This document shows positions 1 to 64,000 of a DNA stretch of 64,000 nt, piece by piece. The stretch is taken from positions 4,152,820 through 4,216,819 of the forward strand of contig LSYV01000003.1 of assembly GCA_001584585.1 (NCBI GenBank), given 5' to 3'. This DNA comes from Gonium pectorale. Its lineage: Eukaryota > Chlorophyta > Chlorophyceae > Chlamydomonadales > Volvocaceae. Under the pieces are notes generated by a model, which had not been told where the DNA came from, searched no databases, and was given only the letters and a program-made list of their open reading frames with translations. The stretch's first letter is position 1; each line of letters begins with the position of its first letter. A program made the position numbers and the translations under genes.

Positions 1-93
1 CCGCCGGCTGGCGGCGCCGCTGCCGCCATCGGACTGGCGGCGGCGGCGACGACCCATGGATCGGCTCCGCCGCCACCATTGCCACCGCCACCA

Positions 94-124
<31 letters not shown>

Positions 125-1707
125 TGCCTTGCATTGCCATGATGTACGCGTACGACGATAGGTCCGAGAAGCACCTCCCCAGCCCGGGCATGCCTGTCTG
201 TGGAGCGTACGACGAGGTTGGAGGCGCCGTCGACGGCGGGGCGGACAGCGGCGCTGTCGGCATCTGCAGCGGCGGCATCTCAGCGGCGGCTGCGCCGCCG
301 CCGTAAGGGTACGGCGGCGCAGATACCGGGCCCGGAGCCCCGCGGCCGCTGGTGGTCGCTGCCACCATGGCAGCGGCCGATCCCACCGGACTGGAGCCCG
401 CTGCGAAGCCTGGCGCGATGAAGGCTTGCGCCGCGCCGTGGCCGGGGCCGGGGCCGGGGCCATGACCAGCACCGGAGCCTGGGCAGGGTCCTGGAGCGTG
501 GTGCAGAGGTGCGCCGGGGGCGCACTGCGTCGGGGCAGCGGGCAAGGGGCGGAACCATGTTGCAGTCGTCGTCACTGCCCTGCCTCGGTGCACATGCTGC
601 ACATTCCCCCCAAAAAAGAAAAGAATCTGCAGAAAAAGGGGGAGCCCGCCCCACATCTCCCTCCTTACCCACGACAGCTACGGCTCTGCCGCTCACCTGC
701 GGTGTCACCAGCATGCTCTGGGACGTGCTGTCCTCCGATGGCGTTGCGGCCGCGTGCTGCTGGGGAGCCCACGCAGCGGCACCACCCACCGTCCCTGTGG
801 CGGCGGCAGCCGCAGCCGCTGCAGCGACGGCAGCAGCCATACCGCCGCCGCTGCCGATGGCGGCGGGGGCAGTGGCGTGCGCGATGCCGCCGCCGCCACC
901 GCCGTCGCCGCCCGCTAACATCTGTCCACCACCGGCGGCGGGCCCGGGACCTGCCGGCGCGAATGGCGGCTGTCCGGCAGCTGCCTGCGCTGTTGCACCG
1001 CCGCCGCCGCTGCTGCCGCCGGTGAGCATCAGGCCAGTGTGGCTGCTGAGCTGCGAACGGCGCTCCCCATCCGTAGCCTGCATAGCTCCCTCCGCTGCTG
1101 CCGCCGCCGCCGCCACCATCGTCACTTCCCCTGCTGCAGCTGCCGCCGTCGTCCCACCACTCGCGAAGTCCAAGGCCATGCCAGACGCGCCGCCGCCGCC
1201 ACTGGTGGCGGCAGCTGCTGCCGCCGCCAACGCCGCCATAACCTCCGACGGCGGTGGCGGCCGGGCCTTATGCCCTCGCACGGCCTCGCCCAGGGCGGCG
1301 GTGAAGTCCGCTTCATTAAATGTAGCGGCCGAGGACAGCGGTCGCTTGCGAGTACCGCCGCCGCTAGACCCAGGAGACCCAGTGGCGCCGCCGCCACCGC
1401 CAGCGCCGGCGGCTGCAGCGGCATAGTGCAGACCGCCACCGGCCAGGTCTCCTGATACCGGCGAGCCGGCTTCAGGCCGGCTGAGGGCCCCCGGTGCAGA
1501 GACGGACTCAGTCAGGACACCGCTGGCCGACGGCGGCCGTGGCAGCGGCGGCAGCGCCAGCAGAGGCGGCAGCGGTCCCGCCGCAGCTGGCGGCGGGAGG
1601 TGTTGCGGCAGCTGCTGCTGCTGCTGTTGCTGGGGTTGAAGCGGCGAACCAACGTCGGGCCAATCCTGGTGGGACTGGTAGTCGGTGTGGTAGGGTTGTT
1701 GAGCCAT
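1..1707 (-). CDS. Low-complexity Gln/Ala/Gly/Pro-rich protein, 5' part (partial)
   Basis: Not recognised. Exon 1 is 1707-697: the ATG at 1707 sits in a good context (CGCCGCCATGGC), and an in-frame ATG at 1785 is an alternative start. The exon ends at a phase-0 GTGAGC donor. The intron is 696-525, and the acceptor after a pyrimidine-rich tract (CAG at 527-525) opens exon 2, which runs off the left edge in a frame free of stops. The N-terminus (MAQQPYHTDYQSHQDWPDVG) is followed by poly-Gln, Pro-rich, poly-Ala and poly-Gly tracts. One less degenerate block near residue 125 reads FNEADFTAALGEAVRGHKA. Exon 2 contains PYPYGGG, LGRCFSDLSSYAYIMAMQG and a poly-Gly run. Such composition is common in algal transcriptional regulators and RNA-binding proteins, but no domain is visible here; it may lie beyond the window. 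The overlapping ORFs on both strands are shadows of the GCC/GGC repeats. Confidence 0.55.
611..652 (+). repeat. Family A repeat fragment inside an intron
   Basis: A 42-bp stretch (A6-GAAAAGA, then CTGCAGA, A5-G5-AGCCCGCC) resembles the first ~45 bp of the elements at 6337 and 7133. It lies within the 172-bp intron of the minus-strand gene, antisense to that transcript. It is diverged or truncated, and no matching right end is visible. Confidence 0.5.
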
Positions 1708-4700
1708 GGCGGCGCTCGACAGCCAGGGCGAACGGGCCCGGGGGGCTGGGGCCGGGCTGAGACCCGCCGCCACCCACGCCTTCACAACAGTCCGCCGCTG
1801 CCGTCAGGGCCGCCGCGGTCGGGCTAGCGCAGTCAGGCGCGGGCGACCGGCGATTGCAGGGCGCTCACAGCCAGCAGGCGGTCCTGCTGATGCACGGAAT
1901 TCTCTGTCCTTGCGGCAGGCTTGAGGCGGCTGAGGAGCTGGGCAGTCTGAGGGCGCACCGGCCCCAGGGGGCCTCCGATGCGCGACGCCCGGCGGGCGGT
2001 CCCGGCCGAAAAGGTGACCCAGGGGTCGTTGCAGACCACTGGAGCACTGCGACTTCACAGCTTGAGACCCGACAAGCGCCCTCGTGTCGTGCTGTTGCTC
2101 GCGTTGCGATGTCGCGGAGGTGAAACCAGAGAGAATTACGGACGGAAGGGCGGCGGCGCGGGCGGCGCAGGCTTGCCCGTTGCAGCTGGGCGGGCGTCTG
2201 CCATGTGCATGTCTTGGTATGTACGATCTAATAGGGCCGACGGCGCTGGGCCAAGGGAGCTATGGAAGCTGCGGGTGGGGGATAAGATGCATGCCCGTCG
2301 TTTGCAGGGCAGCTGCGGGTTCAGGGATCCCGGATCGAGCGGCTGTATGTCTGTAGCCACTGGGGTAATCGGGTGCTTGCACTAGGCGGTAGCAATGGCT
2401 GTCATTCTTCGACCCCACGTCAGCTATCACACAAAAAGCCACGGGGTTGCGGGGTAAGCGGCAAAGCAGGGGGGTCGCGCGCGCAAGGGGCTGGGAACGG
2501 CAGAGGGCTCCCGGTCGGTCGGCCGGTCGGACGGCGCGGCGCTGCCCCGTCCAGCGGCCCGGCCACTTCGCACGGTCCAAGAAGCGGCCGCTTTCGGCGG
2601 TTCCGGCAGATCCGATTGATGGGTCGGCCGTTGGGACGAGCCGACGAACGCGGGGGCATCGCGCGTGCTTGGACCGGCTCGGCGAGCCGACCCGGGCGCC
2701 GATCGCAAACGCGGCTTTCGACTCAGGCAGGAAGAATATCAAACCCCGTCGAGCAGCCACTCACGCCGCCTTCCACGTCAGCAAGCAACCTATTCTTCCA
2801 GGTCCTTAAGACAAGCAGGACTTTGGCATGAATGGACATCGTTGCTGTGAGCGACGCTTGGCCTGCTCACAATCGGAACGCGGGGAGGCGTGCAAGCAAG
2901 GAAGCCCCTGCATACCGAGCGGTCTTCGCATTCTCCCAGGCCCGACAACAGCTACTTGCCGCCCTCGCAACCCTGTAATCACTGCCGCCCCAAATCAAGC
3001 TCTGGCTATAAGATCTTGTGATGGTGACCTGGGACAGACTCGAGGAAGTGATAGGTGACAGCTAGTGCGCTTTGGTCGTCATGAATTGATGTGTATTGCA
3101 AGCGAGCACTGCAGCGCAGGAACGACAGCTCAAGAGTCAAGGCGACGGCGCGGGGTTACTTGCCCTGCTTTGTCCTGCCATGCTTGTGCTCCCCCTAAAC
3201 TGCGCAGTACATGCCCGCAGCGTCCGCGTCCTAGGTGAAATCCATCAAGACCCATTAGCCCGGAGTCGTCTTCCCGCAGTTCCCGGCGGTGGCCGTAATG
3301 GGGGCATGCGGGCTCGTTTGCCAGCGTGCAGGGGGTGGACACGTTATGTTCCTGGCCAGTATAGTGTGGCATTGTTATAATGTGGCATTGTTATTTTTTA
3401 TAGCGCGGGACTTCTGCTGTCTTGACGAACGCCATGGGAGTTGTCCTGACCCATGGGGTGAACTTGTATCCTGACAAGAAGAGTATTGCAGCCAGAGCCC
3501 ACACTGGCCGATCACTGGCCTTGTGCTTTGCCGTGTGGCACCTCCAGTATGGGCAAGGGTGCCAGGGTGGTGCCGCGATCGGGGACCTGAAAGCTCCCAT
3601 GCATCGGTGCTACTGTTGCACCACAGTGCCGTGGGCAGGACCGGCAGCTCCCTTGTGTGCGGTGGCTGCGTTCCTTTACTTGGGGTGCCGCAGACCCGTG
3701 GGTCGTTTCACACGGGCTGTTGTACATGCGCGCGCGTGCGACCGCCGAAGTGAACTGTCCCGCCGTGAAGACGGTTTGCCACGACTCGCAACTGGCGCGT
3801 GTGCACTGCGGCGCGGCTCTGCCCTCTCGGCTTATACATCACCTACCCAACCGCTCGGGCATATTGCGCTGGTCGCACGCACCCAACGAACCAGGCCACC
3901 CTGCGCAAGCTGTCAGCTGCACAGTCGGAAGGGTTGCGGTAGTTTCCCGTCCCAAGGCCATAATTGCTCGGCTCTAACTAGCACATGCTTACAAGCGCAA
4001 AGCGACCAATGAAAGGCATTCGTACACGGGCGAACTGTCCTCTTTCCTGAAACTTTTTTGGTTCCCTGACCTGTTGCAGGCCGCCTGCTGCAGGCCTTGG
4101 TCCCTCTTTCTTTGCAGATATCTTGCCTTCCCCGTTTCTGGTGTTGTTTCGTGCAACATCAGGTTGACTTTAGACCCCGGCCGGGGGGAAAGCCCTCGAG
4201 GAATGGGTTGCAGCCTAACGGCTGCGATTTGTTCCATGGGGCGGAAATGATTTGGCCAGTGCGAAATGAAAACCGATGACGCTGGCCGTTCCCTGCCATT
4301 CGTACACAAGTCGAAACACCGACACGGCAATAGTGTTTTGCCCAGGTTAGGATCGCCCAAGAGAATTGCCAGGTTGTCAAGCGCGCCTGATTCGTTTTTT
4401 TCTGTGGAAAGGTTACAGGCGGAGAGGCGAGAAAGGGCGCAGACAGCGGGAGGGACATGCAGCCCTCCCGTGATTCGTGTCAGGGCCACGTTCGGGGCCA
4501 GAGCTAAGACTCGTGTCCCGCCGTGTCCCGCTCTGGGTGGGCATGGTCAGTCCCATCCGTAGGGAACGCGACCTACGCGACCACGCGACCACGATCTCTA
4601 AGTACGCTTGCTTGATTGCGTCCTGGCCGGGCGCACGGTTTGAGGAGCAATTGGCAACACGTAGGTTCTTCACAGCAGGGGTTTCGCCCCTGGAGGCCCC

Positions 4701-5239
4701 TGGTTCTTCAGGCAGGCCCACCCGGGTACCACTCACAGCTGACGCTGAGTCAGGAAATGGCCAAACTCTGAGGGGCAGTATCATGTCTTAAAAATCACCG
4801 GCCGAGGCCGTGCCGAGGCTGGGGAAGCTGCGGCACGGGCAGGGCCGGCCCAGTTCTTTCCCAGTTTATGTCCCACCCGATCTCAGGCAGGCTCAGGACC
4901 ATATCCCCAGCAGCTTTTTGTCTCACTCCGGGCTGCGTTCTGACGCACTGTTCACACTCGCGTCCCTTGAGCACCGCAAGAAGCCAGCCTGCTGTCGGTG
5001 GCTTAGCATCAATAAAGCTTGAGAAGAGTTTCGACTTTACATTACGATTTCAATCGGGCCGCGCGACCCAGGCAGAAAAAAATTTCAATCGGGCTCCAAT
5101 CGGGAAGCTGCCAATCACTTTGCAACTCCCCGTATGCATAACGTTGCTTTGCTACCTGCGCTCGTCCACGTTCGTCTTACATACAACGACCCCCGGTTTT
5201 GGGGCTTACATATAGAGGTGCCTCGGTGTGTCTCACTCA
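1708..5239. other. Intergenic region, 3.5 kb, no gene recognised
   Basis: It separates the divergent starts of the minus-strand gene at 1707 and the plus-strand Hint gene at 5329. Open frames exist (longest 3422-4012, 196 codons) but are Cys/Arg-rich, show no motif and have no consistent splice partners. One copy of repeat family B lies at 4394-4446. The segment probably holds both promoters and decayed repeat DNA. Confidence 0.6.
4394..4446 (-). repeat. Family B dispersed repeat, copy 1
   Basis: The reverse complement matches 15880-15929 closely. Shared core: TCTGCGCCCTTTCTCGCCTC, followed by TCC, then ACCTTTCCA and an A-rich end. The two copies are 11.5 kb apart in opposite orientation, both outside coding sequence. 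Confidence 0.6.
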
Positions 5240-5246
5240 TATATAA
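5240..5246 (+). promoter_or_regulatory. TATA box of the Hint-domain gene
   Basis: TATATAA (in CTCATATATAACTAC) lies 83 bp upstream of the ATG at 5329. This would place the transcription start near 5270 and give a short leader. It is inferred from sequence and distance only. Confidence 0.5.
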
Positions 5247-5328
5247 CTACAGCCTCGGTCTTCGTTGATACATACATACTCCGTCTAAAACTCGGGCGCG
5301 TTCCGCAGCAGGACTTGTGAATTGAGAC

Positions 5329-8300
5329 ATGGCTGGTCCCGCGAGTCACGCGGCGGAGGGTGCTCCTACTGGTGACGTTGAAAAAGACGGGATGATAACG
5401 GCAGTGCGCAAGCAGCAGGCCCCTGCAGGCATTGGTGAGTAAGCGCTACATACTAACACCGTGGGCCGCCGCGAGATGCAAGCTTTGATTGCCCTTTGTT
5501 CTTCTTGTGAAAGCTGCGTATACATGCTACCCCGCTCGCAGAGCTGGGCGCCGCGAGCGCGAGGTGGTCTAACAAGCTCTCGCGGCTCGACGCCAACAAG
5601 GACGGAATCGTCGACATACACGAAGTGGCGACACTGATTGACGAGGTCGTGCGGGAGCAGAAGCTCCGAGAGGTCTTCATGTTCGTGTCAATTGGCTTGT
5701 TCGCGGTGGTCGCCATCCTCATCGGCGCCCTCACCGGCATCACGTATGGCATCGTGCAGATGGCAAAAGACACCAAGGTGGGAACGGGAGGTAAACCGCG
5801 TCCTGAACGCCGTTGCTACGGAGTCCGGTGGGCGGCGGCAGCGTCCGGGCGGCGAGCAGAGCAAGGCCAAAAGCGGGATACCGCTGCTTCGGGGGCCAAG
5901 GCCCTTGCGTGGGGTCCCCCTGTCAGTCTGTCAGCCAAAGACGTGCAGCGCCGGATTCTCTCGACAAGGCGGTGGTAGTTGTTACCTGGCACGTGGCAGT
6001 TGGTTTGCCACTGGAGTGGTAACCGCCGTGTGCGTAACATGTGTGGGGTTCCAAGCACCACCCCCCCAGGAGAGACGGAAATCTGACCATCCCTCTGCGG
6101 TCGTGCGTACCCAGGCATGTGTAGGAGCTGCTGAGCAAGCAGCGACCAATATACGGTTTGATATCATCATGACGGCTTTGTGCACTGATGACCCCTGTTG
6201 AACGTGACAATCAAGTGGTCAAGACGCCCCGCCCCCCGCCCCTGCCCCCTGGCCCCAGGTCACCACCAGCACCAACTGGCAGTACTCCGTGGTGACCACC
6301 AAGGAGGACAAGCCAGCCATCATGGGCGGCGCCGTGGTGAAAAAAGAGAAACCTGCATAGAAAGAGGGAGCCCGCCTCTACGGCCATACACGCCGGAAGG
6401 CGCGACGTTTCCAATAGGGCGGGCGGGTACAGAGCAAGACATGTGACGTTCGTCCCGTCCCCCACACGAACCTCAACACCCTCACCATTGCCCCGACGCT
6501 CCTGGCCAACAACAGCAACAACAGTAGCGGCGCAACCGGCCGTCGCCAGCTGTTGCAGGTGGCTGAGGACGGGTTCCTCCTGCTCGGCTCCATGCCCATT
6601 ACTACCGCCAGCGAGGGCTGCAACCTGATCCGCAACGGCATCAACCAGTTCCTAACGACCAGCGCCGGCGTGGATCCCGCCCTTGGCACCACCTCCCACC
6701 TCGTGGCCATGACCGTACTGTCGCAAACCGGCTGCGATGGCAGCAGCAGCAGCAGCAGCAGCGGCGACGGCCCCACCCCTGCTGCCAGTGGCGTGTCGGG
6801 GCGTGTCAGGGACGACCGCGGCACGTACTATGTCGTACAGTGTACGGCGAGCAGCTGTGCGGTGTCGTATGATGTACACGCCACCCTGGCCGCAGCCGGC
6901 GCTATGCTGGATGGCTCTGACGACGCTTCAATCACCGGCACGGCGCAGCGCCGCCTGCAGCAGGCGAACTGGGGCAGTTGTATGCGAGTGGTTACACTTT
7001 TTAACGGCAAGCAGTGCTGTTGGAAGTGCGGCAACAACTACGACCTGGACGGCAAGTGCGGCTGCAAGTCGTCCCCGGGCAAGGACAACGGCGAACAGTG
7101 CTTCCCTGCCGATGCAACTGTACAGGAGGGTCGTGAAAAAAGAGAAATCTGCACAGAAAGAGGGAGTCCGCCTCTACGGTCAACACACCCGAAGGCGCGA
7201 CGTTTCCAGTAGAGCGGGCGGGTATCGAGGAATGTGACGTTCGTCCCGCCCCCCAAAGACCGGCTTACCAGCTTACCCGGTTTGTCGGACTACGGGTGGG
7301 TGGTGCACTCCCTTGCAGTACACTCGGAGAGAGATGGGCTCAGCTTGGCACATGGACTGAAGTCTGTGACCTTTTGTGCCGCCCGCACTTCACATTTTGC
7401 CGTAACTTTTATGCACATGCATCGCAGGTGCTAGGCCGCGCAAGTCCCGTACGGATGGACGAGCTTCAGTACGGCGATCTGGTGCGCTCCCGCGACCGTG
7501 CTACCGGCGCCGAGGTGCACCGGCCGGTGTATGTGTTTGGGCACCGCGACGCGGACCGCACCGAGCCCTTCCTGCACCTGACCGCTGCCACCGCCGGCGG
7601 TGCGGCGGTCCGTGTGGAGCGCTCACTGGTCCTCACCGCACACCACTTCCTGCCCGTCTGCGTGGGCAGCAGCAGCAGCAGCAGCAGGGAGGACGAGCTG
7701 CTGCTCGCCCGCCGATGCGCCCTGGATGGAGTACAGGTATGTCAGCAGTTCATGTCGGCGCACGCACGCTGCCTAACGAGCGGGGTGGGTGCCTAAGTGG
7801 GGACGCCCTTGCTTGCATGTCTTGCTTGGTACAGCGTGCGCACCTTGGTCCGCGATTAGCTGCCACGTGAATCATGCACGGATTCGGGACATTGCTTCAG
7901 GACACGGCTTCGGGGCATTGCCAGCGTGTAAAGCGTGACTGCCCTTGAGGTGTCACACCGTACGGCTGCGTGGACAGGAGTGTCGAATATATCCTGTCCC
8001 GTGCCGCTCGTGCGGCGCCATGGCTTTATGGCCTGCAATCCACTCCCTTCCGTGTGCGCCAGGCGCGCTGGCGATGTACGCCCCGGCGACACGGTTGTCG
8101 TGGCCGGTGGTAGCGAGCAGCCTGTCCTGGCGGTTGTCACCTCTGCGGATGCGGTGCTGGCCAAGGGCCTGTACGCGCCGTTCGTCAGGGTGGGTGCCTG
8201 CCTGGGGCTGTCATGGTCCTGCATGTCAAATCTTATCTTTCTCGATTCCGTAAACCAGCCAGCCATCCGGTGTTGTTGGTCACTCTGCCGTATCTTGGCC

Positions 8301-8796
8301 ATGCACATGTACCCTCGGCAGCCGTGATGAAGAGACAGCATCGGCGTGTGCTTGGGCCGCTTGTCGTACGTCGATTGGCCGTCAACCGTCACGCCTGCTG
8401 TGTGCCGTGCATTCTGTTTAGCCAAGCCACCCGACGCCACCTGTACGCGCCCGCCCCCTCGCAGGGCGCCGACCTGTTCGTGGACGGCGTCCTGGCCTCG
8501 CCCCATGCCCACTGGCTTCTAGACACGGTGGCCCCCGCCTGGATGGTGCCGTATTGCCGTTCATCTACGAGGTCCTCCTGGCACCCGTGTACTGCCTGTA
8601 CTGCCTGGTCGGGCCGGACACGACCGAGCGGTTGGCTCACGGCGTGGGCTTCATTACCCTGGCCGAGAGCCGGCCGCAGCTTTACCCTGTCACCTACGCA
8701 GCGTTCCTGGCCGTGTTCTACCTGGCTCCTCTGGCATTCTCCGCGTCGCTTCTGCGTAAATTGGCTCGGCGTTCGGTTGCGTCCGGGGTGTTTTAG
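5329..8796 (+). CDS. EF-hand/transmembrane protein with C-terminal Hedgehog-type Hint autoprocessing domain
   Basis: Exons: 5329-5434, 5542-5777, 6259-6336, 6433-7119, 7428-7736, ~8063-8189, 8465-8796. The junctions of exons 1-5 are all in phase. Residues ~52-63 form an EF-hand loop (DANKDGIVDIHE). A transmembrane helix follows (VFMFVSIGLFAVVAILIGAL), then a Ser/Asn-rich extracellular part and a Cys-rich knot (CCWKCGNNYDLDGKCGC). The Hint domain begins at the catalytic-type Cys in EQCFPADAT, spliced to VLGRASPVRMDELQYGD. It has the TxxH motif (VLTAHHFLPV), then DVRPGDTVVV, LAKGLYAPF and GADLFVDGVLAS, matching the Hedgehog Hint order. In that family this domain performs an N-S acyl shift at the Cys and releases the upstream segment. 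Two later hydrophobic segments (VLPFIYEVLLAPVYCLYCLV; YAAFLAVFYLAPLAF) may anchor the C-terminus. Two places do not stay in frame: the exon 5/6 junction and ~8540-8552. The cause may be sequencing indels, a missed micro-exon or gene decay. Confidence 0.8.
6337..6454 (+). repeat. Family A element, copy 1 (forms nearly a whole intron)
   Basis: It starts GTGAAAAAAGAGAAACCTGC and ends ATGTGACGTTCGTCC. Its first base coincides with a phase-0 splice donor after exon 3, and an acceptor CAG (to 6432) or AAG (to 6438) lies inside its right part. The 96-102 nt intron is therefore essentially the element itself. Copies at 7133-7246 and 9982-10098 share the same order of sequence blocks. Confidence 0.75.
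7133..7246 (+). repeat. Family A element, copy 2 (inside an intron)
   Basis: Starts GTGAAAAAAGAGAAATCTGC and ends TGTGACGTTCGTCCC. It lies 13 bp after the donor (GTACAG at 7120) of the 308-nt intron that splits the Hint ADAT/VLGR junction. Compared with copy 1 it carries scattered substitutions and small indels. Confidence 0.75.
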
Positions 8797-9320
8797 GGCG
8801 GGTGATGAAGACAATGTGATTATTTATGTTTCCTTTGCCTCGAGGTGTGCTACTTTTTCTGCTGCTGCTCCGGCTCTGCCGAGGGCGGTTTAGGATGAGG
8901 CGGTCCTTCGGCTCGGGATGCTCCCTCGTGGGCTATCTTCACGCAGGCACGCTATATCGCTGTCTCCATGGCCGCCCAAGCGGTTGTGGCACTAGGTCTG
9001 ATCGAACGGCCCCGGTGGCTTTCTCCGGCGGCTGCTTGCGTTGCCGTACATTGCGCGCCCCTTGTTTTTGCCGTGGTTGTTTGGTGATTTTCGGTGTTCC
9101 CCGCCTGTGCTCGAGGACTGCGGTTATTCTTCGTCTGACCGTGCACAATAAAACAAGGCAAAGCTGCGAGGAAAGACGTATTGCATGCTACTTGTTGTCT
9201 TATCCTAGCGCGTGCAGTCCCCCCTTTTAGACACGGCGGCTCGGTGGCTTGGTGTAGCCCATCTGACGCGACACCCTGTGTGCAGCATTCATCCTCCTTT
9301 TCCTGTCTTCTTTCTTGTAG

Positions 9321-9325
9321 TGTAA
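9321..9325 (+). terminator. Polyadenylation signal TGTAA (Hint gene)
   Basis: First plausible TGTAA downstream of the stop at 8796; it would give a 3' untranslated region of about 540 nt. A second TGTAA occurs near 9645. TGTAA is the usual volvocine signal. Confidence 0.4.
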
Positions 9326-9812
9326 AGGGAGGCCCCGTCCCCCCGACCCGCTCATTTTCTGTTGGGGCCCCTGGGGGCCCGACCATTTGTACCCTATGCG
9401 GTCGTCCTTTATCTTCCTCATGCTAGTCCCGCTCGTCCTTTCCGTTTGCTGTTCTTTCTCAAGCTATCCCCTTGGACTGCCTGCTGGCGTGGGCTTGTAC
9501 CTGGTGTGTCGGGAGATACTAGGCGCCGTGATGTGGTACGCCAATGTACGTGCTGGCCCTTGAACAGCACGTCGTCGTACGCTGCGCGCTCCCCTCCCTT
9601 CCCTCTCTGGCTCCTCTCTTGCAGCGTGAATACCAATGTACCATGTAACGTTACACTGGTCGTGGCGCCCTAGATGGCCTCGCAGTCAGCTTGGTTCGCT
9701 CGCCCCTAGTGTGCTCTAGCAGCCTGGTCGTCGTTCTTCGTTTTCGGTCGGCGGCCCGCGCCGCGTCGTGTGTGCGCGCCTGCGGCTGCCTGTCGTGTGC
9801 GGCCGCCACACA

Positions 9813-9817
9813 TTACA
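9813..9817 (-). terminator. Polyadenylation signal TGTAA (panB)
   Basis: TTACA on the plus strand, 465 bp beyond the panB stop in the direction of transcription. It would place the family A element at 9982-10098 within the panB 3' untranslated region. Confidence 0.4.
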
Positions 9818-9981
9818 AGCCGCCTCCGCACTCGCCGTCAGCGCCTGTCTGGAACGGTCTAGTAACCGCTGAGCGCCGTCGGGCCGGTGACCGCGACAAC
9901 AACAACACCGCAGCTCAACCTTGACAAGTAGCGGTCCCCCAGGTGAAGTTCGACAACCCGGGTAAGCTGGTTGGCCGGCAT

Positions 9982-10098
9982 GACGAACGTCACATGTCTT
10001 GCTCTGTATCCGCCCGCCCTATTGGAAACGTCGCGCCTTCGGGCGTGTATGGCCGTAGAGGCGGGCTCCCTCTTTCTGTGCAGGTTTCTCTTTTTTCG
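9982..10098 (-). repeat. Family A element, copy 3 (panB 3' region)
   Basis: Read on the minus strand it starts GAAAAAAGAGAAACCTGCAC and ends TGTGACGTTCGTC. It is very close to copy 1, including the CTACGGCCATACACGCC block and GGCGCGACGTTTCCAATAGG. It is in the sense orientation relative to panB but after its stop codon, so this copy is not needed as an intron. Confidence 0.75.
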
Positions 10099-10281
10099 AA
10101 CAGCACACGCCGCCGGCGCGTGCGGTGCCTCAGTGCCGTACACGCGCGTCCGCACTAACTGTCATTATCACGAGCCGAGCGAGCTCCACGCTGCAGAAGT
10201 CCGGATCCCGCTTCCGCACGTATCCCATGACCGATTCAACTCCAACATTCGCACTCCATGACTAGCACGCCCGCTAGTCGC

Positions 10282-13200
10282 CTATCGCGTCCCACCGGCG
10301 GCACGTTCTGCCGCTGCTGCCGCCTCCGTGGTGGCGGCAGCCTTGGCTGCCGCCTTGGCCGCTGCCGCCCGATGGGCCTCGTCCTCGACCGCCTCCGCGG
10401 CGCCGCCCAGCCCGCGCTTGCGCAGCGCCTCTGCCAGCGACCGGACCTGCGCGTTGGTCAAAGGCACCGACCCACGGGTCAGCAGCCCGCAAGCTCCACA
10501 AGATGAACCCCCTTCCTTCGCCCGCCTGCCGAACTGCTGTGTGAAAGGGCCCCAGTACCCTCCATCCAGCCCCCCCTTGCACGTCGTGCACCCGTGCCGC
10601 TGCCGTACCTCTGGCTCCGAGATCGAGTACGGCGAGAAGCGCGGCCCTGGGAAGGCCCGCTCCTCCACGTCCCGGCGGTACGCCTGCAGCGCCTCGCCGA
10701 TGATGTCCCCAACGCGCGCGTACTGCTTGCAGAACTTGGGGGTCACCTGCGGGCGCAGATGTGGGAGGGGGGGGGGGGTATAGCGGGCGCGGGCGGGGTG
10801 GAGGGGGCAGAGTCAGAGTGAGAGCGAGGTTCGGGCATGGCGGGGGCCGTACGGCACGCGGGGGACATGCTCTCCCTCACAGCCCCACGCGTCGCACAAT
10901 TCCTGCCCCCACCCCACCCACCTTTGCGTGGTGCGGGTGGCTCATCATGCCCAGAAGGTCGTGGTACACCAGCACCTAGGGGGCGGGCCGCGGAGCAGGG
11001 GCGGGGTGAGGGATCGGGCACGGGCGGGGAGGAGGTACCGGTACAGGAGGCGCGTACGCATTGCAGCGCGCACCGAGCGGCCTCGTTGCACATCGCGACA
11101 ACAATGAACCCGCTCCGCACCCGGGCTGTATGTACTCCTGGGAGCTTGAGTACGGGCACAGTACGCGGACAGGTCTGTGCCGTACGCACGTGTCGTACGG
11201 CCACACGGATGGCCAGGCTGCATACTAAGCGCGCACGGCGAAACGGGAGTGGAGTGGGGGGAGGTGGTGGGGCTGGGGTAGGGCAGCGCGGACCGCGAGC
11301 TACCCTCCACGAACGCCACTACTGGCTGCTTGCTGCTACCGTACTTCATATCGTCTTCACTCACAAATGTCCTGTCATGGCCGCGTCGTAGGCCTGGGTC
11401 ACTGCGCGGAATACGCACACGTAGTGAGGGGAGCGTCCAGCAGCCCCTCTCCATCTCTTTCCCCCCCCCCCATGCCCCCACCTGACCGCTGCATTGCCCG
11501 CCCGCGCCAATCCCGATGGTGGGGATGGTCAGGCAGCGCGTGATCGCGGCGGCGATGGGTCCGGGGATGCACTCGAGCACCAGCGCGAAGCAGCCCGCGG
11601 CCTGCAGCGCCATGGCCTGGTCGAGCACCCGGAGCGCCTCATCCGCCACCTGCGCCTGCGGCCGGAAGCCGCCTGGGACCGGAGGCGGGGCGGGTCGGGG
11701 CGGGGTGGGTTTGTTGTAGCATGGTTTGATCCATGTGCGTGCGTGAAAGTCCGATGGCGCGCCCCGTGCCTGCCCCGTGCAGGGGCCCCGCGCCGTTGCA
11801 AGGTTCCTGGGCTCGAGGGTGGGTCAGGTGTGGCGGTGCGGCGGATGCAACGGTGGTTAAGGCCGTGGTGGTGGTGGTGGTGGTGATGTGGTGGTGTGCC
11901 GGTGGGAGCCGACAGGCACGACGTCCGCGGTGCGAGGGGCGATGGGAAGGTGCGGTGCGTTAGGTGTGGGGTGTCGCGAAGGCTACCCTTCCCTTACCCC
12001 ACGCCCATCCGGCGAAGGGCCCGGCCGGGCGCGGCAACGCTGGCTCGCTTCCCTGCTTGCGGCTGCGTTTGGCACGCCCTTCGCAACCGTAGCACAGCCG
12101 CGCTCGCGCCCACCCACCCACCCACCCACCCACCCACCCACCGATGACGCTGACCGACTGCGGCGTTAGCCCTACGTGCCCCATCACCGCCACGCCCGTC
12201 TCCACGATGGCCCGGGCCGCCTCCACGCGTGCGGGGCTCCCGCCTGACGTGGTCGACACGGGCACGTGGGGCGGGGGCATGGTTGTATGCACGGGCGCGC
12301 GCCGCGGTGTCGTCATCGCGTACTGTTCGTGCTCTACCTCAGTGACCGTGGGGCGACAGCAGAGCTGAGGCAGTAAGGAGCAAGGGCGGTGCGTGAGGAG
12401 CATCGCGGCCCCCGGGACCCAAGGCGTGGAAAGTCGCGGGGCGCCAGCATGCGGAGCTGGGTGGGGCCTGGGCCCTCGTCGGTGATCCTACATTGGGGGC
12501 CTCAGGACGCCCTCACTGCGCCCTTTCGAAAGCACACGTGACAACCTCACGGTGCCCCGTCGAGCGGGGCACCTCGCACACACATACCAACACCCACGAG
12601 CTCACAGCCATCCCCATATCCACACCCGCCCGCCCCCGGTCCCGCCCCCGGGCTCACCCTCCAGCTTCACGGCGTCCATGCCGCCCTCCTTGAGCACACG
12701 GACCGCCGAGCGGACCGCATCCCGTGGGTCGGTCTCATAGCAGCCGAACGGCAGGTCGCCGACCTAGGGGCCAGTGGCGCCCGGGCCGCGGTGAGCGGCG
12801 AAAGGGGTGGAGCACGCGGGTTGAGGCGGCTCGACGTCAGCACTGGACGCCCGCGTTCAATACCAGTCTCGCTTCAGAGCTGGTGCGAACCGTGCGCTCT
12901 TCATGGTCGTCACGGTGCCTGCTAGACGCCACCTTGACGCACCCCGGTTGCCCCCTCCGCCCACGGCCCCCCTGGACCCTAACAGACTACGGACACACAC
13001 ACACACACCTCGACCCGACCCCAGCGTCCCAGCGGCCCCCGCCGGACGGGAGCCTTCATGTGGAAGCCAGTGCGCTCACGTCAACCGTTTGCTCCTGTAT
13101 ACACCCCCACCCCGTGTCACTGCCCTGCAAAGCCCCACCACCCCCACACATCCGCACACACCCCCAACCCCCCAGACCCCGGGCCCGCACCAGGAACGCC

Positions 13201-13860
13201 CTCCGCGCCCCCCGCGCCGCCGCCTTGCAGTGCGCGATCATGTCGTCGAGGCTGATGGGCAGCGTGGTGTCGTGGCCGTGCACCACCATGGCCACGGAGT
13301 CGCCCACCAGCAGGATGTCGATACCGGCGGCGTCCACCTGGCGGCAGTGGGAAGAGGGGGAGGGGAAGCGGCGGAGGGCTGGTAGGGTAGGGGAGCAGAA
13401 GAGAGGCAGAGGGGTGGTGGTGGGGCTTTCGGGATGCGGGCGCCGCACGACCCAGTGCCAGTGCAAGGGGCACCAAACGGAACCCACCCCGGTTCTGGCT
13501 TTGGTGGATCCCGTGACGCACATGTACGGCAGACGGGTAGTCGTACGCGGTGACCATGGACAGCGGCTCGCCGGACTCGTACTTCTTCCGGATGGTGCGA
13601 AGGGTGACGCGCGAGGGGCCGCGCGGGGCCGGCCCCGAGTACACCGCCGCCTCGGGCTGGACCGACAGCTGCCGCCGGAGCGGCGCTAGCGCCGCCAGCG
13701 CCGACGGCACCGACGACGCCGGTGGCATCAGGCCCCCAGCGGCGGCCGCAGAGGGCGCAGCTAGGCGGTAGGATAGGCCGCCGCGGCCGTCGGCGGCGAT
13801 GTGTGCGAGGTGGCGCAGCGTCACAGGACGGTCCGCCGCCGCCAGAGGCGACACCGACAT
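10282..13860 (-). CDS. panB: 3-methyl-2-oxobutanoate hydroxymethyltransferase (ketopantoate hydroxymethyltransferase)
   Basis: Transfers a hydroxymethyl group from 5,10-methylene-THF to 2-oxoisovalerate, making ketopantoate for pantothenate and CoA. Exons on the minus strand, all phase-consistent: 13860-13522, 13337-13191, 12763-12658, 12243-12142, 11672-11482, 10975-10922, 10746-10282 (467 aa). Family blocks in order: [130 protein letters not shown] and DLLGMM. These include the metal- and substrate-binding Asp and Glu positions known for the family. About 85 residues before the core look like an organelle (mitochondrial?) targeting extension; upstream in-frame ATGs leave the start uncertain. 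The last exon continues ~90 residues beyond the bacterial C-terminus into an Ala-rich tail. An internal GTACGG at 10608 might instead be a donor. Introns carry CGTACG clusters and a (GGT)n run near 11865-11885. Confidence 0.9.
12113..12142 (-). repeat. panB: (GTGG)n microsatellite forming a panB splice donor
   Basis: Plus-strand (CCCA)n of about seven units abuts the end of panB exon 4 at 12142. On the transcript the exon end ATCG is followed by GTGGGTGGGTGG and so on, so the donor and several downstream GTGGGT copies are repeat units. Confidence 0.75.
13054..13110 (+). repeat. Family C repeat, copy 1 (panB intron)
   Basis: Matches 58099-58161 around CTTCA-TGGA-GCCAGTGCG, CGTCAACCGTT, CTCCTG and a C-rich end with ACACCCCC. 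It lies in panB intron 2, antisense to panB. Confidence 0.6.
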
Positions 13861-14434
13861 CGGCGACGACGACGGTGGAGCAGTTGGCAATGCACACGGT
13901 GGCAGCCTCGGCGCTGGGCTGGTCGGCGGCGGTGTGGGGCCGGATGCCGCAGCTGGCATGGGCGGAGAGGGCGCGTGGAAAGCCCGCATGGAGGGGCCCA
14001 TTTGGGTTGGGGCCGGCGGCATCAAGCGGCCATGCGTAGTGGAGCTCAGAGCAGGCCCGAAGCGGCACGAGAGCTGTGAGAGAGAGCGCACAGCTGCAGG
14101 GGGCGGGGGGGGGGGGAGGGACCAGGGACCGGACGGGTGGCGAAAGGGTTCAAACATGTACTGCCCACGCCAAAACAGCGTGGTGCCCGTAATGCGCCTG
14201 CGCCGAGAATGTGAAGCGAGTAAGCGCCCATTAGCGGCTGGAGTTGGAACGTGACGGTCAAAGCAGTCGTCACTGGCCCGTGCGGGTCGGCTGGGTCGCT
14301 TTACTGACAAAGAGCGCTCTGGCTGCAGACGAAATCCCCTACCTTGCTGCCAAGTCATTGTGGCACCAAGGCTAACCAGGCAGGCGGTTATCGGCCCCGC
14401 CGACAGGGGAATGGCAGAAGTAGTCGGTCGTCAA

Positions 14435-14735
14435 ATGGCTTTATTTGCCTCTATACAGAGTCTTAAAGGAACATAATTGTATTCAAGCTATGTTCTGGGT
14501 TGGGAATTCGGGCCATCCCACGCTGACAAAAACATACCAAAGCACTGTTGATCTGAACTATAGCTGCATACTTGCAATATGTGCGATATTAAAAAGATGT
14601 GTGTATGCGGCGTATCTGTCACAAACACTTTGGTCGATTGTTGTTCTTCTTGGTGCCTACACCGATTATCTGACAATCGTAGTGGTATAGTATTGGCAAT
14701 TTGAGCGGGCGTAGTATACAAGATTGAAGGTATTA
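14435..14735. other. AT-rich island
   Basis: About 300 bp that are clearly less GC-rich than the surroundings by eye (runs such as TTAAAGGAACATAATTG and GCGATATTAAAAAGATG), about 575 bp upstream of the panB start. It has no long convincing ORF. It could be a promoter region, a transposon remnant or an inserted organelle fragment. Confidence 0.45.
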
Positions 14736-15879
14736 GGTGTCTTGGAGCCGGCCGGGCTTGGCCGGCCCGCGGGTCTCTGGTCGTAGTCGCGGGCCTCATG
14801 TCGTAGTCTCCTCCCAAGTACGCCAAGAGCATAGGAAAACGCGTATCGTGTACCGCATCATCCAAGCTCGTTGTGGCGCAGTGGCATCACTGCAAGCAGG
14901 TACTCGATTTGCTCTTTTAGTGGCCCCCGCGCGCCCAGCCGCCTCCGCCCCCTCGCCTTCTACGCCCGGTGGTTTGCCAGCCAGGGCATGTATTTGTTGC
15001 CACGGAGGGAACACCAACGCCACATCCTGCACAAAGACCAGCCCCTGTCATCATGGTGACCAACGGCCGAAACCACCTCCGAAGCCCCAAGGTTCTGGGC
15101 CTTACGGCTAACCAGGACTCGAAGGGGTGTTCTACCCTCTCTGCCATGGCGGGTCGGAGGCCAATCGGCTCGTGAGGCCGATTGACTCATCCTCATTGCT
15201 CTGTCGTTGCCAGCGGGCTGACGCCGGCGCTTGGAGTTGCAGCGACCGATGTCTGCAAAGACTGGGAGCGGGAACATCCCCATCATCAGGGCCTCAGGTG
15301 ACAAACATGACTGTGGTAATGGACACATGTGAGAACCCGGCATGTCCAACAGATATGGTTGAAGGCGATGATGGGTGTCCTCTGCATTGCTTATCGCAAG
15401 GAACTATTCGGCCTCTGTGCCGAGTACCTTACATTCTGCATGTCGGTTGTCTTCATAGCCTCCAACGACCTCCAGTCCCTCCGTGTATGTCCGTTTCGAA
15501 TCAACACGCAGGCGAGCTGCCACGATGCCCTGGGCGCCACGGCGTCAGTGACGACTGTGGCGGCGGCACGGCAACCGACACGTAGCGAGCGGCGGCATCA
15601 CCTCTGTGGGAAGTATATAATCTGTATCTGTAATTCCCACGAGTGTTTGATGGTGAACCATCAAGTATCTGAGTCCTGAGATGCTGGCCTTGCCTGGAGA
15701 AAGTTGGCCCTCGGACAACCTAATCTCAATCAACCCATGACTTCCCGGGTACCTGTAGCCTATAGGCTATAGCCCAGCACACCACGACACTTAAACAACA
15801 CCGGCATCATGCACACGATTCCTCAGTCAGACCTCAGACGGTGCTTCTCGTCACGGGGTGACTATCTGTCCCTGACAAT

Positions 15880-15929
15880 TTCTGCGCCCTTTCTCGCCTC
15901 TCCTGTGACCTTTCCAGAGAGAAAAAGAC
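15880..15929 (+). repeat. Family B dispersed repeat, copy 2
   Basis: TTCTGCGCCCTTTCTCGCCT, then CTCC, GTGACCTTTCCAGAG and AGAAAAAG. It matches the reverse complement of 4394-4446 with a few substitutions and small indels. Confidence 0.6.
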
Positions 15930-17359
15930 TGCCTGTTAGTCCATGCACGGGCTCTGGCGGTGGGCCCAGGAACGGCAGTGCTGTCCCAGAAGGAGCTGCC
16001 GCCCCAACTCGTTGTCAGGGGCTGCGTGGAGGTGGCCGCTTGCGGCGGCGGTGGCGCGGGTACGGCTGATGGCGGCGGGCAGCAGTGGCGCTGGTGATCC
16101 TGGCTTATTCAGTGACTGGCATGGGACCAGGCGGAGTGGCTGCCCGAGCATCGGCGCTTGCTTCACCTTACGGTGCCACCCAGGAGGAGTCCGCAGTGTT
16201 GGGGAGTTCCAGTCGTACATAACGCGCGACCCGGCGATGGTGGCGGTGCTGCATGAGGCAGGGGGACGGGACGACTGCTGAAGGCCTTGTTGATGCGGTG
16301 CGGCGGTCGTGACCAGCGGGGGGAGGAAGCCTGCCAGGCCGTGCCAGGCGGCACGGGGTATTGCGGAGGAGTTGATGCATATGGCATGGCGGGTGACGTA
16401 ATGGAACAATGAAACGCATTTTGGGAAAGCCAAACCAAGGGCTGACGGTCGCGTGAAGGTGGAGCGTCACCGCTAAGATGGCTGACGGGGGAGGGCCATG
16501 CGGAAGGCTTAGGAATAGGGATGGGGCTATGCACAGGATGGATGGTTGGCCCGTAGTTGTGATGGCACAGGAGGGGGCCGGCGCGCGCATGTGTGGTGGC
16601 AGGCCCGTTCAACGTCCAACGACCCAAACGGGTGCATATCCGTGGCCCTGGCTGGCGGGCTGACGGCCAAGATGTAGCCTGTGGCGCTGAGGAACGCGTG
16701 TAGCGTCGTCTGTTCGGTTGCGGAGAAGCGGGACATGAAGCAGGAACCTCTCACATGCTCTCACTGCCGAGTCAGCAGGCCTGAACCAACGGTAAGGGTC
16801 TCCGCACACGCGCAAGTGTGCCATACATACAGTCGACAGCAGGCAAACACGTGAGGTGAAGAAAGCAGATGAACTGCTGGTGAATGGGTAGTGAATCTGT
16901 GCACGTACAGTGCACCGTACGGTCTCGGAGCTGCACAACATGGCTCCATGCTGGTATCTAAGTTGACCTTGTTCACGGGGGCACGTTGTATGCACGCTGT
17001 ACCCGCAACAGACGGCTTTCTGACGGCGGAAAGCATAGCACGCGCATCCGGTGTACACACAGGCACGGAAGCGGGAATCCAACTTCACCACCGCCATTTC
17101 GCTTGTAGCCGCTTTGATATTGGCTGACGGACGCAGACCACTCTCTTCCGAAGTCGAGGTAGATCCCTGCCCATTGGTATAGGTAACGCGAAGCTGGTTG
17201 GGATTCTCATTGCCGGTAGATCTTCAGCAGCAACCGTTTTATTCAGCTCATAGCTCGGCTCTGGCGCGAAAGCAGCGCGGCGGGGCTAGAGTTGCCTCGG
17301 CAACCTTTCCAGCTATGGGCTTTTAGCGGAGCCTGAGTGGGTACATCCAGCGCGGCGTT

Positions 17360-20300
17360 ATGCCGCCTAAAGGCAGCAGAGGCCCTGGCACTAGGGCAGA
17401 GGGTTCGGGCGGCGGGCAGGATTCAAAGGACCTCAGCTATTTCCAGGAGATTTTCACGGAGGCGAGGAAGCAGCCTCAAAACTTCAAATCAAGCATCAAG
17501 TGGAAGGAGGTGGAGCGCCTCGTTAATGATGGCACCGACGACACAACGAAGCTGCTGGCGCGGCTGTGCTACTCCCGTGTCCAGTACGAGGCGTTGTGCA
17601 AACTCGATCGCAACGATGTCGAGGCCAGGCGTATCCTGGAGGACGTCACGGGACGGCTTGACCCCCTGCTCCGCCCAGTGCCGCGGAGCGTGACTGCCTG
17701 CAACCTTCACACCGCGGTGCTGTTGAAGGCGAGGGATATCGGGATACGGCGCCCGGAGCAGGTGCACGAGGAGATCAGCGACCTCTATAAGCAGTGTGAG
17801 GCGCACGCGGAGCAGCTTGCAGACCCGGCGGACGAGGTCATCGTCACCGTCAGCCCTTCCAAGTTTGAGAAGGCGCCCGACGCCCCGACCAAGGACGGGC
17901 GCGTCAGGCAGTGCCTGGACTGGCTGAAGAAGGAGGTTGCGAAGGCGAAGGTTAGTGGAGGGGACTCGAGAGAGGGAGACACGGGGCGGATGCTGGGGGT
18001 GAGTTTACGGCCACTTTGTGTCCAACGGCGCAATCCCGAACCCGGCATGCTAGCAAATCGTCTGTCTGCAGCCGCTGCCCGGGGACCGCTGTCGTTAGCG
18101 TTGCCTACTGACGCAGCCTGCAATGGGAGGCCAACAACGTGAACCATCGTGTTCGGCGGCCCCAATCTTGTGCACGCTGCGCGGCACTCGTCATTTTTCC
18201 TCAGTGCCAGCTGGCGTGGTTGCCCCTCTCTCCCCCGGATCGGGTCACTCGTAACGTCTATCCCCGCTCCGCTTCGCATCAATGCAAGGGCCGCTCGCGC
18301 TGTGTGGCCGGCCCGTGCCCCTCCCTGGAGAGCGTAAGCTCTCCCCTCACACTCTCCCTGCGCGTCCGCTGCGGGCCGCGTCGTTCCCGGGCGTATCCCG
18401 ACCTTTCCCCATTTTTGCTCCTGGCCCCGTCAGGAGGCAATCAAGGCCGTAAACCCCACTGCGGGCATGTTGCACGAGCAGCTGGCGGCAATGACCAAGG
18501 GGCAGCAGCAGGGCGCCGATAAGTCCGCGGGGGAGCAGGCGCCCGTGGCGGATGCAGCTTCCCGCGCTGAACGCGCAAACCAGCTCAAGGATCTGGAGCA
18601 GTATCTGGCGACTCGGGAGGCCCTAGAGGAGGAGCTCAACAACATGCTGCCCAAGCTCAAGAGCAAGCTCTCGGACGAGGTGTGGCTGGGTGGGGTCGGG
18701 GTGGGAGCCTGGTCGGGGGCTGTGAGGGCAGAAAGCTGGGGCGAGGTGCAGGAGCGGGGGAAGCGAGGGGTGGAGCCGAGTCGGCGGTCCTGATCTACGT
18801 ACGCGCTTGGGTGATCTAGAACTGCCTTCGGTGCCTTGCAGGCCGGCCCGGCGGGCGTGGCCAAGCTCTGCAAGCTGTTTGACGCAGACCTCAAGGACTT
18901 TGAGCGCGATATCCGCAAGGAGGTGGAGGCGTACATGGAGGCCGGCGGGCTCACCACGGTGCGCGCACTTGCGATTGCAGGTTGGGACGGCGGGAGGGCC
19001 ACAGTCGCATTCGACCCATGGGCTGGTGGGGCCAGATTTCTAATAAGGGCACAAGCACCAGATGCGGATATGGGGCGTGGGGGTAGGCCGGTGGCCTAAG
19101 CCCGTCAATGGCTGTACATCCCGAGCATCGCGGAGCGCCGGCCATGCGCACATTTCACGCTTTCTGCTGACTAGCCCCGGTCCATGCACTCGGCCTTGCA
19201 CAGAGCACGGTCCCATCATCACCCGAATCCTGTCCCGGCAACCGTCGCTCGTCAGCGCAGGACCAGGGGGGCCGGGTCACGTGCAGGCGTTACGCGAGCG
19301 CTCCGTGCTCAGTCTGCTACCGTGCACTGAGGCGCCCGTTCCGGAGGCTTATGCAATCTGGGCTATCCCCGTGTCGCAGGCTTGGCGCTGAATTGGTTTG
19401 CCGGCGGGCATAAGCCTTCGTGCCCCCATCCCCCGCGCAACAGAAGCAAAACCCACCCAAACTATGAAGGGATTGTTCACTTCCGCACCAGCCTGCCCCT
19501 CCTAGCCGCACCGTGGGCCGGGGATCAGCAAGCAATCGCCTCAGGCACGGCCGTTCACCTGCACAGGCGCCATTTCCAGTCACTCCCAGGACGCACGCGC
19601 ATCTGCACGCCAGCTGCGCCCTTCAGCAACCTCCCCTTCGCCACCCCTGCCTCCCACAGCCGGAACTCAAGAGCGTTTACTACCGAATGACGGACGCCAC
19701 CATCGCCCGCATGCGCGAGGCCATGGAGGCCCGGGCCAAGGACCCCCGGGCGCCGGCCCGGATGCTGCGCTGGCAGCAGATGGACCTAGCCAAGGTGCTG
19801 TCTCGGCCCGCGGTCGCCAACGCCCTGGAGCTGATGATGGAGAAGAAGGACGAGGGGGGCAGCAAGTGAGGACGGGTCGGGATTGGGCGGGCACCAGCGG
19901 TGTGGGGCTGTTGCGTAGGTGGGGTTCACGTCATGATTACGCATTGTAAAAAGAAGGGCGATAGCGAGAAGGACGGGCACCAAGGCGTAAGGGCAACAAA
20001 GACAGGCGGCGAGGGGTAAGGGCCTGGGGAGCGTCCGATGAGGATGTGGGCGGGTGTGTGGGTTTAACTGAAAGGGGTGTGAGTGTGCGGGACGGGATAA
20101 CTATGGAACGGGTGCAGTTGGCGGATTCTGACGAGGAGGCTGGAAAGGGCATGTGGGCCACTTCTCAGACAACCTTACTTTGGAGGCGGTGGGAGAGGGA
20201 AAACGGATTGTGGTATGACGGCTGTGTAGTTGAATGGCGACAGAGATAGTGTGTATGTGAGGGGCATGGCCGGAGAGAACTGGGATTGGCTTGGTGTGGT

Positions 20301-23300
20301 GGGTGTGTGCCTATAGATACTGAGGCATGGATCCTTTCAGGTCGGTCCCCTGGGTAATGTCCTCGAAGCGGCCCGTGGTCCCCACTTTTTGTGCAACCCA
20401 GTACTAACCATAACCACGGCCGTGCAGGGAGGGCGGTGGCGGCGGCGGGAAGAGCGGGAAGAAGGGCGCCAGCGGCAAGGGCGGCAGCGGGAAGGGTGGG
20501 CAGAAGGCCGCTGCCGCTGGGTCCGCTGCAGGCGCCGCGGCCGATGCGTCTTCCGGCATCGGCTCCCTGGACGAGTTGCTGGAGTGGTTCCGGAGGACGC
20601 TTGAGGTGGGCTGGGAAGTGGAGCAGTGGGAGAAACCAAATAGGATAGGACGGGCCAACAGTTGGGGGCCACAGCCTCAGGACGCCATGACTACACTACC
20701 ATTCTCCAGTGGCTGATGCAAACCGGACGTCAGCGCGACGGGTGTAGAGCCCTAACAGCCCAACGCCAACCGCTGGCAACTTGCCCCCAACCCGCGATGC
20801 CCCCAGGAGAACGGCGAGGCCTACAAGTCCAAGATCCTGGACTCCGCCAGCATGGCCAACGTCCCCAGGGTGGAGTACGCAAATTACAAACAGCTGGAGT
20901 CGCCCGAGCTCGTGAAGGTGGGATGTGGCCCTCTGGGCAGGCGATGGGGTCGCAAATGCGTCTCTTTACGTTACTTTTCGCGTGACAAGGCGCGCCACGA
21001 CCGATAAGACCGCAGCTTCAGGAACCTACAGCAAGAACGCCCTCCATGCTCAAGAAACTCGCCACCCTCGTGCCGGCTCCGGCCTTCCGGTGCAAGCTCC
21101 CTTTGCGTCGGCTCATACCGTCATACGACCTCCCCTTGTCTGTCCGCCCGTGCGCCACCTGCGCCACAGGTCCTCCATTTGCACCTGGGCGACGCTGACG
21201 GCGCCGCTGCTGCGGATGCGAACGGCCACAACATCGCCGACAGGTGCGTGCCCGCCTGCCCATCTGTACGCGTGCGCGCCAGTCTCCCCGTCCCCATATC
21301 CCAGGGTCCAGCTCGTCGTTGTTCATTCCTCACATGCCACCATCCTGCCAACCCAGCCCGGCGCCGCCCCGTCACCCAGTGGCGCGGAGACGGCACGGCG
21401 CATTGGCCTCGGGTGTCTCGGATGAGAACGCTTTCCATTCTCTCGACCCACCCCCAACACGACCCACTCCAAGACGGGAATGCTGTCGAGGCCCACGCCG
21501 CGTGAACGCATCGTTATCCCTCGCCCTGCCCCTGTCCCCGCTCCGAGCACAGCTTCTTCTCTGAGCTGATGCACCGCAGCGTTCGCGTTCTGGAGCCGCT
21601 GGTAGTTTCGGCGGATGGGGCATCCGAGGTAGGGTGGTGAGGGCCGCGGTTGGACACGGGGAGGCGCGGGGGCGCTGGGCAGAATGTTCGGTCAGCGAGT
21701 CACGCGTACGAGGCGTTGCGGCGGGGTCGGGGACACGGGCGGGACATGGCACGAGTTCCTGTCCCCACATCATCTCCCAACACGGTGGAACATGAAGGGG
21801 AGGTGTTGGAGAAATTCGGGCCAGGTGAGATGCCTGTTGCCTGCCCCGGATTTCTCCATCAGGAGGGCATCCCAACGGCAGGGCGTTGTCTCCGACTCAG
21901 GGCGCTACAGGAACTAGCCGTCCCTCCTCGACTTGGACCCAATGTCCGTGTCCTGACTGTGGCAACGGCACAGGGTGGTGGGTCCTGCGGCGTTCCGAGC
22001 ATCCTGCTCTGCGCCCGGTATGCGCCCCCGGGCAATGGGCGGACTGGACCCGGGCTTTCAAGCACGTACCCCCTCACAGCGCGCGTCCTCTCCTTCCGTG
22101 TACGCCTTGCCCGTCCCAACCCATCAGGCGCCCGACGCCTACGGCGCGGACAACACCGAGCTGGCGACCCGCTTCCGCTTCAGCGCGGGCATGCGGGGCG
22201 TAGAGGCGCTGTACCGTCACAGCATCCTCGAGTGTGTCGCCGAGCAGTACTCGATATGCAAGTGCCGGGGGGATGGGCAGCGCGGAGTGTGAGGTTGGGA
22301 TGCAGGGGGAACGGAGGGGGAGGCGGGGTGACGGGAAAAGGGAATGAATAACGGCGAGCTGGGCGCCAGCAGCGTTCGTCCCGTCTGGGGGCCGGATGGC
22401 GATGGGAGGAGGAGGGGGGCGATGCAGTGTTCGTTTTGTCAGTCCTCGCCTAAACTCCCCCGCCCACCCCGGCCTCCCTTGCCGCCCCTGCAGTCAGCGC
22501 CGCGGGGGACCCCAACCACGATTCTTTCTCGGTACGTTGGTCCTGCCCCAGATGCTGCGCTGTACTGATGGGATGATGCAAACTACCGACGCGCCTCCGT
22601 GTCGCGGTCATGTCAGAAACCCTGAGTTTGTCCGGAGTGGTGCGGGGACGTCCTGGTCTTGCGCGCCTGTCCGCAGCCATCACGCAGCCAGGCTCCAGCT
22701 CGCGCATCGGACCACCTGGGCCCACGCCCTCATCACCCGACTCCCGCCGATTACCGCTGCGGGGTGCATACACCCGCCCCACTGTCCGTGACCGCCTCTC
22801 AGCTCAGCTAGGCCACGGACTGAGTAAACCCCCTCAGTAGCCACCGTCGGCCCGGACTGCAGGGCAGGTGCTGCTGGGCGCGCTCATGCCGCCCCGGCAG
22901 CTCCCCACGCTGACGTTTTACCTTGTTTTCAGAATTCAGGATTGCGCCAGGACGGACGCACGATACGTCCGAGCCTCGCTAGTGTCCTCGAAACATTCCT
23001 CCCCTTGCCCAACCCAACCCGACCCGGCGCGGCCCTTAGGTGTTCCCTCCGGAGCTGGCCATGCCCGATAGCCCCTCCTCGCTCCTCGAGCACTTGGGCG
23101 ATCCGATGCTGGCGCTCCAGGGAATGGCCCTGCTGATGCGCCGCCGCGGTGTGCTGCCGCTGGCGCCGCCGGCCCGGCGGCCGCCGCCGTCGGCAAACTT
23201 GGATGCCGCCGGCACGCGGCTGGCGCGCCTGTGCGACTACGTGCTGACGATGGGCGACGGCGCCAGCGTGGAGGGCATCCTCATGGCCGTGTGCTTGCAC

Positions 23301-26300
23301 CAAATGACCAAGCCGGTGAGCACCCACCCCCGCGGGCTTTGTGCGGGCCGCAGCGCTGTGTGACGAAGGGCGGGAGTTACTCAGCGGACTAGTTGGTGCT
23401 TCGGCTGTTGTGTGCGGGTACGGGTGTGGCTGTGGGTTTGGCTTTGTGTTGGGAGTGAGGACACGGGTTTGGCATTGTGGCGGCAGGCATGGGAGCACAC
23501 CCGCGTGCTTCTGGACACGTTTGCCGCGTTCCGGCCACCCCTCCCCCTGGCTCCGGCTGCTGTTTGGTCGCTTCGCTAGGCTTCTGTCCGATCTGCGTCA
23601 GCGCAGCGATGCTTGATGTTGACCGCGTCGTGGGTGCCGTACATGCCGTACAGGAGCACGTCGACGTCGTGGAGCGCCTGTACGGCGAGATTCCCGTGGT
23701 ACTGGCCAACGTGCTGGACCGACAGGTGCGTCGCACGTCTCGCCGTGCTCTGGAAAAGTAGTGCGACCGCGTACGACAAGCTCAAGCGCTGTGCACGCGG
23801 CGCGCTCCTCAGCGTCGCCTTTGCGCGATCTGGCGTTTCTAGCGTGCGCTGCCGTCCCGGAAACGGGACACCGCTATGCTGCCCTAGCACGGCTTTGCCT
23901 AGGTTGCTGACGCCCGAGGTCGTGTTACCCACCCAGGTGGCTCGAGCGGCGGTAGCTACCCACCCAAAGATACAGATTACAGGATCACAAAACTCTCTTC
24001 GTGCCCAGTGCATGTCTAGCCGTCGCCGCCTCGACAGTTCACCGCCTACGCTCCGGTCCTGCGCGGGATAAACTTTTCCCATCGGTCCCGTTCGTACCAT
24101 CGCACTTGGCTCGGCGGCATTTGCCGTGGCACGCCCCGTTCGTCGCGATGCTCCGATTCGTCACTCCTCTACCCGGGCGCCGCTCGCGTGCGCGCCCCAC
24201 TCCGCCCTGCGCGCTTGCGCCTGCCCCGCTCCTCCTTGCCCTGTTCTCCCTGCCCTGCCAAGCCCTGCCTTAACCTGCCCTGAGCTCTCCGGTCATACCA
24301 TGCTTCGAAGGTGCCCGTAGCCTCTTGCGGGAACGCTATCCAGCCTCCCTTTCCAACCCTTGTCACGCCCGCAGAAGGCCAACGCCAACGGCGACGCGGG
24401 GTCCGGGCCAGAGCCGGAGTCTGAGGGCTTCGGGCCGTTCTTCGAGTTCCGCATCAAGGAGCGGCCTGCGGCTGAGCGGCAGAAGTTGGAGGCCCAGTGG
24501 CGCAGGGACGTGGCGGACTCAATTGCGCTCATGCAGGTGAGAGGCGCATGCCCAGCTGGGGCCCGTGGGCCCGGGCCGGTGGGGAAACGCCTTGGTCGTC
24601 GCGTGTTTGGTCATGGTAGGAGCTCCTTGCGAGCGTTGGGCGCTTCACCTTGGGCTTGTCGCGTTAGCGCTGCTTGAGCCCACTTTTGTGCTGCTACTGG
24701 GGAGGTATGTGGCATCTACGCTTGTGGGAAGCAATCAATACCGCCGCCTTCCCTCCCGCACTCTCGCAGGACGGCAACTGCCAGTTAGGCAAGCGCTTCG
24801 CCGCCACAGTCGCCGCCTTCATCTCCAACAACACGTAGGTCTACATCGGCTCGACCTCGACTGCACAAGCCGCGGACACATGCAGCGATGCACTGCACTG
24901 CATGGTCCTGGCGGGCGGGCGTGTACATGTGGCGTATGCACCAAGCCGTTCGCAAGGATGGAGTGGTAAATCTACAGGCACCGCACGGTGTGCAACGGTT
25001 TGTACGGTTCGTACGGCACATCGGACACCCACGACGAATCCCATTACCCGCCTCGTCCCTCGCCCCCGCCTCGTTCCATCGACCCAACTCGCCTCGCCCT
25101 TCGGTTCCCGCGCAGCCCTGGCGGCGGCGCGCGGCCGCAGGACATGTCCTTCAGCGGCTCGGGCCTGGAGCGTCACCTGGCCGCCCTTCCCACCCCGGCG
25201 CTGCTGCAGCTGCGGCTGTTTGTGGTGACGCAGCTCGGCCTGCGCCTGCAGGGCACCCTGCTGGCCATGCAGGTCCACGTGGAATACTTTGAGCGCCTCT
25301 CCACGGCGCTCATGTGGGGACTGGAGATGGTAAAGGGTGAGTGGGGGGGGGGCGTACTTGGTTGGGCGAGGATTGGGCTGGAGGCGTTCAAGGGTCGTCC
25401 CTTGGGAGGTTGGGGCGGGAGAATGGAGGGGAAGGAGAATGGGAACGACGCGGGATGAGTAGCAGGCGGGGGCGGGGGCGCAAGTCATGAGCGAAGGCGG
25501 AAGCTTAAGCCAATCTCAGCTGTGAGTGCGGCTTACCGGACTCGGGGGCGACACGCTGGGCCCCCGTGCTGGGCACTTCTCAATGGCGGAAAGCCGATGC
25601 CGATCGGGGGTTTGGGGCAGGTGGGATGAAGGGCAAAGCACGGCTTTGACCAGCAGGGCTTGGACGATGGACAGGGCGGATGCAGGGGGGGGGCGTCCAA
25701 CGATTTCTCCTCATGCAACACAAAGCGCCATCCCCCGCCGCTTGCCACCGCGGTGCAGACGGTAAGGAGGGCGAGAAGGTCCGGATGTCGGAGGCGTGCT
25801 ACGACACTCTGCGCAACGAGTCCTGGACCAGCCGCCACCATGAGCTGCGGCGGCTGCGGATCGCCCACGCCATGCGCCGTGAGCTGGAGGCCTCCCTGGG
25901 CCCCGCCAAGTTCGACCCAGCCAACGTCGCCGCCGCCCTCAAGGCCGACGGGGCAACGGTGTCGGTCGGCGGCGCCGCGGCCGCCGCCGGCACCGCCTCC
26001 GGCGGCGGCAGCAAGAAGAAGGGCAAGGGCGGCGGTGGCGGCAGCAGCAGCGGAACCGCCACGGCCGCAGCCTCCGCCGCCGGCGACGACGCCATGCTCA
26101 AGAAGATGGCGGAGATGCTGGAGTTGCCGAAGCTGCCGGAGGGCTCGTCGCTGCCGGCTTACGATTCGGACGCGCTGCTAGACTACAGCAGGGACAAGCT
26201 GCATGAGTTGGATGCGCTGTGGCTGCGCCGGCAGGCACTGCTGGGGTCGATGCTGTGTCCTGCCGAGGTGATGGAGCAGCTGGCGTTCATCACGGACCCG

Positions 26301-29300
26301 CCGGAGGACGCGCCCGAGCCGGGCACTGCGGAAGGTGGGCAGCGAGGGACCGGGGCCGCGAGACGGGCGGGCGACTGGACGAGGCCTCTGTGTGTGGCGG
26401 TGGTGGGGGCGGTGAAGGGGCGGAGGGGGCCGCGGCCGCTCTCGTCGGCTTGTGCGTTTGGAAGGCTAGGGGTCTCAAAACTAAGCGGGGTTTCGTGAGC
26501 CTATGTGGTGCCGCCTCCGCTTCTTTCCCGGCCCCCCTACCATTGCCATATCGCCTTGGGATCCCCGCCACCTCCCTCCCCCTTGCCTTAACTCGAGCGG
26601 GTCCTCCTCAAGCCGCAGCCACGCCTCCCCAAACGTACCGATGCTCTGCTGATCTGCTCATCCCTGCGCTGCCCGTTCCCTCCCACAGCAAACAAGATGG
26701 TCCTGTGGGAGGTGCTGAACTGCACCCCCGTCCCGAACGGCCCCGACCCCAGCCCCGTGTTCGGCATCCGGGAGGTGCTGGAGGACCTCACCCGTGCCTC
26801 GCTGATGCAGGGCCTGGCCTCGCGCNNNNNNNNNNNNNNNNNNNNCGGGGCGGGGCGGGGCGGGGCGGGGTTCGACCGGCGCTCTTTGTACGCTTGCGGT
26901 CTATCACCAGATTCTACCTCTTGCCTCCACTGTCCTGTTCCGTATGATGCGCCTGACGCCTAACGCCTTCCCTGTTGCGGCCTGGCTTACCTCGGCTCGT
27001 CTTCCCTGCTTCCCGCACCCCAGTGCTGGACGGAGCTGTTAACGTCCAGTGAGCTGCAGCCGGGCGACAAGGACGAGGTGCGGCCCGGAAGAGTGGCCCG
27101 GGAGGGGCGGGCTGGGAGTGAGGGGCTCGGCGGGAAGGTTAGAGGAGGGGGGCAGAGCAGGGCTCCCAGCTTGGCAGGTGCCAGCTGCGCCTGGGCTCGG
27201 ACCCCCGCCACAAACAGCCGCAGCCGTCGGGGAAGGAGGTGTTACCTTCCATGGCAGTAAGCCCTGTCGCCGGCGGCCCGTCTGGCTCGGACATTTTTGC
27301 TACTGTTATCAGCGCTTGAGCAGCGTGAACACTAATGCTCACTGTTCATTTGCAGCATTAACTGTGCGCTGGGCGCTTCAGCGGTGCGCCGCCGGCACAG
27401 ACCGCAACAGCCCACACCAATGGGATGGAAAGACGGCCCATCAAGACCTCGGTGCCTATGTCGTGCGCCCTGAATCAGATCCTGGGCGCCCTGAAGCCGG
27501 AGCTGCCGGACTGGGCCTACCAGGCACTGGAGAAGGTGGGGTCGGGGTAACGGCGTGGGAGAGGAGGATGGCGTTTCACACGGCTAGGCAAGGCCACTCG
27601 ACCTGGGGCTGGGGTGGCCGCGTAAGGACGCGTTCATGGTTGAACACATGGGCGTGTTGTTTGCAGCGAGGAGGTTGTACGCACGCGTAAAGGTCACTAA
27701 TCGACTTGGTCGAAACTTGAGGCGCGGGCGCGGCTCACGACGGCTGTCATGCAATGTAGGTCGCGATGGCGGCCAACTAGTTCACCCTGGTGCGCGCATT
27801 GCATACCAGCAATGCGCATACCTCTCACTGTCACCCCCGCACCGCGGTTATGGTCCCGCTCTGCCCCGTCATCATCACACGCCTTGCCCCGCGGGCTGAG
27901 TGTGGCACCCCCACTCCCTCCCTCCACCCGCCCCGCGCCTGCCTGCTGGCGAAGGCGGCGCACGGCGCGGCGCGCTCGCGAGTGGCGGGCGGTGCCGACC
28001 CGCTGGAGACCCTGCGGGCGCTCCGGGCCGTGACGGCGGCGCTCAATTCGGATGCGTTCCTGCTGCTGGCGGACATGGCGGCCGTGGGGGCGCTAGCGTT
28101 CATCTCGCACATACCGGTGGGTTACTGGTTGGGGGTGGCAGGGTGGGGTGAGAGTGGCAATTTAGGTGCATGGGCAGCAGGGACGAGGATGGGGAGCGGG
28201 CGCCGGCGGGGCGGGGCTGCGCCTCTCGCAACTGAAAATTGTGGGGGCTGTGCCGGCCAGACCTCGCGCCGCTGGAGCGGCCCTTCGGCGCAACACCGCC
28301 GGCATTTGAAACACAGGCTGCGTTCCAACCTGACCAATGCACAAGTCATGCACCGGCCTTGCGGCCGCCCTGTGCCAACACTTCGCCGGGCTCCCTGTCC
28401 GCGACGCGACGCCACTGCAATCCTTCATCGGCCGCCTCGGCCGCCATCCCCCAAACCCGCAGGACATGGACAAGGCCGTCGAGGACTGCGACGCGTACAT
28501 TAAGAAGGCCATGCCCCCCAAGGACGCGGAGGCCGAGGGAGGCAAGGCGGGCTCGGCGGGCGCCAAGGGCTCAGGCAAGGGCGCCGCGCGCCCTACCAAA
28601 TCGGCCGAGCAGGGACAGGCCAAGCTGAACGAAGTTAACAGCACCAAGCAGGTGAGTGGAGCGGACGCGAAGGCGGCTCGGTGCGGGCGTGTTGGGGTTT
28701 GTGTGCTCCTCAGCCGGCCTTTTAAGCTTTTAAGCGTCGTACACCTTCCGCTTGGAAAGGGGCGTTCAAGCCCTGCGAACCCTGCGAAACGGGGAGACCG
28801 TTACGACGCCCCACGAGTACGGGGGCCGTGGGTGGGCTGATGTGGTTGATGTTCGTAGGCGGTCGCAAGCCTCCCAACACAGCCAACAGGGCCAGCCTGC
28901 ATCACTGGGCCAACCCGGCTTGCGTCTTCACTGTCTTCCTTACGCACGCCTGTTGTAGGCTCTTCAATACAATCAGATATGTCCTCAACCGCCCCCAATA
29001 CTGAAGCCATGGGCTGTCTCATGGCGAAAGAACGAAAGTCGCATCTCAGCTCCCCTCCCCCCCGCACATCCTTGTACCCTACTCCTTCGGCCATCTCTCA
29101 GCTTGCCCACGGGCTAACCCCTTTCCCCCCTGCAGTTCCTGGAGAACGAAAGAAACTACGTCCACTCCGTGAGGGAATTCGTAGCGCGCCACGTCAGGGT
29201 GGGTGCGTGCGTGCGGTCTTGGGTCCAGGAAGGCTCGCACTGCCGAAAGCGATGTTCCAGCGGATCAGGACACGACACTTTCCTACCCTGGCGGACAAAG

Positions 29301-32300
29301 CACGAGCCGGCAGCGCATAGTTCGTCCTAATCCAGACATTCCTCTACTACTCTCTTACTAAGAGCGATTATCCTCGACGTGGGTCACAGCCGGGTCACAG
29401 CCGGGCCGCTCGGCCCACGCATGCCGTCGATCACCCGTCTGCACCCCACTGCATGGGACGGTCGGGCTCATCGCTGCACGCCGCGTTCCGCATCTGCGCG
29501 GTGTGCTCACCACCGCATCCTCTCACGTGTCGTCCGGCCGTGTCCCGCCCCGCTGCACGGCTGCTGCTCCCACTCTGCAGGAGCTCCACGCGTGCAGCGA
29601 AAAGGCCAAGAGGTAAGGTCCGCCCCTCTGTAGTGGGGGCTGGGGGCGGAGGGTGTGACGACGGCCAGGCGACCGCCAGGCCGGGAGGCATGGCGCATGT
29701 ACATTTTTTTCTCGGCTGAGCCATGGCCTGGCTGCCTGGAGCGCAGTGCACCGCAGCAGACCCAGCGCCTTCTCCCGTCCCGATCAGCGATCACCGGGGG
29801 ATGACAATGTGGCCGCTCGCGTCATATCGTCCTGTGCCCTCTCCTCGTTGGGCGAAGCGTCCTACCCACGCCTCGGCGCACTCAAGCGGCTTGCAAGATC
29901 AACGCTGTGTCCGTGTTCCCCTGCCCTCCCCTTTCCGAACCCAACCCTCAGCTCCATGTACGGCAGCTTGGTCCGGCCGGCCGCCCGCGAGCCGCGCGAC
30001 TGCTCCCCGGACACCATTGTGCGCACGATGCGGAAGGCTCTCAGCGCGGTGCAGGTGCGTGACGACGCAGGGTGGCAAGCCGGCGGGCAGGACCGCTCAT
30101 GGGTGCCACCCACCGCCCGCGTCCTTGCCCTCACCGGCCTTCCGGGGTAATTTGCCAGGGCTCGCATGGTTCTCTGTTGCCGGCCGGCACAGCTTGTTCC
30201 GTTAGCTCGTCCGCCCTCGCCTAAACCCGACTCCTCGCTGACTAGCGCCCGGTGCTTCAGCTGCAACGAGACTGGCTTACCTCGCTACCCGCAGGTCTTC
30301 TGCCTCACGCTCTCCCAGGCTGAGATGACTGCCGAGCTGGTGGCGGTGCAGGCGCGCGTGGACCTTAAGTCTGCCATCATGAACGACCCGCTGCTGGAGC
30401 CGGGCCTGGTGGGGCTGAACGCGCCGCGCATCTGGCTCAAGGCCAAGCTGCAGCAGGTGGACAAAGAGCTGAGCATGGTGAGTTTGTGGAGGAAGCAGCG
30501 GTTGGCGGCTTGGCGCGAGGGCCTGGTGGTGTTGTACGAGGGTCCCGGGTGTGAGAGGCGGGCCGCACACGCCGTGCAGCTCCTCTGACTGCGTTTGGCG
30601 GCGCAGCAGCAGCAACACGTTTTTTTGTCTTCCATCGGCGCATCGTACCGTGTGCAGCGCAAACCTGCGTCCGGGCACTCCGGTCCTTCCGGCCGAGGGC
30701 GATCTTGTAGCGTCCAGGGTCTTGCACTGTGCAGCCTCGCGAGCAGATGATGTGCGAGGCCGCACACAACCTGCAACTACGCACTGCATATGTCAAGGGG
30801 TCGCTACCAAGCGCGCGTCGCGTCTTTCTCCACCTGTCCGCTGCCGCCCGTTGCACCCGGCCTGCTTGTCTTTGTGCGTGCTCAGAACTTCCTGCTGGAG
30901 GAAGAATTGAAGGAGAAGGAGATGAAGGAAAAGGAGGCGAAGGAGAGGGAGAAGAAGCTCTTGGAGCAGCGGCGCAAGGACCAGCAACGCCGAGAGGAGG
31001 AGGACCGCAAGCGGAGGGAGGAGGAGGAGCGGCGGCAGCAAGAGGAGGAGGCAGAGGCTGCCAAGGAGCGGGAGAGGCAGCGGCTGGAGGAGGAGGAGAA
31101 CAAGAAGAAGCGGGAGGTAATGCACGTGGGCCGGTGTGGGGGTGGAGGCAGAGAGCTACCTATCGTTAGATAGGGACGCTGGGGTGGGGAGGTCGCGCGT
31201 AATGGTAACCTGGCCCACCTGCGGCTGCGCAGACCAAACATTTCCACAAGGGTCCATCTGTCCTGCAGCACCACGCCCCATGTTAGTGGCCTTGCGTCAG
31301 TCCAGGGGGCGCCCAACGCTAAAGATTGCGTGTCGCGCGACCCCAACTCGACTTTGTAGGTGAAATACTACGAGACAGACGACGACGAGGAGGAAGAGGA
31401 GGCGGTTTCCCCGGCCAAGGCACCAGTGCCGGCAGCGAGGGCACCGCCGTCCGGGAAAGGCGGCAAGGAGGGGCCCGCCGCTCCGGCTGCTGGGGGGCCG
31501 AAGCCGGGCTCTGCCATGTTGGGCCGCTTGGAGGCGATGGAGAAGGAAAAGGTACGGGACATCAAGGCCCCACCTCCGGCGCCGCAGCAGGCGGCGGCCA
31601 CGAGCGGCGGCAGGCGCGACGCCGGCCCCGCCGCGGGCGGTCCGCCGGCGCCGGCGCCGCCGGCGCCGACGCCGGCGGCTGGCCCACATGCCGGTAAGAA
31701 CGGTCCGCAGGCGCATGCCGCGGCCCCGGCGGGGCCAGGTGGCAAGCCTGCGGCGCCGGTGCCGGCACCTGCGGGGCCTGATGTCCAGGGTCGCAAGGTG
31801 TCGGGGCCGGCGCCGGCGCAGCAGCAGCGGCAGCCCCATGGCAGGGACGCTGGCGCGGCAGCCGGGCCGTCTGGCCGTGAGCCGGAGAAGGGAGGCAGGG
31901 GCCACCCGCCGGCCGCAGCGGCCGCCGCGCAGGCCGGCAGCGGCAAGGCGGTCTCGGCCGGCGGCGCGCAGCCGCAGCAACAGCCGGGGCCCAAGGGCGC
32001 CGCGGGCGGTAGGCACGCGAGCGCCCCTGCATCGTCCGCCGCTGCGGCGTCGAGCAAGTCCGCGCCGTCTGCCACTAAGCCGTCCGGGCCCAAGATAGTG
32101 CCGGGCTTTGATCCCGAATCGCATGCACAGGATAACAAGGGGAAACCCCGTAAAAGACGCGGCGGTGTCGGTGGTGGCGGCGGCGCGCCAGGCGGCGAGG
32201 CGGCGGCGGCGGCCAACGGCGGCGCCTCCACCTGGGGCGACGACACCGCCGGCGAAATCGAGGACCTGACGGCCGAGCCCGCTGAGCCGGCCGGGCCCGC

Positions 32301-35300
32301 GGACCGCACCGTCACCATCTGCCCGACGGAGGAGGTGCTCGCTGACTACCCTTTCGTCTTCCCGTACCCGGGCGACCCTCCGCCTGGCTTCCTGGTGTAC
32401 GAGGGCCTCCTATACTCGATTGCCAATGTGCACCCAAAGCAGCTGCTGGAGGACGCCCTGCGGGACTACCCCGGACAGGACGTCGCCGAGTTTACGCGGA
32501 ACTTTCTGGTTTTTGTGGCCACGAGGTGGTTCCGCGAGAACGGCTTTCCGGACGTCGTGCCGCCCGAGGCGCGCAAGAGGGACGGCCCCGCGCCCGACGA
32601 CGGCTACCAGAGGCCGTACGCGGTGCCGGCCGAGGTGCCGCAGCCCGAGCATCTGGAGCGCCCCGCCGACCGCGACGCGCCGCCCCCGCATGCCGCAGCC
32701 GCTGCCGGCTCCCCCGCCGCTGGCTACCCTCCGGCGGCGCCGGCCCTCGGCATGCCGCCGATGCCGCTCTTCCCCCCGGGCGCGGCGCCGCCGCCCCACA
32801 TGGCGCTGGGCGGGCGGCCGCCGATGCCCTTTCCCAACATGGGGCTGGGCTTCCCGCCGCTCTCCGGCATGGTCCCTGGCTTCCAGCCGCAGATGCCGTT
32901 CGGCATGCCGCCCCGGCCGATGGGCCCCCCGGGCATACCCGTGGGCCACCCCGTGCCGCCGGTGTCTCCGTCGCCAGGGGACGACGGCGAGGACGAAACG
33001 AACGACCTGCTGGGGCTGCTCGGCGTGGGGCCCGTGAGCGAGCCCGTGCGGCCAGCGGCACACGTGGCCGCCCCCACGCCGCCGCCTTACGCGGCGTCGC
33101 CCGTGCCGCCGTTCGGCGCCGTGGGTATGCCGCCGCCCGGCATGCCGTACGGCGCGCCGCGCCACCCGCCTCCGGCGTACGGCGTGCCCGGAGTGCCGTA
33201 CGAGCCAATGCCGGCGCCGCCGCCAGCGGCGCCAGCGGCGCCAGCGCAGGACGAGATGGAGGTCGAGGACCGGCACATTCTGCCGCCGCCGCCAGCGGCA
33301 GAGCCGCACTCTGCACCGGCGGTACCGCAGAGGCAGCAGCAGCCTGCCGGTTCGTGGGCGGCGGCGGCGGCAGCTGCGCCCGCGGCGGCGTCGTGGGCGC
33401 AGCTGGCTGCCGGCAAGGCGGCATTGACGGCTGTGGGGAGGATCAGGGGCACCGGTGCGTTAAGGGCCTTTGGGAATCGGTATGGGCGCCACTGCCGCTT
33501 CGCCTCCATTCACAGTGTTCTCTTTGTCGTTGCCTGCCGTGCCTTCGCCACGGATTGGGGTCATGGGCGACTGCACCCTCCCTCCAGCACTCAGTTGCTC
33601 CACCCCGTTCCCTCCCCGCCAGCATCAACACATGAACCCTCCCTGAAGCGGTTGCCATTGCCCCGTAACACCACCTACGCTCAGCTTGTCCACTGACAGA
33701 GCTATTCCTCCGACTGGCCCCGTGTTGTCCCTCAGCCGGCCAGCCCGCCACCCGGCCGCGCGCCCCTGCCGGGGAGGAGGCCCTCGATTCTGAGGAGTCT
33801 CAGTACAATGCGGCCATCCGGCAGTCGTGGCAGTCCAACCCCCATGCCGCGTTCCCGCCGCTGGCGGGATCGGCAGCGGCCGCGCCGCCCGCGGCGGCGG
33901 ACGAGGACGAGGACCTGATGTCGCTGCTGGCGCTGCAGCAGGGCACCGGCCTGGTCAACCGCGTGGGTGAGTGCGGAGCTTGCCGGGCGGGTAGCGGGTG
34001 TCTAGACCACCGAGGCGTATGCTTTGTGTTTTGCGCTATGCGGCCCTCCCAGGCGGGTCAGCTGCCGCGGGCTGTCAGCCCCATCTCGCACGTCTCCGTC
34101 TTCAGCACTCAGCACTTGCAACTGTCAACCGCAAACTGCAGGCGAGTACAACTGCTTCCTCAACGTCATCATCCAGTGCCTGTGGCACTGCACCGCCTTC
34201 CGCGCCCAGCTGGCGGCTCACGCGCCCGACGCCTTCACGGCGACGGGCCACCGCGTGGTGGCGGCGCTGCTGCGCCTCTTCCGCGCGCTGGACGCCGCCG
34301 ACGCCGCGCGGCAGAACCAGCAGGCGGCGCTGGCCAGGCGGGGTGGCAGCGAGGCGGCGGCGGAGCGGTGAGGAGGCGTTGGAGGGGGTGGGGGAGAGAT
34401 GGGGCGCGGGAGCTGGGCGGCCGGTACGGGAAACCTTGGGTGTGGCAGATGGACTTTGCCCTCGCCGCGGAGTGACACGAGGAGCTGTTCCGCGTTTTGG
34501 ACGAGTGGGGACAGCGGCGTTTTCGTCGCATTCAATCCGCTGGCTTTCATGGATGTGCAGGTCTTCAGGGCCCCGCGCCTTGTACGTCCTGCTTAGACGC
34601 GCCCACACTGCTGACCTGCGGCGCCGCGCTGTCTGCATGCAGCCTCGCCAGCCGCGCAGACGGTGCCAAACTCCTCAGGACTCTCCCCTCATCTGGCGTG
34701 TGCTGATCGCCCACGGCCTGGGGCGTTGCAAGTGCAACAGGCCTCGGCGCATCCCTACGCGCCTCGCGCCGCGACTTAGACGACGGGCGGTAGATTGTAA
34801 TGCCAGCTCCTCAACCCTACCCCGCGCGCGCCCAATCGACCCCAACCGCCAGGCACGTGGTGGACCCCTCGGAGCTGCGCGAGGCGCTGGACGAGCTGGG
34901 CGTGCGCGCGGGCGAGATGAACGACGCGTCCGAGGTGCTGGGCGAGATCTTCGCCTGCCTCAACCGGGCGCCCGGCCTGTCGGGCGCCTCGCCCCCCGCG
35001 CCGGGGCCCCTCAGCGTGGTGGACCGCGTGTTTGGCATGGTGCTGTCGGAGGAGGTCCGCTGCCGCGAGCAGCACTGCCGCAAGATCACGCACGTGGTGT
35101 CGCAGCACGTCGAGTATTTCGTCATTGTGACTGCCACCGGGCTGCGCGAGATGCCCGCGGTCATGGACGGAGGTGAGCGGCGCAGGGGGTGGGGGTGGGG
35201 GTTGTGGGGGTGGGGCACGATTGGGCAGGGAAGAGGGGGGTGTTGCTCCGGGTTGGAGGTCAGGAGGTGGGCTGGGGCACGCGGTCGCGTGTCGTGTGTG

Positions 35301-35997
35301 CGTGGCCGGCGTGGCACAGCTGACGCGGGCTGAGAACAGGGGCGTCTTGCCGTAATGGTGCGCGACTCCGGTGCGCTTCCCCCGACTGCACACCGCACTT
35401 CTCCCCCGCCTATGCGCCCTCTTCCCCTTGGCCCACCCTACCACCTCCGCGCTCTGCCCTTCCCGCCCCACCCCCGCCCCTTACTCGCCCCACTGCCGTC
35501 CACTCCGTGCCCCCGCAGGCCGCCCCAGCACCGGCCGCATCATCCGCGAGATCGAGATGCAGCACGTCAAGCGCTGCGACCGCGACCCGCCCCACGGCGG
35601 CTGCAACACGCCCACGCCCGTCACCCGCACGCTGCACAACGTGCCCGCCGTCTTCTCCGTGCAGCTGGCCTGGGAGCCGGACGTGCCGGCCGACGCCATC
35701 GCCGGGACCATGTCGTACGTGGACACGATCCTGAATCCGACCGAGATCTTCCCCAACGGCAACTGCCCGCCTGAGCTGACGGCCTACGCGCTGCACGGCA
35801 TGTTCTGCTACTACGGCCAGCACTACTTTGCCTTCATCAACCGCGGGCCCGTGGAGCCGGACAGCGCGCAGGAGTGGGTCATGTTCGATGACGCAACCGT
35901 GAGCGCGGTGGGCGGCTGGGCCGAGGTGGTGGCCAAGTGCCGTGCGGGCCGCATCCAGCCCTCGGTGCTCTTCTACCAGCAGATCAACCGCCGGTGA
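17360..35997 (+). CDS. Plant-type ubiquitin carboxyl-terminal hydrolase-related protein (USP domain at C-terminus)
   Basis: One long gene. Phase-consistent exons include 17360-17950, 18434-18679, 18842-18958, 19660-19865, 20428-20605, 20807-20917, 21170-21243, 21553-21628, 23040-23315, 24375-24536, 31360-33454, 33736-33966, 34142-34367, 34853-35172 and 35519-35997; exons between 24.7 and 31.1 kb also join mostly in frame. Order: N-terminal helical part; a C2H2-like finger (FCPIC, then HAVQEH, 23580-23725), as in plant DUF629 proteins; a Lys/Gly-rich linker; a Glu/Lys/Arg coiled coil (30885-31116); a Pro/Ala/Gly-rich disordered exon; and a USP domain. The USP Cys box is GTGLVNRVGEYNCFLNVIIQ (Cys codon 34153), the His box YYGQHYFAFI (His codon 35821) and the Asp motif MFDD (35887). 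The layout resembles Arabidopsis DUF627/DUF629/UCH-related proteins and the USP53/54 branch. Exon 9 to 10 (22.2-22.9 kb) and 23.5 kb are unresolved, and one exon runs into the N gap. A split into two genes is possible but less likely. Confidence 0.8.
26826..26845. other. Assembly gap (20 N) inside the USP gene
   Basis: The N run follows the coding exon ending LMQGLASR and is followed by (CGGGG)5. The exon end and its donor are hidden, and the true gap length is unknown. Confidence 0.95.
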
Positions 35998-36467
35998 GCG
36001 GCCGGCCGGAGCGCGCTGCCGTGCGGGAGCTGGCGGCGGGATGCCGCGGGCTGGCTGGCCGGTGAACGGCTGGCAGAGAGAGCTGGCCCGGTGAGCCGCC
36101 CGCTGACGGTGGGACAGCTGGCGGAGCGCAGCGCAGTGCTAGGTGCGGCCGGTGGGCCCCATTGAGGCGGTACGCCGTCCGCTCGGGGCCGTTGGCTGAG
36201 CGGCGGCTGTCTGAAGCGGTGTTTTGATGCAGGCCGAAGCTTGGCAGAGACCGCGCTGGCGCCCGCGCCAGTTGGCGAGCGGGCCCGCGGCATTCGGCAG
36301 AGGCAGTGGCGGCGAGGCGGCGGCGGCGCAAGGGCTCGCGGGGTCCGGGTCGGCGCAGGGCGCCGGTCGTGCGTTTCCCCTTTGGAACCCTTGGCCGCTG
36401 GACCGTGAAGGGGAGGAACAAGAGGTCCCTACAGCGCGTTGCCTGCCTGTGTATGTGCTACTGTGTG

Positions 36468-36472
36468 TGTAA
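36468..36472 (+). terminator. Polyadenylation signal TGTAA (USP gene)
   Basis: GTGTGTGTAACG lies 471 bp after the stop codon, in a GT-rich setting typical of algal 3' ends. Confidence 0.5.
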
Positions 36473-37424
36473 CGCAGGCTATTCGCATGTCGTCTTTTGT
36501 GTGCCCGTAACTGTTTTCTTCGTTGGCTGTGGTTGTGTACTGGGCGCCTGCAGGGTGGGCGCCTTGGCTGACGACGGACACAGGGTCAGGGGGCTGGCAG
36601 CGTGGGACCGCCCGTGCGGTGCGATGCGGCGCCATCAGCAGGGGATAGTAGGGTGGCTGAGGGCGTCGGGCGCTGTCCCTCCGTTGCATTGGACGGGGAT
36701 CAGACAGGCAGGCCACCGCAGGAGGCGGCTCGTCGGCTGTGTGTGGAGGGTCGCATTCGAGTACCGTATGTCACAGAACTGCAGGTTTGGTACGGACAAG
36801 GATTCCAGAGTAGGATGGCTTAGCGCGGAGCGCGGGCTATAGGTGCAGGTTTGGCGAGGACGTAAGGACTTGGTGCAGGAGGCAGGGATGGAGAGAGAGT
36901 GCTGTCTGTGCGGCGGTTATCTGTGGGGCGGCAGGCGGTATCTGGTGGGCGTCGCTTTTTGCCCTGCCCGGTACCGGTGCGTTCGGTCTGCTATGCCCGT
37001 CAGTGCGCTCCGCGCCGCACAGAGCACTGTTAGCCTATGCAAGGCCAGCATAGAATCGGGTAGGCGCAACGTGCGGCTTTTCCGGTACGTAGCGGCGGCG
37101 CGGTGCGCCTGGCGGATGTGGAGGATGCGGATGTATCCGCCGTTGTCTTTGATCAGCTGCCAGGCAGAGAGGATAGCTAGGTTGTTGGAGCGGGCCGCGG
37201 ATACGCTCCCCGCAGTCGGGAGCAACGCGCCATAGCGCTGTAAGGAGTTGTTGCGGCTCACCTACCAAGTCACCGTACGGTCGCCGGACCGTGACCGTGC
37301 GGATTACGCAGATGAGGGGCTCATGTCGCAAGGCCAAACCAGCCATACCTTCCTCGTGACAACGTTTGCAGCCAAGAAGTACTGCCGTGCCCTGCTGTTC
37401 GCCCCTGCCCCCCTCACGCACGTA

Positions 37425-37450
37425 CGGGAATGCCGTTCACGGCATTCCCG
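37425..37450. repeat. Near-perfect 26-nt palindrome
   Basis: CGGGAATGCCGT, TC, ACGGCATTCCCG: 12-bp arms around a 2-nt loop, between two convergent genes. Confidence 0.85.
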
Positions 37451-38054
37451 CAGCCCCGGCCGTCGCTCCAGCGCCACTCAAGCCGCATCCCTGGGAACAC
37501 GCTCTTCCCGAATCCACACACGCTCCACGTGTCGGTGTCGCACTTCCTCTCGTCCGCACCTTGCATGGCGCGAGTCCACCCACCCACCACACCAACCCTC
37601 GCCAGCCTGCGCTCATCTGCCTCGTCATCCTATGCGCCCACGCTTTAGTCACTCGCTCCACAAGAACATAGCCGTTGTAAGTTGCGTCGTGCGGCCGGAC
37701 ACAGCGCCCGCCCGCGCTGCCCCGCGCGCCAGCGAGTGCACGTGACACCGACCCGCGGGTCATCCAAGCACGCGCCTGGGCAGCTGCGCTTCGCAGCGCT
37801 CGCGCCGACCCTCGTTGACCAGCCTCCCCGCCTGCTGCCCGTCCGTCAAGCGCACCCTGGGGCTCTCCCAAGCTGCCACTACCCCTGAGTGGCCGCCACC
37901 CAAACACAACGCAACGCCTGGCGATGAACACAAGTACTCCACACACCCCAAGCCGACCCCGCAACGCAACGAAACCCCTTACTCCCAGTACGTCCCGGCC
38001 ACCAAGGCAAGGCTCCCACAGCGCTGAGAAACCCGGCCGCCGGCGTGCTGCGCC

Positions 38055-41000
38055 TCACGCCCGGGCGGTGGGCGGCAGGCGCGGCGGCGGCAGCGGCGTG
38101 AGCAGCGCATAGTCGTTGTGCACCCACGTCTCCACGTCGCGCAGGAAGGAGCCGAACGCCACCGCCTCCAGCACGCTGCGCCGCTGCGTGCCGACCGCCA
38201 TTGTCACTGTCTCCACGGCGTCCGACTGCACCGCACGAGCCATGCGCTCCATGGCCTCCTCCATGGAGCCCGCGTCGTCGCCAACCGCTTCCTGCGGATT
38301 TGTTGTGCGGTTTGCACGACGGTGGTTATGCATTGTTGCATTGGTGGCAATGCGGAGCGACCGCGTCGTTCAGCCCGGACGGAGAGAGGGTCCATTGGTC
38401 GGTGCCGCTGGCAGCCCGCTCTTGTTTGAACTGCAAACTGCAATGCACAAACGACGAAACGATGCCGTCGCCACAGCTGTGCCGTACGCCGCGCCGTACG
38501 CTGATAGCCGTACGGCTTGTAGTACATGCCGTACCGTACCTGCATCTGTGCGGTGAGCTTCTTGATGTCGCCCAACAGCGCAGACGTCTGCCGCTCCACC
38601 AGCGCAGCGCCCTCCACGCTCACGATCCGAGCAGTCTCCACCATCGCCGCCTGCGGACGGGCGCATGCGGCGCACGGCACGTGGGACACAGCACACAGCA
38701 CACAGCACCAACGAACGGCCGATGACGTTCGGCACGAATCATGGGGCGAGGCAGATAAGCGAGGGGCCTGATCAGCGAGGGGCACACGATCCGCCTCGAC
38801 CTTCACGGCTGCAGACGGGCGGCCATCGCGACCCCAACGGGCGGGCGGACGCCCTCGTCGTGGGTGAGGGCTCAAACGCGCCTCGACATAGCCATCTCAA
38901 TACAACATCCCTGCCAGCCCCTCCTGCGGCGCAGCACAGTTCGCCGTTCCCCCACCGCCCTGTCGCCGCTTACCTGGTCGAACGACTCAACGTACCGCCG
39001 CAACGCGCTCTTGGTGCCCCTCCGGCCCTCCGCTGACGACGCCGACGGCGCCGATGACGCCGCGGAGAAGGAGGCGGCGGACGTGGATGCCGAGGCCCCG
39101 CTGACGCTGCGGCCGCTGCCCGCTGCCCCCGCCGGCTTCTCCGTGGCGTCCTCCTCCCAGCTGCTGGGCGCGGGGGCGTCAAGGTCCACGGTGGTCGCCT
39201 CCGCATAGTCTGGGTCCGTGGAGCTCTCAAAGTCAGCGGCCTGAGGAGTAGAGGGCATTCGATGTGTTTAGCGCTCCGTTAATTCAATGTGCTGTGTTAA
39301 AGAATTGGCTTGCGCGGCAACTGCTCGGGTTCGGCAGCGAACGTGCTGCTTCGCCGGTCGCAGGCAGCGCAGTGCGTCCCCGACATCTTCAATCGCCCAA
39401 CCCGCCAGCATCACCCAGATGGCCCCTCCCCCACGGCGCCACCCCCGGGGCCGCACCCACCGACGCAAAGAGGCGCTCCAGCCTGGCCACCGCGTCCTCC
39501 TTGGATACCGGCAGGGTGCCCAGCGCCTTCTCCAGCTGGAAGCGCGAGTCCACGCGGCGCAGGAAGTAGCCGAACATGACACTGGCGGCGTACACCTGGC
39601 AGGAGGGGGGGGCGGGGGAAGGGGGAGCGCGTGTATGCGCAAGCGGGCGGGGAGGGCGGGGACAGTGAGGGCGGCCCGATCGCCGCTTGAGCGCTTTGCA
39701 CACACTCACATACGCCTTTGCGTACCTCGTCTACGGTCCGTCGTACACACGGTCACCCCCACCAGGAACCCTCGCGGTAACCTCCCCTTCCACACAAAGC
39801 CGCTCCGCCATTGTACACACGCACCACACGGCCCCGCCCAGCCTCCTCAGCCGCACTCCGCAGCCCCGTGGCGGGCGGCCGTTCGGGCGCCGCATCGCCC
39901 GCGCGAGCGCCGGCCCGCCGTGCCCCTCCACGCCCGCACATGCACACGCACATGCATCATGCCTTTGCTTGCTGCTTTTGCTACCCCTGTTTCAGCACTC
40001 CGCCTGTGACGCATACATAACACGTACGCATGATATAGCACACACACGCATCTTTGTGGGCGGCACACCGTTACGCGTGTATAACGCGCGCACGCGCAAC
40101 GCAGCGCACCTGCGCCATCTGGAACTTGCTCATCTTGAGGAGGAAGGGAGGAAGGGAGGGAGGGAGGGAAAGAGGGAGAAAAAACTTTCCAACTCTGGTG
40201 CTTATCTGTCAAGCAACGCCACGATCAACTGTTCGCCATGTGGGTAATGTGGGTGATGTGGGCCGCGATGAGCTTGCGCGACGCATGGGCCTTCCATGAC
40301 GCACCGTCACATCATTGGGAGATGCTGCCAACCCCACATGTGCTGCCATGTACCTCACGCCATTCACTAACCCTGTAGTTGATCGTACCCTCATTATCGT
40401 TATTAACCCCAAAACCCTTCAAGCCTAGCACTTAAGTATAGTATACCACAGCGGTTGGCCCGCCGTACGATAGTGCATGATCGTTGATGGTGCTGTTGAA
40501 AACAACGGTGTTCTTCAGAGTATGCAATTGCCCCAGTTACTGCATTGCAGCCAATTACCAAGTGGCGGCTCCACGCCACAAAAAACACCCAAGTTTATCA
40601 ACACGACCATCAACGATCATTGAGGGAGCAAGGGAGGGAGGGAGGGAGGGAGGCACCTTTTTTGACGTATGCCCTCTTTTTTCCCCCTCCCCCTCCCCCT
40701 TTTTACCTTGACGTAGGCGTTGCTGTAAGCGTTGGCCGTGGGCCCCATGATCTGCAGTAGGTGCTCGCGGACCAGCTCCAGCGCCTCCTTGCTGTGGATG
40801 CCCTCCGTCAGGGCCTTGAGGTTGGTGCTGGGTGGGTCGACGAAGCCTGGGCGCAAAGGACGGGCGGGTCACAGGAGCACGAGTATCAGCCAGTTGTCGG
40901 TCGCCCTCGGGCCCTCTTGTGGCCTCCGCCTGCCCTCACTTGTTTTCATATCCCCCGGCCGGGGTTGCCCGTATGCAGCCCAATCCAACCACCTCGCCCC

Positions 41001-42633
41001 GACCACCCCTCCTGCGCCCTCTCCACCACCCCGCGGAGGCACGCCCCCTTCCTCTTCCCCTTCCCCTCCTCTTCCCATCGCTGCCCTCCCCTGCCCTCTC
41101 CGCGCCACCTTCCACGCAAACCCACGCGCAACGCCCCCGCCCCTCCCAACCGTGCCAAGGCCGCGACAAGTAAACCTAATCCGTACGCGATTCGGTGTCC
41201 GCGACGCGACCCAGGTCCCTTTATCACCTCCGCCCCCCCTCCCGCCCCCCTCCCTCACCGTCCATCCGCGGCAGCATGTCCACGCCCAGCAGCAGGAACT
41301 TCTCCAGGATGGACACGTACATGAGGTCCTCCAGCGTGGATCGAGCCTCGCGCTCGCGGACCTCCTCCATGCGCCTGGCGGTCCGAGGGGGAGCGGGAGA
41401 GGGTGAGGACTGACGAGAAGGGTTTTGATGGATGCAATGTGTTGGGCGCCAGCAGCATTCGCGCATAAGGGGGGAGGGGGTACCACAACGCGGGGAGGGG
41501 CGAGGAGGCCAGGTGGTGGCAGGGGGGCACGAGAGCGTGGCGGGCTGCATCGGGATGCCCAGCCCATACAGCTAAGCCGACACAGGTGCTCGGACGACGG
41601 CGGTGCACTAGGGGGTGGGAGGGCGGCTGCCGGCTGACGGAGCCGCCGGGGTGGGGCGCCTATGCGTGCCGTCGCCAAGGCGGCGCCGCCCGTGTCCGAC
41701 CCAACCCGTCTTCAAGAGCACAAAGGTGCGTTCACTGTACGACAGCGTCACGGTATGGCACCGTAAGGTACCTGTAGAGCGCGAGCTCGGTGCTGTCCGA
41801 CGTGGACTGAAGCTGCTCCTCCTTGGCCCGCTTGGCCTCGCGCTCCTCCTTCAGCTTGGCGAGCTGAGTGTCAACCGCCGCCTTGAACAGGTGCGGCTCC
41901 TGGCGTGTTTCGTTTCGGTGTGGTCGGGGGCGCGGGGCAAGTCGTCAGGGTCGGTCATGCGAGCGGGGGCAGCGTCTCCTCCCTCGAGGTGAACAGGATG
42001 CTGCTGCGCGCTGAGTGTAGAAATACGAGCAATGTGGGTCGACAGACAAGCTGATGGATCAGCAAGGGACAAGGGTCAACGGTGATGCGGCGACCGCGCA
42101 GCCCAGACGGTGTTGCGGGCGCATGGGCACGTTGGTGGCACGGGCGGGGTGGCACGTGGGGGAGGGACGCTGCCGGCGGCACGTTACAACCCGGGCCCCG
42201 GGCCACAGCTCCGGCCCCCTCCTTGGCCCGACCCCCCAGTCCTGCTCCGGCGGTGGGCGCTGCGACGCAACCCCTCCCACCGTCCCGCGACACTTGCAAG
42301 CGCGTTGCAATTGGACCCACCCACCATGCGCAGGTAGTACTGGAGCATTTCGCCGTAGGCCGTCTTGGGCTGCGCTGGGGCCTGCAGTCAGGGAAGGGCC
42401 GAGACATGCGTCAGGCAGGAGGCGACGGACGGTGACCTCGCGACGGGGGCCTAGGTGGCACGGGGACCTAGGTGACCCGCAGCGCGAATTACCCCGCGCA
42501 CCAGTCCGAACTCCGAAGGCTCCGCGCGCACTCGTACATTCCTCGTTGTGCACGGTCGGCACAGGACTGAGGGGCGAGCTACCGACGAGCGGCCCGTGCC
42601 GGCAGCAGGAGCCCTGAAACGAGTCGGCAGCAT
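38055..42633 (-). CDS. Plastid-targeted DUF760 family protein
   Basis: Ten phase-consistent exons: 42633-42493, 42381-42325, 41899-41772, 41374-41259, 40846-40707, 40133-40110, 39595-39461, 39240-38974, 38650-38540, 38291-38055 (451 aa). The first exon encodes a chloroplast-type transit peptide (MLPTRFRAPAAGTGRSSVAR, then Arg/Ser/Val-rich to RVRAEPSEFGLVRG). Family blocks: GEMLQYYLRM, EPHLFKAAVDTQLAKLKEER, ELALYRRMEEVRERE, TLEDLMYVSILEKFLLLGVD, EALELVREHLLQIMG, VYAASVMFGYFLRRVDSRFQ and LEKAL. I recognise this as the Arabidopsis At3g17800/At1g48450 (DUF760) group, whose biochemical role is unknown to me. Beyond the conserved core come a Ser/Ala-rich linker and a C-terminal helical part ending LPPPRLPPTARA. 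The 24-nt exon (MSKFQMAQ) sits between YSNAYVK and VYAAS and fits the family alignment. The gene diverges from the TTC33-like gene. Confidence 0.85.
38481..38539 (-). repeat. GTACGG-rich cluster at a DUF760 intron donor
   Basis: On the transcript the donor GTACGG is followed within 60 nt by several more TACGG units (GTACGGTACGGCATGTAC, GCCGTACGGC, GCGTACGGCG). Similar CGTACG runs occur in panB and USP introns. Confidence 0.6.
40137..40175 (+). repeat. (GGGA)n tract next to a micro-exon acceptor
   Basis: GAGGAAGGGAGGAAGGGAGG and onward. On the minus-strand transcript it is (CCCT)n and supplies the polypyrimidine tract for the 24-nt exon at 40110-40133. A similar tract lies at 40622-40654. Confidence 0.75.
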
Positions 42634-43018
42634 CTTTGGGCAGAGGTAGCTCTCAACGCCTAGTCCTAATTGTTCTTTGCTTGTGGGTGACTGCCCTTGT
42701 CGCTTTGCAAGTGACGTGGCGGACGACTCTTATTGGCGTGAGGCGCCTTGCGTAACAGCTGTTATTGGAGTGAAGTTAAAGTCTAACAGTATATAAAGGC
42801 CACAGCCCTGTCAGTGGCTACCACGAGCTTGCTTCTGGAAGGTTTTGGACGTGAGGTTGGGGCGCAGCACCCTGCTCTGTCGGCTAATCGAGGTACCAAC
42901 CTATTATTCCTTGCAATTGCACACGCGGAACCGCTGAGTGTGTTTGGCACTTCAAACCGTCCCGGGGAGTTCCGGGAGCACCTCCGACAGCCGGCGTTAG
43001 GAGCGTTTTTGGCCATAA
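42634..43018. promoter_or_regulatory. Divergent promoter region, DUF760 gene / TTC33-like gene
   Basis: Only 385 bp separate the two ATGs on opposite strands, so promoters and leaders must share this space. ATTGG-containing segments (TTATTGGCGTGAGGC at ~42731, GTTATTGGAGTGAAG at ~42761) precede the plus-strand TATA box. No TATA box is clear for the minus strand. Confidence 0.6.
42790..42797 (+). promoter_or_regulatory. TATA box of the TTC33-like gene
   Basis: TATATAAA (in ACAGTATATAAAGGCCAC) lies 222 bp upstream of the ATG at 43019; transcription would start near 42820. Confidence 0.6.
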
Positions 43019-45100
43019 ATGAAGAAACGCAAAGTGCAGCAGCTTTCAGGCGTCAAGCTGCGGGCGTTTCAGGAAGAGCCGGATAGCGACGAGGAGCCGG
43101 ACATCGTGCTTATGGCCACGGAGCTCAAGGTGGCCCCTGGGTGTTACTAGTCTTTAAGGGGTCCGGTCGGGATGGGATCATAGTGGGGAGAGGAGGCGAG
43201 GGGCGGGGTGTCACGGTGCATAAGGCGTGCCCAACGCCCTCACCCAGGCCTCCACCGGCAACATAACCTAGTCCCAAACTTGATTGAGCAGCCGACCGCG
43301 TTCGGTATCCCTCCTCTCTTACTCTCTTACACGGGTGTGCCGGCTGCTGCATGGTAATGCTCCCCCCCAGGAGCGGGGCAAGGAGGCCGCCAGCAACGGC
43401 GACTTTGCCGAAGCCCGCTCGCTGCTGGGCCGTGCGGTGCGGCTGATGCCTGGCAGCGCCGACCTGCACGAGGCGCACTCGCAGGTACGCCAGCCGCGCC
43501 GTCGCAGGGAAGGCCAGGTTACAGGTTACAGGTACCCGTCAAAGCCCGTGCGGCCATGGGTAGATTGTAGATAGATAGTCCGAGGGCCAACTCCCTCCCA
43601 GGCAAGCCAGCATCTCAGGACTCAGATTGCTGGTCCAGCATCAACTACTCTCTCCAAGGCAAGCAGCATTCGCCAGCAAATAACTGGCTTTACGATGTGT
43701 AAACTCGATGCAGCAACCATCACATCCAAACCTCACACCACTCACCCCCGAAGCCGAAGGGGGAGATGGTTCGTGGGAAGGGAGCACGGTGGGAAGGGAG
43801 CACGGTGGCAGTTGGGGACAGGGAACATGGCGGCAGCGGCGGTGTGGTGGGTCGCGCCCTCCCGCGCAGCCGCTGAAGCCGCACGGCGGCGGCGGCGGTA
43901 GCTGTGGGTGGTTGTGTCACGAGCTGGCTTGCGCCCCTCTAGCCCCGTTAGCGGCACGCACGGCACCCCGCCGCCCCGGCCCCCCGGGCGCCCGAGCAGG
44001 TGCTGCTGGAGCTGGGCCGTACGTGGGAGGCGGTCCGCGCGGCGGGGCGGGCGGTGGAGCTGCGGCCGCAGTGGGCGGAGGCGCACCTGGCGCTGGCGCG
44101 GGCGCAGCTCAACCTGGGCGAGGTGCGGTGAGGTGCGGGGCGGGGCAGCGGGGTGAGGGTGGGCGCGGCCGCACGGGAGCCAGCCGGTTTTGGCTGCGTC
44201 TTGGCTTGGGCTGTGGGGTGTTGCCTTGATGGTTGGTTGGGCGTCCTGGAGCGCGGCACCGGGGGGTGGGGGGTCAGGTCAGGGTCGGGGCAGTGGGGCA
44301 GTGGGGGCTGCGCGGGGCAGGGGCACTGGCGGTTGCAGCGACAGGAGGGGGGCTTGAACGGTGAGTAGTGCGGAATGCAAGGGCCCGGGAAGCCGGGCAC
44401 GTCTGTGCACCGCGTGCTTGACGCGAGGAAAGGTACCCTACAGCTCTTTCGCCCGCCGCTTCGCCTCACCAGCCATTTGTGCGCCTGCCCCGCAGCCCAT
44501 CCTGGCGGAGGGATCCTTTCAGCTGGCGCTTGAAAGCCAGGTGGGTACAAGGTTTTACAGGCCTGGATTGAAACTCGAGGATGCTATAGATCCGGACAAT
44601 TCTGGGTTGGTGGTTGGTGGTTTGCGGTTCAGCCGGTTGTTCATTCTCCACCACCACCACCACCACCACCACCACGGCCCCGACCGCACCCGCCGTCCAC
44701 CAATCCTTGCCGTACTTGCCGAACACCCCCCTTGCACCGCACGCCCCAATGTGCCCACCGCACGCTACAGCCTGCGGAGTTCGAGGCGGTCCGCGCGGAG
44801 CTGGAGGAGGCCCGGGTGTTGGCCGCGCGGCAGCGGGCCCTGGGGCCCGGGCTGCGGGCCTTGGTGGGGGACGGCTCCGTGCTCGGGGCGGCAGGTGGCG
44901 GCCCTGACCCCGACCCAGGGCCCGACCTTGGGCCCGACCGTGACCCTGGTCCTGGCTCTGGCCCTGGCTTGGGGCCGGGCCACGGAGCCGTCGATGCGCT
45001 TGGCGGTGCCGGTTCCGGGGCAGCGGCGAAAGGGGGGCAGCCAAACAGCGGAGGCGCGCCCGGGGCCGCCTCAATGGAGCAAAGCACGGCTGAGGGGTGA
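43019..45100 (+). CDS. TTC33: TTC33-like tetratricopeptide repeat protein
   Basis: Five exons, all phase 0: 43019-43129, 43371-43484, 44000-44122, 44496-44540, 44771-45100 (240 aa). The start is the only ATG that opens the frame (MKKRKVQQLSGVKLRAFQEE), followed by an acidic stretch. Two to three TPR units follow: ERGKEAASNGDFAEARSLLG, RAVRLMPGSADLHEAHSQ; VLLELGRTWEAVRAAGRAVE, LRPQWAEAHLALARAQLNLG; and PILAEGSFQLALES, then a helix PAEFEAVRAELEEARVLAAR. This matches the order in animal TTC33, a small TPR protein of poorly known function. The C-terminal ~75 residues are low-complexity Gly/Pro/Asp repeats (GPDPDPGPDLGPDRDPGPG). Each TPR junction coincides roughly with an exon boundary. A (CAC)n run lies in the last intron. 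Confidence 0.8.
44648..44675 (+). repeat. (CAC)n microsatellite in a TTC33 intron
   Basis: About nine CAC units between exons 4 and 5. Its apparent poly-His or poly-Thr coding is in non-used frames. Confidence 0.85.
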
Positions 45101-47214
45101 AGTGCTGTGGGGTGCTGGACGGGGCGTCACCGTTGCGCGATTGCTGCTTGTGGGCTTGTGGCGCACGGGAGGCGGTGGGTAAGCAATAAGTAAATCGTAC
45201 CGGTGGGTGAGCGGTGTTTCCCGGCCCGTGCAAAGGCGTGGGCCGGCTGGCTTTTCCGTTGGCGGCTGCCATTTCGGCTGACGGGTTCCGTGCTTGGTTT
45301 GTTTTAATTGGCATATGGGGCGTCCGCGAAATTGGGATCGAAAGTGTAAGCCGCCACCCCCCAGGCCCGGACATGTACGAAGGCGGCACGGTGTCTTGGC
45401 AGGCAGGTGGAATTCTGTGTGCATATGTCAGGGAACACATGGGTATTACCCGGATATCCGTGCAACTGCAAATAGCGTGGCATTGATTACGGCAAAATCT
45501 CCGTGGGCTTTGCAAGACTCGCTCAGGTACTTGGCTCATTTACTGTCAGGATTCCATGCATGCCTGTGTGTTCAGACGGCCTGAGTGGCTCTAACAGTGG
45601 ACCCCAGGTTGCCAAATCTGCACATGGTACTACAACGCTGTGCAACCCACAGACTCACCCACCGCCAACTTCCAAGCCTTTCCATCCGCTGCGCTTTGCG
45701 CGCTGAACACTTTCTTTACTTGCGCGCAAGGAGTCATCATCTGTGCCTGTTACATTTTTGTAAGCATCGCTTTTTCCAGAGAGCGTCATCAGCGTCTCCA
45801 GCGATGGCTTGTTAGAAATACACGCACCCACCTGTTCCGCTCACGCTGAATGTACACCAGAATGCTCGCCCATGCCTCAAAACACCACCTTTCCGCCCTC
45901 AAGCCACAACGCCAAAGACCACACAGCCACAACACGGTACGGATACAACCAAGGCGTTAAACTCGCCCGGCTTCCGAAGCGTCCGGCGGGAGGGAACTCC
46001 AGGTGCCGGTCACCTGCCAACGGCTGTTGCAGCCGACACCCACCCGAGCCCGGCCGGAACGCTGATCAGCGACGAGCGAAGTCGACCCATTAGACGCATG
46101 ATCATGTCCGCTGCGTACGATCGCTCAAAGGAAACAAAATCGTGTCAGCCATCAGCAGTCAGAGCACAGCCGCTCCGCGCATGCGGTGCCCCGCTCCGGG
46201 ATTCGCAACAGCACACCGCGCCTCTCAACCACCACTCCTCACGCGCACACACACACCACGCCACCACACACGCGGGACAGCACGCATATGACCCCTAGCA
46301 TCAATGCAAGGGCGCCCCGGCCGCCTTCCCGCAACAGCAAAGCCCGCCCGGCCGCATCCCCGCGGGGGACCGGGGCGGGGGCGTCGGGGGCGCTGTGCAA
46401 GGGCAAGTTCCGGGGTTCGCGTGTGGCCGCCACCGCCATGCCGTCACGCCTCGCAACGGGCATGTCAGTCCGACAGGGTTCTATATTCGCCGGTGCGGCC
46501 TCTAGCTCCGCCCAAACTCCACACACGCCCGGTCAACAAGCCAGCAGCCGGCCGCTGCACAAGACGCGCCGCGCAGCGGAGTGACCCAGGCACCCTCCTC
46601 TGTCTCCAGGTCGAGCTGAATGCACCACCTCTCTTCGACCCGCCACCGGGCGCCATGGTGGGTCTGCCCTATGCGAGGGGCAAGCCCGTACCACTAGCAA
46701 CCGCAGCAACAGGTTCTATGCTTGCGTGCCGACTTCGAAGCGTGAGAAAGCTGCTCGACAACGATACCTGCATGCGGACGCTGCTGCTCTGTACGACGCC
46801 GCTACCGCGGCCTGACTTGCGATCTCCAAATGCTGCGCGGCGCAGGGACCCCGCCCTCCATCGAGGGGCGAGACCGAGCCGACCCTTGCCGCGTGCAGCC
46901 AGATTAGGTTCAAAGATAAGGCACCCTCGCTACACCGGCACTCCGCGCACTCGTACTGCAATACGCCAGCCCTCCCGCCCCGAAGGAGGTGAGGATGAAG
47001 CTCCAGACGCCATGCCGCAGCGCCGGGGCGGCAGGTTGCTCTCGACGAACGCTGCCTCACGCCGCAAAGGCCGCTGCACTCCTCCACATCCACCGCCAGC
47101 ACCCGAAAGAAGTCGCCAGCCGCTGCCGCAAACTGCTGAGCTCAGGAGCTAGGCAACTGGCCGTGCGTGTACCCGGCAGCAGCGTCCGCCATGACCCACC
47201 GTTCGGCGGGCCGC
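45101..47214. other. Convergent 3' regions of the TTC33-like and cyclase genes
   Basis: No coding exon is recognised in 2.1 kb. TGTAA for the plus-strand gene is at 45345; the clearest minus-strand TGTAA I noticed is near 45750. The frame 46304-47152 is open but has a composition typical of non-coding GC-rich DNA and no motif. Confidence 0.5.
45345..45349 (+). terminator. Polyadenylation signal TGTAA (TTC33-like gene)
   Basis: AAAGTGTAAGCC, 245 bp after the stop codon at 45100. Confidence 0.5.
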
Positions 47215-48935
47215 TTAGTACACGAGCGCGGCCTTGTTCTCGGCCAGGTCGTACGAGCCGCAATCCTTGGGGGTCATGATGAAGATCTGGAACACCTCAG
47301 CGACCATGCGCTCCAGGAGGGGCAGGCGCAGCAGGGCCTTAACGGCGTCCGGCACGTTCATGCGGCCGATCTCAACGATCTTGGAGTTGTACTGGATGAG
47401 CAGGTCCATGCGGCGGAAGAACTCGGGGTTCTCCACGTCCGGCACGGCGGGGAAGATGCGCTCCGTCGACTTGTTGGTCTCAATGATGACTGCGCGCGAA
47501 TGGGGACGGGTTGGTGCATGTCGGTATGAATCCGTGCACGGGCAGGGGCATGGCATGCTGGGTGGCATTGCAGCCACCAGCGGTGTAGCGAGTCCGAGTG
47601 CCGCAGAAAGGCCTCTCGGCCAAACAGCTACCCACCACCGTGCAACCAGGCACCTCCTCACCGCCTTCGCCCCCCCCCCCCACTTCTTCTCTCTCCGCTC
47701 CCTCCCGGTCTTCCAGACCCTCGTCAGTGCCTCCTCACCGTGCTGGTTGAACTGGGTGGTGTTCAGGCCCAGCGAGCTGTAGAAGGCGTCGCGCTGGTGG
47801 TCGTTCAGGTACATGGTGATGTAGACCGACAGGCAGAAGAAGCGCGACCACAGCTTGGCGGCCCAGTCGCTGATCATGTCGGGCTGCGACTTCAGCACGG
47901 CGCTGAAGAAGTCACCTGGAGGAAGATGGCAGAAGGGCAGCGGGGGTTTGGCGGAGTCCCGGACCACCAAGACAGGCTACGAAGACTTCCGCATTCTCCC
48001 CCAACTGAACCCCATTGCGTGGAGGCCCTCCCCCGAGTAGGACCCCTGCAAACACGTACCGTGGCGGTTCTCATCCTGGCACCAGTTCTCGAAGTACTCG
48101 AACAGCGGGTACAGCTGGTTGTCAGGGTTGCGCTGCAGGTGGCGGTAGATCGAGATGTAGCGCCAGTAGCCAATCTTCTCCGACAGGTAGGTAGCGTAGA
48201 AGATGAACTTGGGCTTGAAGAACGTGTACTTGCGGTTCTTAGTCAGGAAGCCCAGATCCAGCGCCAGGTTGAAGTCGGACATGGCCTTGTTGAGGAAGCC
48301 CGCGTGGCGAGCCTCATCACGCGACATGAGCGTGAAAATCTCAGCGACGCAGGGGTTGGTCGCCTTCAGGCGACGTCCCAGCTCCTTGTAGAGCAGGAAG
48401 CCCGAGAACTCGGCAGTGCACGAGCGCTCAAGGAACTCGATGAAGATTTTGCGCGTCGGGCCGGTGATCTTCTCGGCAGCAGCCTTGAAGCTCTGCAAGC
48501 CAACATCGGGACACGTCCCTCAGTCCAGCGGCCCCCCTCCCCCCTGACAATTCAGACCACCGTCTAGTCTGCTGTGGAGCCACTCGCAACTGGGCGCACC
48601 TCGTTGCGCACGAAGTGGCGCTGGTTGTAGTCCAGCTTGAACTCCGCCAGCATAGCGTCGAACTCCTCCATGTCCAGGTTCTTGTTCAGCTCAAGGCTGA
48701 ACAGGCGCTCCATCTCATCGAAATCGGTGGTGTAGAAGCGCGGGGTCAGCAGGCTCTCCTCGGCAGCGACCTTGATGCCGTCGCGCATCGTCTTGAAGTC
48801 CACGCTCTGCTCAGTAGCAGCGCTGGCAGACACACGAACAGCGCTGCGGCTGGGGCGCACAGCGGCGACGCGGGCGCGAGTGGGCGCCTGCTTGCCGAAG
48901 GCGCCGGTCACGCGCTTGTTCAGCATGGTGGCCAT
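47215..48935 (-). CDS. CTH1: Magnesium-protoporphyrin IX monomethyl ester (oxidative) cyclase, chloroplast
   Basis: Catalytic subunit of the aerobic cyclase that forms the fifth ring of chlorophyll (protochlorophyllide) at plastid membranes. Four exons, exact phases: 48935-48600, 48492-48060, 47915-47739, 47489-47215 (406 aa, the usual family length). The ATG at 48935 starts a transit peptide ([20 protein letters not shown], to SASAATEQ). The mature protein has [35 protein letters not shown], the diiron EXXH motifs in [10 protein letters not shown] and [30 protein letters not shown] and [12 protein letters not shown]. It ends ENKAALVY. In Chlamydomonas two isoforms exist, CRD1 (low copper/oxygen) and CTH1 (replete). 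From memory the N-terminus, [10 protein letters not shown] and the C-terminus are closer to CTH1; that choice is an inference. Two GTAC cores lie within 210 bp upstream (49055, 49137) but without further copper-element support. Confidence 0.95.
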
Positions 48936-49687
48936 TTTCGACAAGTGGTGCGGCTACCTATGTAATCAGCCTAGATGAAGGGGATCGATACCACCTTATG
49001 AGCTGCCGCTGCCGTGCCGGGCCGTGCGTGGCTTCGCGACGCTCCACACCGACATACGCCGTACAGCGAGGATCTGCTCTTTGCTGGCTCGCCCTGTTGA
49101 GGTCAACCGTCACTGCACTGGTAGTGCGGGTCTCCTGTACAAGTCAGTGGGATCAGTGGGGCCCATCCGGCCGCTGTTGGCCGTCAGCATGGCCCAAGTC
49201 GGTCGCGACGAAAGAGCTACCATGTCGGGAGAAGCCCGGGCTGATGAGCGTGTGAGTTTAGAATGCATATGATTAACAATGAGGATGCCTACGGGGACCG
49301 CACCGAACAAGGGGAACAGAGGGGGGACGTAAACTCCTCTCAGCAGCGTGGCTCCCCCAAATCCCGCACTTACCAGCCCCGCGGTGCATTGGTGGCGTGC
49401 ACCCCTGCTGCCTTGGCCAGGCCGCATTCAACGGCTGGCGGAGGCACAGACCTGCCGGCGGCCCCATGGGTCTTTGTGCGTAGTCAAGTATCCCGGCTTG
49501 CGCTAGGCCCCTTCGAGGTTGGATGAGCAATACCTCCCTCCCTCCCCTGCTCAAATCGTCTTGGATACGGTTTGCGGACTCAGTCACTGCACGTTGTTGC
49601 CGGCGGGGTGTAGCCAGGCCCTTCGGGCTACAGTATGCGAGGCTCATGAACTTCCACCGTATTCCAGGCGTCCGCTCGTCCGCTGAC

Positions 49688-49765
49688 CCGCATTGCCGTA
49701 TACCACCCCGCCTGCCCTGTTCGGAACGTCGCGCCCTCCGGTTTGTATTACCGTTGAGTCGGACT
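49688..49765 (-). repeat. Diverged family A fragment
   Basis: Plus-strand CCCGCCTGCCCTGTTCGGAA, then CGTCGCGCCCTCCGG and TGTATTACCGTTGAG. It parallels the middle of the copy at 9982-10098 (CGCCCGCCCTATTGGAAACG, TCGCGCCTTCGGGCGTGTAT). Confidence 0.5.
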
Positions 49766-49917
49766 CAATCATTGTAGCGTTTCAGGATATGCAAACACCT
49801 GCAAACATTCGCCATTCCTGGCCTCTAGGATATCCCGCTGGCCCCTTAGGGAGCTCAGGGGCGGGAGGGCCCGTCTGCTGCTCCCCCTCGCCCGCAATGC
49901 CTTGTAATGGACCGCCC

Positions 49918-49995
49918 CGCTGCAAACGTCGCACCTTTGGGTGCGTACGTCTGTGCGTCCCTTTTCCTGCTGTCTGTTGTTCTCTGACCCTGCCG
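49918..49995 (-). repeat. Diverged family A fragment
   Basis: Plus-strand AACGTCGCACCTTTGGGTGC, then GTACGTCTG, with a pyrimidine-rich end TCTGTTGTTCTCTG. The hairpin CGCACC-TTT-GGGTGCG keeps the base pairing of the intact copies (CGCGCCTTCGGGCGTG) despite sequence change. Confidence 0.4.
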
Positions 49996-50268
49996 GCATC
50001 GGAGGTCCGAGTCTGGGCAGAGCTGGCAAGGCTACCGACTACTCTAGGCAAGGCCACCGCATCAGTTTATTCTTAACCGAAACCGTTACAGGCGGGGACG
50101 CAAGCACCCAACATGCAAGCAGCCACACCGCCACCCCGGTCCTTCGGCCACTGAGTGTAGGTGTGCCTGCACCGTATGCATTGAATATACAGCGAAGCCT
50201 CCGCGACGGGGGCCAGGGTACTTCCGGGTTGGTTTTCGGGGTAGGTTCATCTCAAGCCGAGTGGGTTT

Positions 50269-50336
50269 GCGGGGCTCCTGCCGATTGTCCCCTCGGGTAA
50301 TGGCGGGGCTCCCGCCGATTGTGCCCTCGGGTACTG
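50269..50336. repeat. 34-bp tandem duplication
   Basis: Two units beginning GCGGGGCTCC and ending CTCGGGTA-TG, with three differences between them. Confidence 0.8.
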
Positions 50337-51285
50337 GCTAAGTGACACAATTACTCGCCCGGCCCGTCACACCCGGCCATCATAGGGACCGCGTGATGCA
50401 ACCCGGTGGGCGCCGTTCTGAACCTGCCACAACCCATAGGCCGCCGTAGGGCGTGGCGCTCTCGAGGCGCCCTGCTGCTCTCGAGCGGTACTTGAATAGC
50501 AATCAGAACACCACAGCATGCAGGGACAGCGATGCGAACTACATTCCACACGTGCGCCACCCCAGGTGCACGCAACAATGCACACCCACATCCATACCGG
50601 CAGATGGAGGGCATGCAGACGAGGAAATCGGGACACCCGTGCATGCGGCAGCCGCACAGGAGCGCGTCAGCTGGCCTGCAAAGGCGGTTGGGAGTCCCAC
50701 AGGCCGACGCCAAACTACGTACGTACAAGACTCGACGGCCGCGGTCCGCCGTACAGAGCAAAGTCTGCTATGCTGTAGCGTGCAACCACAGTGCGCTTGC
50801 ACGCGGTCCGGTCAAGGAGGGTCCCGCAACCCTGCAGTTCTAGCCTAATGCGCCTCGCAGGCATGGGCTTGCCCGGTTCCGATTGTGCGGGGCGCCGCCC
50901 ACTATGCCTGCAGCGCCGATCCCCAGACGCCATGGCATATAAAATCCTAGCAGCGGCGTAGAGCAGGCGCTGCAAGCTCCCTACCGGGCCTCACCGCTCG
51001 ATCCGCCCCTGGTCGGAATGAACCGTGACACCTCCATACTTGACTCGATGGTAAACTGTGGTACATGGTGGCCAATCCGTACTAGACATCTGGCAACATG
51101 CGTGTTGCGTCCTGCGTGTGCCGCGATACGAAGCCTCGCCGTCGCAATGCGACGCCGTCGCACTTGCACACAGCCGTCTCTGCCACTCACCCGTCCTGCC
51201 TGCTGCCCGCCTCGCCCGTGCAGCACTGGACGCAGCGACGGCGCCACCGCCGCCACAATGAGACGGGGCCCCTGACCCTGCCCCC

Positions 51286-54200
51286 TTACAGCAGCTCCCA
51301 TTCCTCCAGCTGCTGCTTATGCGCCTGGCCGCCCGCAACGACGCTGTCCGGCTCCTCAAAGTCGTCGTCCAGCCGCGCATCGGCCCCTCGCGCCGCAGCG
51401 ACATCGCCGGAGGCCAGCGTCATGAGCGGCGCGGCGCTGTGGCTCCGCGCCAGCTCGCCCAGCCGCAGCAGCAGGTCCTCCAGATCATCTGGAGAGGGGG
51501 GGAGGGGAGCTATTCAGTCCGTGGGCAAAAGCTGACTCACGACCGCCGAGCAGAGAACCGTTGACCCGTTCATACCAGAGCAACGAACTGGGGAAAGGGG
51601 AGGGACGTCAAGGCGGCAGCGACGGAGGCGACGCATTAGGCTCAGGATTGAGGTCTAATGGTGGCGTGAAGTTGCCCAGCCTCAACCGGAGAGGTGTTGG
51701 CAACCTCAGCTCACGGTCCGAATGACCTTCTGGGGTCAAATGCTGCGGTCGGCGGCTGAAGGGGAGGACGCGGGGCACGATCACAGGACAGGTGAGGTGG
51801 AAGCAAACGAGCGTTGAGCGCAGCAGAGAAGAGGGCAGCGGCGGCACCGCAGAAGCCAAGGGGGGTTGAGGACGTCACGGGTGAGGCACCCCAGGGTGCG
51901 GCCCGATGCGCCTGGTACGCCCGCGGCGATGATGAACGGCAGAGGCCAACAGCAAGCGGCCTCCTGGATTACGGGTGGATGACCGCGTCCACGGCACAGC
52001 GTGTCGAGGGCCGACCCGCTCGTTGCGGGCAGCGGAGGGTTCGCACCGCCCTCTCCCGACTGACCCTTGGGCACAGCGCACCCCGTCCTCCGCACCAAGC
52101 GAGTCGCCACTCTCTCGGCATGGTCTTGCTGTGCATAGCCCGTTGCAAGCATGCTCGGTGATGCCCATCGTAAGGGTATGCTGGAGCGCAGAGATGGATG
52201 TACTCGCATGCAGACTTCCAAGGCCATCTGTCATTCCCACCCGCAAATCTGCGCTCCTACATCCCTCGCGCATGCGGAGTGCATCGGAAGCAGGCGCAAG
52301 CGGCCACCCTCTGTACTTTCCTGTCCCGGCAAGTCAGGAAAAGACACGGAAAGTGCACACTCACATCAGTCGTGGCCAGCAGATTGTCCCAGAACGTCCC
52401 TCCTGACCTCGTGTCACGCCTCGTCGCTGCCGTCCTCGGCAGCACTCCAGTGCAGAGACACCCCTCGCATCGCGCCCTCCCTGCCACCTGTCCACCTCCG
52501 CGCGTGCGCACCTGGGCCCGTGACCAGGAAGCCAATCGCCATGGACGGGTCCAGAGACGCCGCCGGTAGCAGCCGCACCACCTCACAAAAGTAGCTCGCC
52601 AGTGCCGTCGCCTGAAGCTGGGACCCCGCCGTACCCGCCGCTTGCGGCGGCAGTGCCGTTGCCGACGCCGGTGCCGCTGTGCTCTGCCCCGGCGCGGCGG
52701 CGTCTGCCGCGGCCGCGTCCGGGGCTGGTGTCCCCGCCGGTGGCCGCACCGCTAGCTGCGCCTCGTGCGGGTCCAGGTAGAGGAACGAGCTGTCCTGCAC
52801 GCCGCACAGGAAGAGCGAGGCACTGGGGCGGCCGCCCACGATGCCGACGCTCTGCGGCCAGGACAGCACCTGCTGCAGCTGAGGCACGTACAGCGGGTTG
52901 ACCTGGTGCGGGGGTGGGCCGGGGGCCGCGCGGGAAAGGGGGGGAGCTTCTTGCTCACCTTGGAGAGGCGATTGGCTGCAAAGGTGGGATGTGAGGTTGT
53001 GAGATGTGATAGCGCATGAAGGTTCATCCCCTCTCGCTGATCACGCCAGCAGGTAAAGAAGCAGAGGCGCTCCGCGCACGTGTCCAGACAAAGAGCCCTG
53101 GCTCGCGGCGACAGCATGCCGCGGCAACCGTGGCGGGCGTGCTGTTACTGCAGAGCCGGCTGCTCACGAAGCCACAAGCAGCCACAGGTGTGCCGGCAGC
53201 TGCTCCGGCACTGGCTCCGGCGGAGGTGATGCCTCTTTACGTGCGGAGAGTTGTATGCGTCTCATCAGCCATCACCCGGTGCTTTCCAGTACCAATCCCC
53301 GGTAGTCCGTTGGCCCCCCATCGCTGCCCTGGCCGCGAGATCCCGGACAGCGTCGCCCACCGCACCTTGTCCATGCCCAGCGTCAGCGGCACCAGCAGCA
53401 GGAGCGGCGCGAAGGCAGAGGGCCGTCCGGAGGTTGAGGGCTCCTCCACTGCCCCCCGTAGCGCTGCCTGCTGCCCGCCGCCCTCCTCCGCCTGCCGCCC
53501 AGACGTCCCAGGCGTGCAGGCAGCGCCCGCCACGGACTCGCCGGCGTCGCCGTTTGCCGTTGCACGCTCATGGTCGTTGACCATGGGGGCCGGCCCCCGC
53601 CCCTGTAGCGGCCCCGGTGCCTCGGAACCCGCGTGGCTGCTGGCTGAGGTACCGTCCACAGACCCCGCCCCGTGCGCAGCGGGGGCCTGCTCTGACCTTT
53701 CGCTATCAACGGGCGGTGGCCCGCTGTACGGGCCAAGCCCGCCTCCTCCTCCTGCTCCAGCCGTGCCCCCGCCGCCTACACAGCCCGCTGCGGAGGTACG
53801 GCACTGACTCGTGCCCTGCGAATCGCTGCTACCAGCGCCTTCCGCTGATGCGTTGCCCTGGCTCCGCTCCTGCCCCTGCTCCGACGCCGCGCAGCACGCC
53901 TCCTGCTGCCCTTGCTGCTGCGCGCTGGAGCAGTCCTTGGCAGTCCCTCCCATTGAGAGCTCCCCCACTGCCTCTGGCCCTGCGGCAGCGGCGGCCTGCG
54001 CCCGGAGGCTCGACACGTCAAGCTCGGGCGCGCCCCCGCCTGCCCCGCAGGCCACGTGCAGGCGCAGTCCCATGGGTCGCTGCTGGCCCAAGCGGGCGAA
54101 CAGCGCCTCCAGGCCCTTACATAGCATCCAGGGGCCCACCCAGCGACCAGCGACGATACTGCGGACGTCAGCCGTTCCCCCAGGCAATGCGGAAGGTAGG

Positions 54201-55037
54201 GACAAGCGGGCGAACGTCATTACGGCGTGGGCCACAGAGCGGCCAGCTCTTTTCGTGAAGATGCGGGACTTCAAAAACCACATGCATTGCATGATTTGCG
54301 TGACAAGTGAGTGTTGCTGCGCTTACCCCGCGGATACCCCCGCCGAACAGATGCTGTGTATGGACAGCGGCGCGTCGGGGTGGTCCAGGAACAGCTCCAC
54401 CACTGGCTGCACCGCGCTCACGCTGCCGGGCTGCCGACTCCAGCATCGGCCCACAGCAATCCGGATGAGTGCCTGCGAGCGAATAATGCGCATGCTTGGG
54501 GCGGGTCGCATAGGCACAGCTCCTCACACAAAGGCAGGCAGCCATCGCGCTCCAAGGACCCACCTCGGCGAGCAGCATTTGCCCGCTGCGGATTGTGCAT
54601 CCCCAGCCAACATCGCTTTTGAGCATGGACGGCCCTGCCGCGCGAAAAGGGTTGCTCATGTGCGGAAGACGCGGAAGAACCCTAACGGGTGTTGCTCACC
54701 GAGCGACGGGAAGTCTTTGCGATATGTTAGCCAGAGTCGTGACCTAAAATCTGATAGTAGAGCCTCCAAGGACTGCGATGAGACCATAGTCAGAGCGAGG
54801 AAACAGGGAAAAGGATTTCGCTTGTCGCGACCGACCTCTGCATCCAGGGTCTCCGCTTCCCCGTTGCAGCCTCCATATGATTTGCCAAGAAGACACACCG
54901 GCTGCTGGGAAAGGTTCGTCGTGCCCTGCTCGGATGTGTTTCACCATGTTCTGTTGCCATTTCCAGCGCCCGCGTGATCAATCACCACCAACCTGCATCA
55001 TGTCCGCTAGTTTCCGTAGACTGAGCGCCTGGCTCAT
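51286..55037 (-). CDS. ATG4: Cysteine protease ATG4 (autophagy)
   Basis: Processes the C-terminus of ATG8 and removes it from lipid (peptidase family C54). Eight phase-consistent exons: 55037-54993, 54901-54836, 54772-54700, 54634-54564, 54472-54327, 54158-53366, 52902-52512, 51488-51286 (595 aa). Motifs in order: VCLLGKSYGG; SLEALLSDFRSRLWLTYRKD; SDVGWGCTIRSGQMLLAE with the catalytic Cys; APLSIHSICSAG; APLLLLVPLTLGMDKVNPLY; SWPQSVGIVGGRPSASLFLC; SFLYLDPHEAQ with the catalytic Asp and His; ASLDPSMAIGFLV; and DDLEDLLLRLGELARSHSAA, then PLMTL. Exon 6 carries about 200 residues of Gly/Ser/Ala/Gln-rich linker before the VPLTLGMDK strand, and exon 7 a shorter Ala/Pro-rich insert after DPHEAQ. The protein ends EEWELL, which fits a W-x-x-L ATG8-interacting motif. 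The first exon (MSQALSLRKLADMMQ) is the least certain part. Confidence 0.88.
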
Positions 55038-55225
55038 GGTAAAGGCTAGCTGCGAAAGCTTGAGGTAAAAGGATTGCCCCGCTGTGAGCGCCTGCGTGTC
55101 TGAGCCGTAGCTCATGCTGATTTTACCAATTATCGCAGGATTGCAACTTAGAGGCTTGTACTGGGCATCAGTCTCCCATCGGTCAAGGGTAGCACACAGC
55201 CAGGGCCCAGTGCGCGATGAGCTAC

Positions 55226-55360
55226 GCTACTGAGAATTTCTGCCTACTGGTGCTAAAAGCAGGAAGATTCTAGTGTGCGTTTGAAAAAGTTTGCACGGCG
55301 TTCCTGTGCGCAACCGCTGCTGGGTGCTTTCAAGGGCACCAGTGAGAAATTCTCAGTAGC
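55226..55360. repeat. 135-bp hairpin element with ~25-28-bp inverted arms
   Basis: Left arm 55226-55253 (GCTACTGAGAATTTCTGCCT, then ACTGGTGC) and right arm 55336-55360 (GCACCAGTGAGAAATTCTCA, then GTAGC) pair with one 3-nt bulge. The inner part can pair further (AAAGCA). It is MITE-like or a possible small-RNA precursor. Confidence 0.8.
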
Positions 55361-55428
55361 TACAGCGTGAACCAATAACGTGACAATTACTTAGCGTCAC
55401 CACAACGGTTAACGTGTTTGGCGCCCTT

Positions 55429-55463
55429 GCGGCCGCTTAGCGGCCGCTCACGCTGGCAGCGTG
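55429..55463. repeat. Two adjacent palindromes upstream of the WD40 start
   Basis: GCGGCCGC-TTA-GCGGCCGC (55429-55447) and CACGCT-GGC-AGCGTG (55449-55463), 40 bp before the ATG and so probably in the leader. Confidence 0.8.
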
Positions 55464-55502
55464 CTGTAGATCGATCGCCTTGACTAGATAGCTTAGCCTG
55501 CC

Positions 55503-58500
55503 ATGGACGACTGGGGTGGTGGTAGGAGTGGCGGATACCGCGGCCGGGGCTCGCGCGGGGGCTTCGGTGGCGGTGGTGGCCGCTACAACGATCAGTACTA
55601 CAGTGGTGGAAGAGGCGGCGGCAGAGGTGGTGGTGGCTATTATGACGACCGCGGGGGTGCTGGCGGATACTACGATGCGCCCGGCCCCAGCCGTGGCGGG
55701 GGCCGCGGGGGTGGCCGCGGTGGCGGCTACAACGAAGGCTACCAGGGTGCTGGCTACCAAGGAGGTGGCTACCAGGGAGGCGGATACGAGGGCGGTGGCT
55801 ACCAGGGAGGCGGATACCGGGGAGGCGGAGGCGGGCGGTTCAACGATGGTGGATCTCGCCGCGGCTTCCGCGGAGGCCGGTCCTGGCACAACCCCGGTAG
55901 GTCAGCAATCTGAGGGCACAGCACTCTGGGCCGCATCCCGCGGCGCCACACGGTGCAGCAACTTCCCCGAGCAGCGCAGCGCCATGGCCCCGCCGGCCCA
56001 CTGCATGGCTGACAGCTGCCCGTGGCTCCCGCCGCGCAGGGCAAAAGCGGCAACAGCAGTACAACGCGAATCCGCCGCCGAACCTCTCCTTGCTAAAGAC
56101 CATCCAGGCGCATACTGGGGCCGTCACGTGCCTGGCGTACGACCAGGCCACCAACGCGGTGAGGAATGTGCCGATGCCTGGGGAATTGCCCCCCCCCCAA
56201 AACCGATAACCCTATGACCCGGGGGGCCGGGTCAAACACCTTAAAGGTCTGGTCACGGTATTCCCTACGGGCGGGGTCTGCGGGGAGCTTAGAAGCGGGG
56301 CGGTTATGCGCTGGTGCTCTCCTTCACTCGTGGCTTCCCTTCATCGAGGTACTTGACCACCAGCTGTGCTCCTTCCTCCCCGCCCGCCGTCTACCCCGCT
56401 TCCGCAGCTGTTCACTGGGTCGAAAGACGGCAAAGTAAAGCAGTGGGACTGCAGCACCGGACAGGTGGGCAGAGCCGCACGCGGCTCGCGGGACGAAAGT
56501 ACGGGGGCTGTTTGGCGCCGCGGCCCAGAGCGCGCTACTGGCAGGGCTGCAGGTCCGGTCGTATAGTAGGACCCAGCACCGGACAGGTATCACGTTGGGG
56601 CACGAAGGCGGGAGCCGGAGGCACCCGCTCGCGCATGCCGTGACACGGCGTGCTCTGCACCTGTCTGGGGCCGCACCCGCGACGCGTCGGGTCGAGTGTT
56701 GCTGTATTCGTATGGTGCCGCGTGGTATCGTGCCCGTGCCCGTGCCGCGTATTTCAATGTGGCTTTGGGGGCAATCAGCGCCGACAACGCTGGCAGGGGA
56801 GGCTGGCGGCGGCCCGCTGGCCGGCTCTGAGTCCGGTACTGGCATCTGAACGGAAGTGGAGGGGCATCCAGCCGAGCACGCGGCCGGCGCCGCGTGGGTT
56901 GCTGCCGGTCGATGCCGGGCGGCCGTGGTCCCCATCTGCCTCCCGCAGTGGGGCAGTGGGCGGCTGGCGGCTGGATAACAGCTGCCCGCGCGCACCGGCG
57001 CCAGCACCAAACTCCGCATCGGGTACCCGCAGAGCCTCCCGGGCGGGTGTGCTCGGGCTGTTGTGTCCCGCACCCCCCTCCACCCTTGATGCTGCTGCAG
57101 CCGTCCTCCGCCCCGCCGCCGCGGCGGTACGGTCCGTACTTGCCGCGCATCATCGCCCGCCTCCCTTACCGTTTGTGCAACACCCATCCTCCGGGCTCGT
57201 GTCCCGCTGTGTCCAGACGCGTCAAAGCCAATACATCCGACATTTGCCCATCCTGCAATGATCCCGTCCCCGACCGCTGCCGTTGCCCCCGCCACAGACG
57301 GTGTACGAGGAGAGCCTCGGGGGGCAGGTGGACACCATCCTGTACATGCAGGGTTTTATGTTTGTGGCGTACGTCAAGGGGTCGGACCCGCGCAACCAGG
57401 AGGGCATCATCAACTTCTACAACACCACCGCCGGCAAGACGCAGATGATCCCGGGGCACCGAGTGAGCAGGCGGAGGGGCGGGCGAGGGAGGGGGCGGGC
57501 GGGCCAGTCGTGGGGTGTGGAGGACAGGTGTGGGGGGCCCGTGCGGGGGCGGTTCTCGGTGGGCGGAAGCCAGTTTTGTGGCATGTTTTATGAGCGGTGG
57601 ATGTGTGCGACGCCCCCGTGTTAACGCCGCATGACCATCGTGGCCCCGTTCTTCACCTCCCCCATTGTCCGAAACGCGTCCCCACCCCCACCCCCTGGCA
57701 GGGCCACATCAACCAGCTGCTCGCCGCCAACAGCTTCTTGTTCAGCGGCGGCCAGGACGCCAGCATACGGGTGTGGGGCATGGAGGGAGAGGCGTTCGTG
57801 TGCAAGGTGCGTCGCAAGCACGTCGGGGCACAGCGTCGGGCACGGCTTGCCAGCGCCCTCGTGGGGCCGCTGGGCGCAAGGGCGAGCAAGACGGCGCACA
57901 GGCGTGCAGAGCCCGGGGCGGAGGCGCTGGGGCGTTAGCGCCGCCACCACGTAGATGGGCATGAGCTCTTACCACGAAGCTTGGCGCGTCATGGCGCCCC
58001 ATGCGCACTCGCCCCGCCCGGTGCAACCCAGCTCCGGCCAGCATCTCCGCTGCACCTCCCCTTGACGCATCATAGCGCTCCTTCCCCTACAAGAGACCCT
58101 TCACATGGACGCCAGTGCGTTCGCGTCAACCGTTCACTCCTGAAAACCCCCTACACCCCCGCAGTGCAAACCGGCTGACCGACGCGCTGCTTGCAGCCGA
58201 CTGGGTACACCGTTTGTATCGCCAGCACGCCGGGCCGAGTGGCCTACCCGCAGCTCCCTGCGTGCCGTGCCGGGTATTACCCCACCACCACCTCCCCACC
58301 TCTGCCCCCGGCCCCACAAGCGAAGAAGCGTCGCCGCCCGGCAAACAACCCCCGCCTCGGCGCCTGCCCCTCCACCGATTCTGCATAACACGAGCTTACG
58401 ACCCGTTTCTCGTCTTCGCCACCGCCCCTCCGACGCCCGCAGAACATCCTCGACAAGGACAAGGGCGGCCACACGCACTCGATCTATTGCATCGAGATGG

Positions 58501-60852
58501 TCAACGGGTTCCTGGTGTCGGGAGACTCGTCGGGGTGCTTGAAGGTGCGGCGACGGGGCCGAGCGGCAGCAGGGAGGCGGTCATTGGGGGCTCGGTACAC
58601 AACGCGAAGCTCCGAATCACAACGCGCACGGAACACGATGCGGCGGTCCTGAGGCGGTACCTGTAACTGGCGTGCATGTGCATGTGCATACTGGATGGAA
58701 GTCAGCGCGGAGGAGTTGCTTGCAGGGGCGGAACACGGATGCAGGGGAGGGGCGCAGGGGAGGGGTGCTGAACTGTTGATGGCTTGGCCAAGTGTGGTGG
58801 GGAGCGCCGTCCCACTGCGGTGCAGTGAGGTGCCTGCAGCGGCCTGCGGATCCCGGGTCATGCGTCGCGGGTGGCCTGTTGGGGTGCCCCTGAAGGAGCG
58901 GCGAAGGGCGCCCATGGGCGGCAGGCGACGCATGGAACGGACATGGCCCGTCCTCAGCCGCCGCTGAACCGCGTTGCGCCCTGTGCCCCATGCCGCCACC
59001 CGGCGCGTCCTGGTGCTGCTCCCCAGCCTCTCCCAGCCGCTCGATGCGCCTATTCTGCTGTACCGCAGCGGCATACTGCGGGCAGGGGCGGCCGTCGCGC
59101 TGGCCTCCTTCAGCCAGCCCCGCTGTCGCACTGAGGATAGCACCCTTCTTTGTGCCCCCAGACAACAATGTCTGTAGCACCGCATCCGCCCCATGTCTCC
59201 GCTCCGGTCCTCGTTCTTCCCACCCGCGCCGCTCTGCCCATCTTGACCCCCCGCCGCCCGGCTTCTCCACTGGGGACGCCTTCCAGCCCTCCGACCCACC
59301 CAACCCCACCCGCCGCATGCAGATTTGGGACAGCGCCTCCGGGACGTGCACACAGACGCTCCCCGCCGCCCACACCAACATCATCTCGTCCATTATGCAG
59401 TACGGGGTAAGTATGGCACATGCGGCGGGGTGTCCGCGCTGGCAGCGGTTACCGTGCTGGTCTTCAGCAGGTTGCCGTACTGGGCGTCTTCGTCAACTCC
59501 CTGCCTCACTTCCACCTCCGTCTCCTCTCCGCGCCTACCCTACCCTACACGCAGAACAACATCCTGACCGGCTCCGCGGACGGCAGCATGAAGGTGTGGG
59601 AGCTCTGCACGCCGCCCATGCCGGGGGCGGTGGTCAAGCCGGAGCCCATCGACCGCTACTTCGGGGACGACCAAGGCGGGCGCGGAGGGGGGCGGTACCG
59701 GCAGGTGAAGGGGGAGGGGAGGGGAGGGGACGGGTCGGGCGGCTCTCGGCGCCGGGGGCCGGCCCGGCACAACTCACGCGAGCCCCACCACCAGCGTGCC
59801 CCGCCATCGCGCCACGAGCCGTCTGCCCAAGACAAGATTGTGCAGAAGGCCCCTCACCACCGCTACCACCCAGCGTGGCAGCGCCGCCAACGCGTCGCCC
59901 GCTGTTCCAAACGCCCTGTTCACGCTGCACCGCCCGCCTTCGCCGCTCTGTCCGTCGTTTCTCCCCGCGGCTTCCCCTCTTGTGCGGCCTCCCCTATCTT
60001 GCGGCTTGCCCCGCCTGCGCGCTCCGCAGAGCAACGCCGCCAACGCCATCCTCACCATGGAGGGCACCCCGGACGCCAAGGGGGAGTCCATCCTGGCCAT
60101 CGCCTCGCTGTTCGATGGGGTGGGCATCTTCAACGTCGACCAGAACATGGCGCTGCTGGGCTCGCTGCCGCAGGTGGGCGGCGCCGGGGTCGGTCGGATG
60201 GGAGCAGCAGGGGCCGGGTGCGCGGGTGGGGGAGGAGAGGGGGCAGCGAGCATGGTGAACGGGTCGCAACGCGTGACGCCGCACCGCAATACGGGTCGGC
60301 GCTGGGGGGTAGAGGCGGCGGGCAGTAGCAGGAGCGGCAACAGGTTGCCAACGGGTGGACGAGCAGCAGGTGCGGCCAGCCTAGCCATGGGCGGAACCGG
60401 CAGCGCGCTGGTGGCTTACTTATGGATGTTGACGCGGTGCGGCTGGGGCGACAGCAACATCTCGGTGGCCGGTCAGACTCTTCAGTATGGCCATGTCTCC
60501 ATGCGCAGCAACCTTGCGGTTCTGAGCACTGCGTCACTCGACAGTAACTTTACGGTGACCGGACAGACTCTCCTGGGCAGCGACGTCTCCATGCACCGGA
60601 CTCCCCTCTGCTACCCTCGGACTCCCCTTGAGGCGCCTTTCGGATTCTCTGCCCGCGCCGGCACCGCCCCGCCAGCCTTATTCCCGATTCCCCTTCCCCG
60701 CTGCTGCTGAACCCCGGGCCGGCCTCCTCCCTCGCCCTCCTCCCCCTGCCGGGCAGGTGGAGGTGTGCCGCGCCATCACCAGCATCCCCGGTGCCGCCAT
60801 CATCGCGGGGGACGACAAGGGCCAGGTGCACATCTTCTCGTGGACGGCGTGA
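55503..60852 (+). CDS. RGG-box WD40-repeat protein (plant ZFWD-like)
   Basis: Ten phase-consistent exons: 55503-55896, 56040-56158, 56408-56464, 57298-57462, 57702-57806, 58443-58544, 59323-59406, 59555-59704, 60030-60173, 60757-60852 (471 aa). Exon 1 is an RGG/YGG domain (MDDWGGGRSGGYRGRGSRGG, later repeats of GYQGGGYQGGGYEGGG), typical of RNA-binding, arginine-methylated tails. Then come WD40 blades: IQAHTGAVTCLAYDQ, LFTGSKDGKVKQWDCSTGQ, GHINQLLAANSFLFSGGQDA, SIRVW, HTHSIYCIEMVNGFLVSGDS, IWDSASGTCTQTLPAAH, NILTGSADGSMKVWELC, AIASLFDGVGIFNV and AIIAGDDKGQVHIFSW. The blade sequences resemble the WD part of plant CCCH-zinc-finger/WD40 (ZFWD) proteins, but no CCCH finger is seen. It probably binds RNA or RNP complexes through the RGG part, with the propeller as a docking surface; this is inference. 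Intron 5 carries family C copy 2. Confidence 0.85.
58099..58161 (+). repeat. Family C repeat, copy 2 (WD40-gene intron)
   Basis: CTTCACATGGACGCCAGTGC, then GTTCGCGTCAACCGTTCACT, CCTG and TACACCCCC. It matches 13054-13110 with scattered changes and one small insertion. It lies in intron 5, sense orientation. Confidence 0.6.
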
Positions 60853-63800
60853 GCGGGCCGCCGCACGCGGCGCTGAACGTGCGGCGGGCGGCTGGGGCGT
60901 GGCTGCCCTGGCAACAGGCCGGCGGCTGGGGTCCAGAGCGACTGCCGTTGGCGGCGTCAAGGCTAGAAGGCCCGCCCTCCACTCAGATGGCGGGCTGGGG
61001 GAGGGAGCGGGGCTGGCCGGTGGCTGACCGTACACGGCCGGGGCGACTGCCGGCTTTGGGCCGAGGCCCTTGGGCGTTGGGGCGCCTGTGTCGCGGCGGG
61101 TTTGGGCCCGATGACGCTGTGGGTTGGACTGGGTGGGGGGGCGGGGGAATCGCGTCCGCCCCGGTGGCGCGGCGCGGTGCGGTGCGATGCGGGGATGCAG
61201 AGGAGAGGGCGGCTGCACCTGCGCCTGCCTGGCAGTTGCTGAGCCGCGGGTTGGGGTCGATGCGGGCGTGAGAGTTGGGAAGCGCAGGATTTGGGTTCCG
61301 CGGTGCGCCGGTCCGGCGGCGGTGCGCTGCGCCTGAACTCGACAGCGTGATTGAGCTGTGTGAAGGGGCAAGTAGGGAGCGGTTGGAACAGGCTCTGCGT
61401 GGCAAAGACTCTGCGCCATCTTCGTAGGGTGCTGCTGGGGTGGACTGTAATGTGCGGGGTGGGGCGGGACGCCTGGCCGCATTGGCCAGGCCGCCTCGAC
61501 TCCTGCGCTGCTGGTTGCTTGTGATTGGGGGCCGGCGTGTCAATGGCCCCATGCTGGGTGCGTCCGCTGTGACGCTGTCGGACGTGCAAAGGCGCATTAC
61601 AGATACGGGCAAACCGACATTTTTTCGACAGGCTGCCACGTGTCTATGTAATCGCCCCGCGTCTGTGTGACCCCTGAGGGACGCCGGTTTGCGCCGTGAG
61701 AGTCTTTCGCGTCTCGCGTGGCGGGTCTGGCCGCGCAGGGCTTGTAGACGAGCCACATATGTTACAAGCCGCTCGGACAATGCGTCCGCAAGAACGCGAA
61801 ACCGGAGCAGTAATGAAAACAAGGGGACAAGGGGAGGTGCTCACAGGCGCCAGACCGCTGCCAGCGAAGGCGGCGCATCAACGCGATGCGCCGGCGCCCC
61901 GTGCAGCCAGCCAGGCGGGGCAGCACACAGGCCGCCTCGCACCACCACAGCAATGGGCCGGTTGGCGGCCGTTCAGGGCTCGCCTTACCGCACCTTATTA
62001 AAACCACGACCGTCAGCACGACCACACTCATGCACACATGCATGCAACCAAAAACACAGTTCTTTCCGAGAGGGCAGCGCGACAGCGGTACAAGGTCGAT
62101 CTCATGCACTTGCAGCGGCCGCATCGAGTCGGCGCCCGCCCGCCCGCCTATGCAAAATGCGTCTGGGCGTGGGCCCCCGCGAGGCGGCCCACGCGGCGGA
62201 CGGCCCGCCTTGCCTCGCCTCGGCAATGTTCATGAAACCGAATGAAGTCAAGAGAGCATGCGCAGGAGGCTTTTCCTACCACGAGAACACGTTCATATCG
62301 ATGACAATGCCACCAATTCAACCACACACGCACATGCACCGCGGACCCTGAAGGCCCCACCCCACATGAGGCAACAGGCGCGCATCAACCCAGCGGCCCG
62401 TAGCCCCTTCCGCCCTGCCGTCGCTGCCGCCGCCGCCACCGCCGACACGCACACGCCGGGCGGGGGAGACCTCGTCGGCAGGCGGCTGCTTACAGCACCC
62501 CGCACACGCTGGTGTGCTGCATAAGAGTACGGCGGGGCCCTTTTCAATCCGTACCGAATCCCAGCGGCCCATCCCCACCTGCCCATCCGCATCAGTCAAT
62601 GCTCCCGCGTCCGCCCTAGGCAGCGCAACTAGCGGCACTCCGCGGCAATGCTGTCGACCGCCCAGCTCACAGCACCGCGGGGGGGGGGGGCCTTGCCTTG
62701 CCCCTCGGCTCCTGCCAATCCCACGGCAGCGGCGCCAGGTTCGGGCACCGACCAGGGGCCACAAACCGGCCGCAGCTGCCGTTCAGTGCCATCCTTGTTC
62801 CCTCGCATCACCCATGGAAACCGATATGTCGGCCCAATGGCCAACGGTTACGTGGCCATTTGGCTTTCCCTGCCGCCCGTCACCCCGCCCTGGCGCGGTC
62901 GACATGGCTGGAAGGCCCCCACCTTATCGAATACGACCCTCATCCATGCCCCCTTCCACCAAAGCCCGCGGCCACACACGCACCGCAACATCCCCTCACT
63001 GGTCCATGCCCGACTGAGGCCAAGCCGCCGGTTAGCCCCCGACCGGCCAGCCCCTCCCCGCAGCGCCAGTCCCCTGGCCAACGCTCTCCCCTTGCAAGTG
63101 TGCGGAATGTGCCCCAACGGCCCCCCTTCCGCGTTGCCCTCCCTCGTTTCCTCGCCAGTCCCTGAGCACGCGGCCCTCCACCCACCATTGGTGCTCAAGA
63201 AGACACCTTTGTCCCATCAAACAATGTGGCTGCAAGCCAGGGGCTAATGAAAGACACGGCAAAGCGCGTGGTACTTCGAATCCGACAGAACAGCTGGCGG
63301 CGCGGCGGCAAATGACAGTGCAAGTCGCAACACACGCCCCTCCTAGGACACAATTGGTTTCTGCAAGTACGCGGGGCAAGCCTCAGGCCAGAAGTCCCGA
63401 GTCCCCGAACCGACTCCCGACCGCCTTATTGAACGAGCAATTAACAAACATGCCTACCAATGTGACGCGCACGAGCAAGGGTGGTGCTAGGGGTTCCTGC
63501 CTGACGCAGCCAGTGCTCACGAAAACAGTATTATACGTAATCCTCCAAAGGCAGCTCAGCTCTCTCCGTGCCCATTAGTTCCGCTGCCAGTCGCAGCCGC
63601 CGCCCGCGTGTAGACAGTCAAACCGCAGATGCTACCCAAACCGCATACCCAAGCACGGCAACCCGCGTGCCAATGCACAAAGGCCCTGCGCCCGGCCGCG
63701 GTCGGCGAAGCGGGCTTCACAACGGTCGCGGGCAATGGACTCGCAAGCGCCGCAGCGGCCCCTCCCCCGCCAAACCCGTGCCCTGTAACTGCCCCGGCAC

Positions 63801-64000
63801 GGCGTTGTTAACAGGACGCCGGGGTAGCAACGGACTCATCCATCCACCCCCGCATCAAACACACATCGGTGGGTCACCCCAGAGAGAATTCTGGGCCGCA
63901 TCGGGGGCTACGGTGGTGGTCGCCGCCGAACTAACATGCAGAGACATCGCCCCTTCGACTGCCTCGGGAGCTGGGTCCTACACCGACGCCATCACTTTCG
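60853..64000. other. 3' region and intergenic DNA, no gene recognised
   Basis: After the WD40 stop, TGTAA at 61446 gives a likely 3' end. From there to the window edge I found no ORF with recognisable motifs or coherent splicing on either strand; the long frames (for example 60983-61822 minus) are composition artefacts. An exon of a gene centred outside the window cannot be excluded. Confidence 0.55.
61446..61450 (+). terminator. Polyadenylation signal TGTAA (WD40 gene)
   Basis: GGACTGTAATGTGC, 593 bp after the stop codon at 60852. Confidence 0.45.

What the first reader, a model, noticed from the sequence alone, without database searches (positions are those of the whole stretch)
5329..8796. 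Single-pass membrane protein joining an EF-hand to a Hedgehog-type Hint autoprocessing domain
Seen: EF-hand loop DANKDGIVDIHE, one transmembrane helix, Cys-rich ectodomain, then a Hint domain with the nucleophile Cys (CFPADAT), TxxH (TAHH) and the ordered Hint blocks. Known: Hint domains self-cleave by an N-S acyl shift; in Hedgehog the thioester is passed to cholesterol. Inferred: in this alga the Cys-rich ectodomain could be released, or attached to a lipid or other nucleophile, outside the cell, with the short cytosolic EF-hand sensing Ca2+. I do not recall this architecture being functionally described in algae.
Basis: partly seen in the sequence, partly recalled or inferred. Interest (0 to 1): 0.88.

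Follow-up and report, generated by a model that had tools for sequence, protein, structure and literature searches.

The report
Broken copy of algal Hedgehog-type self-cleaving family
This stretch of the colonial green alga Gonium holds a probably broken copy of a family of membrane proteins that carry the same self-cleaving domain as animal Hedgehog, fused behind a calcium-binding, membrane-crossing front end; the intact copies elsewhere in the genome are the interesting ones.

The parts
5329..5434 (+). exon 1, start ATG, presumed cytosolic N-terminus
   Evidence: splice alignment, GT donor
5542..5777 (+). exon 2: EF-hand loop DANKDGIVDIHE (5589-5624) running into the membrane helix (about 5673-5756)
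   Evidence: similar in paralogues
6259..6339 (+). exon 3, first part, start of the ectodomain stalk
6340..6468 (+). 129-nt insert in exon 3; 6340-6464 is the fixed end of a high-copy element; two in-frame stops; no flanking repeat seen
   Evidence: matches of 8 paralogue loci run unbroken across the place
6469..7125 (+). exon 3, second part: ectodomain, RRQLL at 6541-6555, Cys cluster, then Hint nucleophile Cys at 7099-7101
7126..7427 (+). intron that begins GA; holds a second element copy at 7136-7297 flanked by GGGTCGTG/GGGTGGTG
   Evidence: loci L009 and L010 have a GT intron at the same place, the 13 others none
7428..7714 (+). exon 4: Hint core; His at the Hedgehog Asp303 position (FGH, 7542-7544); TxxH motif TAHH (7635-7646)
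7715..8062 (+). intron that begins AT where 13 of 13 alignable paralogue loci (L011-L023) read GT
8063..8189 (+). exon 5: Hint, second half
8465..8796 (+). exon 6: end of Hint (GADLFVDGVLASPHAHW), following helices and C-terminal hydrophobic stretch; frame changes near 8553

Best explanation
The locus is a decayed member of a Gonium family (at least 16 loci) of tethered Hog-type proteins. Intact members are probably anchored at both ends: cytosolic N-terminus with one EF-hand, a membrane helix, an N-glycosylatable ectodomain with RRxL-type linkers, a small Cys cluster, a Hedgehog-type Hint domain, further helices and a C-terminal membrane helix. Hint uses its first Cys for an N-S acyl shift and makes the C-terminus of the ectodomain a thioester. 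A second nucleophile (water, a thiol or a membrane alcohol such as a sterol), activated by the invariant His at the Asp303 position, then resolves it and separates the ectodomain from the Hint and its anchor. Shown here: gene family, predicted fold, residues, lesions of this copy. Inferred: topology, cleavage, nucleophile, role of Ca2+. The window copy itself is most likely not functional.
For: Hint by Pfam, by profile against the PDB and by fold of paralogue P0004. Cys in 22 of 22 rows that have a residue there (6 rows lack the stretch); His at the Asp303 position in 28 of 28 rows (P0016's is a chance alignment, since its annotated model skips that exon, so 27 of 27); TxxH His in 28 of 28, Thr 16 and Ser 12. 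16 of 16 Gonium loci have EF loop, Cys and FGH. Hydrophobic stretches at both ends. Sequons: 51 in 13 ectodomains against 28.9 after shuffling, 2 in the N-termini, 2 in the Hint parts. RRxL 21 against 1.3 (paralogues are not independent). Lesions. The window row has the longest end branch (0.86; others 0.013-0.58) of the 17-row volvocine group and departs from 5 of 60 strongly conserved columns, while the other Gonium rows except the mis-modelled P0016 depart from 0-2. D303H Hedgehog keeps activity and widens the substrate range (PMC9163320 section 11).
Against: No transcript or protein was seen. Some lesions could be got round: the aligner found an in-frame GT-AG path over most of the insert and an in-frame GT donor before the second element, and one base could be an assembly error; at the AT donor it found none and used a frame change. 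The window copy keeps Cys, His and TxxH, and 7 other rows depart from conserved columns as much or more. The splice models of L017, L019 and L020 also each needed one frame change, not looked into, and those of L009 and L010 are long and patchy; L009 and L010 are not among the 22 EF/TM matches. The residue before the Cys is variable (11 kinds in 22 rows, Gly in 2), unlike Hedgehog. The C-terminal helix has low model confidence.
Confidence: 0.66

Rival explanations
1. The window gene is intact and expressed: the element in exon 3 has become an intron, cryptic donors replace the lost ones, and the frame change near 8553 is an assembly error.
For: The splice aligner found an in-frame GT-AG path over the insert (6337-6438, adding ten residues) and an in-frame GT donor at 7120 that loses two residues; catalytic residues are kept.
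Against: Needs two unusual splices, a third that the aligner did not find, and one sequence error, all at one gene. 13 of 13 comparable loci have GT at the donor that reads AT here. Longest branch in its group.
Confidence: 0.13
2. Hint only cuts: the thioester is hydrolysed or taken by a thiol, so intact members release or rearrange ectodomains without any lipid adduct.
For: The SCYA Cys (C400 in Drosophila) is Pro in 27 of 28 rows. The sequence match to Hedgehog stops before the sterol recognition region. The -1 residue is variable.
Against: Conserved helices follow the Hint (block pLDDT 81-90 at 491-530), where Hedgehog has its sterol region; D303H Hedgehog is a good sterol ligase.
Confidence: 0.4
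3. The EF-hand/TM exons and the Hint exons are two neighbouring genes; the first ends in the insert's stop codon (147 aa).
For: As the DNA stands, exons 1-3 read to a stop at 6358-6360.
Against: Single proteins with both parts in Gonium and in unnamed relatives; the stop lies in a repeated element that interrupts a stretch continuous in 8 paralogue loci.
Confidence: 0.05

Closest known systems
Hedgehog C-terminal autoprocessing (Hog) domain, Drosophila/human Hedgehog (1AT0, 6TD6, 7E2I)
   Same: Hint fold, first Cys, TxxH His, helices after the Hint; best sequence and structure match
   Different: His for Asp303, Pro for the SCYA Cys, no Hedge signalling domain found, membrane front end, variable -1 residue
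Engineered Hedgehog D303H (6TYY)
   Same: His at the same general-base position; highest-scoring PDB chain, tied with 1AT0
   Different: Laboratory mutant; here the His is the natural, invariant state
Hog proteins of protists, red algae and mosses (Burglin 2008, PMC2362128)
   Same: Hog domain behind lineage-specific, often Cys-containing N-termini; the Cys of the paper's motif J is replaced in mosses and red algae (that motif J is the SCYA stretch is my recall)
   Different: Good signal peptides where the start is sure; 'green alga' and 'Chlamydomonas' do not occur in the text; no EF-hand/TM front end in the passages read
Sanguina aurantia WSC-Hint proteins (P0023, P0025)
   Same: Same Hint with the His (FGH, FSH) and the ASPHSDW stretch
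   Different: WSC domain in front (PF01822), no EF-hand/TM

Membership tests
Hedgehog-type Hint (Hog) domain | Hint fold nearest to Hedgehog | tested here: met
Hedgehog-type Hint (Hog) domain | First Cys of the Hint as nucleophile | tested here: met
   present in the window and in 16 of 16 loci; chemistry not tested
Hedgehog-type Hint (Hog) domain | TxxH motif | tested here: met
   His in 28 of 28 rows; Thr in 16, Ser in 12; the window has Thr
Hedgehog-type Hint (Hog) domain | Asp303 (D46) general base | tested here: not met
   His in 16 of 16 loci; D303H is reported active
Hedgehog-type Hint (Hog) domain | Cys of the SCYA motif (C400) | tested here: not met
   Pro in 27 of 28 rows, Ser in 1
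Hedgehog-type Hint (Hog) domain | Sterol recognition region after the Hint | tested here: inconclusive
   helices present, but the sequence match ends at the Hint
Hedgehog protein | N-terminal Hedge signalling domain | tested here: not met
   no such Pfam match in the window model at E<=1 or in 9 Hint relatives at E<=0.1
Intein | C-terminal Asn and following nucleophile for splicing | tested here: not met
   the Hint ends in ASPHSDW or close to it, no such pair, by eye; the feature itself is recalled
EF-hand protein | 12-residue Ca2+ loop | tested here: met
   16 of 16 loci by pattern. Pfam lists an EF-hand for 6 of 9 Hint relatives at E<=0.1, none over its cut-off (best 25.3 against 25.4, P0024); one search carries a precomputed PF00036 for P0016 and P0024
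EF-hand protein | Ca2+ binding | not testable with these tools
   needs a binding assay

The most novel reading that the evidence does not exclude
Gonium has a family of membrane-tethered Hogs that naturally use the His general base known from engineered Hedgehog. They would ligate a sterol or another membrane or wall alcohol to the C-terminus of a Cys-knotted ectodomain outside the cell, with RRxL cleavage freeing lipidated peptides that act between the cells of the colony: a second, plant-side use of Hedgehog chemistry.
Probability: 0.2. Interest if true: 0.82.

Novelty: new variant of a known kind. Interest (0 to 1): 0.5.

Why it matters
If intact members ligate an alcohol, Hedgehog-like lipidation would reach a colonial green alga, with a natural His general base that appears only as an engineered variant in the passages I read. 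It gives a ready test of how the residue at position 303 sets the substrate, and a multi-copy gene family in a model for the origin of multicellularity. The copy in the window itself matters little.

Tried and rejected
Literature: eight searches. None of the titles or abstract starts listed describes the function of a volvocine Hint protein; (Hint domain + EF-hand + transmembrane + alga) found no paper. The lists were capped (20 of 21, 20 of 2,276, 15 of 1,229, 12 of 329, 10 of 3,848), and most subscription papers are not held, so this does not show absence. Papers that hold the terms but were not opened include PMC5784728, PMC3879662, PMC12803021, PMC4031507 and PMC13353863. Opened: PMC2362128, passages and section 16; PMC9163320, passages and section 11; PMC8529194, passages. 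Zhao 2019 itself was not read.

Protein searches gave 30 proteins: 18 Gonium, 1 Pleodorina, 2 Sanguina, 9 without an organism name. None is named Chlamydomonas reinhardtii or Volvox carteri, but only about 8000 candidates were scored, so absence there is not shown. No hit could be tied to the window locus. One search, meant to find the EF/TM part in other proteins, returned only two family members; the genome search found others.

Full report
What is there. The window lies in a 128.9 Mb genome, at contig C3:4152820-4216819. Relatives found by protein search are named Gonium pectorale, and contigs C17 and C28 have exactly the lengths given for the contigs of the Gonium proteins P0016 and P0030, so I take the genome to be Gonium. 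A spliced model scores 77 bits to Pfam Hint (2e-21, cut-off 29.7).

A family, not a single gene. PF01079 matches 18 places in the genome (a lower bound), which I group into 16 loci. I fetched the 15 others (L009-L023), compared the window model with them and made splice models. In all 16 models the order is EF-hand loop, Cys, FGH, [TS]xxHF-type motif; Thr in 11, Ser in 5 (L010-L014). The EF/TM part of P0004 finds 14 of the 16 loci; the two divergent ones, L009 and L010, are not among the matches. Outside Gonium, five unnamed relatives of 580-673 aa have the same layout (P0021 with a degenerate EF loop), and so has Pleodorina starrii P0012, whose annotated model lacks the Hint start. Two Sanguina proteins have the same Hint behind a WSC domain.

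The His. Hedgehog's general base Asp303 is His in every member where that exon is present (the row of P0016 is not informative). A review reports that D303H in Drosophila has nearly the same structure, the same pKa and similar efficiency, and gains more than 200-fold on coprostanol (PMC9163320 section 11). The D46H crystal structure 6TYY is the top match. Against a simple sterol reading: the SCYA Cys is Pro (27 of 28 rows), and the sequence match stops at the end of the Hint.

Topology. The EF loop leads straight into one long helix, 22-73 in P0004, that holds the membrane stretch (block pLDDT 68-78 up to residue 70). A second hydrophobic stretch lies in the last 100 residues of 28 of 28 rows; in P0004 it is a helix at 543-569 of low confidence (59-65), followed by Arg/Lys in most members. 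Lys/Arg are 3-5 before and 1-3 after the first helix in 13 proteins, a weak sign for N-inside. Sequons are concentrated in the ectodomain (51 observed, 28.9 expected). The best guess is a two-pass protein with both ends in the cytosol. RRxL motifs stand in the ectodomain far above shuffled sequence (21 against 1.3); in P0004 they lie in or beside stretches of low confidence (130-144, 248-299). They may be processing sites (inference; not tested).

The front end is reused. The EF/TM part of P0004 gave 22 genome matches, 16 in Hint loci and 6 elsewhere. The membrane part of P0030, a Gonium protein with a VOMI domain, gave 41 matches: 5 in Hint loci, at weak E-values of 4.6e-6 to 5.8e-4, and 36 elsewhere, P0030's own included; some have a stop inside the aligned stretch. 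Of 15 non-Hint regions fetched, 13 have one EF-hand pattern upstream on the same strand and no other in six frames; L061 and L068 have none. So the unit looks like a common surface anchor of this alga, and a Ca2+ switch for Hint is not implied.

The window copy is probably dead. (1) 6340-6464 is the fixed end of a repeat with 1476 first-look candidates, 40 of them scored; copies share one end and vary at the other. The insert puts two stops in frame. In eight loci (L012, L013, L014, L016, L017, L021, L022, L023) a match runs unbroken across this place. (2) A second copy lies at 7136-7297 between GGGTCGTG and GGGTGGTG, inside an intron that starts GA; L009 and L010 have GT there, and the other 13 read on without an intron. 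(3) The next intron starts AT where 13 of 13 loci (L011-L023) read GT; annotated proteins such as P0004, P0005 and P0007 are spliced at that place. (4) The frame changes near 8553, before the last helices. The window row has the longest end branch, 0.86 against 0.013-0.58, in a 17-row group of weak support (82/83), and departs from 5 of 60 strongly conserved columns where the other Gonium rows, P0016 apart, depart from 0-2. Against: catalytic residues are kept, more distant relatives depart as much or more, and some lesions could be bypassed. I put the pseudogene at about 0.85.

Mechanism, graded. Hint fold in the family: shown by prediction. Cleavage at Cys by N-S acyl shift: inferred from family knowledge, about 0.8 for intact members. 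Resolution by water or thiol about 0.4-0.5, by a sterol-like alcohol about 0.35. Ca2+ control: open.

Known or new. Hog domains in protists, red algae and mosses are known (PMC2362128). The layout here, with a membrane front end and a natural His base, is a variant of that kind. Public records already name several members 'Hedgehog protein Hint domain-containing', so the news is in the combination, not the domain.

Noticed in passing
window 6340-6464, 7136-7297, 9982-10096 (-), 49707-49766 (-): Copies (the last one a partial match, 80%) of one high-copy element, 1476 first-look candidates in the genome, with a fixed AAAAAAGAG end and a ragged other end; probably a truncated retroelement.
   Followed up: partly
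L054-L067 and the other places: A large set of Gonium loci outside the Hint family with a membrane exon like that of the Hint family, in 13 of 15 regions looked at with an EF-hand pattern upstream; one encodes a 984-aa VOMI-domain protein (P0030).
   Followed up: partly
L012 and L013 (contig C7): Two very similar Hint genes about 40 kb apart on opposite strands, probably a recent inverted duplication.
   Followed up: no
L009 and L010 (contig C74): Two divergent Hint genes about 8 kb apart on opposite strands, with an intron right after block A that the 13 other non-window loci lack.
   Followed up: partly
P0023 and P0025 (Sanguina aurantia): Snow-alga proteins that pair a WSC domain with the same Hint.
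   Followed up: no
P0004 130-144 and 248-299: Two ectodomain linkers of low model confidence with RRxL motifs in or beside them, found in many members; possible processing sites.
   Followed up: partly
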